Assembly: GCF_001187905.1 (NCBI RefSeq)
Contig: NZ_LGIS01000030.1
Location: 310,001 to 374,000, forward strand
DNA from: Pantoea sp. RIT-PI-b
Lineage (GTDB): Bacteria > Pseudomonadota > Gammaproteobacteria > Enterobacterales > Enterobacteriaceae
Direction: 5' to 3'
Length of the DNA stretch: 64,000 bases
Part shown: positions 1-64,000 of the stretch, one piece after another
Position numbering within the stretch: the stretch's first letter is position 1
Layout of the letters: each line of letters starts with the position of its first letter
Notes under the pieces: generated by a model
Told to the model about the DNA's origin: nothing
What the model saw: the letters and a program-made list of their open reading frames with translations, nothing else
The model's database searches: none
Position numbers and translations under genes: made by a program

Positions 1-890
1 CTGGTATCGAGAATCGCGACCACTTCCTGCTGCTCAGCGTTCAATGGCCCGGCGACCTGATCGGCCAGCAGCTCAGTGCCTTCCCGCAGGCTGGCAAGCG
101 GTGTTTTCAGCTCATGCGACAGGTGACGCAGAAACTCATGGCGCTGCTCTTCCAGCCAGCTCAGACGTTCACTCAACCAAACGATGCGCTGTCCCAGCGA
201 GCGAATTTCACGTGGGCCGCGAAAGCTGCCGCTATCGCCCAGCGATTTGCCCTCGCCTAAGCGATTGATCATGCGCTCAACGCGTTTTACCGGACCAATA
301 ATCATGCCAGTGAACAGCAAAACCAGCACCAGACTGATCAGGAACAGAATGAGCGCCTGCCAGCCAAAAAACTGGCCGCGATCGGCAATTTCACGTTGCA
401 GTTGTAGGCCGCGCGAAAACACCACTTCGCGCGTTGCCTGCACCATTTGCGTATTGGTATCGGAAAAACGCTCCAGCGCGCTGGCAGCTTGTGCTTGCGG
501 ATTACCATTATCGCACTTTACCTGCTGCAGCTGCGGCAAGGTGGTTTGCAGCACTTTGAAGGAGGGCAGATCGGGCAAGCTGGCTGCGTGGCTGCTGAGC
601 ATTTGACCGTAGCGCGTCCACTGCGTTTGATACAGTTTGGCCAGCGACGCATCGCCTAATACGCAGTATTGACGATAGCTTCGCTCCAGCTCCAGCGCGG
701 TGCGCGCCATCGCTTCACTGCGCCGTACATCGGTAAAGGTATTGCGATTGGTATCTGCCGCCTGGTTGCTCAGCGCCGAAAGGCTTTCCCATGCTTGCCA
801 TGCCAGCACCAGTAACGGCAGCAGCACCAGCAGAAAGGCCATTAAGACTAACTGTCGCAGGGATCGGGGAAACAGACGCCATTTATTCAC
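1..890 (-). CDS. glrK: Sensor histidine kinase GlrK (QseE), 5' part only; gene runs off the left window edge
   Basis: Inner-membrane sensor kinase that phosphorylates the sigma54 activator GlrR. Reading leftward, a GTG at 890-888 preceded by AAGGA opens a frame with no stop to base 1 (296 codons visible). The product has an N-terminal membrane segment (about residues 11-32), a periplasmic region, a second membrane segment (about 170-190), a HAMP-like linker and the dimerisation/phosphoacceptor motif RHEFLRHLSHELKTPLASL, with the phospho-histidine at residue 259. The ATP-binding domain lies outside the window. It sits beside glmY and purL as in E. coli, where glrK-qseG-glrR-glnB follow. The GTG start is chosen for its ribosome site and the fit of the first membrane helix. 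Confidence 0.93.
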   Translation of the reverse strand, partial: MNKWRLFPRSLRQLVLMAFLLVLLPLLVLAWQAWESLSALSNQAADTNRNTFTDVRRSEAMARTALELERSYRQYCVLGDASLAKLYQTQWTRYGQMLSSHAASLPDLPSFKVLQTTLPQLQQVKCDNGNPQAQAASALERFSDTNTQMVQATREVVFSRGLQLQREIADRGQFFGWQALILFLISLVLVLLFTGMIIGPVKRVERMINRLGEGKSLGDSGSFRGPREIRSLGQRIVWLSERLSWLEEQRHEFLRHLSHELKTPLASLREGTELLADQVAGPLNAEQQEVVAILDT

Positions 891-960
891 AACCGCGCTT
901 CCTTAAATATGAGCTGCAGGCATGCTAGCGAAGTATCAAAACGGAAGAAAGGAGAGATAT

Positions 961-988
961 GAAAACGGCAGGCCTTTTGGCCTGCCGT
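961..988 (-). terminator. Rho-independent terminator of glmY
   Basis: The inverted repeat ACGGCAGGCC-tttt-GGCCTGCCGT (965-988) is followed leftward by TTTTC. The stem is strong and the T run short. Confidence 0.75.
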
Positions 989-1177
989 GAGAGCGACGCC
1001 GCAGCATCGCTTGCAAAATAGGTGGAGCCTAACTCAACGTTGCGTCCGATGCTTGATAACGTTGCAAAGCAAGCGATTATCGGTGAGGTGGACGACAGGC
1101 TCCGTTTGGTGCGTCATTCAGTTTTTATGAGCTCTGCCGCGAAAAGCGGGGCAATCATAAACAGGCGAATGAGCCAC
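961..1177 (-). ncRNA. glmY: GlmY small RNA
   Basis: GlmY is the decoy sRNA that sequesters RapZ and thereby protects GlmZ, raising glmS expression when glucosamine-6-phosphate is low. It lies between purL and glrK as in E. coli and is transcribed leftward. The predicted 5' end (GTGGCTCATTCGCC, from 1177) closely resembles the E. coli RNA as I recall it. A first stem (TTTATGA...TCATAAA enclosing a CCGC/GCGG hairpin) follows, and a strong hairpin with a short T run closes it at 988-961. Predicted length is about 217 nt, somewhat longer than the 184-nt E. coli transcript. The ends are inferred from promoter and terminator, not mapped. Confidence 0.88.
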
Positions 1178-1183
1178 GCAGAA

Positions 1184-1204
1184 AGTATAGCAAGTATCAT
1201 GCCA
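1184..1204 (-). promoter_or_regulatory. Overlapping sigma54 and sigma70 promoters of glmY
   Basis: On the minus strand TGGCAT-GATAC-TTGCT (1204-1189) fits the sigma54 -24/-12 consensus with correct GG-to-GC spacing. TATACT (1189-1184) overlaps its downstream end and serves as a sigma70 -10. Both predict initiation at about 1177. The same overlapping arrangement is known for glmY in enterobacteria. Confidence 0.85.
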
Positions 1205-1337
1205 ATAAATAAATAGTGTTTATTATCAGAGGAATGCCAGATAGAAGGCGAAGACAGGAAGGAAAGCGGACCGGACGGTCAGGGAAAAGTGTCGCTGATT
1301 AGCAACGGGTTTAGAGCGCTAACTTCCTTGCATTACA

Positions 1338-1403
1338 AATCAACGATTTAAATGTCACCTTTTGACGACAGTATAAAGTCAGGATTGTCGCCTTTTTCCG
1401 ACA
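1338..1403 (-). promoter_or_regulatory. Two GlrR activator sites and an IHF site upstream of glmY
   Basis: Two perfect TGTC-N10-GACA elements lie at 1353-1370 and 1386-1403, exactly 33 bp (about three helical turns) apart. This is the GlrR (YfhA) binding pattern. A perfect IHF consensus WATCAA-N4-TTR (AATCAACGATTTA) lies at 1338-1350, between the activator sites and the sigma54 promoter, where DNA bending would be needed. GlrR would be phosphorylated by the GlrK encoded next door. Confidence 0.82.
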
Positions 1404-1431
1404 GCTTGCATACTTGTGCGGTTTTTAGCCA

Positions 1432-1511
1432 GGTCGCCATTAATGGCGACCCTACAAAAAAAATAAAGGCCGCGGTTAGGCGGCCTTGTAAGGTGCGCAT
1501 TGATGCGCACC
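1432..1511. repeat. Paired palindromic (BIME-like) repeat, copy 1
   Basis: Palindrome GGTCGCCATTAATGGCGACC (1432-1451, with a flanking GTAGG on the minus strand) is followed by GTAAGGTGCGCATTGATGCG continuing to a second palindrome (1488-1511) in the opposite orientation. The same pair recurs at 36423-36487 and 42169-42236. Here the purL terminator lies between the two palindromes. Confidence 0.75.
1455..1487 (-). terminator. Rho-independent terminator of purL
   Basis: Stem AAGGCCGC/GCGGCCTT (1466-1473 with 1480-1487), six-base loop, followed leftward by a T-rich run (TATTTTTTTTG). It lies about 50 bp beyond the purL stop codon. Confidence 0.88.
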
Positions 1512-1535
1512 AGCATAACAACTCAAGATTAACGC

Positions 1536-4500
1536 TTAGCCCAACTGCTTACGCGCATTACGGAAGATACGCATCCACGGGCTATCTTCGCCCCACTCTG
1601 CCGGATGCCACGAGTTGCTGACGGTACGGAACACGCGCTCTGGGTGCGGCATCATAATGGTGACGCGACCGCTTTCGTTAGTTACCGCAGTGATGCCGTT
1701 TGGTGAGCCATTCGGGTTTGCCGGATAGCTTTCCGTCACTTTGCCGAAGTTATCGACGAAGCGCAGCGCTACCAGACCTTTGCTCTCCAGCTGCGCCAGA
1801 TGCGCACCGTCACGCACTTCGACAAAACCTTCGCCGTGCGATACCGCGATTGGCATATGCGAGCCTGCCATGCCCTCCAGCAACAGCGACGGGCTCGCCG
1901 CCACTTCGACCAGGCTGAAACGCGCTTCGAAACGCTCGGACTGGTTACGCACAAAGCGTGGCCACAGTTCGCTGCCTGGAATCAATTCACGCAGGTTCGA
2001 CATCATCTGGCAGCCGTTACACACGCCCAGCGCCAGCGTTTGTGGACGATGGAAGAAGTTCTCAAACTCATCACGTACGCGGCCGTTGAACAGGATCGAT
2101 TTCGCCCAACCTTCACCGGCGCCCAGCACGTCACCGTATGAGAAGCCACCACACGCAACCAGTGCCTGGAACTCTTCCAGACCGCGACGACCGGCCAGCA
2201 GATCGCTCATGTGTACGTCAACTGCAGTAAAGCCAGCGCGATGGAAGGCAGCCGCCATCTCCACGTGGGAGTTCACACCCTGCTCACGCAGCACCGCCAC
2301 ACGCGGACGTGCGCCAGTGGCGATCATCGGTGCCGCCACATCCTCTTCTGGCTTGAAGGTCAGATGGACGTTCAGACCAGGATCGTTATCGTCTTTCTTC
2401 GCTTCATGCTCCTGATCGGCACAGGCTGGGTTATCACGCAGACGCTGCATCTGCCAGGTGGTTTCTGCCCACCAGGTACGCAGCGTGGTGCGGCTTTCGC
2501 TGTACACCGTACTGTCGCCAGAACGGATCACGAAGCGGTCGCCCGGCAGCGCTTTACCCATCACATGCACATTAGCGCTCAGGCCGTGATCGGCGAATAC
2601 TTTCTCCACTGCCACGCGATCTGCTGCGTTGATTTGCAGCACCGCGCCCAGCTCTTCGGTGAACAGCGCTGCCAATGCATCACTGCCCAACGCGGCGATA
2701 TCGGCTTCGATACCGCAGTGACCGGTAAAGGCCATCTCCGCCAGCGTGACCAACAGGCCGCCGTCAGAACGGTCGTGATAGGCCAGCAGTTTCTGCTCGG
2801 CCACCAGCGCCTGAATAGCGTTAAAGAAGCCCGCCAGCTGCGTAGCATCACGCACGTCGGCAGGCTTGTCACCGAGTTGACGATAAACCTGTGACAGCGC
2901 GGTAGCACCCAGCGTGTTAGCGCCGTTACCCAGATCCACCAGCAGCAGCAGGTTATCTTGATCGGCCTGCAGCTGCGGCGTAACGGTGCGACGTACATCC
3001 TCAACGCGCGCAAACGCGGTAATCACCAACGACAGCGGCGAGGTCATTTCACGCTGCTCGGTGCCTTGCTGCCAGCGGGTTTTCATCGACATCGAGTCTT
3101 TACCGACGGGAATCGTGATGCCCAGCGCCGGACACAGCTCTTCACCTACCGCTTTAACGGCGGCGTACAAACCAGCATCTTCGCCTGGGTGGCCGGCGGC
3201 GGCCATCCAGTTCGCGGAGAGCTTGACGCGCTGCAGCGAACCAATTGAGGTCGCTGCGATGTTGGTCAGCGCTTCACCCACCGCGAGGCGACCGGAAGCG
3301 GCGAAGTCGAGCAACGCGACTGGCGCGCGTTCGCCGAGAGAGAACGCTTCACCGTGATAGCTATCCAGGCTGGCCGTGGTGACGGCGCAGTTCGCGACCG
3401 GAATTTGCCACGGACCGACCATCTGATCGCGCGCGACCATGCCGGTTACGCTGCGATCGCCAATGGTGATCAGGAAGGTTTTTTCCGCCACGGTTGGCAA
3501 ATGCAGCACACGATTCACCGCATCAGCAACGGTAATCCCGTCGCGCTGCAGGGCATCGCCTTTGGCTTGCTGGCTGGCAACATCACGCGTCATCTTCGGC
3601 GTTTTGCCCAGCAGCACGTCGAGTGGCATGTCGATTGGCTTATTGTCGAAATGGCTGTCGGCGAGGTTCAGATGCAGCTCTTCAGTCGCTTCACCAATCA
3701 CCGCATAAGGCGCGCGTTCACGCTGGCACAACTCATCGAACAGCGCCAGTTTCTCAGGCGCCACCGCCAGCACATAACGTTCCTGTGATTCGTTACACCA
3801 CACTTCCAGCGGGCTCATGCCCGGCTCGTCGCTCAGGATGTCACGCAGGTTAAAGTTGCCGCCGCGGTTACCATCACTTACCAGCTCTGGCATCGCGTTC
3901 GAGAGACCGCCCGCGCCCACGTCATGGATAAACAGAATCGGGTTGGCTTCGCCCAGCTGCCAGCAGCGGTCGATCACTTCCTGACAGCGACGTTCCATCT
4001 CTGGGTTGTCGCGCTGTACTGAAGCAAAGTCGAGATCGGCATCCGATTGGCCGGAAGCCATCGACGAAGCGGCACCGCCGCCCAGACCGATGTTCATCGC
4101 CGGGCCACCCAGCACGATCAGTTTGGCCCCCACCACAATCTCGCCTTTCTGCACGTGATCGGCACGAATGTTACCGATGCCGCCCGCCAGCATAATCGGC
4201 TTATGGTAGCCGCGCAGCTCCACACCATTGTGGCTGTTGACGCGCTCTTCATAGGTACGGAAGTAGCCATTCAGGGCAGGTCGACCAAATTCGTTGTTAA
4301 ATGCCGCGCCGCCCAGCGGGCCTTCGGTCATGATGTCTAAGGCGGTGACAATACGATCCGGCTTACCGAAATCCTCTTCCCACGGCTGTTCGAAGCCTGG
4401 AATGCGCAGGTTCGATACCGAGAAACCGACCAGACCGGCTTTTGGCTTCGCACCACGTCCGGTTGCGCCTTCATCACGAATTTCACCACCAGAACCGGTC

Positions 4501-5426
4501 GCAGCACCCGGCCATGGCGAAATAGCGGTTGGGTGGTTATGGGTTTCCACTTTCATCAGGATATGCGCTTCTTCCTGATGGAATTCATATTCGCCCTTCT
4601 GCGCATCTGCGTAGAAGCGGCCAACCTCGGAACCTTCCATCACTGCGGCGTTGTCTTTATACGCCGACAGCACGTGCTCAGGATTATGTTCAAAGGTGTT
4701 TTTGATCATTTTAAACAGCGACTTCGGCTGCTTTTCGCCGTCGATAATCCAGTCGGCGTTGAAGATTTTGTGACGACAGTGCTCAGAGTTTGCCTGCGCA
4801 AACATATAGAGCTCGATGTCGTTTGGATTACGCCCCAGCTTGGTAAAGGCATCAAGCAGGTAATCGATCTCATCATCGGCCAGCGCCAGGCCCAGCGTGG
4901 CATTGGCCTGCTCCAGCGCGCTGCGACCTGCGCCCAGCACGTCGATGCTTTTGAGCGGCTGCGGCTGATGATGGGCAAACAGCTGCTGCGCATCGCTGAG
5001 GTCAGCGAACACGGTTTCCATCATGCGGTCATGCAGCAGGCTGGCAAGTTGCTGCCACTGCGCTTCCGTCAGCTCAGGGGCCTGCACATAGAAAGCCATG
5101 CCGCGCTCAAGGCGTAACACCTGTGGCAGATCGCAGTTGTGCGCGATATCGGTGGCTTTCGAGGACCACGGAGAGATAGTGCCGGGACGCGGCGTTACCA
5201 GCAACAGACGCCCTTGTGGCGCATGTTCGGCGAGAGAAGGACCGTATTTCAGCAGACGTTGCAGGCGGGCGTGCTCATCCGCGCTGAGCGGTGCGCTGAC
5301 ACCGGCAAAATGGACGTACTCGGCGTAAATATCACTCACCGGAAGGTGAGCGTCCTGAAAGCGGGTCAGCAGTTTGTTTACACGAAATGCCGACAGAGCG
5401 GGCGAACCACGCAGAATTTCCATCAT
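1536..5426 (-). CDS. purL: Phosphoribosylformylglycinamidine synthase
   Basis: Fourth step of de novo purine synthesis: FGAR + glutamine + ATP to FGAM. At 1296 residues this is the large single-chain PurL of Gammaproteobacteria (E. coli 1295). It contains the N-terminal PurS-like region, the two AIRS-type ATP-binding halves (for example [21 protein letters not shown] and VETHNHP) and a C-terminal class-I glutaminase with the nucleophile in GVCNGCQMM (about residue 1136) and the catalytic MPHPERVFR segment near the end. The start [14 protein letters not shown] matches E. coli. It is monocistronic, with a PurR-controlled promoter upstream and a terminator downstream. Confidence 0.98.
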
Positions 5427-5493
5427 TAAAGATCTCTCGTCTTTGAAGTGCCGGGCGACGCTTCATTGGGCGCAACAGGGGAAAACGGGCGGT

Positions 5494-5532
5494 ATTATAG
5501 AGAAACAGCACGGGATACGAAACCGTTTGCGC
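5494..5532 (-). promoter_or_regulatory. purL promoter with overlapping PurR operator
   Basis: The minus strand shows -35 TTTCGT (5522-5517), a 17-bp spacer and a perfect -10 TATAAT (5499-5494). The 16-bp PurR box GCGCAAACGGTTTCGT (5532-5517) overlaps the -35 and differs from the E. coli purL operator, as I recall it, by one base. Purine excess (hypoxanthine/guanine with PurR) should repress. Confidence 0.88.
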
Positions 5533-5696
5533 ATAAATTCTGGCACCTGGCGTTTGGCTGAATTTTGCACAATTCTTGCTATAAAAGTTGCCCTGCCCCT
5601 TTTTGTTGCGCAAAATGCCCCTCGCTCTGGGAGTTAAAACAACATAAATACTGCCTTTAAAAGACAGAGGCCTGTGAGCCATTACGAGACAACTAT

Positions 5697-8349
<2,653 letters not shown>

Positions 8350-8565
8350 ACAACACTCCTTCTCTATCCTTCGTGGTTTCTGCACTACAGTGTAGCCAGC
8401 TTCAGCGTTTGGGGCGAAAGCTGCTATTTTTAATTCCAATGACTACAATGCCAGCTGAATAGTTTATTCTCTGTGCCCGCGCGCTGTCATCTGGCGGCAA
8501 TCGCCCGACATCCTGCGCGTAACCGCACTACGCTCTATCTGGAAAGATGAATTAAGGATCGAACA

Positions 8566-9405
8566 ATGAGTTCATTGCTGCGCATTCGCCAACTTTATCC
8601 TCGACTGGCGCTAAATGAGCGTCGCCTGGCGGATTTTTTGCTGTCGCAGCCGGACCGTGCACGGCATCTGAGTTCACAAAAACTGGCTGAGGAGTCGGGT
8701 GTCAGCCAGTCAAGCGTGGTGAAATTTGCCCAGAAGCTGGGCTATAAAGGCTTCCCGGCGCTGAAGCTGGCGCTGAGCGAATCAATGGCCGATCGCGATG
8801 CTATTACCGTGCATAACCATATTCTTAGCGATGACCCACTCAAAGTGGTGGGTGAAAAGCTGCTGACGGAAAAGATCTCGGCGATCCGCGCCACGCTGGA
8901 TATCAATAGCGAAGAGAAGCTGCTGCAAACCTTACAGCTGCTGAAAAATGCCAACCGTATTCTTCTGGTCGGCATCGGTGCATCGGGTTTGGTGGCGAAA
9001 GATTTCTCATGGAAACTGATGAAAATCGGCATTAACGCGGTGGCGGAGCAGGATATGCATGCGCTGCTGGCCAGCGTGCAGGCGATGGCGCCGGGCGATG
9101 TGTTGCTGGCGATCTCCTACACCGGCGAACGTCGCGAAATCAATCTGGCGGCGCAGGAAGCGGCGCAGGTTGGCGCCGATGTGCTGGCTTTTACTGGCTT
9201 CACGCCGAATGCCCTGCAGCAGTGTGCGACGGTTTGTCTCTATACCGTAGCGGAAGAGCAGAGCACGCGCAGTGCGGCAATTTCATCAACCAGTGCGCAA
9301 CTGGCACTCACCGATTTGCTGTTTATGGCGCTGGTGCAGAACGATCCGGAACGCGCATCCAGCCATATTCGTCACAGCGAAGAGTTGGTGAAAAAGCTGG
9401 TCTGA
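8566..9405 (+). CDS. yfhH: MurR/RpiR-family transcriptional regulator YfhH
   Basis: The N-terminal helix-turn-helix of RpiR type (about 1-77, including QKLAEESGVSQSSVVKFAQKLGYKGFPALKLAL) is followed by a sugar-isomerase (SIS) phosphosugar-sensing domain (about 120-250, GIGASG and AISYTGERRE). The protein closely resembles E. coli YfhH and occupies the same position between pgpC and yfhL. The ligand and targets are not known to me. MurR-like paralogues sense MurNAc-6-phosphate, so a cell-wall sugar is possible but unproven. Confidence 0.93.
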   Translation: MSSLLRIRQLYPRLALNERRLADFLLSQPDRARHLSSQKLAEESGVSQSSVVKFAQKLGYKGFPALKLALSESMADRDAITVHNHILSDDPLKVVGEKLLTEKISAIRATLDINSEEKLLQTLQLLKNANRILLVGIGASGLVAKDFSWKLMKIGINAVAEQDMHALLASVQAMAPGDVLLAISYTGERREINLAAQEAAQVGADVLAFTGFTPNALQQCATVCLYTVAEEQSTRSAAISSTSAQLALTDLLFMALVQNDPERASSHIRHSEELVKKLV

Positions 9406-9413
9406 TGAGATGA

Positions 9414-9438
9414 GGCGCGTATAATACCCGCGCCTTTT
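9414..9438 (+). terminator. Hairpin between yfhH and yfhL, with a TATAAT in the loop
   Basis: GGCGCG-tataataccc-GCGCC followed by TTTTC looks like a rho-independent terminator for yfhH. The loop reads TATAAT (9420-9425), which could alternatively be the -10 of yfhL, although no good -35 is seen 17 bp upstream. The two readings are not exclusive. Confidence 0.5.
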
Positions 9439-9460
9439 CTGCTGTTATTGGATTTCCGCT

Positions 9461-9709
9461 ATGGCCCTGTTCATCACCACCAAATGCATCAATTGCGATA
9501 TGTGCGAACCTGAATGCCCAAACCAGGCAATCAGTTTAGGCGACGCGATCTATGAGATTGATGTCGACCGCTGCACTGAGTGCGTGGGCCATTATGATGT
9601 GCCGACCTGCCAAAGCGTCTGCCCGATTGATAACACCATTATTGCGGATCCACAGCACCTGGAGAGTCGTGAGGCGCTGTGGGAGAAGTTTGTGGTGTTG
9701 CACCCTTAA
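9461..9709 (+). CDS. yfhL: 2[4Fe-4S] ferredoxin YfhL
   Basis: An 82-residue bacterial ferredoxin of the Alvin type with two cluster-binding motifs: [11 protein letters not shown] near the N terminus and [18 protein letters not shown], with the long insertion typical of this group. It acts as a low-potential electron carrier in the cytoplasm; the physiological partner is not established. Its stop codon overlaps that of convergent acpS by 4 bp. Confidence 0.96.
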
Positions 9710-10086
9710 TTCTCGATAATCACCGTCGCGCAAGCGTAGTGGCGTTCATCCGCTAACGTCACATGCACGTGCTGCACGCCGAGCTGGCTGGCAATCACTT
9801 TCGCCTGCTCAAAGAAACGTAATCCCGGCTTACCCAGCGCATCGTTGTACACTTCAAACTGATTGAACGCCAGGCCACCGCGAATGCCGGTGCCAAACGC
9901 TTTCGCTGCCGCCTCTTTCACCGCAAAGCGTTTAGCAAGAAAGCGCACCGGTTGCTGGTGCGCCTGATATTGCTGCCACTCGGCTTCGCTCAATACGCGG
10001 CGCGCCAGGCGATCGCCGGAGCGCTCAATCACGCCCGCAATGCGCTCGATCTCTACGATGTCGCTGCCGAGTCCGAGAATCGCCAT
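9706..10086 (-). CDS. acpS: Holo-[acyl-carrier-protein] synthase
   Basis: Transfers 4'-phosphopantetheine from CoA to apo-ACP. The 126-residue protein shows the Mg2+-binding [11 protein letters not shown] motif near the N terminus and [14 protein letters not shown] (about 55-68). It is last in the rnc-era-recO-pdxJ-acpS series and its ATG overlaps the pdxJ stop by one base, implying translational coupling. Confidence 0.97.
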
Positions 10087-10817
10087 TAGCGACGCGCTTC
10101 CCGCATCAGCTGCTTCATTTCACTGACCGCATCGGCCAGGCCGCTGAACAGTGCGCGACCAATAATCGCATGGCCGATATTCAGTTCGTGCATTTCCGGC
10201 AGTTCAGCAATCGGCTGCACGTTGTGGTAGGTCAAACCGTGGCCAGCATTCACTTTCAGGCCAAGGCTGGCGGCGAAAGTCGCGGCTTTACGAATGCGCG
10301 ACAGTTCAGCCTGGCGCGCCAGACCTTCAGGCGCTTCGGCGTAGGCGCCGGTGTGAATTTCAATATAGGGTGCGCCGCTGGCAACGGCGGCTTCAATCTG
10401 GCGATGATCGGCATCGATAAACAGTGAAACCAGGATGCCGGCGTCGCTCAGCAGGCGCACCGCGGCGTTAATTTTATCCTGCTGACCGGCTACATCCAGC
10501 CCACCTTCAGTGGTCACTTCCTGACGCTTTTCCGGCACCAGGCAAACGAAGTGAGGTTTGATTTCGCAGGCGATGTCGATCATCTCGTCCGTGACCGCCA
10601 TCTCCAGATTCATGCGCGTCTGAATGGTGTCACGCAGAATGCGTACATCGCGGTCAGTAATGTGGCGGCGATCTTCACGCAAATGCACGGTAATGCCGTC
10701 GGCACCGGCCTGCTCGGCAACAAACGCAGCCTGCACCGGATCGGGATAGTTTGTGCCACGTGCGTTACGTACGGTGGCAATGTGGTCAATGTTGACGCCT
10801 AACAGCAACTCAGCCAT
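10086..10817 (-). CDS. pdxJ: Pyridoxine 5'-phosphate synthase
   Basis: Condenses 1-deoxy-xylulose-5-phosphate with 3-amino-2-oxopropyl phosphate, the ring-closing step of DXP-dependent vitamin B6 synthesis. The 243-residue TIM barrel has the conserved [16 protein letters not shown] start, the HLREDRRHI segment and the phosphate-binding GHGLTY...[12 protein letters not shown] end. It lies between recO (70 bp gap) and acpS (1-bp overlap), the standard enterobacterial context. Confidence 0.97.
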
Positions 10818-10887
10818 GACAATCCTTAAATGTGTTCAGTGTGTTTGCAGTGTACTGCGCTGAATATATCAGGCGGTACGACCAGCG

Positions 10888-11616
10888 CTAGTCGTTTGCC
10901 ACATCGGGTCTCTTTTTTGGCACGAACTGGCGAAACAGTTCCTGGCTCTTCAGCGGTTTGCCGCCCAGATAGGGCTTCAGCGCCATCCGCGTAAAGCGTT
11001 TGGCGGCGCGCAAAGTATCGGCATCGGGGAATTCACGTTCCCATAGCGCACGCAGTTGGCGGCCAGTAAAGCTGCGCTGATTGACCACCAGGCTGGCGAT
11101 AAAGCCCTTCTCTTCGCGGTAGCTGTAGGTCATGCCATCGGCAACCTCTTCGCCGCTGCCGGCACAATGCAGGAAATCGACGCCATAGCCGAGATGACCC
11201 AGCAGCGCCAGCTCAAAACGACGCAGCGCCGGTTCAGGCGAGCCGTTGCCTGCTGCCAGCGTTTGGATGCAATTCAGGTAATCGAAGAACATGTCCGAGA
11301 AGGGGATTTGCTGCTCCAGCACGCGCGACAGCAGTTCATTGACGTACAGCCCGCAGTAGAGCGTGATGCCGCTGAGCGGCAATGCCAATGAAACGGCTTC
11401 GGCATTACGCAGCGTTTTGACGTCGCCACGACCGCCCCAGCGCACCAGCAGCGGCGTGAAGGGTTGTAGCGCACCTTTCAGTTGGGAGCGGCGCGAACGG
11501 GCGCCTTTGGCAAGGACGCGGACGCGCCCTTCGCTTTCGCTGAACAGATCGAGGAGCAGGCTGGTTTCGCTATAAGGGCGACTATGCAGCACAAAGGCGC
11601 GTTGCCAGCCTTCCAT
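10888..11616 (-). CDS. recO: DNA repair protein RecO
   Basis: RecF-pathway mediator that anneals SSB-coated DNA and helps load RecA at gaps. It has 242 residues, the E. coli length. The N-terminal OB-fold ([25 protein letters not shown]) is followed by a helical C-terminal domain. As in E. coli, the four-cysteine zinc motif found in other bacterial RecO proteins is missing. Only 3 bp separate it from era. Confidence 0.96.
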
Positions 11617-11619
11617 CGA

Positions 11620-12525
11620 TTACCCTTCGTCAGAGTAACCTAAGCTGCGCAGCGCACGTTCATCGTCCGCCCAGCCAGATTTCACTTTAACCCACAGTTC
11701 AAGATGCACTTTCGCCTCAAACATCTCTTCCATGTCTTTACGCGATTCAATGCCGATAGTTTTGATCTTGGCGCCTTTATTGCCGATGACCATCTTCTTC
11801 TGGCCTTCGCGCTCAACGAGGATCAGGCCATTGATGTCATAACCGCCGCGCTCGTTAGAAACAAACTGCTCAATTTCTACGGTGACGGAATAAGGCAGCT
11901 CGGCGCCAAGGAAGCGCATCAATTTTTCACGGATGATCTCAGATGCCATAAAGCGCTGCGAGCGGTCGGTGACATAATCTTCTGGGAAATGATGCTCAGA
12001 TTTTGGCAAGCATTTGCGCGCAATCGCCGCAATAGCGTCAACATTTTTGCCGCTTTCCGCAGAGATCGGTACGATTTCGAGGAAGTTCATCTGCTGGCTG
12101 AGGAACTGCAGATGGGGCAACAGGATGCTCTTATCCTGAATGTTGTCGACTTTATTGATCGCCAATACCACAGGAACTTTGTTATCCCGCAGCTTGTTAA
12201 GCACCATCTCGTCGTCTGGCGTCCAGCGCGTGCCTTCAACCACAAAGATCACCAGCTCAACATCACCGATGGAGCTGCTGGCCGCGCGGTTCATCAAGCG
12301 GTTGATAGCCCGCTTCTCTTCCATATGCAGCCCTGGCGTATCCACGTAGATCGCCTGATAAGCGCCTTCGGTGTGGATGCCCATAATACGGTGACGCGTG
12401 GTTTGCGGTTTGCGTGAAGTGATCGACACCTTCTGCCCCAGTAACTGGTTCAGCAAAGTGGATTTACCGACGTTTGGTCGGCCTACAATCGCGACAAAGC
12501 CGCTATATGTTTCGAGTTCGCTCAT
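11620..12525 (-). CDS. era: GTPase Era
   Basis: Essential Ras-like GTPase with a KH domain that binds the 3' end of 16S rRNA and checks 30S assembly. G1 GRPNVGKS is at 15-22, the DTPG switch and NKVD (G4) follow, and the C-terminal KH domain contains the [11 protein letters not shown] loop. At 301 residues it is the usual length. It sits 49 bp after rnc in the classic rnc-era operon. Confidence 0.98.
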
Positions 12526-12574
12526 TCGAGTCCTGACTTGGGCAGCGCCGCTTTCGACGCTGCGATGTGACTAT

Positions 12575-13390
<816 letters not shown>

Positions 13391-13393
13391 TTA

Positions 13394-14365
13394 TCAATGA
13401 ATCCCACCAATGCGGCTAAAGCGCACGCCGGTCGGCCACTGTCCTTCTTGTTTCTCGAAGCTCATCCAGATAGCAACCGCTTTACCGACCAGATTCTTCT
13501 CGGGCACAAAGCCCCAGTAGCGGCTGTCAGCGCTGTTATCACGGTTGTCACCCATCATGAAATACTGCCCTTGCGGCACAATCCATGTCGATTGCGGCTG
13601 GCCAGGCTGCTGATAATACATGCTTGCCTGACTTTGCGCTTCGTTTACCAGCAAGATATCGTGCGTTACGTTGCCCAAAGTCTCTTTACGGGTGCCGAGA
13701 CGCAAACCGCCCTTCATAGTTTCACCCTGCGGAGCCTGGAAGAAGCCGTTACCGGTTTCATTGCCATCAAAGCCGCTGAAGGTTTGAATGAAGTTGCTTG
13801 GCTCAACGTTAGTGTACGTTACCGGCAGCGCGGTACTGCAATTGCCGCTGCTGCAACCCGGATTGATTGTCAGGGTTTTGCTGTAAGGATCAAACACCAC
13901 TTTGTCGCCTGGCAAGCCAATCACGCGCTTGATGTAATCCACGCTCGGATCTTTCGGATACTTGAATACCGCGACATCACCGCGCTGCGGATGACCGGTG
14001 GGAATCAGCGTGGTTTGGGTAATTGGATCTTTAATGCCGTAAGCAAACTTCTCAACGAGGATGAAGTCACCAATCAGCAGCGTTGGCATCATTGAGCCTG
14101 AGGGAATCTGGAACGGCTCAAAAATGAACGAACGCACAATCAATACCACCGCCAGCACCGGGAACACCGATGCCGTGGTTTCTACCCAACCCGGTTGTGC
14201 GGCCACTTTCGCCAGCGTTTTGCTGTCGAGTGCGTTGCCAGCCTGCGCTTGCGCTGCAGCCTGCTTAGCACGACGTGCCGGTGCCCATTTAAAGCGATCG
14301 ATACACCAGATAACGCCAGTGACCAGCGTTGCGATCACTAAAACCAGGGCGAACATGTTAGCCAT
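13394..14365 (-). CDS. lepB: Signal peptidase I
   Basis: Removes signal peptides from exported proteins at the periplasmic face of the inner membrane. It has 323 residues: two N-terminal membrane segments (about 4-22 and 60-77), the catalytic serine in FQIPSGSMMPTL (about 90) and the general-base lysine in YIKRVIGLPGD (about 145), then the conserved MGDNRDNSADSRYWG box near 280. It directly follows lepA (9 bp gap). Confidence 0.98.
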   Translation of the reverse strand: MANMFALVLVIATLVTGVIWCIDRFKWAPARRAKQAAAQAQAGNALDSKTLAKVAAQPGWVETTASVFPVLAVVLIVRSFIFEPFQIPSGSMMPTLLIGDFILVEKFAYGIKDPITQTTLIPTGHPQRGDVAVFKYPKDPSVDYIKRVIGLPGDKVVFDPYSKTLTINPGCSSGNCSTALPVTYTNVEPSNFIQTFSGFDGNETGNGFFQAPQGETMKGGLRLGTRKETLGNVTHDILLVNEAQSQASMYYQQPGQPQSTWIVPQGQYFMMGDNRDNSADSRYWGFVPEKNLVGKAVAIWMSFEKQEGQWPTGVRFSRIGGIH

Positions 14366-14374
14366 TAAAAATCC

Positions 14375-16174
14375 TTATTTGCTGTCTTTACCGACATGCA
14401 GAATGGCAAGGAATGCTTCCTGCGGCAGCTCAACGTTGCCGACCTGCTTCATTCGCTTCTTACCGTCTTTCTGCTTCTGCAACAGTTTCTTCTTACGGCT
14501 CACGTCGCCGCCATAGCATTTCGCCAGGACGTTTTTACGCAGCTGTTTGACCGTTGAGCGAGCGATAATGTGGTTGCCGATTGCCGCCTGAATCGCAATA
14601 TCAAACTGCTGACGAGGGATAAGATCTTTCATCTTCTCCACCAGATCGCGGCCACGATATTGTGAGTTATCACGGTGAGTAATCAGCGCCAGCGCATCAA
14701 CACGTTCTGAGTTAATCATCACGTCGACACGCACCATGTCAGAGGTTTGGAAACGTTTGAAGTTATAATCCAGCGATGCATAGCCGCGCGAGGTTGATTT
14801 CAGACGGTCGAAGAAGTCGAGCACCACTTCAGCCATCGGAATTTCATACGTCAGCGCAACCTGCTTACCGTGGTAAACCATGTTGGTTTGTACGCCACGT
14901 TTTTCGATACACAGCGTAATGACGTTACCGAGGAACTCCTGCGGCAGCAGCATATGACACTCAGCGATCGGCTCACGCAGCTCTGCAATATTATTCAGCG
15001 GTGGCAGTTTCGACGGGCTATCGACGTAAATCGTTTCACCATCGGTGGTTTCCACTTCATAAACTACGGTCGGCGCGGTGGTGATCAGGTCGAGATCGTA
15101 TTCACGCTCCAGACGTTCCTGAATGATCTCCATGTGCAACAGACCGAGGAAGCCGATGCGGAAACCGAAGCCCAGCGCCGTTGAGCTCTCTGGCTCGTAG
15201 AAAAGTGACGCATCGTTCAGGCTCAATTTGCCCAGCGCATCACGGAACGCTTCATAGTCGTCGGAACTGATCGGGAACAGACCGGCATAAACCTGTGGCT
15301 TCACTTTTTTGAAGCCAGGTAACACTTTCTCCGCCGGATTGCGCTGCAAGGTCAGCGTATCGCCTACTGGCGCACCGAGGATATCTTTAATCGCACACAC
15401 CAACCAGCCTACTTCACCGCAGTTCAACTCGTTGCGATCAACGCGTTTCGGCGTGAAGATACCCAGGCGGTCAGCGTTATAGCTTTGGCCAGAACTCATG
15501 ACCTTCACTTTGTCGCCTTTGCGCAGCGTACCGTTTTTGATGCGAATCAGCGACACCACACCAAGGTAGTTATCGAACCATGAATCGATAATCAGCGCCT
15601 GCAAAGGACCTTCTGGATCGCCTTCTGGCGGCGGAATGTCGCGCACCAGACGTTCCAGCACATCGGGCACGCCGACGCCGGTTTTCGCCGAACAACGTAC
15701 CGCATCAGTAGCGTCGATGCCGACGATATCTTCAATCTCTTCCGCAACGCGCTCTGGATCGGCGGCAGGCAGGTCGATTTTGTTCAATACCGGTACCACT
15801 TCCAGATCCATTTCCATTGCGGTGTAGCAGTTTGCCAGCGTCTGCGCTTCAACGCCCTGCCCTGCATCGACCACCAGCAATGCTCCTTCACACGCCGCCA
15901 AAGAGCGGGAAACTTCATAGGAGAAGTCAACGTGTCCGGGAGTATCGATAAAATTGAGCTGGTAAGTTTCACCGTCCAGCGCTTTGTAATCGAGCGTTAC
16001 GCTCTGCGCTTTAATGGTAATGCCGCGTTCACGTTCCAGATCCATTGAGTCGAGAACTTGCGCAGCCATCTCACGATCGCTCAGGCCACCACAAATTTGA
16101 ATCAAACGGTCAGAGAGCGTTGATTTGCCGTGGTCAATGTGAGCGATGATGGAGAAATTTCTTATGTGCTTCAT
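14375..16174 (-). CDS. lepA: Elongation factor 4 (LepA)
   Basis: Ribosome-associated translational GTPase implicated in initiation and 30S biogenesis. It has 599 residues with P-loop [26 protein letters not shown]-like domains II, III and V, and the LepA-specific C-terminal domain ending in basic residues. It is first of the lepA-lepB pair. Confidence 0.98.
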
Positions 16175-16392
16175 TTATATGAATATCTTCACGTAGAAAA
16201 TCAGTGGGAAACTTGAGCACAGACACATTCAGGAAAGTCAGCTTTACCCGGAACCCTGTCGGCCTCATTAATGACGACGCATATTACACTGTTAACGCCG
16301 CGCGTTAAAGAATGGAACTGTGGGGAATCGCAACAGATTTCAGCGGTTAAGCAGAATAGAGGAAGCTGCATCCGATGCGGCCCTGACGGGGA

Positions 16393-16857
16393 TCAAACTT
16401 CGCTTTCCACACGCAGTGCATCGGGAGGTAACGCAACGCTGAGAATCACAGGCTGAAATGCCTCACGATCGCCGAATACGTTAGAGACACCTTTCGCCAC
16501 GATAAAGCCGCCAATGCCGCCTAACAGTGCGCCACAGGCCGCAGCAACATCGCTGTGGAACAACATCTGGAAGATACCTGCAACCAAAAACAGGCCAAAC
16601 AGCGGCGTCATGTAAACCAGCAACGCCGACCCCAGTAAACTGCTTTCACGAATGCCTAATTCGATACGCTGCCCAGGTTGCAACGGCTCCGCGCTGGCGA
16701 TAGTCATAACGTGAGCATTTTTGGGTCCCAGCTGATTAAGCGCGTGGCTGCCGCAGCCTTTGCGCGCCGAACAGCTGTTACATGAGGTTTTTGCTTCCGT
16801 ATGCAACGTAGCAATGCCTTCCTTCCACGCCACGACGGTGGCCCATTCTCTCATCAT
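16393..16857 (-). CDS. rseC: SoxR-reducing/sigmaE-modulating protein RseC
   Basis: Small inner-membrane protein of the rpoE operon; also involved with the Rsx complex in reducing SoxR. It has 154 residues. Four N-terminal cysteines (CNSCSARKGC plus nearby) could bind a metal or iron-sulphur cluster, and two central hydrophobic stretches (about 75-95 and 103-123) form the membrane part. The ATG overlaps the rseB stop by 4 bp. Confidence 0.95.
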   Translation of the reverse strand: MMREWATVVAWKEGIATLHTEAKTSCNSCSARKGCGSHALNQLGPKNAHVMTIASAEPLQPGQRIELGIRESSLLGSALLVYMTPLFGLFLVAGIFQMLFHSDVAAACGALLGGIGGFIVAKGVSNVFGDREAFQPVILSVALPPDALRVESEV

Positions 16858-17810
16858 TTTGGTGAACCCGAATCTATGCTGTCCGCAATACGTTTGGCAG
16901 TAGCTGGCGGCAATTCGCCCACCACCGTGATTTCACTATTATTGCGCACTTCTGTCTGCACCGTACGACGCCCAGTGCGCAATGCCTGCACGCTGCTGCT
17001 TTTATCTGCTGGAGTGATATTGATGGCGAAGCTGAATAAGCCGTCGCTATACAGGCGAGATTCGACAGTTTTGTTCATCGACGGAATATTGCGTCGACTT
17101 TGTGAAATCAACTTCATGCCTGCCGGAAGCCAGCCTGGCTGCCAGCTAAGTTCGACTTTATCTCCCGCCGGCAGTGACAGCGACGGCGGCAGATTAGCCT
17201 TTTCCAGACCTTGCATCAGATTACGCACGCCTTCATCAACGGCAAAACTGATCACCCGGAACTGCTCCAGCGTTTCTCCGTCACGATCGAGCAGATCAAT
17301 ACGCAGCGGCAATTTGGTATCCACATCCAGCCACACCACATAGCTGTAGCGTGTGCCATCGCGCGACACGATACGCACCACTTCGCACATTTGATCGGCC
17401 ATGCGTGAGCGCCCCACGGGGATGAAATCGTAAGACTCGCCCAAACGGGAGAAGTCCGCGAACATCAACGCAGGAAGTGCATCAATAATGTGATTGCCCG
17501 GCAGCGAGAATGGATCTAATCCCGGCTCGAAATAGCTGATGTCGTTACCGCGCTGAATCACTTCACGGCGCGGCCCATCCATCTGCAGAAGTTGAGCGAA
17601 GATACGATTGTCGATTACCGCGTGACGAAAGCGTAGAGATTCAATGCCGAGACGCGAGACATTGATGTAGGCAAATTCGTAGTTGAGGTTCTGGCTTGCC
17701 TGCTCCATCTGCTGTAACAACGCCCCGGACGCAGATGTCTGCGCCGAGGCGATAGATGAGCAAAACAGGCTGCCTGCCAGCAGGCTAACGGCACACCAAA
17801 GCTGCTTCAT
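16854..17810 (-). CDS. rseB: SigmaE regulatory protein RseB
   Basis: Periplasmic protein that binds RseA and blocks its cleavage by DegS until lipoprotein/LPS signals release it. It has 318 residues with a signal peptide ending near SSIASA and the two-domain MucB/RseB fold (LolA-like N-terminal domain and smaller C-terminal domain). It overlaps rseA by one base and rseC by four, so it is translationally coupled. Confidence 0.96.
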   Translation of the reverse strand: MKQLWCAVSLLAGSLFCSSIASAQTSASGALLQQMEQASQNLNYEFAYINVSRLGIESLRFRHAVIDNRIFAQLLQMDGPRREVIQRGNDISYFEPGLDPFSLPGNHIIDALPALMFADFSRLGESYDFIPVGRSRMADQMCEVVRIVSRDGTRYSYVVWLDVDTKLPLRIDLLDRDGETLEQFRVISFAVDEGVRNLMQGLEKANLPPSLSLPAGDKVELSWQPGWLPAGMKLISQSRRNIPSMNKTVESRLYSDGLFSFAINITPADKSSSVQALRTGRRTVQTEVRNNSEITVVGELPPATAKRIADSIDSGSPK

Positions 17811-18466
17811 TACTGCTGCTGAGTTCCTAACGACTGGTTTCCAGGAACATTAGCCTGTGCCTGTTGCGGATCGTTTTTTTCAAACTGAACCTGATCGGCA
17901 TGCAGACGACGTTGCAGTTCATAATCCTGCAGCATGGCATTCACGCGACGACGCTGTTCCTGCACCTGCTGATTAGAGCTATTGGTGTCGAACGCTTCGG
18001 ACGGCACACCTAAGCTAACCGGCGACGCTTTACCCATCATTGGCAAGGTATTAAACGCGGGTGAGTCAGAGGTTTCCGTTGCACTGCCGGTTGGTGAACT
18101 GTTGTAGTGCTGAACACCCACAATCACCGCCAGTGATACACAGGCAGCGACACCAACCTGAGTCAACTGTGCAGCCCAGCTACCACCACGACGCCAAAAC
18201 GGCATCTTTTCATAGCGTGACGGCTCAGGCTGCGCTTCAGGGATCAGCGGAGTGACTTTGCGCGTCGGCTCATTTTCGATGGCCGCAGCTACACGTGCGG
18301 AGATATCAAAATGCAGCACTTCACCGATATCACCTCGTAAGGTGTCGCGGATGAGATGGTAGCTTTCCCAGCTTTGCTGAAGATCCGCATCCTTTGACAA
18401 CGACGCCAACAGCTCGTTATCTAAAGTTTCACCATCCATTAAAGCGGAAAGTTTTTCTTTCTGCAT
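17810..18466 (-). CDS. rseA: Anti-sigmaE factor RseA
   Basis: Single-pass inner-membrane anti-sigma factor. The cytoplasmic N terminus (MQKEKLSALMDGETLD) is the sigmaE-binding ASD, the membrane segment lies at about 102-119, and the periplasmic domain holds the RseB-binding region and DegS cleavage site. It has 218 residues, the usual length. It follows rpoE by 27 bp. Confidence 0.96.
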   Translation of the reverse strand: MQKEKLSALMDGETLDNELLASLSKDADLQQSWESYHLIRDTLRGDIGEVLHFDISARVAAAIENEPTRKVTPLIPEAQPEPSRYEKMPFWRRGGSWAAQLTQVGVAACVSLAVIVGVQHYNSSPTGSATETSDSPAFNTLPMMGKASPVSLGVPSEAFDTNSSNQQVQEQRRRVNAMLQDYELQRRLHADQVQFEKNDPQQAQANVPGNQSLGTQQQ

Positions 18467-18493
18467 GCCTTGGTACCCTTCCAGTAGCCGTTA

Positions 18494-19072
18494 TCACTGA
18501 CGTTGGATAAGCGGTTGAACTTTATTATCAATAGCCTCTCGTGCACGGAAGATACGCGAACGTACGGTACCAACCGGACAATCCATGATGACGGCAATCT
18601 CTTCGTAACTTAAGCCATCCAATTCCCTAAGGGTAATGGCCATACGAAGATCTTCGGGAAGCGCCTCAATGGTGCGAAAGACGATTTGTTTCAGTTCCTC
18701 AGACAACATTAAGTTCTCAGGGTTCGAAATTTCTTTTAACGCACCTGCACTTTCGAAATTCTCGGCGTCGATAGCATCCACATCACTGGATGGCGGACGT
18801 CGCCCCTGAGCAACCAGATAATTTTTTGCTGTATTCACCGCGATGCGGTACAGCCATGTATAAAAAGCGCTGTCGCCACGGAACGACTCCAGTGCGCGAT
18901 ACGCTTTAATAAAAGATTCCTGAACCACATCAGGCACATCGCCTGAGGGAACATAGCGTGAAACCAAGCTCGCCACTTTATGCTGGTATCGAATCACCAG
19001 TAAATTAAAGGACTTTTGATCTCCCTTCTGAACCCGCTCAACGAGAACCTGATCCGTTAACTGCTCGCTCAT
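18494..19072 (-). CDS. rpoE: RNA polymerase sigma factor sigmaE
   Basis: ECF sigma factor for envelope stress. It has 192 residues, nearly identical in length and sequence to E. coli RpoE: region 2 (YQHKVASLVSRYV...VVQESFIKAYRALESFRGDSAFYTW) and region 4 helix-turn-helix (LRELDGLSYEEIAVIMDCPVGTVRSRIFRARE). It is first gene of rpoE-rseA-rseB-rseC and preceded by its own sigmaE-type promoter. Confidence 0.98.
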   Translation of the reverse strand: MSEQLTDQVLVERVQKGDQKSFNLLVIRYQHKVASLVSRYVPSGDVPDVVQESFIKAYRALESFRGDSAFYTWLYRIAVNTAKNYLVAQGRRPPSSDVDAIDAENFESAGALKEISNPENLMLSEELKQIVFRTIEALPEDLRMAITLRELDGLSYEEIAVIMDCPVGTVRSRIFRAREAIDNKVQPLIQRQ

Positions 19073-19151
19073 CCGAGGTAATATCTCCCCAAAACTTTTT
19101 TATGCGTAAGTGAACTGCCAGCACATCTCATTGTTCTGAGCAAGCATGCGC

Positions 19152-19178
19152 TTAGAGTGATCTGCTGGCCTAAAGTTC
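19152..19178 (-). promoter_or_regulatory. SigmaE-dependent promoter of rpoE
   Basis: Minus strand: -35 GAACTT (19178-19173), 16-bp spacer, -10 TCTAA (19156-19152). This matches the autoregulated rpoE promoter of E. coli. Initiation would be near 19146, giving a leader of about 75 nt. Confidence 0.82.
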
Positions 19179-19344
19179 ACAACGACCTGAATATTTCCGT
19201 ATCGGAACCACGACATCATTGTTGTTGATGGTCTTTCAGTGTAGCGACTTGCCACGCCGGTGGTGTCTTTTGCGGCACCGATAATCGCTGGCAGAGTACC
19301 TTATGATGCGGTCATTTTCACCTTTATTACCTGAATTTTCAGAG

Positions 19345-19362
19345 TGTTTACTATAAAAAACA
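19345..19362 (+). promoter_or_regulatory. Probable NadR operator upstream of nadB
   Basis: TGTTTA-CTATAA-AAAACA matches the NadR pattern TGTTTA-N6-TAAACA at 11 of 12 positions. NadR represses nadB when NAD is plentiful. In the rest of the 441-bp rpoE-nadB spacer (19073-19513) I see only the rpoE promoter and AT-rich DNA. Confidence 0.65.
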
Positions 19363-19513
19363 CATTCTGCTTATTTTAAACGTTAACCTACTGATATCGC
19401 GTTACTATCCTGAGTGGCTGGATAATTTTCCGGCGTAATTTGTTCAAAATACTTCACAGCATCGCTATCCAGGCTTATGCTCAAGCGACCTTTTGTTTAG
19501 TAAATTAAACATC

Positions 19514-21127
19514 ATGACCTCTCTTCCTGATTATCAGTGTGATGTACTCATCGTCGGCAGCGGTGCGGCAGGTTTATCTTTAGCACTGCGACTGGCACCG
19601 CATTATCAGGTGACTGTGCTCAGTAAAGCCCAGGTCAATGAAGGCTCAACGCTGTATGCGCAGGGCGGAATTGCCGCAGTGTTTGATGAAACGGACAGCA
19701 TTGAATCTCACGTAGAAGACACGCTGGTGGCCGGAGCGGGCTTATGCGATCGTCAAACAGTGAGTTTCATCGCCAGTAATGCGCGTCACTGTGTGCAATG
19801 GTTAATTGATAATGGCGTAGCATTCGATAAAGAGCCGCAGGTTGACGGCGAAGCACGTTACCATCTCACACGCGAAGGCGGCCACAGCCATCGTCGTATC
19901 CTGCACAGCGCCGATGCCACTGGTCGTGCGGTTGAAACCACGCTGGTAAGCCAGGCGCTGAGTCATCCCAATATCCGCATTATCGAACGCACCAACGCGG
20001 TGGATTTAATTCTCTCCGATAAGTTCGGTTTGCCGGGCAAACGCCGTGTGGTTGGCGCGTGGATCTGGAACCGCAATCGCGAACAGGTAGAAACCTGTCG
20101 CGCGCGCGCCGTGGTTTTAGCCACCGGCGGCGCAGCGAAAGTGTATCAATACACCACGAATCCGGATGTGGCGTCCGGCGATGGCATCGCGATGGCGTGG
20201 CGCGCCGGTTGTCGCGTGGCCAATCTGGAATTCAATCAATTCCACCCTACCTGTTTATTCCATCCGCAAGCACAGAACTTCCTGTTAACCGAAGCATTGC
20301 GCGGTGAAGGTGCCTGGCTGCTGCGACCAGATGGATCGCGCTTTATGCCTGACTTTGACGAGCGAGCCGAACTGGCCCCGCGCGATATCGTCGCGCGCGC
20401 GATTGACCATGAGATGAAACGCCTGGGCGTCGATTGCATGTATCTCGACATTAGCCACCAGCCGGAAAGCTTTGTGCGCGCCCACTTCCCGATGATCTAT
20501 GAAAAGTTATTGACCTTCGGCCTGGATCTTACCAAAGAGCCTATTCCCATCGTGCCCGCGGCGCATTATACCTGCGGCGGTGTGATGGTTGATCAACAGG
20601 GACGAACTGACGTAGACGGGCTCTATGCCATCGGCGAAGTGAGCTATACCGGCTTGCACGGTGCCAATCGCATGGCATCAAATTCACTGTTGGAGTGCCT
20701 GGTTTACGGTTGGTCAGCGGCGGAAGACATGATCGCTCGCCTGCCCGATGTCGCGGCGGTGGAACATCTACCCGCATGGGATGAAAGCCGCGTTGATGAT
20801 GCCGATGAGCGCGTGGTCATTCAACACAACTGGCACGAACTGCGGCTATTTATGTGGGATTACGTGGGCATTGTTCGCACCACCAAACGGCTGGAGCGCG
20901 CACTGCGACGCATCAATTTGCTACAGCAGGAGATCGATGAGTACTACGCGCATTTCCGCCTATCCAACAATCTGTTGGAGCTGCGTAATCTGGTTCAGGT
21001 CGCCGAACTGATGGTGCGCTGTGCACTGCAACGCAAGGAGAGCCGCGGGTTGCACTTCACCCTCGACAATCCCGACCTGCTTGCGGAAGCCTTACCGACC
21101 ATCCTGCAGCCAACGCTAACGGAATAG
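19514..21127 (+). CDS. nadB: L-aspartate oxidase
   Basis: FAD enzyme that oxidises aspartate to iminoaspartate, the first step of de novo NAD synthesis. The Rossmann motif [19 protein letters not shown] is at the N terminus, with YAQGGIAAV and the active-site [21 protein letters not shown] segment following. I start at ATG 19514 (537 residues, [11 protein letters not shown]), matching E. coli; an in-frame TTG at 19493 is possible but has no better ribosome site. It is convergent with trmN (12-bp overlap). Confidence 0.96.
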
Positions 21128-21865
21128 GTAAAACGCTTTGACCAGGCTGAGCCAGTCTGCCGAATAGCTTTTATCTTCATCGCGAATGGCGAGACGCTCC
21201 AGCAGCGTTTCGCCTGCGGTTGGAGAAAAGCCTAAGACCACCCGATTCGGTGGACGCTGCGCATAAGCGGCAACGTCGTAGCGATAGCGCAGATGCCAGC
21301 CGTCGGCTTCTGCGAGTGCAATCAGCGCTTCTCCTGCCTCTGCGGGCAGCACCACACAAAAAAGTCCCTCTTCCTCAATCAACTGCGCCGCGCAACGCAG
21401 CAGGGTGAGATGATCGAGTGTGGCGGTACTGCGTGCGGTATCTCGCTCTATGCTGCCAGAAGCCATACCTGGCGCAAAAAAAGGTGGGTTACTGACGATC
21501 AGCGAATAGCGTTTTTCGCACTGCTCGCTCCAGCTAACAATATCCTGATGATGAACCGTAATGCGATCCGCCCACGGCGAAGCCTGCATATTTTCCTGCG
21601 CCTGCTGCGCAGCGCTGGCTTCCAGCTCGACCGCATCAATCTGTACCTGAGACGACGTGCGCTGCGCCAACATCAGCGCAATCAGTCCGCTGCCGCAGCC
21701 TATATCGAGGATGCGACGGACATCTGCAACGGGCGCCCATGCGCCAATTAACACGCCATCGGTGCCCACTTTCATCGCACAGCGATCGTGTGCGACGAAG
21801 AATTGTTTAAAGGTAAAACCATCTTTTCTTAACGTTTGCCGCGCCTGCGGCTGGTGCTGAGACAT
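21116..21865 (-). CDS. trmN: tRNA1(Val) (adenine(37)-N6)-methyltransferase
   Basis: Methylates N6 of A37 in tRNA-Val (E. coli YfiC/TrmM). It has 249 residues with a class-I SAM fold: [18 protein letters not shown] is the SAM-binding loop and SNPPFF the N6-adenine methyltransferase catalytic motif (N/D-P-P-Y/F). Strong match to YfiC at [19 protein letters not shown]. It overlaps nadB tail to tail. Confidence 0.95.
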
Positions 21866-22006
21866 TCTTCACTACCATTGAATTTTTTACTGCCGGAAGT
21901 GTAACGTGGTGGGGATGGGAATTCACCTGCGCCTGTAATACCTACACAAACAGATGAAGATTATATTCGTTCTGTCTATAATCAGCGCCCCAAACTGAGG
22001 TAGACC

Positions 22007-23335
22007 ATGACCGTAACCACATTCTCCGAACTCGAACTCGACGAAAGCCTGCTACAAGCTTTGCAGGAAAAAGGCTTCACTCGCCCTACTGTTATTCAGG
22101 CCGAGACCATTCCTGCCGCGCTGGAAGGCCGTGACGTTCTGGGTTCGGCTCCAACCGGGACGGGGAAAACTGCAGCGTTTTTGCTGCCCGCTTTACAGCA
22201 TTTGCTCGATTTCCCGCGCAAGAAATCAGGCCCGCCACGCATTTTGATTGTCACCCCAACGCGCGAACTGGCGATGCAGGTTGCCGATCACGCACGCGAA
22301 CTGGCTAAACACACGCATCTGGATATCGCCACCATCACCGGTGGCGTGGCGTATATGAACCATGCCGAAGTGTTCAGCGAAAACCAGGACATCGTCGTCG
22401 CGACCACCGGCCGTCTGCTGCAATACATCAAAGAAGAGAACTTTGACTGCCGCGCTGTGGAGACACTGATTCTTGATGAAGCTGACCGCATGCTCGATAT
22501 GGGCTTTGCGCAGGACATCGAAACCATCGCCGCAGAAACCCGCTGGCGCAAGCAGACGCTGTTGTTCTCGGCGACGCTGGAAGGCGAGCACATCAAAGAC
22601 TTCGCCGAGCGTTTGCTGAATGAGCCAGTCTTTATCGAGGCCGACCCAAGCAAAAGCGAACGTAAAAAAATTCAGCAATGGTATTACCGCGCTGACGATC
22701 TCGAGCATAAAAATAAGCTGCTGATTCATCTGCTGAAACAGCCCGATGCCACGCGCGTCATCGTGTTTGTGCGCAAACGCGAGCGTCTGCATGAGCTGGT
22801 CACATGGCTGCATGAAGCCGACATTCGCACCAGCTATCTTGAAGGCGAAATGGTGCAGGTGAACCGTAACGAAGCGATCAAACGCATGAATGATGGCCGC
22901 GTTAAGGTGATGATCGCCACTGACGTTGCCGCTCGCGGTATCGACATTGACGATATCTCACACGTTATCAACTACGACTTGCCGCGCACTGCCGATACCT
23001 ATCTGCACCGCATCGGTCGTACTGCGCGTGCGGGCCGTAAAGGTACAGCAATTTCGCTGGTTGAGGCACACGATCACGTGCTGCTGGGCAAAATCACCCG
23101 TTACATCAACGAGCCGTTAAAGGCGCGTGTGATTGATGAACTGCGTCCAGAAAGCCGTGCGCCAAGCGCTAAAGTGACGGGAAAACCGTCGAAAAAGGCC
23201 CTTGCGAAGCGCAAAGAGAAGAAAGAGAAAGAAGAAGAGAAACCACGCGTGAAAAAACGCCATCGCGACACCAAAAATGTCGGTAAACGCCGCAAGCCAA
23301 GCGGTAGCGATGCACCAGAATCCGGTGCGGAATAA
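22007..23335 (+). CDS. srmB: ATP-dependent RNA helicase SrmB
   Basis: DEAD-box helicase acting early in 50S assembly. It has 442 residues with the Q motif, SAPTGTGKT (I), PTREL (Ia), DEAD in LDEADRMLDMG (II), SAT (III) and HRIGRTARAG (VI), followed by a lysine/arginine-rich tail (about 385-442) that resembles the RNA-binding extension of E. coli SrmB. TATAAT at 21977-21982 is a likely -10; a terminator follows the gene. Confidence 0.97.
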   Translation: MTVTTFSELELDESLLQALQEKGFTRPTVIQAETIPAALEGRDVLGSAPTGTGKTAAFLLPALQHLLDFPRKKSGPPRILIVTPTRELAMQVADHARELAKHTHLDIATITGGVAYMNHAEVFSENQDIVVATTGRLLQYIKEENFDCRAVETLILDEADRMLDMGFAQDIETIAAETRWRKQTLLFSATLEGEHIKDFAERLLNEPVFIEADPSKSERKKIQQWYYRADDLEHKNKLLIHLLKQPDATRVIVFVRKRERLHELVTWLHEADIRTSYLEGEMVQVNRNEAIKRMNDGRVKVMIATDVAARGIDIDDISHVINYDLPRTADTYLHRIGRTARAGRKGTAISLVEAHDHVLLGKITRYINEPLKARVIDELRPESRAPSAKVTGKPSKKALAKRKEKKEKEEEKPRVKKRHRDTKNVGKRRKPSGSDAPESGAE

Positions 23336-23355
23336 AACAGCACCGTCTGAAACTG

Positions 23356-23381
23356 ATCGCCTCTTTTGAGGCGATTTTTTT
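23356..23381 (+). terminator. Rho-independent terminator of srmB
   Basis: ATCGCCTC-tttt-GAGGCGAT followed by a seven-T run. Confidence 0.92.
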
Positions 23382-23450
23382 GTTTTAAGCGTAGCGAAAT
23401 AGCGCTTTCGTTATGAACGTCCCTTCAGAAGCCTCTCTTTTTCAATGCAC

Positions 23451-23488
23451 AATATAAAAAGCCGCGCCAATCAACATTGGCGCGGCTT
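23451..23488 (-). terminator. Rho-independent terminator of grcA
   Basis: Long stem AAGCCGCGCCAA/TTGGCGCGGCTT (23459-23470 with 23477-23488), followed leftward by TTTTTATATTG. Confidence 0.88.
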
Positions 23489-23521
23489 GTATTGCTGTGT
23501 GTCTTTTCGTCAGCGCTGCAA

Positions 23522-23905
23522 TTACAGGCTTTCGGTAAATGTACGAGTAATAACATCACGCTGCTGCTCTGGCGTCAGCGCGTTAAAGCGCACGGCATAG
23601 CCGGAAACGCGAATGGTCAACTGTGGATATTTTTCCGGATGGTTCACGGCATCTTCCAACGTTTCACGACGCAGTACGTTTACGTTCAGGTGCTGACCAC
23701 CTTCAATACGCACCTGCGGTTTCTGCTCAAGTGGAATTTCACGGTAAGCAATTTCACCCAGATCGCTGATAGCAACGACCTGGTCTTCAGAGAAATCACC
23801 TTTAGCACACAGGCAGCGTGCTTCAGCTTTCTCATCGTCCAACAGCCAGAATGAGTTCATCAACTGTGGATTACTTGCCTGAGTAATTTGAATTCCGGTA
23901 ATCAT
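23522..23905 (-). CDS. grcA: Autonomous glycyl radical cofactor
   Basis: Replaces the oxygen-damaged C-terminal glycyl-radical part of pyruvate formate-lyase. It has 127 residues, the E. coli YfiD length. The radical-bearing glycine (about 102) is in [11 protein letters not shown], and the C-terminal half resembles the PflB C terminus. Anaerobic induction is expected from the FNR site upstream. Confidence 0.97.
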
Positions 23906-23972
23906 AGTGGGCCTCCAGGGCTTTAGGCTGCCGCACAGGGACAGCGTTTATCAATCGGTTATGGAATGCTCT

Positions 23973-24014
23973 GGTATATCACTCAAAGAAATCCTTGGTT
24001 TTGACCTGTATCAA
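23973..24014 (-). promoter_or_regulatory. grcA promoter with class II FNR site
   Basis: FNR box TTGAC-CTGT-ATCAA (24001-24014) has one mismatch to TTGAT-N4-ATCAA. A -10 TATACC (23978-23973, minus strand) places initiation near 23966, so the FNR dyad is centred at about -41.5, the classic class II position. Confidence 0.72.
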
Positions 24015-24170
24015 TTTTGTCCAATCGCTTTAAACGCGTCAAAAGCTAACAAATTGATTCACAACAATTTTTAAAATTAACTTTTTACGTAAATTTTCAA
24101 ATTATTTTTAGCCTTCTGCTGCTGTGCCTGACACGTTAAGCTAGGCGTATTAATTTGCAGGGAGTCAATG

Positions 24171-24848
24171 ATGGCTGAGAAGCTAACCTGGCACGATGTG
24201 CTGGCTGAAGAGAAAGAGAAACCTTACTTCGTGGAAACCCTTAAAACGGTTGCCAATGAACGCGCTGCTGGCGTAACGGTTTATCCGCCGCAGAAGGATG
24301 TGTTTAACGCCTTCCGCCTCACTGAACTGGGCGATATCAAAGTGGTTATTTTGGGCCAGGATCCGTATCACGGTCCAAACCAGGCGCATGGGCTGGCATT
24401 TTCCGTGCTGCCCGGCGTGGCCATTCCACCGTCGCTGCTGAATATGTACAAAGAATTAGAGTTGGATATTCCCGGTTTTGTACGTCCCAAACACGGTTTT
24501 CTCGAGAGTTGGGCAACGCAAGGCGTGATGCTATTGAATACCGTATTAACGGTGGAAGCCAGCAAGGCGCATTCGCACGCGCGCTTTGGCTGGGAAACTT
24601 TTACGGATAACGTTATTAGCGCCATCAATCAGCACCGCGAAGGGGTGATTTTCTTACTGTGGGGTTCACATGCGCAGAAGAAAGGCAGCATCATTGATAC
24701 GCAGCGTCATCATGTCCTAAAAGCACCGCACCCTTCTCCGCTCTCGGCCCATCGCGGCTTTTTTGGTAGCAAACACTTTTCACAGGCTAACGCGCTATTA
24801 AGCCAATCGGGTCAAACCCCGATCGATTGGATGCCGCAACTGCCATAA
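24171..24848 (+). CDS. ung: Uracil-DNA glycosylase
   Basis: Excises uracil from DNA (family 1). It has the catalytic GQDPYHG motif with Asp64 and the [10 protein letters not shown] motif (His near 187). Two adjacent ATGs occur; the second (24171) is six bases after AGGGAG and gives [14 protein letters not shown], matching E. coli, so it is preferred (225 residues). Confidence 0.97.
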
Positions 24849-24852
24849 AACA

Positions 24853-24875
24853 AACGGCCGCATTATGCGGCCGTT
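24853..24875. terminator. Shared terminator between convergent ung and grpE
   Basis: Stem AACGGCCGC/GCGGCCGTT around ATTAT. The minus-strand side is followed by a TTTG/TTTTA run, so it fits grpE best; it may also stop ung transcripts. Confidence 0.7.
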
Positions 24876-24892
24876 GTCATTACAGCAAGGGA

Positions 24893-25471
24893 TTAGCCTT
24901 TGGCTTTGGTCACTGCCACCATCGCCGGACGCAGCAGACGACCGTTGAGGGTGTAACCACGCTGCATTACCATCAACACGTGATTTGGCGCCATATCATC
25001 AGACTCCATCATCGACATTGCCTGATGGATTTCCGGATTGAACGGCACATTGGTGTCGCCTACCACTTCCACGCCAAACTTACGCACCGCGCCCAGCAGC
25101 GACTTCAGCGTCAGCTCGATGCCTTCAATCATCGAAGCCAGTTCAGCGTTCTCTTTATCAGCCACTTCCAGCGCACGCTCCAGGCTATCGATCACTGGCA
25201 GCAGTTCGTTGGCGAATTTTTCTAGCGCAAACTTGTGCGCCTTTTCCACATCCATTTCGGTACGACGACGGATGTTTTCGATCTCCGCCTGAGCACGCAG
25301 CTGTGCATCACGAACGCCGGTTTGTGAAACGGCTAACTCGGCTTCGAGTTGCGCGATACGCTCATCACGTGGATCCACCTCAGCGGCTGTCTCTGCGTCC
25401 ACGTGCTGTTGATCCTGTTGAATTTCGTCTGAGACTTGCTCGTTTGGGGTGTTGTGTTCTTTACTACTCAT
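24893..25471 (-). CDS. grpE: Nucleotide exchange factor GrpE
   Basis: Releases ADP from DnaK. The start [12 protein letters not shown] at 25471 matches E. coli (192 residues); the open frame continues upstream to 25498 but lacks support. It has an acidic disordered N terminus, a long coiled-coil helix (about 40-90), a four-helix bundle and the C-terminal beta wing ([22 protein letters not shown]). It is transcribed from a heat-shock promoter. Confidence 0.96.
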
Positions 25472-25513
25472 GAATTTCTCCGCGTTTTGCACATTCATCT
25501 CGCTGGTTGGCTT

Positions 25514-25542
25514 ATTATGGGGATCAGTTTGACGGTTTCAAG
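25514..25542 (-). promoter_or_regulatory. Sigma32 heat-shock promoter of grpE
   Basis: Minus strand: CTTGAAA (25542-25536), 13-bp spacer, CCCCATAAT (25522-25514). This is a near-perfect sigma32 consensus. Confidence 0.9.
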
Positions 25543-25593
25543 TAAACCCATCACATTGCCTGGCCGTTTTGGCTTATAAGGAACTCGCGCTAA

Positions 25594-26472
25594 ATGAACA
25601 AACACTTTAACTGCATCGGGATTGTCGGCCATCCGCGCCATCCTACTGCGTTAACCACCCATGAAATGCTCTGGCGCTGGCTAACGGCAAAGGGTTATGA
25701 GGTGATTGTCGAGCAGCAGATTGCGCGCGAACTGGATTTGAAAAACGCTGAAACTGGCAGCCTGGCGGATATTGGCCAACGTGCCGATTTAGCCGTGGTT
25801 GTCGGCGGCGATGGCAACATGCTCGGCGCTGCTCGCGTGCTGGCGCGCTATGACATCAAAGTCATTGGGATCAACCGTGGCAACCTCGGTTTTCTAACCG
25901 ATCTCGATCCGGACAACGCACAACAGCAACTTGATGATGTGCTGCAGGGTGATTATTTCGTCGAAAGCCGCTTCTTGCTGGAGGCGCAGGTTTGCAAAGA
26001 AGATTGCTCGCCGCGCATCGGTAGCGCCATTAATGAAGTGGTACTTCATCCCGGCAAAGTGGCGCACATGATTGAATTCGAAGTCTATATTGATGAGGTG
26101 TTTGCCTTCTCGCAGCGCTCTGATGGCTTAATCATTTCCACACCAACCGGTTCAACTGCCTACTCGCTTTCGGCTGGCGGCCCGATTCTTACGCCGTCGC
26201 TGGACGCGATTACGCTAGTGCCCATGTTCCCGCATACGCTCTCCGCACGTCCGCTGGTAATTAATAGCAGCAGCACCATCCGTCTGCGCTTCTCCTCCTT
26301 ACGCAGCGACCTTGAGATCAGTTGCGACAGCCAGATAGCCCTGCCGATTCAGGAAGGTGAAGATGTACTGATTCGCCGCAGCGCCAATCATCTCAATCTT
26401 ATTCACCCTAAAAATTATAACTATTTTAATACGTTAAGCTCAAAGCTGGGTTGGTCGAAAAAATTGTTCTGA
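25594..26472 (+). CDS. nadK: NAD kinase
   Basis: Phosphorylates NAD to NADP. It has 292 residues as in E. coli, with the GGDGNML catalytic/ATP motif (about 72-78), NxxD-type binding segment and [14 protein letters not shown] (about 187-200). It is divergent from grpE and upstream of recN. Confidence 0.98.
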
Positions 26473-26493
26473 AAATCATCGCCGACTACTTTA

Positions 26494-26549
26494 CTGTATA
26501 AAAAACCAGGATATACTGTATGTAAAACCATATCTGTTTTTACATACAG
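26494..26549 (+). promoter_or_regulatory. Three LexA (SOS) boxes at the recN promoter
   Basis: CTGTATAAAAAACCAG (26494-26509) and CTGTTTTTACATACAG (26534-26549) fit CTG-N10-CAG. CTGTATGTAAAACCAT (26516-26531) is a degenerate middle box that overlaps a -10 TATACT (26512-26517). Multiple LexA boxes are also seen at E. coli recN, implying tight repression and strong SOS induction. Confidence 0.87.
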
Positions 26550-26557
26550 GTAATTCT

Positions 26558-28219
26558 ATGCTGGCACAACTGACCATCAGTAATTTTGCTATCGTTCGTG
26601 AACTGGAGATCGACTTTCATCGTGGTATGACAGCGATCACAGGTGAAACCGGCGCAGGTAAATCTATCGCTATCGATGCGCTGGGCCTGTGTTTAGGCGG
26701 CCGCGCTGAAGCAGATATGGTGCGTCAGGGCGCCAGTCGTGCAGATATCTGCGCCCGCTTCCAACTGAAAGCCTCGCCTTCCGCACAACGCTGGCTGGTT
26801 GAGAATCAGCTGGATGAAGGTAATGAATGCTTGCTGCGCCGCGTGATTAGCGCAGATGGCCGTTCGCGTGGCTTTATTAACGGCACCTCAGTGCCGCTGT
26901 CGCAGCTACGTGAACTCGGCCAGTTGCTGATTCAGATTCACGGCCAGCATGCTCACCAGCTCCTGCTCAAAGCCGATCACCAAAAGCACCTGTTGGACGC
27001 TTACGCAGCACATGACAATGTGCTGTGCGACATGCGCCAGCACTACCAGCGCTGGCACCAGAGTTGCCGTGCGCTGGCACAGCATCAGCAGTTATCGCAA
27101 GAGCGGGAATCACGTCGTGAGCTGCTGCAGTATCAGCTGAAAGAGCTTAATGAATTTGCCCCACAGTTGGGCGAATTTGAACAGATTGATGAAGAGTACA
27201 AACGTTTGGCGAACAGCGGCCAACTGCTTTCAACCAGTCAGCAAGCGTTGCAAATCCTCGCCGATGGTGATGACACCAATCTGCAAAGCCTGCTGTACAG
27301 CGCCCGCAATATGTTAGGTGAACTGTTAACGCTGGATAATAAAGTTAGCGGCGTTTTCAACCTGCTGGAAGAAGCAGCCATTCAACTCAGTGAAGCCAGC
27401 GATGAACTGCGCCACTATTGCGAACGGCTGGATCTCGATCCTAATCGTCTGCATGAACTCGAGCAGCGCCTGTCACGACAGATCGCCCTTGCGCGCAAAC
27501 ATCACGTTTCGCCTGAAACCTTACCTGTTCTTTATCAGCAATTACTGGATGAAGCGGAGCTGTTGTCACAGCAAGAGAGCGATCAGGAAGCGCTACAGTC
27601 AGACGTGGTGGCTCACCATAAAGCCGCGTTAGTCAGTGCTGAAAAGCTGCATCAATTGCGCGAGCACGCAGCACAAGAGTTGAGTCAGCTGATTACCGAA
27701 AGTATGCGCACGCTGGCGATGCCGCATGGCCAGTTTGCCATTGTTCTGGAGTTCAATGCAGATCAACTCACCGCTGACGGTGCGACACGTATTGATTTCC
27801 GCGTTACCACCAACCCTGGCCAACCGCTTCAGCCATTGGGCAAAGTCGCGTCTGGCGGTGAACTATCGCGTATCGCACTGGCCATTCAGGTGATCACCGC
27901 ACAGAAAATGGAAACCCCAGCAATGATCTTCGATGAAGTGGATGTTGGAATCAGCGGTCCAACCGCCGCTGTGGTTGGCCAGATGCTGCGTCAGTTGGGT
28001 GAATCAACTCAGGTGATGTGCGTAACGCATCTGCCGCAGGTTGCCGGCTGCGGACATCATCATTTCTATGTCAGCAAAGAGACCGATGGCGCGATGACTG
28101 AAACCCATATGCAGCCGCTTGATAAGCGTGCGCGCTTGCAAGAGTTGGCGCGACTGCTGGGTGGCAGTGAGGTCACACGCAACACGCTGGCAAACGCGAA
28201 AGAACTTTTAGCCGCCTGA
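26558..28219 (+). CDS. recN: DNA repair protein RecN
   Basis: SMC-like ATPase acting early in double-strand break repair. It has 553 residues with Walker A GETGAGKS (29-36), a long coiled-coil middle, and C-terminal signature [12 protein letters not shown] plus Walker [13 protein letters not shown]. LexA boxes precede it. Confidence 0.98.
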
Positions 28220-28406
28220 TACAGCACTTTTTTCCCGGCTGGTGGTCATATGCTTGCTCTGTAGAGGTTTCAAATAGCGGAAAGGTTTATTATCATCGGC
28301 AGTTATATAAATCGAATGATAAAGCCTGCCGCAGGCAGAGTTCAGAATTTGATGGCAAAAAAATAGCCTGCTGAAAGGCGTTTGGCCCCAGAAAAGGAAT
28401 GTATAG

Positions 28407-28754
28407 ATGCGCTGTAAAACGCTGACTGCCGCGGCAGTAGTAATGTTGATGATGACCGCTGGATGTTCCACCCTTGAGCGCGTTGTGTATCGTCCGGATA
28501 TCAATCAGGGGAATTACCTGGTCGCCAACGATGTGTCGAAGATTCACAACGGCATGACGCAGCAGCAGGTCGCCTACACGCTTGGCACGCCGATGATGCA
28601 CGATCCCTTTGGCAGTAACGTTTGGTATTACGTGTTCCGTCAGGAACCTGGCCATGAAGGTGTGAAACAGCAGACCTTGACGCTGACCTTTGATAGCAAC
28701 GGAACGCTGACCAACATCGATAACAAGCCCAAGCTCACTGGCAAAGAAGGCTAA
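28407..28754 (+). CDS. bamE: Outer membrane assembly lipoprotein BamE
   Basis: Subunit of the BAM beta-barrel insertion machine. It has 115 residues with a lipoprotein signal peptide ending in a LMMTAGC lipobox (Cys20) and the SmpA/OmlA fold ([12 protein letters not shown]...[21 protein letters not shown]). In the 187-bp gap after recN I see only a small CTGCCGCAGGCAG hairpin. Confidence 0.96.
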
Positions 28755-28766
28755 GTGAACAGCAAT

Positions 28767-28792
28767 AAAAAAGGCGCTTTAGCGCCTTTTTT
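28767..28792. terminator. Bidirectional terminator between bamE and rnfH
   Basis: Perfect AAAAAAGGCGCT-tt-AGCGCCTTTTTT, with A and T runs suited to both convergent genes. Confidence 0.92.
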
Positions 28793-28807
28793 AGTTTTCC
28801 TACTCGA

Positions 28808-29098
28808 CTATTTCTTATCTGCCGCACGCTCTGCGCGTTGACGCCGCATCTCTTTTGGATCGGCAATCAGCGGCCGATAAATCTCGATACGGTCACCATC
28901 CTGCACAGCATCAGTCAATTTCACTGGGCGACTATAGATACCGACTTTATTGGTGCTAAGGTCAATATCCTTGCGCAGCGACAATAAGCCCGACGCCTGA
29001 ATGACCTGCTTAACCGTCGCGCCCTCTTCAATAGTGACTGAGCGCAAATATTGCTTATCGGGCAGCGCGTATACCACTTCCACGCTGATATCAGGCAC
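28808..29098 (-). CDS. rnfH: RnfH-family ubiquitin-like protein
   Basis: Small beta-grasp protein of unknown biochemical role (UPF0125; E. coli YfjF). The frame opens farther upstream, but the homologous region starts at a GTG at 29098 ([18 protein letters not shown], 96 residues), overlapping the end of ratA by 8 bp. Conserved [31 protein letters not shown] is present. Confidence 0.9.
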
Positions 29099-29525
29099 GA
29101 TAAACCTCTTTCGCGCGCTGACTGAACGCCTGCACCATGCTGTTAGCGAGCTCTTTAAAGATGCGACCAAACGCCATTTCTACCAGCATATTGGTGAACT
29201 CAAAATCAAGGCTCAACTCAACTTTACAGGCATCATCACCTAACGAAGTGAAATGCCAGCCGCCGGTCAATTTTCGAAATGGACCATCAACCAACTGCAT
29301 TAAAATGCTTTGATTACTGATCAACGTATTACGCGTAGTAAATGTTTTACTGATGCCTGCTTTCGAGACATCAACGGCGGCGGTCATTTGATCTCCGCTG
29401 TTATCCAACACACGGCTGCCGGTGCAGCCCGGTAGAAACTCAGGATAAGCATCCACATCATTCACTAGACGGTACATCTGCTCAGCGCTATAAGGGACCA
29501 GCGCTGAACGGCTAATCTGGGCCAT
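29091..29525 (-). CDS. ratA: RatA (START/coenzyme Q-binding domain protein)
   Basis: A 144-residue SRPBCC/polyketide-cyclase fold protein. In E. coli RatA was described as a toxin blocking 70S formation, while its homologues (COQ10 type) bind ubiquinone; the actual role is debated. [34 protein letters not shown] aligns with E. coli. It pairs with rnfH, divergent from smpB. Confidence 0.93.
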
Positions 29526-29684
29526 AATGGTTCCTGTTCATCACAAAACCCTTGAATAATACCATTTTCAGTCACCAAACAAAAATTCACGACTTTGCTT
29601 GCTGTGCTAAAATGGAGTGTTTTTTACCGCCCTGCAGGACAGGGGATGCGCCCATAAACTGAGTGATGTAGACTACGCCGCACT

Positions 29685-30167
29685 ATGACAAAGAAAAAAG
29701 TTAACAAACCCGGTTCAGCCACTATTGCCCTCAATAAACGCGCACGTCATGAATACTTCATTGAAGAAGAGTTCGAGGCGGGTATGTCGTTGCAAGGATG
29801 GGAAGTCAAATCACTCCGTGCCGGTAAGGCTAACATCAGCGATAGCTACATTCTGCTGCGCGATGGTGAAGCTTACCTGTTCGGTTCTACCTTCCAACCG
29901 CTGGCAGTGGCTTCAACGCATGTGGTGTGTGATCCCACGCGTAGCCGCAAGCTGCTGCTGAAACAACGCGAACTCGATTCCCTCTACGGACGCGTTAACC
30001 GTGAAGGCTTTACCGTGGTTGCGCTGTCGATGTATTGGAAAAATGCCTGGGCCAAACTGAAAATTGGTGTGGCACGCGGCAAGAAAGAGCATGACAAGCG
30101 TGACGACGTTAAAGAACGTGAATGGAAGATGGATAAAGCACGTATTATGAAGAATTCAAAGCGTTAA
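29685..30167 (+). CDS. smpB: SsrA-binding protein SmpB
   Basis: Binds tmRNA and brings it to stalled ribosomes in trans-translation. It has 160 residues with an OB-fold core ([28 protein letters not shown]) and the basic C-terminal tail ([20 protein letters not shown]) that mimics the anticodon/mRNA in the decoding centre. The tmRNA gene follows 44 bp downstream. Confidence 0.98.
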
Positions 30168-30211
30168 GCACTGGATTTGAACATCTGTTTTCTGTAGTAT
30201 TGAAATTTCTT

Positions 30212-30574
30212 GGGGCTGATTCTGGACTCGACGGGATTGTGAAGCCTTAGGAGCATGCCGAGGGGCGGTTTGCCTCGTAAAAAGCCGCAAAAAAATAGTC
30301 GCAAACGACGAAAACTACGCTTTAGCAGCTTAATAACCTGCTTTGAAGCCCTCTCTCCCTAGCTTCCGCTCTTAAGACGGGGATCAAGAGAGGTCAAACC
30401 CAAAAGAGATCGTGTGGATGCCTTGCCTGGGGTTGAAGCACTAAATCTAATCAGGCTAGTTTGTCAGTGGCGTGTCTGTCCGCAGCTGGCCGGTGAACGT
30501 AAAGACTGACTAAGCATGTAGTGCCGACGGTGTAGTAATTTCGGACGCGGGTTCAACTCCCGCCAGCTCCACCA
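30212..30574 (+). ncRNA. ssrA: Transfer-messenger RNA (tmRNA, 10Sa RNA)
   Basis: Rescues stalled ribosomes with SmpB. It starts GGGGCTGATTCTGGACTCGA and ends with GGTTCAACTCCCGCCAGCTC followed by CACCA; length is 363 nt, the same as E. coli. The tag reading frame at 30301-30333 (GCAAACGACGAAAACTACGC...) encodes ANDENYALAA followed by TAA TAA. Pseudoknot regions are conserved. A -35-like TTGAAC is at 30177-30182, but the -10 is weak (TGAAAT near 30201). No attachment-site duplication or integrase gene is seen at the 3' end. Confidence 0.98.
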
Positions 30575-30619
30575 AAATTCTCCATCGATGACACCAGAGT
30601 CACTCGATGAAGTCCTAAG

Positions 30620-30652
30620 AGCCCGCACGGCGTAAGCCTTGCGGGCTTTTTT
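30620..30652 (+). terminator. Rho-independent terminator of ssrA
   Basis: AGCCCGCA...TGCGGGCT with an inner CGGC/GCC pairing, followed by TTTTTTG. Confidence 0.9.
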
Positions 30653-30686
30653 GTATCTGTACTCGTACTCTTTCAAGGCGACTGGA

Positions 30687-31541
30687 ATGAAAATCCCAAA
30701 CAGACTCCAACCTCTCGTCGATGATGGCTTGATCGACGAAGTACTTCAAAGACTTAGAAGCGGCAAAGAAGCTGACGTATACACAGTTTTAAGTGGCGGT
30801 AAAATTCAATGTGCCAAAGTGTACAAAGAAGCCACGCAGAGAAGCTTTAAGCAGGCGGTGAATTATCAGGAAGGACGTAAAGTCCGTAACTCGCGTAATA
30901 CGCGTGCCATGCAAAAGGGCTCGAAATTCGGACGTAAGCAACAGGAAGAGACCTGGCAAAGCGCGGAGGTCGATGCGCTATTTCGTCTGGCTAATGCTGG
31001 CGTGCGCGTTCCCCAACCCTATATCTGCATCGACGGTGTGTTGTTGATGGAGCTGGTCACGGATGCAGAAGGCATGGTTGCTCCACGTCTGAGTGACGTG
31101 ATGCTTTCAGCAGAGGATGCCGCTGTTGATTTCGCAACCATGATCCGCAACATCGTGCGCATGCTGTGTGCCGGCATTGTTCATGGTGACCTGTCAGAGT
31201 TTAACGTGTTACAGGACGCGAACGGGCCAGTGATTATCGACCTGCCACAAGCTGTCGACGCCGCCGCTAATAATCACGCCGAATCCATGTTTGAGCGCGA
31301 CGTCAATAATATTACCGCTTACTACGGCCAGTTTGCCCCGCAGATACTGCAAACCCGCTATGCGAAAGAGATCTGGCAGCTGTACGAAGATGGAAAATTA
31401 ACGCCAGAAACACCGTTAACCGGCCTGTTTACTGAAGAGTTGCATAGCGTAGATGTTGATTCGTTGATGGACGAAATCATCGCCGCAGAAGATGAGTTTT
31501 ATGCCCGTCAGCGGGCCGCCAAAGAGCGTGACGATGAGTAA
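30687..31541 (+). CDS. RIO-type serine protein kinase (RIO1/PA4780-like)
   Basis: Atypical protein kinase of the RIO family in bacteria. Start MKIPNRLQPLVDDGLID at 30687 gives 284 residues; the frame upstream lies in the ssrA terminator. It has an N-terminal helical part, the nucleotide-binding GKEADVYTVLSGGKIQCAK segment (catalytic lysine in CAKVYK), the catalytic loop HGDLSEFNVL and a metal-binding IIDLPQAVD in place of DFG. The C terminus is acidic (DEIIAAEDEFYARQ). Substrates are not known to me. It is transcribed alone just after the tmRNA, a position not occupied by this gene in E. coli. Confidence 0.88.
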   Translation: MKIPNRLQPLVDDGLIDEVLQRLRSGKEADVYTVLSGGKIQCAKVYKEATQRSFKQAVNYQEGRKVRNSRNTRAMQKGSKFGRKQQEETWQSAEVDALFRLANAGVRVPQPYICIDGVLLMELVTDAEGMVAPRLSDVMLSAEDAAVDFATMIRNIVRMLCAGIVHGDLSEFNVLQDANGPVIIDLPQAVDAAANNHAESMFERDVNNITAYYGQFAPQILQTRYAKEIWQLYEDGKLTPETPLTGLFTEELHSVDVDSLMDEIIAAEDEFYARQRAAKERDDE

Positions 31542-31838
31542 AAGTTGCTCCTGATTTTAGGTGAGCTAGTCGAGCAGATCCCACTGAGGAGAAGTGATGA
31601 CAGTACAACCATTCAGGGCGGGGTAACGTTGGCATGCAGGCTTAATCTTTGTTGCTGAACGTAAAGCACGTCATTTGTGCTTGCCTCCTGTAAACGCCAA
31701 CGGCTTAAAATGCTATCTGCAGTTGATTTCACCAGCGAAACTAGACCTTTTTCATTCCTGGTTTATTCTTAAATCTTTCCATCGTGGCTTATGCCAGGAT
31801 GAATACCTGAGACGACAAATTTCAAGAAAGAGGGAATT
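31542..31838. other. Intergenic region between the RIO kinase and the LEA-like gene
   Basis: 297 bp without a convincing gene. It holds a small hairpin (AAAGCAC...GTGCTT near 31663-31682) and a nine-codon frame (31597-31626, ATGACAGTACAACCATTCAG... to TAA) behind a good GAGGAG ribosome site. The short frame may be chance. Confidence 0.4.
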
Positions 31839-32195
31839 ATGAAAAAGACAATTATTGCAGTATCGGCTCTCCTGTTGGCTTCTTCGGCTTTTGCTGCCAC
31901 TACACATGCTACTGATGACACCGTCGCTAACGCGCAAGCCGGTGCTAACACCGCTAAAGAAAAACTGCATCAGGCGCAGAACGAAGGTAAAGAGCAGCAG
32001 CTGAAAGCTAAACATGCTGCTGAAGGCAAAAGCGATAACCTGAGCAGCAAAGCGAGCGAAGGCACGCAAAAAGCCTGGAACAATACAAAAGAAGGTTCCG
32101 AGAAAGGTTGGGATGCCACGAAAGAAGGCACGCAGAAAGGCTGGAATAAAACCAAAGAAGGTGCCAGCGATCTGAAAAAGAAAGTGACTGAATAA
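31839..32195 (+). CDS. Periplasmic LEA-like 11-residue-repeat protein
   Basis: 118 residues, unrecognised as a named family. A clear Sec signal peptide (MKKTIIAVSALLLASSAFA, cleaved after about 19) leads to a highly charged Lys/Glu/Ala/Gly-rich mature protein of about 99 residues with no cysteine and few hydrophobics. Residues about 77-109 contain three tandem 11-residue units: KAWNNTKEGSE, KGWDATKEGTQ, KGWNKTKEGAS. Period 11 with a T-K-E-G core resembles group 3 late-embryogenesis-abundant proteins, which are disordered until drying and then helical. A role in desiccation or osmotic protection of the envelope is inference. It is monocistronic with its own terminator and a GAGGG ribosome site. 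Confidence 0.8.
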   Translation: MKKTIIAVSALLLASSAFAATTHATDDTVANAQAGANTAKEKLHQAQNEGKEQQLKAKHAAEGKSDNLSSKASEGTQKAWNNTKEGSEKGWDATKEGTQKGWNKTKEGASDLKKKVTE

Positions 32196-32214
32196 CGCTC
32201 TTTGCCCAATCCAG

Positions 32215-32237
32215 AGGCCGCGCTTGCGGCCTTTTTT
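32215..32237 (+). terminator. Rho-independent terminator of the LEA-like gene
   Basis: AGGCCGC-gctt-GCGGCCT followed by a run of six T. Confidence 0.9.
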
Positions 32238-32318
32238 ATTGCCCCGTTTTCGTCAATTTTGCATCTTCAGCCTAATCACCTTAGACTTTACGCAACACTC
32301 TATTAACCAATAATTCTT

Positions 32319-32978
32319 ATGTCTGATACCTTCACACGCCAGCCGCTCCCTTTACCCAACGGTCACAATAAAGTACTGCTGCACTCGTGCTGTGCACCCT
32401 GCTCGGGCGAAGTGATGGAAGCGATGCTGGCTTCGGGCATTGATTACACCATTTTTTTCTACAACCCAAACATTCATCCGCTGAAAGAGTACGAACTGCG
32501 TAAAGAGGAGAACATCCGCTTTGCCGAGCAGTTTGGCGTCCCGTTTGTGGATGCCGATTACGACAAAGACAATTGGTTTGCGCGCGCACGCGGCATGGAG
32601 TGGGAACCGGAACGCGGCGTGCGCTGCACCATGTGTTTCGATATGCGTTTCGAGCGCACCGCGCTGTATGCACATGAAAACGGTTTTCCGGTGATCACCA
32701 GTTCACTTGGCATTTCGCGCTGGAAGAACATGCAGCAGATTAACGATTGCGGCGTGCGTGCAGCTGCACACTATCCCGATATGCTTTATTGGCAATTTAA
32801 TTGGCGTAAAGGCGGCGGATCGTCACGCATGATTGAGATCAGCAAGCGCGAACGTTTCTATCAGCAGGAGTATTGCGGCTGCATCTATTCACTGCGCGAC
32901 AGCAATCGCCATCGCGTTGCCAGCGGTCGCGAGCGCATTGAAATCGGCGTGCAGTATTACCAACCGGATGAAGAGTAA
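32319..32978 (+). CDS. queH: Epoxyqueuosine reductase QueH
   Basis: Reduces epoxyqueuosine to queuosine in tRNA wobble position 34, the last step of Q synthesis. It has 219 residues (former DUF208) with the family cysteines: HSCCAPC (Cys24, Cys25, Cys28), RCTMCFDMR (about 102-110) and YCGC (about 185-188), which bind an iron-sulphur cluster and a second metal. This is the non-homologous alternative to cobalamin-dependent QueG used by E. coli; whether this genome also has queG cannot be seen here. Confidence 0.92.
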
Positions 32979-32982
32979 AGAA

Positions 32983-33004
32983 AAGGGCAGGATTTCCTGC
33001 CCTT
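32983..33004. terminator. Shared terminator between queH and the mgtB operon
   Basis: AAGGGCAGG-attt-CCTGCCCTT. Leftward it is followed by TTTCTTTACTCT, suiting the mgtB-microprotein transcript; rightward it lies right after the queH stop. Confidence 0.72.
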
Positions 33005-33011
33005 CATGTGA

Positions 33012-33098
33012 TTAACGCAATACCAGCGTCAACACCACGATGACCACCATCATCAGCAGCAGATGGAAGACCACTTTATTAAGATTTCTGTTGCGCAT
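33012..33098 (-). CDS. 28-residue single-pass membrane microprotein downstream of mgtB
   Basis: ATG at 33098-33096 is preceded by GGAGGTGA, an extended match to the anti-Shine-Dalgarno, and the frame ends with TAA at 33012. The product starts MRNRNLNKVVF and continues as an unbroken hydrophobic helix (about residues 9-27, rich in L, M and V) ending in Arg. It begins 15 bp after the mgtB stop on the same strand and before the shared terminator, so it is co-transcribed. Salmonella encodes the 30-residue MgtR and also MgtU in connection with MgtB; this peptide has the same position, size and layout, but I see no clear residue-level identity. Function as a regulator of MgtB stability is inference. 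Confidence 0.75.
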   Translation of the reverse strand: MRNRNLNKVVFHLLLMMVVIVVLTLVLR

Positions 33099-33113
33099 GT
33101 CACCTCCATCGTC

Positions 33114-35837
33114 TTAGAACCACTGACCAAAACGCTTGATGTAGAGCATTTTCATGCCCTGCGCGACTACGCAATAGCCGAGCAGCGTTGCCACCAGCCA
33201 TGGGAAGTAGGACCACGGCAGCGGCACTAATCCAACCATGGCACCCAGCGATGAGAACGGCAGCAGAATGCCGGCGATCATCACGCAGGCCGTGGTCAGC
33301 AGCACCGGCAGCGCAGCGCGACTCTGGATAAACGGAATCTTTTGCGTCCGCAACATATGTACCACCAGCGTTTGCGACAGCAGGCCTTCAATAAACCAGC
33401 CAGACTGGAACAGCGACTGCATCTCTGGCGTATTCGCCGCAAATACGTACCACATCAGCGCAAAGGTGGTGATATCGAAAATGGACGACGTTGGGCCAAT
33501 CCATAGCATGAAGCGTTTGATATTACGCGCGTCCCATTTACGCGGTTTACGCAGGAATTCACGGTCCATTTTGTCCCACGGCAGCGCCAGCTGAGACAGA
33601 TCGTACATCAGGTTCTGAATCAGCAGATGAATCGCCAACATCGGCAGGAACGGAATAAAGGCGCTGGCCACCAATACCGAGAACACATTGCCAAAATTAG
33701 AACTGGCGGTCATGTTCAGGTACTTAATGATGTTGCCGAAGGTTTCGCGCCCCGTCATCACACCCTCTTCCAGCACCATCAAATCTTTTTCCAGCAGGAT
33801 GATATCGGAAGATTCTTTCGCGATATCCGCCGCGCTATCGACGGAAATCCCCACATCAGCATCACGCAGTGCCGGAGCATCATTAATACCATCGCCCAGG
33901 AAACCAACGGTGTGACCAAGTTGCTGCAGCGTACTCACCAGACGTGATTTTTGCAGCGGCGTGAGTTTAGCGAACACCGAACTTTGTGCTGCAGCCGCCG
34001 CCAATTGCTCATCGCTCATTAATGCAATTTGGTCGCCGGTAACGATCGCGCCGCTATCGATGCCAACCTGCTGGCAAATGCGCGCGGTAACCACCGGATT
34101 ATCGCCGGTTAATACCTTGACGCTGACACCATTGTCGCGCAATGCGCTAATGGCTTTCGCGGCGCTCTCTTTTGGCGGATCGAGGAAGGTCAACAGTCCT
34201 TCCACCGTCAATCCCTGCTCATCCGCCACGCTCAACGGCTGCTGCAAACCCGGCTCCGCCAGCACGCGACTGGCCACCAGCAACACGCGGAAACCCTGCT
34301 CATTATATTGATGTGCTAGCGCCAATAGTTCTGCACGGCGCGTTTCGTTCAGCGGCTGCACCAGTTTGCCTTCGCGCTCGGCGGTAGCGATGCTCAGCAT
34401 CTCTTCCACTGCGCCTTTGCAGATCAGCATCTGTTGATTCAGGCGACGATCGCGCACCACCACCGAGACACGGCGCCGGATAAAATCAAACGGCAGTTCA
34501 TCCACTTTGATGTAGCTGTCGCCAACCGCCTCGCTAACCCGGTTTTTGCCGTACTGCAAAATGGCGCGATCCATCAGGTTCAGCGTACCGCTTTGATAAT
34601 GGCTGTTGAGCCAGCTCAACATCAGCACGCGTGAGTTTTCCACGCCAGCACAATCCAGATGATGCTCCAGAATGATGTTGTCCTGCGTAAGCGTACCGGT
34701 TTTATCGGTGCAAAGGATGTCCATTGCCCCGAGGTTTTGAATCGCGTTCAGGCGCTTAACGATCACTTTGCGCCGCGACATGGCAATGGCGCCTTTCGCC
34801 AGATTTGAACTGACAATCATCGGCAGCATTTCCGGCGTTAATCCGACCGCCACCGCCAGCGCAAACAGCGAAGCGTCGAGCCAGTCGCCTTTGGTGAAGC
34901 CATTGATCAGCAGCACCACCGGCACCATCACCAGCATGAAGCGAATCAGCAGCCAGCTCACGCTGTTAACGCCGCGGTCAAAGGCGGTTTGTGAGCGGTT
35001 ACCAACAATCGATTTCGCCAGGCTACCAAAATAGGTTTCGCTGCCGGTCGCCACCACTACTGCTTTAGCGCTGCCGCTGGAGACGTTGGTACCCATCAGG
35101 CAGACGCTGCCCAGTTCCAGCAGCGACGTGCCCTGCTCGCTGGCACCGCTGCTTTTGCTGGTGACATGGCCGGTAACGTCATATTTTTCAACCGGTAACG
35201 ATTCGCCAGTTAAAATTGCCTGGCTGATAAACAGATCGCGCGAATCCAGCAGGCGCACATCGGCGGGCACCAAATCCCCCGCGGAGAGATAGATGATGTC
35301 GCCAGGCACCAGCGTAGCGATGTCCACTTCCTGTTTGCTGGGCGCATGCTGCGCTGATTCACGACGTAATACGGTCGCGGTGGTGCGCACCATCGACTTC
35401 AGCGCCTGTGCCGCTTTGTTGGTGCGGAACTCCTGCCAGAAGCGCAGCAAACCGCTGAGCGTTACCATCGTCACAATGATGATGACACCGGTCAGATCGG
35501 TCTCCTCACCGTTGCGCATCGGCAGCCAGAAATCAGTGAAAAAACTCACCGCAGCCAGTGCCATCAGGACATAGATAAACGGATTGTTGAACGCGTGCAG
35601 CAGCTGCACCAGCGCCGGCGGCGCTTTATCGTGTTCAACCTGATTACGGCCATACACCGCTAAGCGCGCCTCGGCTTCACGCTCATTCAGGCCCAACGCA
35701 TCACTACGCAGGCGCACCAGAGTTTCATCGGCAGTGAATCCGGCTTCATCTTCAATCAGGTAGCGCGGCGTTTTGTGACGCTGCGGACGTGTGGTATTCC
35801 AGGCTTTTTTGTCCTGGTTGAGTTTCATGTCAGTCAT
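33114..35837 (-). CDS. mgtB: P-type Mg2+-importing ATPase MgtB
   Basis: P3B-type magnesium importer of the inner membrane. It has 907 residues from MTDMKLNQDKK (35837; AGGAG seven bases upstream), essentially the length of Salmonella MgtB (908), and it resembles MgtB more than MgtA: FIYVLMALAAVSFFTDFWLP and the C terminus YIKRFGQWF. It has the phosphorylation site DKTGTLT, TGES, the KGA nucleotide motif, GDGINDAP and about ten membrane segments. An in-frame ATG at 35891 is rejected as lacking a ribosome site. No mgtC precedes it. It is read from a long leader and followed by a 28-residue membrane peptide. Confidence 0.95.
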   Translation of the reverse strand: MTDMKLNQDKKAWNTTRPQRHKTPRYLIEDEAGFTADETLVRLRSDALGLNEREAEARLAVYGRNQVEHDKAPPALVQLLHAFNNPFIYVLMALAAVSFFTDFWLPMRNGEETDLTGVIIIVTMVTLSGLLRFWQEFRTNKAAQALKSMVRTTATVLRRESAQHAPSKQEVDIATLVPGDIIYLSAGDLVPADVRLLDSRDLFISQAILTGESLPVEKYDVTGHVTSKSSGASEQGTSLLELGSVCLMGTNVSSGSAKAVVVATGSETYFGSLAKSIVGNRSQTAFDRGVNSVSWLLIRFMLVMVPVVLLINGFTKGDWLDASLFALAVAVGLTPEMLPMIVSSNLAKGAIAMSRRKVIVKRLNAIQNLGAMDILCTDKTGTLTQDNIILEHHLDCAGVENSRVLMLSWLNSHYQSGTLNLMDRAILQYGKNRVSEAVGDSYIKVDELPFDFIRRRVSVVVRDRRLNQQMLICKGAVEEMLSIATAEREGKLVQPLNETRRAELLALAHQYNEQGFRVLLVASRVLAEPGLQQPLSVADEQGLTVEGLLTFLDPPKESAAKAISALRDNGVSVKVLTGDNPVVTARICQQVGIDSGAIVTGDQIALMSDEQLAAAAAQSSVFAKLTPLQKSRLVSTLQQLGHTVGFLGDGINDAPALRDADVGISVDSAADIAKESSDIILLEKDLMVLEEGVMTGRETFGNIIKYLNMTASSNFGNVFSVLVASAFIPFLPMLAIHLLIQNLMYDLSQLALPWDKMDREFLRKPRKWDARNIKRFMLWIGPTSSIFDITTFALMWYVFAANTPEMQSLFQSGWFIEGLLSQTLVVHMLRTQKIPFIQSRAALPVLLTTACVMIAGILLPFSSLGAMVGLVPLPWSYFPWLVATLLGYCVVAQGMKMLYIKRFGQWF

Positions 35838-36323
35838 GATGACACTCCTCTGTTTTACGGCAATAGATATCCCTGCATGCCATGCACACAAAATGGATGT
35901 AATTAAATTAACGGCAATGCGTTATTAAATTAAAAATAACCTGTCGGGAATTTCCATATCACCTCCCGGAAATTAAAGACGAAAAGAGTCGCTCGTTAAA
36001 TAACGAGTAATAGATAATGACGAGGGAAAACACCACGCAGTCGAACAGCGAAGAGCTGTCTAACGCGCAGCGTAAATCAGCACGCTGAGGTTCAGCGCGC
36101 GCATCGAGGCGGAGGGAAAAGTGTGTTAAAAATCATGTGCATGATAATGTTCCCACGAGCTTCGGCCCGTTACAGTGTCGTTGTGAGGGAACAATCATCA
36201 GAAGAGAGGAGGATTGCTGCCCGCCGTGTTGGCAAGCAGCGACAAAAAAGTTCGCGCGTCAGCTTGCCTTGTGTTGCCATCTAAAAGGGTGACTGTCCAA
36301 CTGAACTCTCCTGCTTTGAAATT
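35838..36323 (-). promoter_or_regulatory. Long structured mRNA leader of mgtB (probable Mg2+/translation-responsive attenuator)
   Basis: About 486 nt separate the predicted start of transcription from mgtB. In transcript order it contains GGCAACACAAGGCAAGC (36268-36262 region), an arm that can pair with GCTTGCC at 36237-36231. That same segment alternatively forms the GCTGC...GCAGC hairpin (36240-36216), so the two folds exclude each other. A stem GTTCCC/GGGAAC (about 36186-36152), the proline-containing leader frame (36142-36092) and a CTCGTTA/TAACGAG hairpin (36007-35992) followed by a T-rich stretch come next. A second short frame MEIPDRLFLI behind GGGAGGTGAT lies at about 35957-35925. The layout recalls the mgtA and mgtCBR leaders of Salmonella, but no sequence identity is claimed. 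Confidence 0.65.
36092..36142 (-). CDS. Candidate proline-containing leader peptide of mgtB
   Basis: A 16-residue frame MHMIFNTLFPPPRCAR in the mgtB leader. Three consecutive proline codons followed by Arg are a classic ribosome-slowing sequence. Leader peptides with proline codons (MgtL, MgtP) control mgtA and mgtC in Salmonella. Its ribosome site (TGGGAA, nine bases upstream) is modest. Confidence 0.5.
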   Translation of the reverse strand: MHMIFNTLFPPPRCAR

Positions 36324-36329
36324 GCGGCT

Positions 36330-36357
36330 ATTATATTCCGGGACGTAACGAAGTAAA
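36330..36357 (-). promoter_or_regulatory. Predicted promoter of mgtB
   Basis: Minus strand: -35 TTTACT (36357-36352), 16-bp spacer, perfect -10 TATAAT (36335-36330). I looked for the PhoP direct repeat (G/T)GTTTA-N5-(G/T)GTTTA and found no convincing match. Confidence 0.6.
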
Positions 36358-36422
36358 GTTAATTATCTATAACTCAATACTCATTTAAATTCCGTTGTGG
36401 TTGAGTTGATATTAACTATTCC

Positions 36423-36487
36423 GATCGCCATTAATGGCGACCCTACAATTATCGCTGAGCTTTTGTCGGCTACGCATTTATGCGTAC
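36423..36487. repeat. Paired palindromic (BIME-like) repeat, copy 2
   Basis: GATCGCCATTAATGGCGACC followed by CTAC (36423-36446), then GGCTACGCATTTATGCGTACC-like palindrome (36468-36487). It has the same two palindromes in the same relative order as copies 1 and 3, here slightly degenerate, between divergent mgtB and the ABC operon. The rest of the 797-bp gap is the mgtB leader and AT-rich DNA with a TGCATATGCA palindrome (36551-36560). Confidence 0.7.
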
Positions 36488-36634
36488 CGCGTAACCCGCG
36501 CTGCACTTACCGCCAGCCTTATAACTGAACCACACGACTTAGATCATTAATGCATATGCATAGCCTGAAATTGACTATTCTTCACTGCTGCGCTCTCGTA
36601 AACTCGCGTTACTTTTTTTAGGCAAGGAAACAAC

Positions 36635-38203
36635 ATGAAAAAAATTATTCCCTCACTGCTGGTATTATCGCTGGCAGCCGCCTTCTCTGTTCAGGCAGCG
36701 ACGCCGAAAGATACCTTGGTTATTGCCCAGTCAACGGATGATGCCGACAGCTTCGATCCCGCGCAGGGCTTTGAGCTCACCACGGTGCAAGCATTCACTA
36801 ACATTTATCAGCGCCTGGTCCAGTCTGATCCTACCAACCCTACCGATTTGAAACCCACGCTGGCCACCTCATGGAAAGCCGGTGACGATAATCGCAGCCT
36901 GACCTTTGAACTGCGCAAAGGCGCACAGTTCGCCAGCGGCAATCCGCTGCGTCCGGAAGATGTGATCTTTTCGCTCGGTCGCGTGGTTAAACTGAATCTC
37001 GATCCCTCCTTTATTCTTACCCAGCTCGGTTGGAATAAAGACAATGTTGATACCTTCCTGAAAAAGGTCGATGACAACCATGTGCAGATCAGCTGGAGCG
37101 CCAACGTCAGCCCGGCTTATGTTCTGAGCCTGCTGTCTGCGCCGGTATCCTCAATTGTGGATGAGAAAACCGCGCAGGCGAATGCCAAAAACGGCGACTT
37201 TGGCCACGCCTGGCTTGGCACCCACTCGGCCGGCAGCGGACCGTACCAGATTCGCAAAGTGGTGCTGCATGAAGCGATTCTGCTCTCGGCCAACCCGACT
37301 TCCCCGGCGGGCGCACCGAAGCTGAAAAACATCCTGATCAAAAACGTACCGGAACCGGCTGCGCGTCGTCTGCTGCTGGAACAGGGCGATGTAGACATCG
37401 CGCGTAACCTCGGCGCGGATCAGATCGCCTCGCTGAAAGGTAAAGCCGGCGTGAAGACCGAAGCGATCCCCATGGCATCGCTCTACTACATCCAGTTCAA
37501 CATGGGTGAAAATCCGGTGCTGAAGAATCCGGCGCTGTGGGAAGCGGCTCGTTACCTGTTCGACTATAAAGGTATCGCTAACGACCTGCTGAAAGGCCAG
37601 TTCGACGTGCATCAAACCTTCCTGCCGAAAGGTTTCCTCGGTGCCATCAACGACACGCCGTACAGCTACGATCCTGAAAAAGCCAAAGCGATTCTCAAGA
37701 AAGCCGGCCTGACCAACGTCAGCTTTACGCTTTCAACCAGCAACCAACCGCCGTATCTCGACATCGCCCAGGCGCTGCAGGGCAGCTTCGCCAAAGGTGG
37801 CGTGAAAGTGGAAGTGCAGCCGGGCCTGAGCTCTGAAGTTTCCACCCGCGTGAAGGCGCACAAATACGAAGCCACCCTGAACGCCTGGGGCGCAGACTAT
37901 TTCGATCCCAACACTAACGCCGCGTCCTTCGCGTACAACCCGGAAGATGGCAGTAAAACCGTGGCTTACCGTTCTGACTGGCACATTCCAGAGCTGAACA
38001 AGCAAACGCTGGCGGCCACCGCCGAGAGTGATACGAACAAGCGCGTTGAGCTGTATCAGGCGATGCAGCGTGAAGTGCTGAAGAACTCCCCGTACGTGAT
38101 TGGTTTGCAGGCAAAAAACCTGATTGCGCTGCGCGACAATCTGCAAGGCTATGTGCAAGGCATCAATCCGGACATGGTGTATTACTCGCAGGTTTCTAAG
38201 TAA
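36635..38203 (+). CDS. ABC importer substrate-binding protein, family 5 (peptide/nickel type)
   Basis: Periplasmic binding protein of an importer. It has 522 residues: signal peptide MKKIIPSLLVLSLAAAFSVQA (cleaved near 22), then a full SBP_bac_5 fold (FDPAQGFELTTVQAFTNIYQRLVQSDP, FELRKGAQFASGNPLRPEDVIFSL). The family binds oligopeptides, dipeptides, nickel chelators, glutathione, haem or sugars; the ligand cannot be read from sequence. It is the first gene of a tightly coupled six-gene operon ending with speG. Confidence 0.9.
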   Translation: MKKIIPSLLVLSLAAAFSVQAATPKDTLVIAQSTDDADSFDPAQGFELTTVQAFTNIYQRLVQSDPTNPTDLKPTLATSWKAGDDNRSLTFELRKGAQFASGNPLRPEDVIFSLGRVVKLNLDPSFILTQLGWNKDNVDTFLKKVDDNHVQISWSANVSPAYVLSLLSAPVSSIVDEKTAQANAKNGDFGHAWLGTHSAGSGPYQIRKVVLHEAILLSANPTSPAGAPKLKNILIKNVPEPAARRLLLEQGDVDIARNLGADQIASLKGKAGVKTEAIPMASLYYIQFNMGENPVLKNPALWEAARYLFDYKGIANDLLKGQFDVHQTFLPKGFLGAINDTPYSYDPEKAKAILKKAGLTNVSFTLSTSNQPPYLDIAQALQGSFAKGGVKVEVQPGLSSEVSTRVKAHKYEATLNAWGADYFDPNTNAASFAYNPEDGSKTVAYRSDWHIPELNKQTLAATAESDTNKRVELYQAMQREVLKNSPYVIGLQAKNLIALRDNLQGYVQGINPDMVYYSQVSK

Positions 38204-39255
38204 TGGCAGTGTCAGCTTCACAGGCCGGGTTCGCCCGGCCGCTCTGGCAACGCGTTAGCCACCTCGTCACTAGCCTGCTGTCGCTGCTGGTGACGTTGAT
38301 CGGTTTGTTAGCGTTCACTTTTATGCTGTCGCACCTGTCGCCTGTCGATCCGGTGCAGCAGATCGCCGGCGATCACGCCAGTGAAGCCACCTATGCGCAG
38401 GTGCGCCACGATCTCGGTCTCGATCAGCCGGTGCTGGTGCAGTTCTGGCGCTACATCAGCCATCTGGCACGCGGTGATTTGGGCTTGTCGCACCTGACCA
38501 ATCAGCCGGTCAGCGCCGACCTGATGCGCACCTTCCCTGCCACCCTTGAGCTGGCAACCTGTGCAATGATTTTTGCCGCGGTGTTCGGCATTGCCTTAGC
38601 GCTGCTGGCAGCGTGGAAGCCAGGCAGCATCATCGATAACGTCGCACGTTTTGTTTCGCTACTCGGTTACTCAGTGCCGGTGTTCTGGCTCGGTTTGCTG
38701 GGTTTACTGCTGTTTTACGCCGTGCTGCACTGGTCGGCCGGTCCGGGCCAGCTTGACGACATCTGGATCTACACGCTGGAGCCGAAAACCGGCTTTGTGC
38801 TGATTGATAGCTGGATGTCCGGCGATCCCGAGATGTTCCGCAATGCGATTGCCCATCTGTGGCTGCCGGTGGTGATTCTTGGTCTGCTGGCGATGGCGGG
38901 TATTACGCGCCTGCTGCGTGCTGCGTTGCTGGAAGAGAGCAACAAAGAGTATGTGGTACTGGCACGCGCTAAGGGCGCCAGCCGTGGCCGCATCCTGCTG
39001 CGCCATATTTTCCCTAACGTGCTGGGCACGCTGATTACCGTTATCGCCCTCTCCTACGCCACGCTGCTGGAAGGTTCGGTATTGACTGAAACGGTATTTG
39101 CCTGGCCGGGTGTTGGTCGCTACATGACAAACGCACTGTTTTCCTCTGATGTACCGGCGATTCTCGGCTCAACTCTGCTGATTGGCAGCTGCTTCATTCT
39201 GCTCAATGCGCTGGCCGATGCCCTGACCTGGTTAACCGATCCGAGAACCCGATGA
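38203..39255 (+). CDS. ABC importer permease 1 (DppB/OppB type)
   Basis: Inner-membrane permease, 350 residues, with an N-terminal helix and five further membrane segments. The DppB-type region FMLSHLSPVDPVQQIAGDHA is followed by the EAA loop (VVLARAKGASRGRILLRHIFPN) that contacts the ATPases. Its ATG overlaps the TAA of the binding-protein gene by one base. Confidence 0.92.
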   Translation: MAVSASQAGFARPLWQRVSHLVTSLLSLLVTLIGLLAFTFMLSHLSPVDPVQQIAGDHASEATYAQVRHDLGLDQPVLVQFWRYISHLARGDLGLSHLTNQPVSADLMRTFPATLELATCAMIFAAVFGIALALLAAWKPGSIIDNVARFVSLLGYSVPVFWLGLLGLLLFYAVLHWSAGPGQLDDIWIYTLEPKTGFVLIDSWMSGDPEMFRNAIAHLWLPVVILGLLAMAGITRLLRAALLEESNKEYVVLARAKGASRGRILLRHIFPNVLGTLITVIALSYATLLEGSVLTETVFAWPGVGRYMTNALFSSDVPAILGSTLLIGSCFILLNALADALTWLTDPRTR

Positions 39256-40109
39256 CTCAACAACTCTCTGAACTGGAAACGCTGCGCCCGCGTCGCCGTC
39301 GCGCCCGCATGACTTCCCTCACCATTGGCTTGACGCTGGTGCTGATTGTGGTGGCGATGGCGCTGTTCGCGCCCTTGCTGGCGCCGTTTGATCCCAATGC
39401 GCAGATCATCTCCCAGCGTTTACAAGCGCCGTCGGCGCTGCACTGGTTCGGCACCGATGGCTTTGGCCGCGATTTGCTGTCACGCGTCATCTACGGCGCA
39501 CGCCCGACACTGCTGCTGGTATCACTGATTCTGGTGCTGACCATTCCGGTTGGCCTGCTGGTCGGTATCACCGCCGGTTACGTCGGCGGCTGGACCGAGC
39601 GCGTATTAATGCGCATCACCGATATCTTCCTGTCGCTGCCGAATCTGGTGATCGCGCTGGCGCTGGTGGCCATGCTCGGTCCGGGTTTGATGAATGGCGC
39701 GCTGGCGCTGGCGCTCACCAGCTGGCCGCCGTTTGCACGCCAGGCGCGTGCGGAAACGCTGGCGCTGCGCCGCAGTGATTATCTTGCTGCCGCGCGGATG
39801 CAGGGCATCACCGGTTTGCGCCTGATGTTTGGCCATATTCTGCCGCTGTGTATGCCAACGGCGGTGGTGCGCGCCGCGCTGAGCCTCGGCGGCATTATTC
39901 TGTCTGCCGCCGGATTGGGCTTCCTCGGCATGGGCGTGCAACCGCCTACCGCTGAATGGGGGTCGATGGTGGCCGAAGGCAGTAAAGTCATTTTCGACCA
40001 ATGGTGGGTTGCCGCCGCGCCCGGTGGTGCCATTCTGTTCGCCAGCCTGGCGTTTAACCTGACAGGCGATGGCCTGCGTGACCGACTGGATACTCGCCAT
40101 GCCAAATGA
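39252..40109 (+). CDS. ABC importer permease 2 (DppC/OppC type)
   Basis: Second permease subunit, 285 residues. The N-terminal OppC-type helix (RMTSLTIGLTLVLIVVAMALFAPLLAPFDPNAQ) is followed by the HWFGTDGFGRDLLSRVIYGAR signature of the DppC group and the EAA loop (YLAAARMQGITGLRLMFGHILP). It overlaps permease 1 by 4 bp. Confidence 0.92.
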   Translation: MTQQLSELETLRPRRRRARMTSLTIGLTLVLIVVAMALFAPLLAPFDPNAQIISQRLQAPSALHWFGTDGFGRDLLSRVIYGARPTLLLVSLILVLTIPVGLLVGITAGYVGGWTERVLMRITDIFLSLPNLVIALALVAMLGPGLMNGALALALTSWPPFARQARAETLALRRSDYLAAARMQGITGLRLMFGHILPLCMPTAVVRAALSLGGIILSAAGLGFLGMGVQPPTAEWGSMVAEGSKVIFDQWWVAAAPGGAILFASLAFNLTGDGLRDRLDTRHAK

Positions 40110-40932
40110 TCTGTTAATTGACGTACAGGGCCTGACGATCCGTAGCGATGATGCGCTGCTGGTCGATAACATCGGCTTTCAAATTGGCCGTGAGCGTGTG
40201 GCGCTGGTGGGGGAATCCGGTTCCGGTAAATCGCTAACGGCCCGCACGCTAATGGGCTTGCTATCGCCTTCGCTGCAGCTGCAGGCCGACCGTTTGCAGA
40301 TTGTCGGCACCGATGCATTGAGCCTACGCGAGCGCGACTGGATCCAGCTGCGCGGCAGTAAAGTGGCGATGGTGATGCAGGATCCGAAATACGCGCTCAA
40401 TCCCACGCGCACCATTGGCTGGCAGGTGGAAGAGCCGCTGGTGCTGCACCACAAACTGAGCCGTGCCGAGCGCCAGGAGAAAGTGTGCGAGATGCTCGAT
40501 GCGGTCGGCTTGCCCGATCCGCGTCAGCTGATGAAGCGCTACCCGCATCAACTCTCTGGCGGCATGGGACAACGCGTGATGCTGGCGATCGCCCTGATTA
40601 CCGATCCCGAATTGCTGATCGCCGATGAACCGACGTCGGCACTTGATCATGCCATGCGCGATCAGGTGTTGGCGCTCATTCGTCGTCTGGTAGAACAGCG
40701 CAACATGGGTTTGCTGCTAATCAGCCACGATCTGCAACAGGTTGCTGAACACTGCGAGCGCGTGATGGTGATGTATCAAGGCCGCGTGCTGGATACCTTG
40801 CCGGCCGCCGAGCTGGCTAATGCCAGCCATCCATATACCAGCACCTTGTGGGCCTGTCGTCCGAGCAAAGCCACCCACGGTGAACGTTTACCGGTACTCG
40901 ATCGCGCCGCGCTGGAGAGAAATTATGATTGA
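40099..40932 (+). CDS. ABC importer ATP-binding protein 1 (DppD/OppD type)
   Basis: ATPase subunit, 277 residues, from MPNDLLIDVQGLTI. It has Walker A GESGSGKS, the Q loop in VMQDPKYALNP, signature LSGGMGQR, Walker [13 protein letters not shown] and the switch histidine in LLISHDLQQ. The start overlaps the permease 2 stop by 11 bp. Its C-terminal tail (HPYTSTLWACRPS) is a short version of the oligopeptide-transporter extension. Confidence 0.92.
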   Translation: MPNDLLIDVQGLTIRSDDALLVDNIGFQIGRERVALVGESGSGKSLTARTLMGLLSPSLQLQADRLQIVGTDALSLRERDWIQLRGSKVAMVMQDPKYALNPTRTIGWQVEEPLVLHHKLSRAERQEKVCEMLDAVGLPDPRQLMKRYPHQLSGGMGQRVMLAIALITDPELLIADEPTSALDHAMRDQVLALIRRLVEQRNMGLLLISHDLQQVAEHCERVMVMYQGRVLDTLPAAELANASHPYTSTLWACRPSKATHGERLPVLDRAALERNYD

Positions 40933-41617
40933 GTTATCCAACCTGAGCGTGTCGCACAAGCAAGGGTACGAGTTGCGTACCGTGGTGCACGACGTGTCGC
41001 TAACGGTCGCGGCCGGTGAATGCTTTGGTCTGGTGGGCCCATCCGGCTGCGGCAAGTCGTCGCTGCTGTGGGTGCTGGCCGGGTTAAACCCACACTGGAG
41101 CGGCGCCATGTCGCTGGCAGGCAGCGCAGTGCAACCCGGCAAAGCTTTCACCGGCCAGCTGCGCCGTGACGTGCAAATGGTGTTTCAGGATCCTTATGCC
41201 TCGCTGCATCCGCGTCATCGTCTGCGTCGCACGCTGGCGGAACCACTGAAAATGCTGAAGCGTGATAGTATCGACGACCGGATTAATGCCGGTTTCCGCC
41301 ATGTCGGGCTGGATCCGGCGCTGGCGGATCGTTATCCGCATCAACTTTCGGGCGGTCAGCGTCAGCGCGTCGCCATTGTGCGCGCGCTGCTGCTGGAACC
41401 GAAGATCCTGCTGCTGGATGAGCCGACCTCGGCGCTGGACATGTCGGTCCAGGCCGAGATCCTCAACCTGCTCAACGATCTCAAGCAAAAAGATGGTTTA
41501 ACCATGGTGCTGGTCAGTCACGATCCTGACGTGATCGATCACATGTGCGATCGCGCGGCGCGTATGTCGCAGGGCCGCATCGTGGAGCAACACTCAACAA
41601 CAAGGAACACCGTATGA
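40925..41617 (+). CDS. ABC importer ATP-binding protein 2 (DppF/OppF type)
   Basis: Second ATPase, 230 residues from [20 protein letters not shown]. It has Walker A GPSGCGKS, signature LSGGQRQR, Walker [13 protein letters not shown] and the H loop [12 protein letters not shown]. It lacks the usual C-terminal OppF/DppF extension (cysteine-containing region of about 80 residues). It overlaps the upstream gene by 8 bp and speG by ATGA. Confidence 0.92.
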
Positions 41618-42159
41618 CGGTTAAGTTACGTCCGCTGGAGCGCGAAGATTTGCGCTTTGTGCACCAATTAGATAACAACGCCAGCGTGATGCGTTACTGG
41701 TTTGAAGAGCCTTACGAAGCGTTTGTCGAGCTTTCAGACCTGTATGACAAGCATATTCATGACCAAACCGAGCGTCGCTTTGTCGTGGAGCACGACGGCC
41801 ACAAAGCCGGCCTGGTGGAGTTGGTCGAGATTAATCACGTGCATCGCCGTGCTGAATTTCAGATCATCATCGATCCTTCACATCAGGGCAAAGGTTTAGC
41901 CACCAAAGCGGCAAAGTTAGCGATGGATTACGGCTTTTCGGTGCTGAATCTCTACAAACTCTATCTGATTGTCGATCAGGAGAATAAGAAGGCGATTCAC
42001 ATTTACACCAAGCTGGGTTTTGAGGTGGAAGGCGTACTGAAGCACGAATTTTTCATCAACGGCGAATACCGCAACACCATCCGCATGTGCATTTTCCAGC
42101 AGCAATATCTGGCGCAGCATAAGCCCGCCACTGCGATGGTGAAGCCTACCGCGCAGTAA
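41614..42159 (+). CDS. speG: Spermidine N1-acetyltransferase
   Basis: GNAT enzyme acetylating spermidine and spermine with acetyl-CoA. It has 181 residues, very close to E. coli Spe[36 protein letters not shown], the acetyl-CoA-binding [19 protein letters not shown] and NEEKAIHIY-like [13 protein letters not shown]. Its ATG overlaps the stop of the ABC ATPase gene (ATGA), which makes it the last gene of that operon; in E. coli speG stands apart. This context hints that the importer handles a polyamine-containing or related cation substrate, but that is inference. Confidence 0.95.
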
Positions 42160-42168
42160 TGACGATTT

Positions 42169-42236
42169 GGTCGCCATGAATGGCGACCTTACGTTAATGT
42201 AGCCGGGTTTTCGTAGGGTGCGCATTCATGCGCACC
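42169..42236. repeat. Paired palindromic (BIME-like) repeat, copy 3
   Basis: GGTCGCCATGAATGGCGACC (42169-42188) followed by TTAC, then GTAGGGTGCGCATTCATGCG continuing to CACC (42213-42236). It lies in the 83-bp gap between convergent speG and the lipoprotein gene, a typical REP/BIME location, and could serve as a terminator. Confidence 0.78.
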
Positions 42237-42242
42237 TGAATA

Positions 42243-42662
42243 TCAACCGCGCGCACCCACCACGTTCAGCTTCGGCTGCGGATGTTCAGGCTTCAGATCG
42301 TACATGCCGCCATAGAAGGGATCGACCAGCAGCCAGCCGGGGAAGCCCAACAGCGGGATATTGCCGATCAAATACCACAGATTGGCATTGGCCTCGATCG
42401 GCAACGTCACCGGCACGTAGCCCGGGCTCTCCAGCATCACCTGATAGTGCTTCTTACCAAAATAGTTACCGGTGGATTTTGCCAGCTCGACGGTTTGCGG
42501 CGTATAACCCTGCGCTACCGCGCGGCCGTTCTCATCCTGCACGGTGAAACGTGCGCCTTGCGGCACGGAGTCGATTTTTACCGGTTGCGTTTCAGTGCCG
42601 ACAATGGTGGCACAGCCGCTCAGCAGCAGCGCACAGGCAGGAAAAAGGAGTCGCAGGTTCAT
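42243..42662 (-). CDS. Lipoprotein with PEGA-like domain
   Basis: 139 residues with a lipoprotein signal peptide and lipobox LLLSGC (Cys17). The mature part begins with IVGTETQPVKIDSVPQGARFTVQDENGR, which resembles the PEGA-type beta repeat, and has a hydrophobic NLWYLIGNIPLLGFPGWLLVDPFYGGMYDL stretch near the C terminus typical of a widespread small lipoprotein family. No specific function is recognised. It is downstream of mmuM on the same strand. Confidence 0.8.
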   Translation of the reverse strand: MNLRLLFPACALLLSGCATIVGTETQPVKIDSVPQGARFTVQDENGRAVAQGYTPQTVELAKSTGNYFGKKHYQVMLESPGYVPVTLPIEANANLWYLIGNIPLLGFPGWLLVDPFYGGMYDLKPEHPQPKLNVVGARG

Positions 42663-42746
42663 AGCAGGTCCGCTTCAGCATCAGAAAGGAGAGTTTACCT
42701 CGCCCTTCTGTGCTTAATCGCGCTATCACTGATGGTTTTCTGCGCT

Positions 42747-43682
42747 TTATTGCGGTTGACAACAGGCGGCAATCGCCGCGATATCCTGCGGCGTGGTGCG
42801 GCAGCAGCCGCCAATCAGACGCGCACCGACCAGCTGCCACTCGTGGAACTTGTCGTGCAGCGTGCAACCCGACGGCGCCGAGTGCCAGGTTTTGCTGCTG
42901 GCATCATATTGCTCACCGGAGTTGGGATAGACCAGCAGCGGCTTATCGCTCTGCGCCTGCAAGCTGCGCAGGGCTGGCGTTACGCTCTCTAGCGCCACGC
43001 AGTTGATGCCAATCGCTACCACCTGCGGCGCGCCATTCACCAGCTCGGCCACTTGGCTCAGCGGCGTTCCGTCGCTGATGTGCTCAGCATCGCGCAAAGT
43101 AAAGGAGAACCACGCGCTGCTGTCCGGAAACTCAGCCAATAAACTTATCAGCGCCTGCGCTTCGGCAAACGACGGCAGCGTTTCACACGCCAGCAGATCA
43201 ACACCCGCCTCCAACAATGCCTTCACGCGCGGACGATGGAACGCTTTCATCTCCTCTTCTGGCAGCGCGTAATCACCGCGATACTCGGCGCCATTGGCCA
43301 GAAACGCGCCATACGGCCCGACAGAACCGGCCACCAACAGCGGTGCGGTGCTGGCAGATGATGCGCGATAATCGTCGCGCGCACGCTGCGCCAACTGCAC
43401 GCTCTGTTTGATCAGTGCCAGCGCCTGCGCTTCATCTAATCCGCGCGCGGCAAACCCCTGCGGCGTGGCCTGATAGCTGGCGGTGATCGCCACATGTGCG
43501 CCTGCGGCAAAGTAGTCGTGATGCACCTGATAAATCAGCTCTGGATTTTCCATCAGCACTTTGGCCGACCACAGCGCATCAGCCAGATTGCAGCCGCGCG
43601 CCTCCAGTTCAGTCGCCAATGCACCATCCAGAATCAGCGTGTCAGTGTGGGTTAGTGCCTGCGCGATGGGATTACGCGACAT
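42747..43682 (-). CDS. mmuM: Homocysteine S-methyltransferase
   Basis: Transfers the methyl group of S-methylmethionine to homocysteine, giving two methionines. It has 311 residues from [27 protein letters not shown] (start 43682, matching E. coli MmuM, 310). Zinc ligands are a cysteine in GINCVA and the pair in [10 protein letters not shown]. Its start overlaps the mmuP stop by 11 bp. Confidence 0.96.
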
Positions 43683-45090
43683 CGTTGGCCTCCTCAGCCT
43701 TGTGAGATGATTTACGTCGTTGGGTGACATGGTAGGCGGCATAGCAGAACAGCACAAATGGAATGCCGCACCACAGCGCAATGCGCTGCGACGGATCGAA
43801 CGCTAAACCGACGCATGCCAACAGGCACAGCAGGAAGCCGAGAATCGGCGTTAGCGGGTAAAGCGGTGCGCGATAAGCCAGCTGTTGCAAAGTACCGCCC
43901 GCCTGCAGATGACGACGGCGGAACACATAATGTGAGGCGCAAATGCTCAGCCACACCGCCACTACGGCAAAGCCGGAGATCGCCGACAGCGCGACAAACA
44001 CCGTATCCGGTGCAATGACGCTGGAGAACAGCGCCAGCAGCCCGCCAATCATACTGACCGTTAGCGCCAGCACCGGAATGCCACGCCGGTTCACGCGCGC
44101 AAAACAGCGCGGTATGGTGTTCTCATTGGCTAGCGACCACAACATACGACCTGAAGCATACAAGCCCGAGTTGGCGGCCGAAAGAATCGCCGTGAGGATC
44201 ACGAAGTTGAAAATATCCGCTGCATACGGAATGCCGATCTTTTCAAACACCAGCACAAACGGACTTTTGACGATGCCTGCCTGATCCATCGGGATCAACG
44301 CCGCCAGCACGAATACCGTGCCGATAAAGAAGATGATCAAACGCGCGACCGTCGTGCGGATCGCCAGCGGCAGCGCTTTTTGTGGCTGTTCGGTCTCACC
44401 GGCGGCGATACCGATCAATTCCGTGCCCGAGAAGGCGAAGTTTACCGCCACCATGGTCATCAGAATCGGCAAAGTGCCGTGTGGCAGCCAGCCCGAGGCG
44501 GTGAGATTGTGCAAGCCGGGCGCGGCGCTGCCATCTTTCATCGGGATAAAACCGAAGATGGCACCGGCCCCGAGAATGATAAAAGCGATGATGGTGATCA
44601 CTTTAATGATGGAGAACCAAAACTCGCCTTCGGCAAAGAAGCGCGTCGAGACAATGTTCAGCAGATAAATGGCGATGCAGAACACCAGGCACCATAGCCA
44701 CACCGGCACGCTCGGGAACCAGTACTGCATACAAAAGCCGGCGGCAGTCAGGCTGGATCCCAGCGCAACCGTCCAGGTGAGCCAGTAGAGCCAGGCGACG
44801 GTATAACCGGTTGCCGGGCTGAGATAGCGTGCGGCATAGACATGGAACGCGCCGGTTTCCGGCATCGCTACAGCCAGCTCGCCGAGGCACACCATCACCA
44901 GCCATACCACCAGCGCGCCAATCAGATAAGCCAGCAAGGTGCCAGCCGCGCCGGTGGTTGAGATGATGTAGCCGGTATTGAAGAACAAGCCGGTACCAAT
45001 CACACCGCCGAGCGACAGCATCACCAGATGCCGTACTTTCATGGTGCGCTTAAAATTTTCCTGCGGGGGCGAATCCTGAGTTTGCATCAT
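43672..45090 (-). CDS. mmuP: S-methylmethionine permease
   Basis: Amino acid-polyamine-organocation (AAP) family proton symporter with 12 membrane segments. It has 472 residues and strong identity to E. coli MmuP ([50 protein letters not shown]). Two adjacent ATGs (45090, 45087) are equally possible. S-methylmethionine is a plant metabolite, which suits a plant-associated host. Confidence 0.96.
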
Positions 45091-45094
45091 TTTT

Positions 45095-45118
45095 ATCCGT
45101 ATGGACGTCTGAACATCT
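45095..45118 (-). promoter_or_regulatory. Candidate MetJ operator upstream of mmuP
   Basis: Three tandem octamers ATCCGTAT, GGACGTCT and GAACATCT match the met box AGACGTCT at 5, 7 and 5 of 8 positions. They overlap the mmuP ribosome-site region. Methionine repression through MetJ is known for E. coli mmuPM. Confidence 0.55.
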
Positions 45119-45219
45119 ATATGGACACAGGGTTATACGCGTCGGCGTGGCGATTTGCAACGTGGTAGAAGGTAAGGATTTGGGTAAGGTGTGCGGCCCC
45201 GCAACCACGGGGCGCAGCA

Positions 45220-45558
45220 TCAGGCGCCGAAAACGCCCTGCAGATAACGCTCAAGCGCCACGCGCGAGCTGAAGCCGTGCGGAATGCCGTAATGCTCCTG
45301 CGAATCGCCCATTAAGTAGAGCGGGAATTGCGTGTAGTGATCGCAGGTTTTCATTTCCGACGCCGGTTCAGCAAAGCCGTGGCTTTTCTCTTTCAGCGTA
45401 GGGTGAATAATCAACGCAGTACGTCCCATGCGCGCTTCGCGATTAACGTAGACATAGTTTTCGCCGCGGCGATAACCGTAAATTTTTGGCGTCTGGGTAT
45501 CCATTTCGAAGCCCGCTTTCTCTAGTACGCGTGCTACCTCATCGGGTCGTAAATACAT
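45220..45558 (-). CDS. ygaC: DUF2002 family protein YgaC
   Basis: 112-residue cytoplasmic protein of unknown function, nearly identical in pattern to E. coli YgaC ([63 protein letters not shown]). Start 45558 is chosen by this homology. E. coli ygaC is Fur-regulated, but I could not identify a Fur box here. It is divergent from ygaM as in E. coli. Confidence 0.93.
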
Positions 45559-45708
45559 GCTTGCTCCTCTCTTCTCACAGCCCCGCAACCTTACAACAGC
45601 AGGATGGCATGGGCATTCGGAATTTTCCCTAAAGCCTGGCACATCCCTGCGTTTAATCACGCTTCGTCTACACTGAGTATTACGTTTTAAATCAAAGGGA
45701 GCTAAAAA

Positions 45709-46029
45709 ATGTTTAATCGAAGCGTAAAAAACGATGACATTGATATCAATCAGGATGTAAACGAACTGGCCGATTCGCTAGAGGCGTTACTTAAATCTTA
45801 TGGCAGTGAAGCCAAAGACGAGGTTGATAGTGCACGCAGCCAGGCGCAGGCGCTGCTGAAACAGACGCGTGCCAAACTGAGCGGCGGTCAGAGTCGCGTG
45901 TCACAAGCGGCACGTGATGCGGGTACTCAGGTTGATGCTTATGTGCATGACAAACCGTGGCACGGCGTTGGTGTTGGTGCTGCAGTAGGTCTGGTGCTCG
46001 GCGCGCTGTTGGTGTCTTCTCGCCGATAA
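45709..46029 (+). CDS. ygaM: DUF883/ElaB-family membrane-anchored protein YgaM
   Basis: 106 residues: a helical, ribosome-binding-type YqjD/ElaB/YgaM domain ([30 protein letters not shown]) and a C-terminal membrane anchor [17 protein letters not shown] ending SSRR. Paralogues in E. coli bind ribosomes in stationary phase under sigmaS. A sigmaS-like CTACACT -10 lies at 45668-45674, with no clear -35. Confidence 0.9.
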
Positions 46030-46049
46030 GCGTGTCATTGCATGCAAAC

Positions 46050-46075
46050 AGCCTCGCCTTGTGCGGGGCTTTTTT
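46050..46075 (+). terminator. Rho-independent terminator of ygaM
   Basis: AGCCTCGC-cttgt-GCGGGGCT followed by TTTTT. Confidence 0.88.
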
Positions 46076-46088
46076 GTGGGTGCGATCT

Positions 46089-46226
46089 GTGCGCTTTGGC
46101 CCTCACCCTAACCCTCTCCCGCAAGCGGGAGAGGGGATAGCTAGGTGGTTCATTAGTTTATATCGAAGCTCGATCGGCTCCTTCTCCCGCTGGCGGGAGA
46201 AGGCTGGGATGAGGGCCAAATCGCAC
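46089..46226. repeat. CCCTCTCCC-type palindromic (REP/BIME) element
   Basis: Outer arms CTTTGGCCCTCA (46094-46105) and TGAGGGCCAAA (46210-46220) flank two inner hairpins: CTCTCCCGCaaGCGGGAGAG (about 46114-46133) and CTTCTCCCGCtgGCGGGAGAAG (about 46181-46202). The sequence 'CCCTCACCCTAACCCTCTCCC' type is a widespread REP motif of Gammaproteobacteria. The frame 45957-46355 that crosses it is not a gene. Confidence 0.8.
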
Positions 46227-46333
46227 AAAATTCAACCAACACTTTTCCCTCAATCCCTTTACAAAAAATTTTTCCGGCCTGGAAGGCGCATGATCTCTGG
46301 CCTTAGCAATTATCCGACGTTCAAAATCACAAA

Positions 46334-46380
46334 ACCCTATATCTGGTGGGCTTGACCACCAGAAGCACTACATCTAGTAT
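46334..46380 (+). promoter_or_regulatory. Pair of NrdR boxes upstream of nrdH
   Basis: ACCCTATATCTGGTGG (46334-46349) and GCACTACATCTAGTAT (46365-46380) each match the NrdR consensus ACACWAWATMTTGTGT with about three mismatches. Their starts are exactly 31 bp apart, the three-turn spacing typical of paired NrdR boxes. The 458-bp ygaM-nrdH gap otherwise holds the palindromic element above; no clear Fur box was found. Confidence 0.8.
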
Positions 46381-46487
46381 TCAACCCATCAACCAGCTAC
46401 CAAATGTCGTCAAGGACGAAGTTCGATGCAAACCGGATTTTGCTTCGTATCTCGCAATCTGACCGCAATCAAAGGGAAATACGAATC

Positions 46488-46730
46488 ATGCGCATTATTA
46501 TTTACACCAAAGACAATTGTGTCCAGTGCAATGCGACAAAAAATGCCATGGACCGCAAAGGTATCGACTATCAGCTGATTAACCTGGATAGCCAACCTGA
46601 AGCCATCGACAACCTCAAATCCCTTGGCTATCGCCAGGTGCCGGTGGTGATGACGCAAGACGATCACTGGAGTGGTTTCCGCCCCGACAAAATCGCCGGC
46701 CTGCGCCAGCTCGCAGCGGTCGGGGGATAA
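46488..46730 (+). CDS. nrdH: NrdH glutaredoxin-like redoxin
   Basis: Thioredoxin reductase-dependent electron donor of the class Ib ribonucleotide reductase. It has 80 residues from MRIIIYTKDNCVQC with redox pair Cys11/Cys14 and the WSGFRPDKIAGL C terminus. The ATG at 46488 follows AAAGGGA. It is first gene of nrdHIEF. Confidence 0.97.
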   Translation: MRIIIYTKDNCVQCNATKNAMDRKGIDYQLINLDSQPEAIDNLKSLGYRQVPVVMTQDDHWSGFRPDKIAGLRQLAAVGG

Positions 46731-46733
46731 GCC

Positions 46734-47116
46734 ATGTTTCCACTGGTCTATTTCTCTAGCCAGTCGGAAAACACGCACAGATTCATCACTCGTCTTGGGC
46801 TGCCTGCCCGCCGCATTCCGGTTGACGGCACGCAGCGCCTGCATATCGAACAACCCTACATTTTAGTGGTGCCGAGCTACGGCGGCGGCAGTTCGCGCGG
46901 TGCGGTGCCGAGACAAGTGATTCAATTCCTCAATGATGATGCCAACCGACGCGGGATTCGCGGGGTGATTGCTGCCGGTAACCGCAACTTCGGTGAAGGC
47001 TATTGCCTGGCGGGCGACATCATTGCGCAGAAATGTCAGGTTCCCTATCTCTACCGCTTTGAGCTAATGGGAACCCCCGACGATATCGCTAATGTAAAAG
47101 CGGGAGTGACCCAATT

Positions 47117-47138
<22 letters not shown>
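46734..47138 (+). CDS. nrdI: Flavodoxin-like protein NrdI
   Basis: FMN protein that supplies the oxidant for assembling the dimanganese-tyrosyl radical of NrdF. It has 134 residues with the FMN phosphate loop [12 protein letters not shown] and VVPSYGGG. It is 3 bp after nrdH and overlaps nrdE by 22 bp. Confidence 0.96.
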
Positions 47139-50220
<3,082 letters not shown>

Positions 50221-50223
<3 letters not shown>

Positions 50224-50348
50224 TACGCGTCATACTTCGCACCACAGCTGCGTTGACAGCGCCCACTCTTCCCAGTCACATAGTGAACTATGCTCCTGGG
50301 TCGAGCGGGCTTGTCGCCTTGCTGCAGCACGAATTATTTAACGTATTA
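50221..50348. repeat. YPAL-like long palindromic element
   Basis: A 128-bp imperfect palindrome from TAATACG (50221) to CGTATTA (50348), with a perfect-core hairpin CCCAGtcaCATAGTgaACTATGctCCTGGG. It resembles the palindromic repeats (YPAL and relatives) of Yersinia, Serratia and other enterobacteria. Its first three bases are the nrdF stop codon. Confidence 0.72.
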
Positions 50349-50583
50349 ATACGGTAATAATTATTTTTAAAATCCAATTTTATTTCCTCTCATTTTAGTC
50401 ATTTATTTCACTTATATTTCTTCATTTCGGATTGATTTCCGGCCATTCTGTACCAAAAACAGACCGAAACGCGCATAAATTCACTTATCAAACGTAAAAA
50501 ATTAATCCACGCGCATCCCTTGTGAGCACTGGAGATTTTAGCTATTCGTGCAGGCGCGCATCGGCGAATATCGCCATTCAGGG

Positions 50584-50611
50584 TTGTCAGATAATTTCAC
50601 TATGCTAGGGT
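50584..50611 (+). promoter_or_regulatory. Candidate osmoregulated promoter of proVWX
   Basis: TTGTCA (50584-50589), 16-bp spacer, TAGGGT (50606-50611). An overlapping CTATGCTA (50600-50607) resembles a sigmaS -10. The region 50349-50530 is AT-rich, as expected for H-NS-silenced proU, and no gene is seen between 50349 and 50683. Confidence 0.5.
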
Positions 50612-50683
50612 ATAGGGCGCTTAAATTTAATCAGGACCACAACAAGAAATAGTTAAACATTTAACCGGGAAATTAATTACTGC

Positions 50684-51874
50684 ATGGCAATTAAACTCGA
50701 AGTAAAGAATTTATATAAAGTATTTGGGGATAATCCCGAAAAGGCATTTAAGCTGATTGATAAAGGCGAAAGCAAAGAGAGTATTCTGGCGAAAACCGGT
50801 CTCTCTGTCGGCGTCAAAAATGCCAGTCTGGCCATTGAAGAAGGCGAGATCTTCGTCATCATGGGGCTTTCAGGTTCAGGTAAGTCCACCATGGTTCGCC
50901 TTCTCAATCGTCTGATCGAGCCCACCCGCGGCCAGGTAATCATAGACGGTGTCGATATTGCTAAAATATCGGATTCAGAACTGCGTGACGTCCGCAGAAA
51001 TAAGATCAGCATGGTATTTCAATCCTTCGCGTTAATGCCGCATATGACGGTACTAAATAATGCCGCCTTTGGCATGGAATTAGCCAACGTGCCGTTGCAG
51101 GAGCGCCAGGAAAAAGCGCTGGAAGCGCTGCGTCAGGTTGGCCTGGATAATTATGCCCACTCCTATCCGGATGAACTTTCTGGCGGTATGCGTCAGCGCG
51201 TTGGATTAGCCCGCGCGTTGGCTATTAATCCCGATATTTTACTGATGGATGAAGCCTTCTCAGCACTCGATCCGCTGATTCGTACTGAAATGCAGGATGA
51301 GCTGGTAAAACTGCAGGCTAAGCATCAGCGTACCATCGTATTTATTTCTCATGACCTCGATGAAGCGATGCGCATTGGCGATCGCATTGCCATTATGCAA
51401 GGTGGCGAAGTCGTACAGGTCGGCACGCCGGATGAAATCCTTAATAATCCCGCCAACGATTATGTACGCACCTTCTTCCGTGGCGTCGATATCAGCCATG
51501 TATTTAGCGCCAAAGATATTGCCCGTCGCAGTGCGGGCTCGCTGATTCGTAAAGCCGCCGGTTTTGGTCCGCGATCGGCCATCAAGCTGTTGCAGGATGA
51601 AGATCGTGAATATGGCTATGTGCTGGAGAAACAGAAGTTTGTCGGCGTGGTGTCCACCGATTCGCTGAAAGCTGCGCTGGCAGCCGGTGAAGGGCTGGAT
51701 AGCGCGCTGCTGGAGACGCCGTTAGCGGTTCCTGCCGATACCTCGCTGAACGATCTGCTCTCCCATGTGGCACAAGCGCCCTGCGCCGTGCCGGTGGTCA
51801 GTGAAGAGAATCAGTACGTCGGTATCATTTCGAAAAGCATGCTGTTGCGCGCTTTAGATCGTGAAGGAGCCTAA
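50684..51874 (+). CDS. proV: Glycine betaine/proline betaine ABC transporter ATPase
   Basis: ATPase of the osmoprotectant importer ProU. It has 396 residues with Walker A GLSGSGKS, signature LSGGMRQR, Walker [13 protein letters not shown] and the H loop [15 protein letters not shown], followed by two tandem CBS domains (about 280-395), which gate transport by ionic strength. It is 2 bp from proW. Confidence 0.98.
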
Positions 51875-51876
51875 TC

Positions 51877-53061
51877 ATGAGTGAACAAACATCTAATCCG
51901 TGGGAAAGTGCCAGCCAAACTACCCAGCAACCGGCCACCTCCGATACCAGTGCCGCCGCCAGCAGCAGCGATCCCTGGGCAAGCGGCAGTACTGCACCGG
52001 CTGATAGCGGCTCGGCCGATGCGTGGGGCGATCCCTCCGCGGCCAGCAGCGGTGGCCATGATGCCGCCAGCAATGCCGCCAGCAATGCCGCCAGCAGCAG
52101 CGACTGGCTCAGCAGCGCACCCGCTCCCGCACCTGAGCATTTCAACATCATGGACCCGTTCCATAAAACCTGGATTCCGCTCGACAGCTGGGTGACCGAG
52201 GGCATCGATTGGGTGGTAAGCCATTTCCGTCCGGTATTCCAGGGCATTCGTGTGCCGGTGGATTACATCCTCAGCGCCTTTCAGCAGTTACTGCTCGGCA
52301 TGCCTGCGCCGGTGGCAATTGTGGTGTTTGCGCTGATTGCCTGGCAAATTGCCAGTCCAGCGATGGGGATTGCTACGCTGATCTCATTGATTGCGATTGG
52401 CGCGATCGGTGCCTGGTCGCAGGCGATGGTGACGCTGGCATTGGTGCTTACCGCCCTGTTCTTCTGCATTGTGATCGGCTTGCCGCTCGGCATCTGGCTG
52501 GCGCGCAGCGAACGTGCCGCACGCATTATCCGTCCGCTGCTGGATGCAATGCAGACCACTCCGGCCTTCGTTTATCTGGTGCCGATCGTGATGTTGTTTG
52601 GTATCGGCAACGTTCCGGGCGTGGTGGTGACCATTATCTTTGCGCTGCCGCCGATTGTGCGTTTGACCATTCTCGGCATCAAGCAGGTGCCTGCTGATCT
52701 GATCGAAGCAAGTGAATCCTTCGGTGCCAGCCCGCGTCAGATGCTGTTTAAAGTGCAGCTGCCGTTGGCAATGCCGACCATCATGGCCGGCGTAAACCAG
52801 ACGCTGATGCTGGCACTGTCGATGGTGGTGATCGCTTCAATGATTGCCGTTGGTGGCCTCGGCCAGATGGTACTGCGCGGTATTGGTCGCCTCGATATGG
52901 GGCTCGCCACCGTGGGCGGCGTAGGCATTGTTATCCTCGCCATCATCCTCGATCGCCTGACGCAGTCGATGGGCCGCGACAGCCGCAGCCGTGGCAGCCG
53001 CCACTGGTACAGCACGGGCCCGCTGGGTCTACTGCTCCGCCCTTTCAGTAAAAAAGCCTGA
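51877..53061 (+). CDS. proW: Glycine betaine/proline betaine ABC transporter permease, with extended low-complexity N terminus
   Basis: Inner-membrane permease of ProU. It has 394 residues, about 40 more than E. coli ProW (354). The first ~90 residues are Ala/Ser/Asp-rich with repeated NPW/DPW/DAW/SDW motifs and an [15 protein letters not shown] stretch encoded by a 12-bp tandem repeat (52063-52096). Membrane segments start around residue 140, and the EAA loop ([25 protein letters not shown]) contacts ProV. Confidence 0.97.
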
Positions 53062-53124
53062 TTTTAATGAGCGGTCCGCTGGGGCCGCTCGTCTCCGACG
53101 TAACACGTAAAATAAGGAATGACT

Positions 53125-54120
53125 ATGCGCAAGACAGCTCTAATTGCTGCCGTCCTGACGACGTTCGCCGCGACGCACGTGTCCGCCGCCGACCTGCCCG
53201 GTAAAGGCATCACCGTTAAACCGACTCAGAGCACCATTTCTGAAGAGACCTTCCAGACGCTGCTGGTGAGCCGCGCGCTGGAGAAACTCGGCTATACCGT
53301 CGAAAAGCCAAGCGAGATTGATTACAACGTGGCGTACACCACCATCGCTGCTGGCGATGCCACTTTTATTGCCACCAACTGGAAACCGCTGCACGACGAC
53401 ATGTATAAAGCTGCGGGCGGCGATGCGAAATTTTATCGCCAGGGCACCTACGTCGGTGGCGCCGCACAGGGTTATCTCATTGATAAGAAAACCGCTGAGC
53501 AATATCACATCACCAATATCGAGCAGTTGAAAGATCCGAAGATCGCCAAACTTTTTGATACCAATGGCGATGGTAAAGCCGATTTGACCGGCTGTACGCC
53601 AGGCTGGGGGTGTGAAGCGGTGATTAATCATCAGATTGATGCTTATAAACTGAGCAACACCGTAGAGCATAATCAGGGTAACTACTCGGCGATGATCGCC
53701 GATACCATCACACGCTTTAAGCAGGGCAAACCGGTGTTCTATTACACCTGGACGCCTTATTGGGTGAGCGACGTGCTGAAGCCGGGTAAAGATGTGGTGT
53801 GGCTGCAGGTGCCGTTCTCTTCTCTGCCAGGCGAGCAGAGCAAAGTTGATACCAAGCTGGCAAATGGCGCCAACTACGGCTTCCCGGTGAACACCATGCA
53901 TATCGTGGCGAACAAAGCCTGGACCGAGAAGAATCCGGCCGCGGCGAAGCTGTTTGCTGAGATGAAGCTGCCCATTGGTGATATCAACGCCGAAAACGCG
54001 GCGATGCATGCTGGTCATGCTTCTGAAGCCGACATCAATGGACACGTCGACGGCTGGATTAAAGGTCATCAGGCGGAATTTGATAAATGGATTCAGGACG
54101 CATTAGCGGCAGCTAAGTAA
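53125..54120 (+). CDS. proX: Glycine betaine-binding periplasmic protein
   Basis: High-affinity periplasmic receptor of ProU. It has 331 residues; the start [28 protein letters not shown] at 53125 is preferred because AAGGA abuts the alternative ATG at 53119. The signal peptide is cleaved before ADLPGKG. Betaine-box tryptophans appear in [15 protein letters not shown] and [10 protein letters not shown]. Confidence 0.97.
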
Positions 54121-54148
54121 CCGCATTACATTAGCGTTAGTATTGTAG

Positions 54149-54173
54149 CGGCGCGATTTATCGCGCCGTTTTT
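54149..54173 (+). terminator. Rho-independent terminator of proVWX
   Basis: CGGCGCGA-ttta-TCGCGCCG followed by TTTTTC. Confidence 0.92.
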
Positions 54174-54838
54174 CATCCTACCCATGGCACCCTGGCCACA
54201 AGCGCATGAGATTGCACCGCTACAGCAGGTTCCTGACTCGCCCTTTCCTTCCCTTGAATAACCTCTCGATAAGCGAAGCGTGCGCTATAGCGTACTGGTA
54301 CGTCCTGTTAATTAACACACCAATGAAATAATTTTTTGGGTTATTATTACCCTCAAATGATTATCTCTCTCATCCTCACGCTCTGAATGCTTCCCGTTTG
54401 GCGATCGAATTCCATCATTATGGCTGGTATTCCTATGGCGTGAGCGTTGTTAATATAATGTTAACCAAAGCATTGATTTACTTAGGCAAGATGCGCTGCA
54501 AAAGTGTTTAGAAATCGTAAAGGTCAGGCCAAACTGGTGAGCAATACTGTTCATTGATGATTGGCTTTGTTATGGTTAGCAGCGCAGTTATTCACCAGAG
54601 TTATTTTTTCTCGCGAAATTATTTATCTGTAAAAAGGTTTCCCGGGATGAATTGATGGCATCGGCCGCGCAGGTTTTCAGGCGGGATGTCAGGGCGAAAT
54701 GCCCAGGGTTAAGGAACAACCTGGAATGTCAGATGTTGACAATGTGATCGTGCGAACAATCACCTGCGGAAAATATGACTACGCTTTATCTGTCACCATC
54801 ATTACTATACCAGTTGCAACTAAGAGGTTTTTTTAAAA
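54174..54838. other. Gene-free region between proVWX and mprA
   Basis: 665 bp with no supportable gene. In E. coli this place is occupied by ygaX/ygaY and ygaZH, which are missing here. It is AT-rich and contains a GGGCGAAATGCCC hairpin and a nearby CCAGGGTT...AACCTGG hairpin (about 54690-54725). The mprA promoter must lie at the right end, but -35/-10 elements are not clear. Confidence 0.6.
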
Positions 54839-55369
54839 ATGGAAAGTTCGTTTACTCCCATTGAACAGATGCTAAACATCCGTGCTAACCGCCATAAAGA
54901 TTTTCCGCTGCAGGAGATCATTCTGACCCGCCTGTGCATGCACATGCAGGGAAAACTGCTGGATAATCGCAACAAAATGTTGAAGGCGCAGGGAATTAAC
55001 GAGACCTTATTCATGGCGCTGATCACCCTCGATGCCCAGGAAAATCAGAGCATCCAGCCATCAGAATTGAGTTCTGCATTGGGCTCCTCACGCACTAACG
55101 CAACGCGTATCGCCGATGAGCTGGAGAAGCGCGGCTGGATTGAACGCCGTGAAAGCGAGAACGATCGCCGCTGCCTGCATCTGCACCTGACTGAAAAAGG
55201 CAACGAATTCTTGCGCCAGCTACTGCCACCACAGCATCAGAGCCTGCAATATTTGTGGTCTTCGCTCTCCACTAATGAGCAGGATCAGCTGGAAACCATC
55301 ACCCGTAAGTTACTTAACCGTCTCGATAAAATGGACGAAGATCAGGTTATCGCCTCCCTGTCATGTTAA
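54839..55369 (+). CDS. mprA: MarR-family repressor MprA (EmrR)
   Basis: Represses emrAB and is relieved by hydrophobic uncouplers and drugs. It has 176 residues with a winged helix-turn-helix ([40 protein letters not shown]). Length and sequence match E. coli. It is first gene of mprA-emrA-emrB. Confidence 0.97.
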
Positions 55370-55517
55370 TAGCAAGAAGTGCGACACAATCACCTTCCGA
55401 AATCGCTATTTTAATCCCCTTTTATCCGGCCAGCGCTTAAGCGCTGGCTTTTTCGACTCGGGCAACCGTGTTGATGGATCAACACATCCCGACTAAATGG
55501 AAAACGTGGAGAACAAC

Positions 55518-56690
55518 ATGAGTGCGACAGCGGAAGCTCAAAGCCCGCAACAGCCAGCAAATAAAAAGAAGAAGCGCAAAGGTGTGCTGATCCTACTGGC
55601 TATCGTGTTTGTCATTATTGGTGTTTCGTATCTGGCTTACTGGTATTTGGTGCTGCGCCACTTCCAGGAAACCGATGATGCGTATGTGGCGGGTAACCAG
55701 GTGCAGGTGATGGCACAGGTTTCTGGCAGCGTAAATAAAGTTTGGTTTGATAATACTGACAGGGTCAAAAAAGGTGACGTGTTGGTTTCGCTGGATAAAA
55801 CCGATGCGCAGCAGGCGTTTGAAAAAGCGCAGACCGCATTAGCCACCAGCGTGCGTCAAACCCACCAGCTGATGATCAATGGTAAGCAGTATCAAGCCAC
55901 GATCAAGCTGCAGCAAACCGCGCTGGATCAGGCCGAAGCTGACCTGAAACGCCGCGAGCCGCTGGGTGCCTCAAACCTGATTGGCCGCGAAGAGCTGCAA
56001 CACTCGCGTGATGCCGTCGCCACCGCGAAAGCACAGTTGGATGTCGCCGTTCAGCAATACAATGCTAATCAGGCGATGATTCTCAACACCTCGCTGGAAA
56101 ATCAGCCTGCGGTACAACAGAGCGCAGCTGAACTACGTGATGCCTGGCTGGCGCTGCAGCGCACCGACATCCGTAGCCCGATTGATGGCTTCATTTCGCG
56201 TCGTAGCGTTCAGGTGGGGTCACAAATTTCTACCACCACACCGCTGCTGGCGGTGGTTCCGGCCACCAACCTTTGGATTGATGCCAACTTCAAAGAGACT
56301 CAGCTTTCTGGCGTACGTATCGGTCAATCCGCCACGGTGGTAAGTGATATCTACGGGGATGACGTGGAGTATCACGGCAAAGTGGTTGGACTGGATATGG
56401 GTACCGGTAGCGCCTTCTCGCTGCTGCCAGCACAGAATGCCACCGGTAACTGGATCAAAGTCGTGCAGCGTCTGCCGGTGCGTATCGAACTGGATCCGAA
56501 ACAGGTTGCCGAGCATCCGCTGCGTATCGGCCTCTCCACGCTGGTGAAAGTTGATACGCAGAATAAAGAGGGAGCAACGCTGGCGAGTGTGGTGCGTCCG
56601 CAGGCCGCCTACGAAAGTAATGCGTTGGCAATCGACCTTGCGCCGGTTAACCAGCTGATTACTGACATCGTTCGTGCCAACGCTGACTAA
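55518..56690 (+). CDS. emrA: Multidrug efflux membrane-fusion protein EmrA
   Basis: Periplasmic adaptor linking EmrB to TolC. It has 390 residues from MSATAEAQSPQQP (55518, with GGAG six bases upstream); the frame is open to 55497. A single N-terminal membrane helix (about 24-45) is followed by a biotinyl-lipoyl half-motif (ETDDAYVAGNQVQVMAQVSG), a coiled-coil hairpin (about 90-200) and beta-barrel domains. Confidence 0.96.
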   Translation: MSATAEAQSPQQPANKKKKRKGVLILLAIVFVIIGVSYLAYWYLVLRHFQETDDAYVAGNQVQVMAQVSGSVNKVWFDNTDRVKKGDVLVSLDKTDAQQAFEKAQTALATSVRQTHQLMINGKQYQATIKLQQTALDQAEADLKRREPLGASNLIGREELQHSRDAVATAKAQLDVAVQQYNANQAMILNTSLENQPAVQQSAAELRDAWLALQRTDIRSPIDGFISRRSVQVGSQISTTTPLLAVVPATNLWIDANFKETQLSGVRIGQSATVVSDIYGDDVEYHGKVVGLDMGTGSAFSLLPAQNATGNWIKVVQRLPVRIELDPKQVAEHPLRIGLSTLVKVDTQNKEGATLASVVRPQAAYESNALAIDLAPVNQLITDIVRANAD

Positions 56691-56707
56691 CGCCGCGGGA
56701 GGCTGTT

Positions 56708-58243
56708 GTGGCACAAAAACCGCTTGAAGGTGCGCCGTTAGTCCTGATGACCATCGCCCTGTCGCTGGCGACGTTTATGCAGGTACTCGACTCCACCATC
56801 GCTAACGTGGCGATTCCGACCATCGCCGGTAACCTCGGTGCCTCGAACTCACAAGGCACGTGGGTGATTACCTCTTTCGGGGTGGCGAATGCCATCTCGA
56901 TCCCCATCACCGGCTGGCTGGCGAAACGCATCGGTGAAGTGAAGCTTTTTACCTGGTCGACTATCCTGTTTGTGCTGGCGTCCTGGGCTTGCGGCATGTC
57001 CGAAAGCCTGGAGATGCTGATCTTCTTCCGCGTCATTCAGGGTGTGGTCGCAGGTCCGTTGATTCCGCTGTCGCAGAGTTTGTTGCTCAATAACTATCCA
57101 CCGGCGAAGCGCAGTGTGGCGCTGTCGCTATGGGCGATGACGGTGATCGTGGCGCCGATCTGCGGTCCGATTCTCGGCGGCTGGATCAGCGATAACTATC
57201 ACTGGGGCTGGATCTTCTTTATCAACGTACCCATTGGCTTGGTGGTGGTGTTACTGACGCTGCAAACTTTGCGCGGACGTGAGACCAAAACCGAGATCCG
57301 TCCGATCGATATGGTCGGCCTGGTGCTGCTGGTCGTCGGGATTGGCTCGCTGCAGGTGATGCTCGATCGCGGTAAAGAACTCGACTGGTTCAGCTCCACC
57401 GAAATCATTGTGCTCATGGTGGTCGCCGTAGTGGCGCTACTGGTGCTGCTGGTGTGGGAGCTGACCGACGATCACCCGATAGTCGATTTGTCGCTGTTCA
57501 AAATGCGCAACTTCACCATTGGCTGTTTGTCGATAAGTCTGGCGTATATGCTCTACTTCGGCTCGATAGTATTACTGCCGCAGCTGTTGCAGGAGGTATA
57601 TGGCTACACCGCCACCTGGGCCGGATTGGCGTCAGCGCCGGTAGGTATTCTGCCGGTAATCCTGTCGCCGATTATTGGTCGCTTCGCACATAAGCTGGAC
57701 ATGCGTAAGCTGGTGACCTTCAGCTTTATCATGTATGCCGTCTGTTTCTACTGGCGCGCCTACACGTTTGAGCCGGGCATGGATTTTGGCGCATCGGCGT
57801 GGCCGCAGTTTATTCAGGGCTTTGCGGTGGCGTGCTTCTTTATGCCATTGACCACCATTACGCTGTCGGGCTTACCGCCGGAGCGCATGGCGGCAGCATC
57901 AAGCCTGTCGAACTTCGTACGAACGCTGGCCGGTTCTATCGGCACCTCGATCACCACCACGATGTGGAGTAATCGGGAATCGATGCATCATAGCTATTTG
58001 TCGGAGTCGGTGAATCCTTACAACGTCAATTCACAGCAGATGTACGACCAACTGGAAAGCATGGGGATGACCCAGCAGCAGGCATCGGCGTATATCGCAC
58101 AGCAAATTACCAATCAGGGGCTGATTATCTCGGCGAATGAGATCTTCTGGGCGTCGGCGGGTGTGTTCTTGATCTTGCTGGTGCTGGTGTGGTTTGCGCG
58201 TCCCCCCTTCGGTGCCGGCAGTGGCGGCGGCGGTGCGCACTAA
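56708..58243 (+). CDS. emrB: Multidrug efflux MFS permease EmrB
   Basis: DHA2-family 14-helix proton antiporter. It has 511 residues from GTG (MAQKPLEGAPLVLMTIALSLATFMQVLDSTIANVA), with GGAGG five bases upstream. It has motif C (VAPICGPILGGWISDNYHWGWIFFINVPIG) and a Gly-rich C terminus (GAGSGGGGAH). With EmrA and TolC it exports hydrophobic uncouplers and some antibiotics. Confidence 0.97.
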   Translation: MAQKPLEGAPLVLMTIALSLATFMQVLDSTIANVAIPTIAGNLGASNSQGTWVITSFGVANAISIPITGWLAKRIGEVKLFTWSTILFVLASWACGMSESLEMLIFFRVIQGVVAGPLIPLSQSLLLNNYPPAKRSVALSLWAMTVIVAPICGPILGGWISDNYHWGWIFFINVPIGLVVVLLTLQTLRGRETKTEIRPIDMVGLVLLVVGIGSLQVMLDRGKELDWFSSTEIIVLMVVAVVALLVLLVWELTDDHPIVDLSLFKMRNFTIGCLSISLAYMLYFGSIVLLPQLLQEVYGYTATWAGLASAPVGILPVILSPIIGRFAHKLDMRKLVTFSFIMYAVCFYWRAYTFEPGMDFGASAWPQFIQGFAVACFFMPLTTITLSGLPPERMAAASSLSNFVRTLAGSIGTSITTTMWSNRESMHHSYLSESVNPYNVNSQQMYDQLESMGMTQQQASAYIAQQITNQGLIISANEIFWASAGVFLILLVLVWFARPPFGAGSGGGGAH

Positions 58244-58257
58244 GCGATAAAACAAAA

Positions 58258-58281
58258 ACGGGCCTTGCGGCCCGTTTTTTT
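58258..58281. terminator. Bidirectional terminator between emrB and yfiF
   Basis: ACGGGCC-ttgc-GGCCCGT with an A run on the left and seven T on the right, serving both convergent genes. Confidence 0.92.
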
Positions 58282-59422
58282 ATGCGTTCTGACGCCACCA
58301 TTCGGCGAGCAGAATACCGGTTGCCACTGACACGTTGAGGCTTTCCACGTTGCCAGTACCGCCGATTGACAGGCTGAGATCACCCTGCTGGAAAGCGCTG
58401 TCGGACAGACCTTCACTCTCCTGGCCTAATACCAGCACCATTTTAGCCGGCAGTTCAGCTTTCGCTAATGGCGTACCTTCGTGACTGGAGGTGGTAACGA
58501 TGGTGTAACCCGCTTTACGGAACGCTTCCAGGCCATCAGCAAAGCTTTCGCCGCTGATCGCCTGTACGTGCTCAGCGCCACCTTCGGCGGTACGAACTGC
58601 CGCACCCGATTCCAGCAGCGAAGCATCATTCACCAGCAAACCTTTCACACCGAAGTGCGCGCAGCTACGCATAATGCCGCCGAGGTTGTGCGGGTTGCTG
58701 ACATCTTCCAGTGCCAGCACGCAATCTTTGGTCGATGCCTTTGTCAGCCACTCAGTAACCGGCATGCCCATACGTTTTTTAATGATGAAGCACACGCCGC
58801 CGTGGTGTTCAGTACCTGAAGCTTTCGTCAGCTCGGCATCTTCCACTACGTGATAGGCTTTACGGTTGGCCGCCAGCCAACGCAGCGTTTCACGGAAACG
58901 CGGCGTTACGCTCTGCACAAACCAGGCGCGCACGATGCTTTCCGGACGGCTCAGGAACAGCGCCTGACACGCATTTTCACCGTATACGCGCGTCTCTTCC
59001 TGACGCTGACGGCGAATCTGCTCGGGATCGATTACCGGCTTGTTGCTGGCTGCGTCATCCAGCTGGCTGTCATCAGCCACGGGTGGACGTGAAACGGTAC
59101 GCCACGGTGAATCACCGAAGCTGCGGCTGTCGCCACCACGATCGTCGCGCTGACCAAAGCTGCGGCCACGCTCACTGTTACGTGCATCACGCGGGGCAGA
59201 ACCACGACCGCCCGCTTCGCTGCGTGCGCCACGCGGTGCGCCGCTACGGCCACCCTCTTCATTAGTACGTGCACTGCGAGGACCAGAACGACGATTATCT
59301 TCCTGGCGCGCAGCAGGACGGCCGCCTTTGCCGGTACGGGGATTAGGCTTTTGACCACCCTCCTCATCACGTACATACATCACTTTTACCTTGCCGCTTT
59401 TGCCTTTAAATTCGTCGTTCAT
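58280..59422 (-). CDS. yfiF: SpoU-family tRNA/rRNA methyltransferase YfiF with RG-rich N-terminal region
   Basis: SPOUT-class 2'-O-methyltransferase homologue; the RNA target is not known to me. It has 380 residues from [20 protein letters not shown] (59422), longer than E. coli YfiF (345). The extra length lies in residues about 25-110, a basic, disordered Arg/Gly/Ser-rich stretch with repeated RxxR, GGR and RGARS/RDARN motifs. The SpoU substrate-binding domain ([19 protein letters not shown]) and the knotted C-terminal domain ([51 protein letters not shown]) follow. Confidence 0.94.
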
Positions 59423-59578
59423 CTGTTCCTCCAGCATTGAGAGCGCGAAGATTACCTGATGTGTCGGTGCTTAGCTATCAACTATTGAACCTATTGGGCA
59501 ATCCAGATTGAGCATAGCACTCAACCTTTTCATAATGTCCGGCAATCATCAGATTTACAGGTCCGGGTTGAGGTAAAT

Positions 59579-59998
59579 ATGAATACAGTCTGTGCCTCCT
59601 GTCAGGCAACCAATCGCGTGCCCGAGTCGCGTATTGCCGATGGAGCAAAATGTGGGCGTTGCGGCGGTGAGCTGTTTAACGGTGAAGTCGCCAACGCGAC
59701 ATCCGCCACGCTGGATAAATATCTGCAGGACGATCTGCCGGTAGTGATTGACTTCTGGGCACCGTGGTGCGGCCCGTGCGTAAACTTTGCGCCCGTATTT
59801 AAAGATGTCGCCGACGAGCGGCGCGGCAAGGTGCGTTTTGTGAAGGTAAACACGGAAGCGGAACCGGCGCTGAGCTCGCGTTTCCGCATTCGCAGCATTC
59901 CTACCATTATGCTGTTCAAGAACGGCGAGATGGTCGACATGCTGAATGGCGCCATGCCGAAAGCGCCGTTCAATGAATGGCTCGACGAATCGCTGTAA
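59579..59998 (+). CDS. trxC: Thioredoxin 2
   Basis: Zinc-containing cytoplasmic thioredoxin, oxidative-stress induced in E. coli. It has 139 residues: an N-terminal zinc domain with Cys5/Cys8 and Cys25/Cys28, then a thioredoxin fold with active site WCGPC (Cys64, Cys67) and the cis-proline in RSIPTI. A terminator-like hairpin follows. Confidence 0.98.
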
Positions 59999-60007
59999 AT
60001 CGCTGAT

Positions 60008-60037
60008 GGCCAGCCGCGTGCTGGCCTTCCTTATTAT
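60008..60037 (+). terminator. Terminator-like hairpin after trxC
   Basis: GGCCAGC-cgcgt-GCTGGCC followed by a T-rich but interrupted tail (TTCCTTATTATT). Confidence 0.7.
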
Positions 60038-60092
60038 TACCTTTCCCGGCTAATTCCATTACACTGACGTTTTTCCTCCTGCTAGCGAATCT

Positions 60093-60785
60093 ATGTTTGA
60101 AAATGCCGTCCTGCGCTTACGTGCGCAACGTTTAGCACGCGCTACGCGCCCGTTTCTGGCGCGCGGTAATCGTGTCATACGTTGCCAGCGCTGTTTGCTA
60201 CCGCAGAAAAATTGTCTGTGCGCGACCATCCAGCCACAGCAAGCGCGTAGCCGCTTTTGCCTGGTGATGTTCGATACCGAGCCGATGAAGCCAAGCAATA
60301 CCGGCAGGCTGATTGCCGATGTGCTGCCAGATACGCAGGCGTTTGGCTGGTCACGTACCGAACTTGATCCAGCATTGCTGGCAGCGGTTAAAAATGAGCA
60401 TTATCAGCCGCTGGTCGTGTTTCCTGCTACTTATGCTGATGCCGATCGTGAAGTACTCACCCGCCCACCGCTCAGCGGTAAACCGCCGCTGTTTATCATG
60501 CTCGACGGTACCTGGACGGAGGCGCGTAAGATGTTTCGCAAAAGCCCGTGGCTGGATGCGCTGCCGGTGATGTCGCTCAACGTCTCCACTCCATCACGCT
60601 ATACGCTGCGTGAAGCCCATGGTGAAGGTCAGCACTGCACTGCAGAAGTCGCCGCCGCGCTGCTGGAACAGGCGGGCGATCTTGCCGCCGCCGCGGAACT
60701 GCAGCACTATTTCGCACGCTTCCGTCACGCTTATCTGGCGGGAAAGCCGCACCATCCCGTGCATAGCCTCGAAAATGTCCTTTAA
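60093..60785 (+). CDS. tapT: tRNA-uridine aminocarboxypropyltransferase TapT
   Basis: Makes acp3U47 in tRNA from SAM (E. coli YfiP). It has 230 residues with the DTW-domain motif LDGTWTEARKMFRKSPWL and an N-terminal cysteine cluster CQRCLLPQKNCLC that could bind a metal. It lies between trxC and the lipoprotein gene, in E. coli directly before patZ. Confidence 0.95.
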   Translation: MFENAVLRLRAQRLARATRPFLARGNRVIRCQRCLLPQKNCLCATIQPQQARSRFCLVMFDTEPMKPSNTGRLIADVLPDTQAFGWSRTELDPALLAAVKNEHYQPLVVFPATYADADREVLTRPPLSGKPPLFIMLDGTWTEARKMFRKSPWLDALPVMSLNVSTPSRYTLREAHGEGQHCTAEVAAALLEQAGDLAAAAELQHYFARFRHAYLAGKPHHPVHSLENVL

Positions 60786-60868
60786 GGATTTGCAGCTTTT
60801 GTAACCAGCCAGTTTGATTTATAGTCGCGCATCGCCACGGAGTTGGCCTTATATGCAAAGGATGCACG

Positions 60869-61639
60869 ATGAAAATTTTCTGGCTGCTGATGCTGCTGCT
60901 CACCGGTTGCAGCACCGCCCCACAACCCGACCGCGCTTTTCCGCCGCAGCTGCAATCTGCCAGCACCCGCCCAACCGCACTGATTTCAAGCAGCGCTTTG
61001 ATGCCTGGCGATTTGTTGCTCTCATCCGCCACGTCACCACAATCGTGGGGAATTCGCCTGTTTACACTGACTGGCGTAAGCCATGCAGCGATTTATCTTG
61101 GCGATGAACAGGTTGCGGAAGCGGTTGGCAGCGGCGTTAAAATCATTCCGCTAAATCATGCTATTGATGAAAGCAATAGTCTGCTGGTGCTGCGCGTGCC
61201 CGGCATGACCAGCGAGCAGATGCTGCGCTTACGGGAGTTTGCCGATTTACAGCAAGGCAAAAAATACAACTTCAAGGGCATCGTAATGTTTATGCCGTTT
61301 ATGGTGTCACGCCGTCTGTGTGAACTGCCGCTCGTCAATGAAGAGGTTCGCAGTGCCTGCCTTACCGCAATGGCCCGCGTGCAGTTAGCTGATGTTGACG
61401 ATCCTCAAGCCAATCGCTTCTTCTGCTCCGAATTTGTATTGGCGGGCTATCGTCACGCGGGTATTGAACTGTTGCAGGGGCAGGCCAATTGGGTCAGCCC
61501 GGCGGATTTACTGCATTTACGTGACGGCGATGTCTCTGCATGGCAGGCGCAGCAGAATATGCAGTATGTCGGCCATTTAAAACGCTGGAATTTAAAAGAG
61601 ATCCTCGGCCTGCGATCGGCGAATCGGCAAGTGCGGTAA
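60869..61639 (+). CDS. YaeF-like permuted NlpC/P60 lipoprotein
   Basis: Envelope lipoprotein, 256 residues, with lipobox LLLTGC (Cys14). The region after 45 matches the YaeF/YiiX permuted papain-like fold: catalytic His in GVSHAAIYLGD and catalytic Cys in NRFFCSEFVLAGY, giving the permuted His-before-Cys order. Overall it reads as a relative of E. coli YaeF (LPGDLLLSS, GIVMFMPFMVSRRLC, NWVSPADLLHLRDGDVSAW). A peptidase/amidase or acyltransferase on cell-wall or lipid substrates is possible; none is proven. It is inserted between tapT and patZ, which are adjacent in E. coli. Confidence 0.86.
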   Translation: MKIFWLLMLLLTGCSTAPQPDRAFPPQLQSASTRPTALISSSALMPGDLLLSSATSPQSWGIRLFTLTGVSHAAIYLGDEQVAEAVGSGVKIIPLNHAIDESNSLLVLRVPGMTSEQMLRLREFADLQQGKKYNFKGIVMFMPFMVSRRLCELPLVNEEVRSACLTAMARVQLADVDDPQANRFFCSEFVLAGYRHAGIELLQGQANWVSPADLLHLRDGDVSAWQAQQNMQYVGHLKRWNLKEILGLRSANRQVR

Positions 61640-61682
61640 AAAGCGTTTACAATCATGCCAATCTTGATAGCAGGAGCGGATG

Positions 61683-64000
61683 ATGAGCCAACGCGGACTG
61701 GAAGCGCTGTTACGACCTAAATCAATCGCGGTAATCGGTGCCTCGATTACACCGGGGCGCGCCGGCTACTTTATGATGCGTAATCTGCTGGCCGGCGGAT
61801 TTAGCGGTCCGGTGTTGCCGGTGACGCCGAAGTACAAAGCGGTGAGCGGCGTGCTGGCCTGGCCCGATATCGCCAGCCTGCCCTTCGCGCCCGATCTCGC
61901 CATCATCTGCACCCACGCCAAACGTAATCTCGAACTGCTGCAACAGTTGGGTGAAAAAGGCTGCAAAGCGTGCATTATTCTTTCGGCACCGGCCAGTCAG
62001 CTGGAAGAGCTGAAAGCCTGTGCCAGCCAATGGCAAATCCGCCTGCTCGGCCCGAACAGCTTGGGTTTGCTGGCGCCATGGCAAGGGCTGAATGCCAGCT
62101 TCTCACCGGTGCCGATTGCGAAAGGACGTATTGCCTTTATTTCACAATCGGCTGCGGTCTCTAATACCATCCTGGATTGGGCGCAGCAGCGAAACCTCGG
62201 TTTCTCGTGGTTTATCGCCTTGGGTGACAGCCTGGATATCGACGTCGATGACCTGTTAGATTTCCTCGCGCGCGACGGTAAAACCAGCGCCATTTTGCTG
62301 TATCTCGAACATCTGAGCGATGCGCGCCGCTTTGTTTCCGCCTCACGCAGCGCCTCACGCAATAAACCCATTCTGGTAATAAAAAGTGGTCGTAGCCATC
62401 AGGCACAGGCGATGATCGGCACCCGTAGCGGATTGGATGCTGCCTGGGATGCGGCGATTCAACGCGCTGGTTTACTGCGCGTGCAGGATACGCACGAACT
62501 CTTTACGGCGGTAGAGTCGCTCAGCCATATGCGCCCGTTACGCGGTGATCGGCTGATGATTATCAGCAACGGCGCGGCACCGGCTGCGCTGGCGCTCGAT
62601 GAGCTGTATGCGCGCAACGGCAAGCTGGCGACGCTGAATGATGAGACATTACAGGCGCTGGCGGCGCTGCTGCCGGAAGGTGTCGGTCGCGGTAATCCGC
62701 TCGACTTAAAAGATGATGCAACACCGGCACGTTATGTGGCCTGCATTGAACGGCTGCTGGATAGCCATGAACTTGATGCGCTGATGATCATTCATGCGCC
62801 AAGTGCCGTATCGCCCTCCAGCGAAACCGCCGAGCAGATTATCGCTGCGGTTGCCAAACATCCGCGTGGCAAGCAGGTCACGCTACTGACTAACTGGTGC
62901 GGCGAATACTCCTCACAGGCTGCGCGGCGCGCCTTTACGCAAGCCGGCATTCCCACCTGGCGTACGCCTGAAGGTACCGTCACCGCATTTATGCATCAGG
63001 TGGAGTACCGTCGTAACCAGAAACAGCTGCGCGAGACGCCCGCCTTACCGCTTGGTTTGACGCAGAACAGCACGCAAGCGCACCAGCTGATTCAACAGGC
63101 GCTGGATAAGGGCATCACCATGCTGGATACCCATGAAGTGCAGCCGGTGCTGCAGGCTTACGGATTGGCAACGCTGCCGACCTGGATTGCCAGCGATAGC
63201 GCAGCCGCTGGCAAAATCGCCGATCAAATTGGCTATCCAGTGGCGCTCAAATTGCGTTCACCGGACATTCCGCATAAATCTGAGGTGCAAGGCGTGATGC
63301 TTTATCTGCGAAGCGCTGCGGAAGTGGAACAAGCCGCTGAAGCCATTTTCGATCGCGTGCGCGAAACCCATCCACAGGCGCATATAGACGGCCTGCTGGT
63401 GCAGAGTATGGCGAATCGTGCCGGCGCCCAGGAATTGCGTGTGGTGGTTGAACAGGATCCGCTGTTTGGTCCCATCATTCTGTTAGGCGAAGGCGGCGTG
63501 GAGTGGCAGCCGGATAAACAAGCCGCCGTGGCTTTACCGCCTTTGAATATGACGCTGGCACGTTATCTGGTGATTCAGGCGATGAAAAGCGGCAAAGTGC
63601 GCAGCCGTAGTGCGTTGAGGCCGCTGGATATCGCCGGACTTAGCCAGCTACTGGTGCAGGTTTCCAACCTGGTGGTCGATTGCCCGGAGATTCAGCGACT
63701 GGATATTCACCCGCTGCTGGCGTCGGCCAATGAATTCACGCTGCTGGATGTCACGTTACAGCTGGCGCCGTTTATTGGTGATAACGAAACACGCCTGGCG
63801 ATCCGTCCTTATCCCCATCATCTGGAAGAGAAGGTGCAGTTGAAAGATGGGCAATTTTGCCTGTTCCGGCCGATTCTGCCAGAAGATGAACCGCAACTGC
63901 GCGCCTTTATCGCTCAGGTAACCAAAGAAGATCTTTACTATCGCTACTTCAGTGAAATCAATGAGTTCACCCATGAAGATTTGGCGAATATGACGCAAAT
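61683..64000 (+). CDS. patZ: Protein lysine acetyltransferase PatZ (Pka/YfiQ), 5' part; gene runs off the right window edge
   Basis: Acetylates metabolic enzymes such as acetyl-CoA synthetase, switching them off. From ATG 61683 (an adjacent ATG at 61680 is possible) 772 codons are open to the window end. The N-terminal NDP-forming acyl-CoA synthetase-like CoA-binding domain (SIAVIGAS, about 13-20), the succinyl-CoA ligase-like and ATP-grasp-like regions (YPVALKLRSPDIPHKSEVQGVML) and the beginning of the C-terminal GNAT domain (CLFRPILPEDEPQL...DLYYRYFSEINEFTHEDLANMTQ) are seen. The acetyl-CoA binding site lies beyond the window. Confidence 0.96.
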   Translation, partial: MSQRGLEALLRPKSIAVIGASITPGRAGYFMMRNLLAGGFSGPVLPVTPKYKAVSGVLAWPDIASLPFAPDLAIICTHAKRNLELLQQLGEKGCKACIILSAPASQLEELKACASQWQIRLLGPNSLGLLAPWQGLNASFSPVPIAKGRIAFISQSAAVSNTILDWAQQRNLGFSWFIALGDSLDIDVDDLLDFLARDGKTSAILLYLEHLSDARRFVSASRSASRNKPILVIKSGRSHQAQAMIGTRSGLDAAWDAAIQRAGLLRVQDTHELFTAVESLSHMRPLRGDRLMIISNGAAPAALALDELYARNGKLATLNDETLQALAALLPEGVGRGNPLDLKDDATPARYVACIERLLDSHELDALMIIHAPSAVSPSSETAEQIIAAVAKHPRGKQVTLLTNWCGEYSSQAARRAFTQAGIPTWRTPEGTVTAFMHQVEYRRNQKQLRETPALPLGLTQNSTQAHQLIQQALDKGITMLDTHEVQPVLQAYGLATLPTWIASDSAAAGKIADQIGYPVALKLRSPDIPHKSEVQGVMLYLRSAAEVEQAAEAIFDRVRETHPQAHIDGLLVQSMANRAGAQELRVVVEQDPLFGPIILLGEGGVEWQPDKQAAVALPPLNMTLARYLVIQAMKSGKVRSRSALRPLDIAGLSQLLVQVSNLVVDCPEIQRLDIHPLLASANEFTLLDVTLQLAPFIGDNETRLAIRPYPHHLEEKVQLKDGQFCLFRPILPEDEPQLRAFIAQVTKEDLYYRYFSEINEFTHEDLANMTQ

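Follow-up and report, generated by a model that had tools for sequence, protein, structure and literature searches.

A putative MgtU-type small membrane protein encoded behind mgtB in Pantoea and confined, next to mgtB, to one MgtB lineage

Here, we describe a 28-codon frame directly behind mgtB in Pantoea sp. RIT-PI-b that is a conserved coding sequence under purifying selection. The frame lies in a window of 64,000 nucleotides, by which we mean the whole stretch of DNA that was analysed and to which all coordinates below refer. From its sequence we assign the product as a diverged Pantoea MgtU and not as MgtR, and we consider it probable, by analogy with Salmonella, that the gene is mgtU, that it closes a reduced mgt operon, and that its product would be made at low Mg2+, bind MgtB and shield it from FtsH. 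MgtU as a kind of protein is already known from Salmonella, where it was reportedly described by Yeom, Shao and Groisman in 2020. As far as the literature was searched, what is new is the genus-wide occurrence of MgtU in Pantoea, partly below the cut-off of the family model, its tie to one MgtB lineage independently of mgtC and mgtR, and the existence of mgtR-mgtU pairs that are not linked to mgtB. A literature search for a small membrane protein with mgtB in Pantoea found no paper. The features of the locus, all on the minus strand, are as follows.

36206..36324, minus strand: mgtC-type leader RNA RF02887 (91.8 bits, gathering score 48), which precedes mgtB, with no mgtC
35959..36036, minus strand: GTG-started frame of 25 codons, its TGA within GGAGGTGAT, on the Shine-Dalgarno of the mgtQ-like frame
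35925..35957, minus strand: mgtQ-like leader ORF MEIPDRLFLI, before mgtB, with an acidic-x-Pro-acidic pattern and GGGAGGTGAT in front
33114..35837, minus strand: mgtB, Mg2+-transporting P-type ATPase, 907 aa from the ATG at 35837
33100..33107, minus strand: Shine-Dalgarno of mgtU, GGAGGTGA, its GGAGG core 4 nt from the ATG
33012..33098, minus strand: putative mgtU, ATG start, 28 codons, stop within the coordinates; product MRNRNLNKVVFHLLLMMVVIVVLTLVLR
32982..33005, minus strand: intrinsic-terminator-like hairpin directly behind mgtU (1 found against 0.3 expected in shuffles)

The end of mgtB at 33114 and the ATG of mgtU at 33098 are separated by a gap of 15 nt, GACGATGGAGGTGAC, which contains GGAGGTGA. 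The preliminary description of this DNA had reported a 28-codon ATG frame 15 bp behind mgtB with an extended Shine-Dalgarno; all of this is confirmed and the coordinates 33012..33098 are correct, the strand, which had been left unstated, being the minus strand. On the plus strand, the same frame at 33012..33098 yielded no comparable protein. The hairpin 3' of mgtU has a 10-pair stem and a T-rich tail and is terminator-like; a search of 32900-33200 for a sigma-70-like promoter was negative. From the short gap of 15 nt, the missing promoter-like site and this hairpin, we infer that mgtB and mgtU are carried on one messenger. The mgtB protein scores 1648 bits against NF011702 (PRK15122) and 1450 bits against TIGR01524, above the respective curated cut-offs of 975 and 610.75 bits. 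Since it is the only match above the TIGR01524 cut-off in the genome, there is no mgtA by TIGR01524. The mgtU product is predicted to be a single-helix membrane protein, hydrophobic and with a basic N terminus.

To assess the chance of meeting such a frame, the 154 nt that follow mgtB were shuffled 20,000 times with dinucleotides preserved, and each shuffle was searched for a frame of 20-45 aa with a start 10-40 nt into the sequence, a Shine-Dalgarno and a hydrophobic stretch. A comparable frame arose in 8 of the 20,000 shuffles at a Kyte-Doolittle value of at least 2.0 and in 0 of the 20,000 at a value of at least 2.8; the real sequence passes both thresholds. Across 23 sequences of the window's clade, the pooled pN/pS was 0.373 in the mgtU frame, as against 1.17 and 2.02 in frames +1 and +2 of the same DNA. 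Ten pairs that share no branches on the MgtB tree gave a pN/pS of 0.477, with 41 synonymous versus 55 non-synonymous changes where about 74% of neutral sites are non-synonymous (binomial P 3.6e-4). Eight pairs picked by eye gave 0.243 (P 8e-10), some of which share branches on the MgtB tree, and our claim of selection relies on the ten branch-disjoint pairs and not on these eight. GGAGG lies no more than 14 nt from the mgtU start in 21 of the 23 clade sequences; in the two without it, L140 and L142, the stop of mgtB overlaps the ATG of mgtU. In relatives the frame encodes 26 aa in six cases and 30 aa in one, the start having been chosen by us. The conservation among relatives for which the preliminary description had asked was found, in that the start, the Shine-Dalgarno and the hydrophobic pattern are kept. 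It had also named two outcomes that would speak against the frame, loss of that conservation and equal non-synonymous and synonymous rates; with pN/pS below 1, neither occurred.

The sole NCBIfam match of the product was to NF040924 (small_MgtU), at 18.9 bits (E 8.6e-4, model positions 5-28) when 27 residues were searched with the initial Met omitted, and at 18.6 bits in the genome search, where the match spans 84 bases and model positions 1-28 of 28. The curated cut-off of this model is 33 bits, and the window protein lies below the score that membership demands. A weak NF040924 score by itself means little. In the order-wide search, 184 of 394 genomes had a match at E <= 1 and only 3 were over the cut-off, six of the 14 control genomes also had matches, and among the matches listed for the order ten score above that of the window. 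The Pfam search of the window peptide and the search of a plasmid collection gave no match, and the PDB sequence search found no relative of it.

As any hydrophobic helix can score by its composition, profile scores were compared with 5000 shuffles that kept composition, the N-terminal and helix parts being shuffled separately. For the MgtU profile we took 16 sequences of MgtU, none from the clade of the window; an MgtR profile served for comparison. This clade-excluded MgtU profile scored the window protein at 29.3 bits, a value that none of the 5000 shuffles reached (best 26.5). Seven other sequences were put to the same test; four beat all 5000 shuffles, and L140, L012 and L033 were reached by 1, 4 and 2 of them. 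Our first MgtU profile, made from nine seeds of which four came from a second Pantoea group, had given the window just 9.2 bits (E 0.046). The 28-aa members, window included, end in a C-terminal LT-x3-R, with L23 and R28 in all 62 and T24 in 61 of them; this signature was derived in the present analysis and not by the authors of NF040924. We judge the protein to be homologous to MgtU beyond its hydrophobic composition.

The likeness to Salmonella MgtU extends to the length of 28 aa, the hydrophobic helix with its basic N terminus, the LT-x3-R, the position behind mgtB on the same strand and the alignment to all 28 model positions. In contrast, only 8 of the 28 residues are identical to those of the MgtU of L187, which we take to be Salmonella, and the score is below the family cut-off. 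The gene also differs in that it directly follows mgtB, with no mgtR between mgtB and mgtU and no mgtC at the locus within 1500 nt upstream of mgtB, to which the mgtC search was limited. Both the assignment to the MgtR/MgtU class of single-helix peptides in the preliminary description and its remark that the residues differ from those of Salmonella are borne out by these results, and the class can be narrowed to MgtU by the clade-excluded profile.

The window operon comprises an mgtC-type leader RNA, an mgtQ-like ORF, mgtB, mgtU and a terminator-like hairpin, without mgtC and mgtR. Here, mgtC and mgtR may have been lost, with the leader, mgtQ, mgtB and mgtU kept; the alternative is that mgtC and mgtR were gained in other lineages instead. 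By analogy with Salmonella MgtU, we propose that mgtU would be translated at low Mg2+ as part of the mgtB messenger and that the peptide would insert in the membrane as a single helix. There, it would bind MgtB and keep FtsH from degrading it. Since MgtR is absent at the locus, MgtU here would be a plain stabilising partner and not a counterweight to MgtR. PhoQ and FtsH are both encoded in the genome. A pump with its putative protector alone, separated from MgtC and MgtR, would let protection be measured without the opposing peptide.

The available text of several papers states that Salmonella MgtU binds MgtB and stabilises it against FtsH, and that MgtR promotes, and does not prevent, degradation (PMC10710835, PMC10580885, PMC13209247, PMC10117436). 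However, the available text of another puts it differently and has MgtR and MgtU act as guides that bring MgtC and MgtB to proteolysis by FtsH (PMC8092293). E. coli MgtS is similarly said, in the text available, to be a small inner-membrane protein that protects a Mg2+ P-type ATPase from FtsH; that ATPase is MgtA, unlike the MgtB proposed as the target of the window peptide, and the two are compared by description only. A survey of enterobacterial microproteins, a preprint, names MgtU once in its available text, for Salmonella, and reports there that E. coli translates a microprotein encoded behind mgtA (PMC11188072). Its supplementary tables may list some of these Pantoea frames.

The distribution of MgtU was followed in the window's genus and family; the named GTDB genomes were the best 80 of 573 relatives. 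The genus was represented by 61 genomes, 53 with an mgtB match and eight without a match at E <= 1e-300. For the family, 392 genomes were drawn evenly from a larger group and 212 were over the cut-off of the mgtB model, mgtA included; family loci above 1320 bits were taken as mgtB, and 20 at about 1230-1260 bits were fetched as mgtA controls. The locus set held 262 loci with 231 distinct sequences, 211 of mgtB and 20 of mgtA. The tree was built with FastTree, carries local support only and has 210 rows, 207 of MgtB and 3 of MgtA as outgroup; four of the 211 distinct mgtB rows were left off (identical protein or less than 60% identity) and three of the 20 mgtA rows were kept. Frames were called as MgtU or MgtR at E < 0.06 and 24-46 aa, the value of 0.06 having been set post hoc to let the window and its closest relations (0.046-0.049) through. 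L126, L127, L131 and L135 miss this E threshold, carry the same frame in the same place in the DNA and were counted as having mgtU.

In the material examined, MgtU adjoining mgtB is shown to be confined to one MgtB lineage, being found with 69 of the 78 members of a single MgtB clade, which has support 100, and with none of the 129 MgtB outside it. No MgtU- or MgtR-like frame was detected behind mgtA in any of the 20 mgtA loci at the thresholds used. The MgtB tree shows 4 changes in the presence of MgtU, compared with 13 in that of mgtC and 9 in that of mgtR; these counts depend on the thresholds and on the 1500-nt mgtC search. MgtU is in this way extended from Salmonella-type loci to a genus-wide Pantoea gene, with an MgtU-like frame behind mgtB, by position, in 49 of the 53 mgtB genomes of the genus (45 by the profile threshold, window counted, and 4 by eye), as against 22 of 61 genus genomes over the cut-off of the curated model, three of these via unlinked copies. 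In L169, which is counted among the 49, the mgtB frame is interrupted and an extra MgtR-like frame lies in between. As 22 genomes of the genus do score over the NF040924 cut-off, what the cut-off excludes is the window's sub-clade. Furthermore, the model missed G441 and G450 although the gene is visible behind mgtB, so its silence alone is no proof of absence.

Nine members of the clade have no mgtU behind mgtB: L056, a Sutterella row on a long branch whose placement is unsure, four of genus g207, L146, and L029, L156 and L160, which are three Pantoea rows of one sub-clade. Given these nine exceptions, and that the four g207 genomes had no MgtU match anywhere at E <= 1, MgtU is not indispensable. 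In L146 (G415, Pantoea), the Shine-Dalgarno and ATG are kept and the remainder of mgtU is replaced by what we presume, from its look, to be an insertion element; no MgtU remnant was found in the 1494 nt downstream. That MgtU keeps to a single MgtB clade with few changes, irrespective of mgtR and mgtC, and that its C-terminal LT-x3-R is nearly invariant, would also fit a role as a small subunit, by which transport or assembly in this MgtB lineage is tuned directly and protection from FtsH is a side effect of the complex being formed. However, the Salmonella effect as reported concerns proteolysis, and g207 has MgtB of the same clade without a detected MgtU; we therefore think a subunit of this kind unlikely and retain stabilisation of MgtB as the preferred role.

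A peptide of this size, topology and position might instead be an adaptor of the MgtR type, which would deliver MgtB, or MgtC-family proteins, to degradation by FtsH. Like Salmonella MgtR, the window protein is a small single-helix peptide encoded behind mgtB, and in Klebsiella-type loci it is MgtR that directly follows mgtB. Yet the MgtR profile does not recognise it, giving 1.8 bits, a score equalled or bettered by 4421 of the 5000 shuffles, versus the 29.3 bits and 0 of 5000 obtained with the MgtU profile. Given this profile result, we rejected an MgtR-type identity, and as the peptide also ends in the LT-x3-R signature of MgtU and mgtC was not found at the locus, we regard an adaptor as very improbable, though the genome encodes two MgtC-family proteins away from the locus, which match the mgtC of L187 at 45% identity over 224 residues and at 40% over 146. 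Another MgtB clade does have an MgtR-like peptide, and no MgtU, behind mgtB (L051, L245, L246, L251, L254, L267 and L268), and five of these seven loci have no mgtC within 1500 nt.

The genomes of L029, L156 and L160 (G443, G097, G395) carry an mgtR-like and mgtU pair elsewhere, which scores 40.9-44 bits and is over the cut-off. By comparison of coordinates, these are the only ones among the 22 over-cut-off genomes of the 61 in which the MgtU match lies away from mgtB. The unlinked pair sits between genes for an AraC-type regulator and an alpha/beta-hydrolase (named from their translations), and no mgtB was present in the 3 kb inspected. The pairs are at L091/L171 (G097), L301 and L305 (G395) and L302 (G443); G395 has two identical-looking copies on two contigs, and that genome is given 3% contamination.

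The presence of an unlinked pair in three Pantoea genomes without MgtU behind mgtB favours a protein that acts in trans, and these pairs provide a test of peptides working in this way. They would also suit a peptide that acts mainly, or additionally, on a membrane protein other than MgtB, as E. coli MgtS is stated to act on PitA as well as MgtA in the available text of PMC10710835. However, where it adjoins mgtB, MgtU is tied to one MgtB clade, and the eight genus genomes without an mgtB match had no MgtU match at E <= 0.3, so that a different target seems to us most unlikely and MgtB the probable one. As to its history, we hold evenly balanced the view that MgtU is the inherited partner of one MgtB lineage and not an accessory of the virulence-type mgtCBR operon, having arisen about once with that lineage and persisted in places where mgtC and mgtR had disappeared or had never been acquired, with an unlinked pair in the three-genome Pantoea clade that has no MgtU behind mgtB. 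If this is true, the unlinked pair would be a natural case of a stabiliser and an antagonist placed in trans under control separate from the pump.

Given that pN/pS is below 1 in the mgtU frame and above 1 in the other two, that none of the 20,000 shuffles passed the stricter hydrophobicity threshold, and that an RNA element acting in cis on mgtB leaves the unlinked pairs of three genomes unexplained, we reject as extremely improbable the reading that this very short frame between mgtB and a terminator-like hairpin is no gene and owes its conservation to chance or to an RNA element such as a terminator or coupling signal.

Five MgtB residues separate the MgtU-bearing rows from the others (V457, T600, A670, S677 and R840); of these, only R840 lies in a hydrophobic stretch, and the set is confounded with ancestry and is no proof of a contact site. 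Upstream of mgtB, the leader RNA RF02887 was found in 17 of the 20 related loci searched and not in L028, L039 and L055. Salmonella mgtQ, according to the available text of PMC8092293, carries acidic residues at positions 2 and 5, with Pro at position 4, and promotes translation of mgtB. By the pattern that we used, 35 of the 69 MgtU-bearing rows have a frame resembling mgtQ before mgtB; 7 rows lacking MgtU, two of them mgtA, also have one, of a different look. Frames of the MEIPDRLFLI type are met repeatedly in the clade of the window, and those of the MD.P type in the mgtC-bearing relatives. In the window, the way in which the GTG-started frame ends on the Shine-Dalgarno of the mgtQ-like ORF suggests that the two are coupled.
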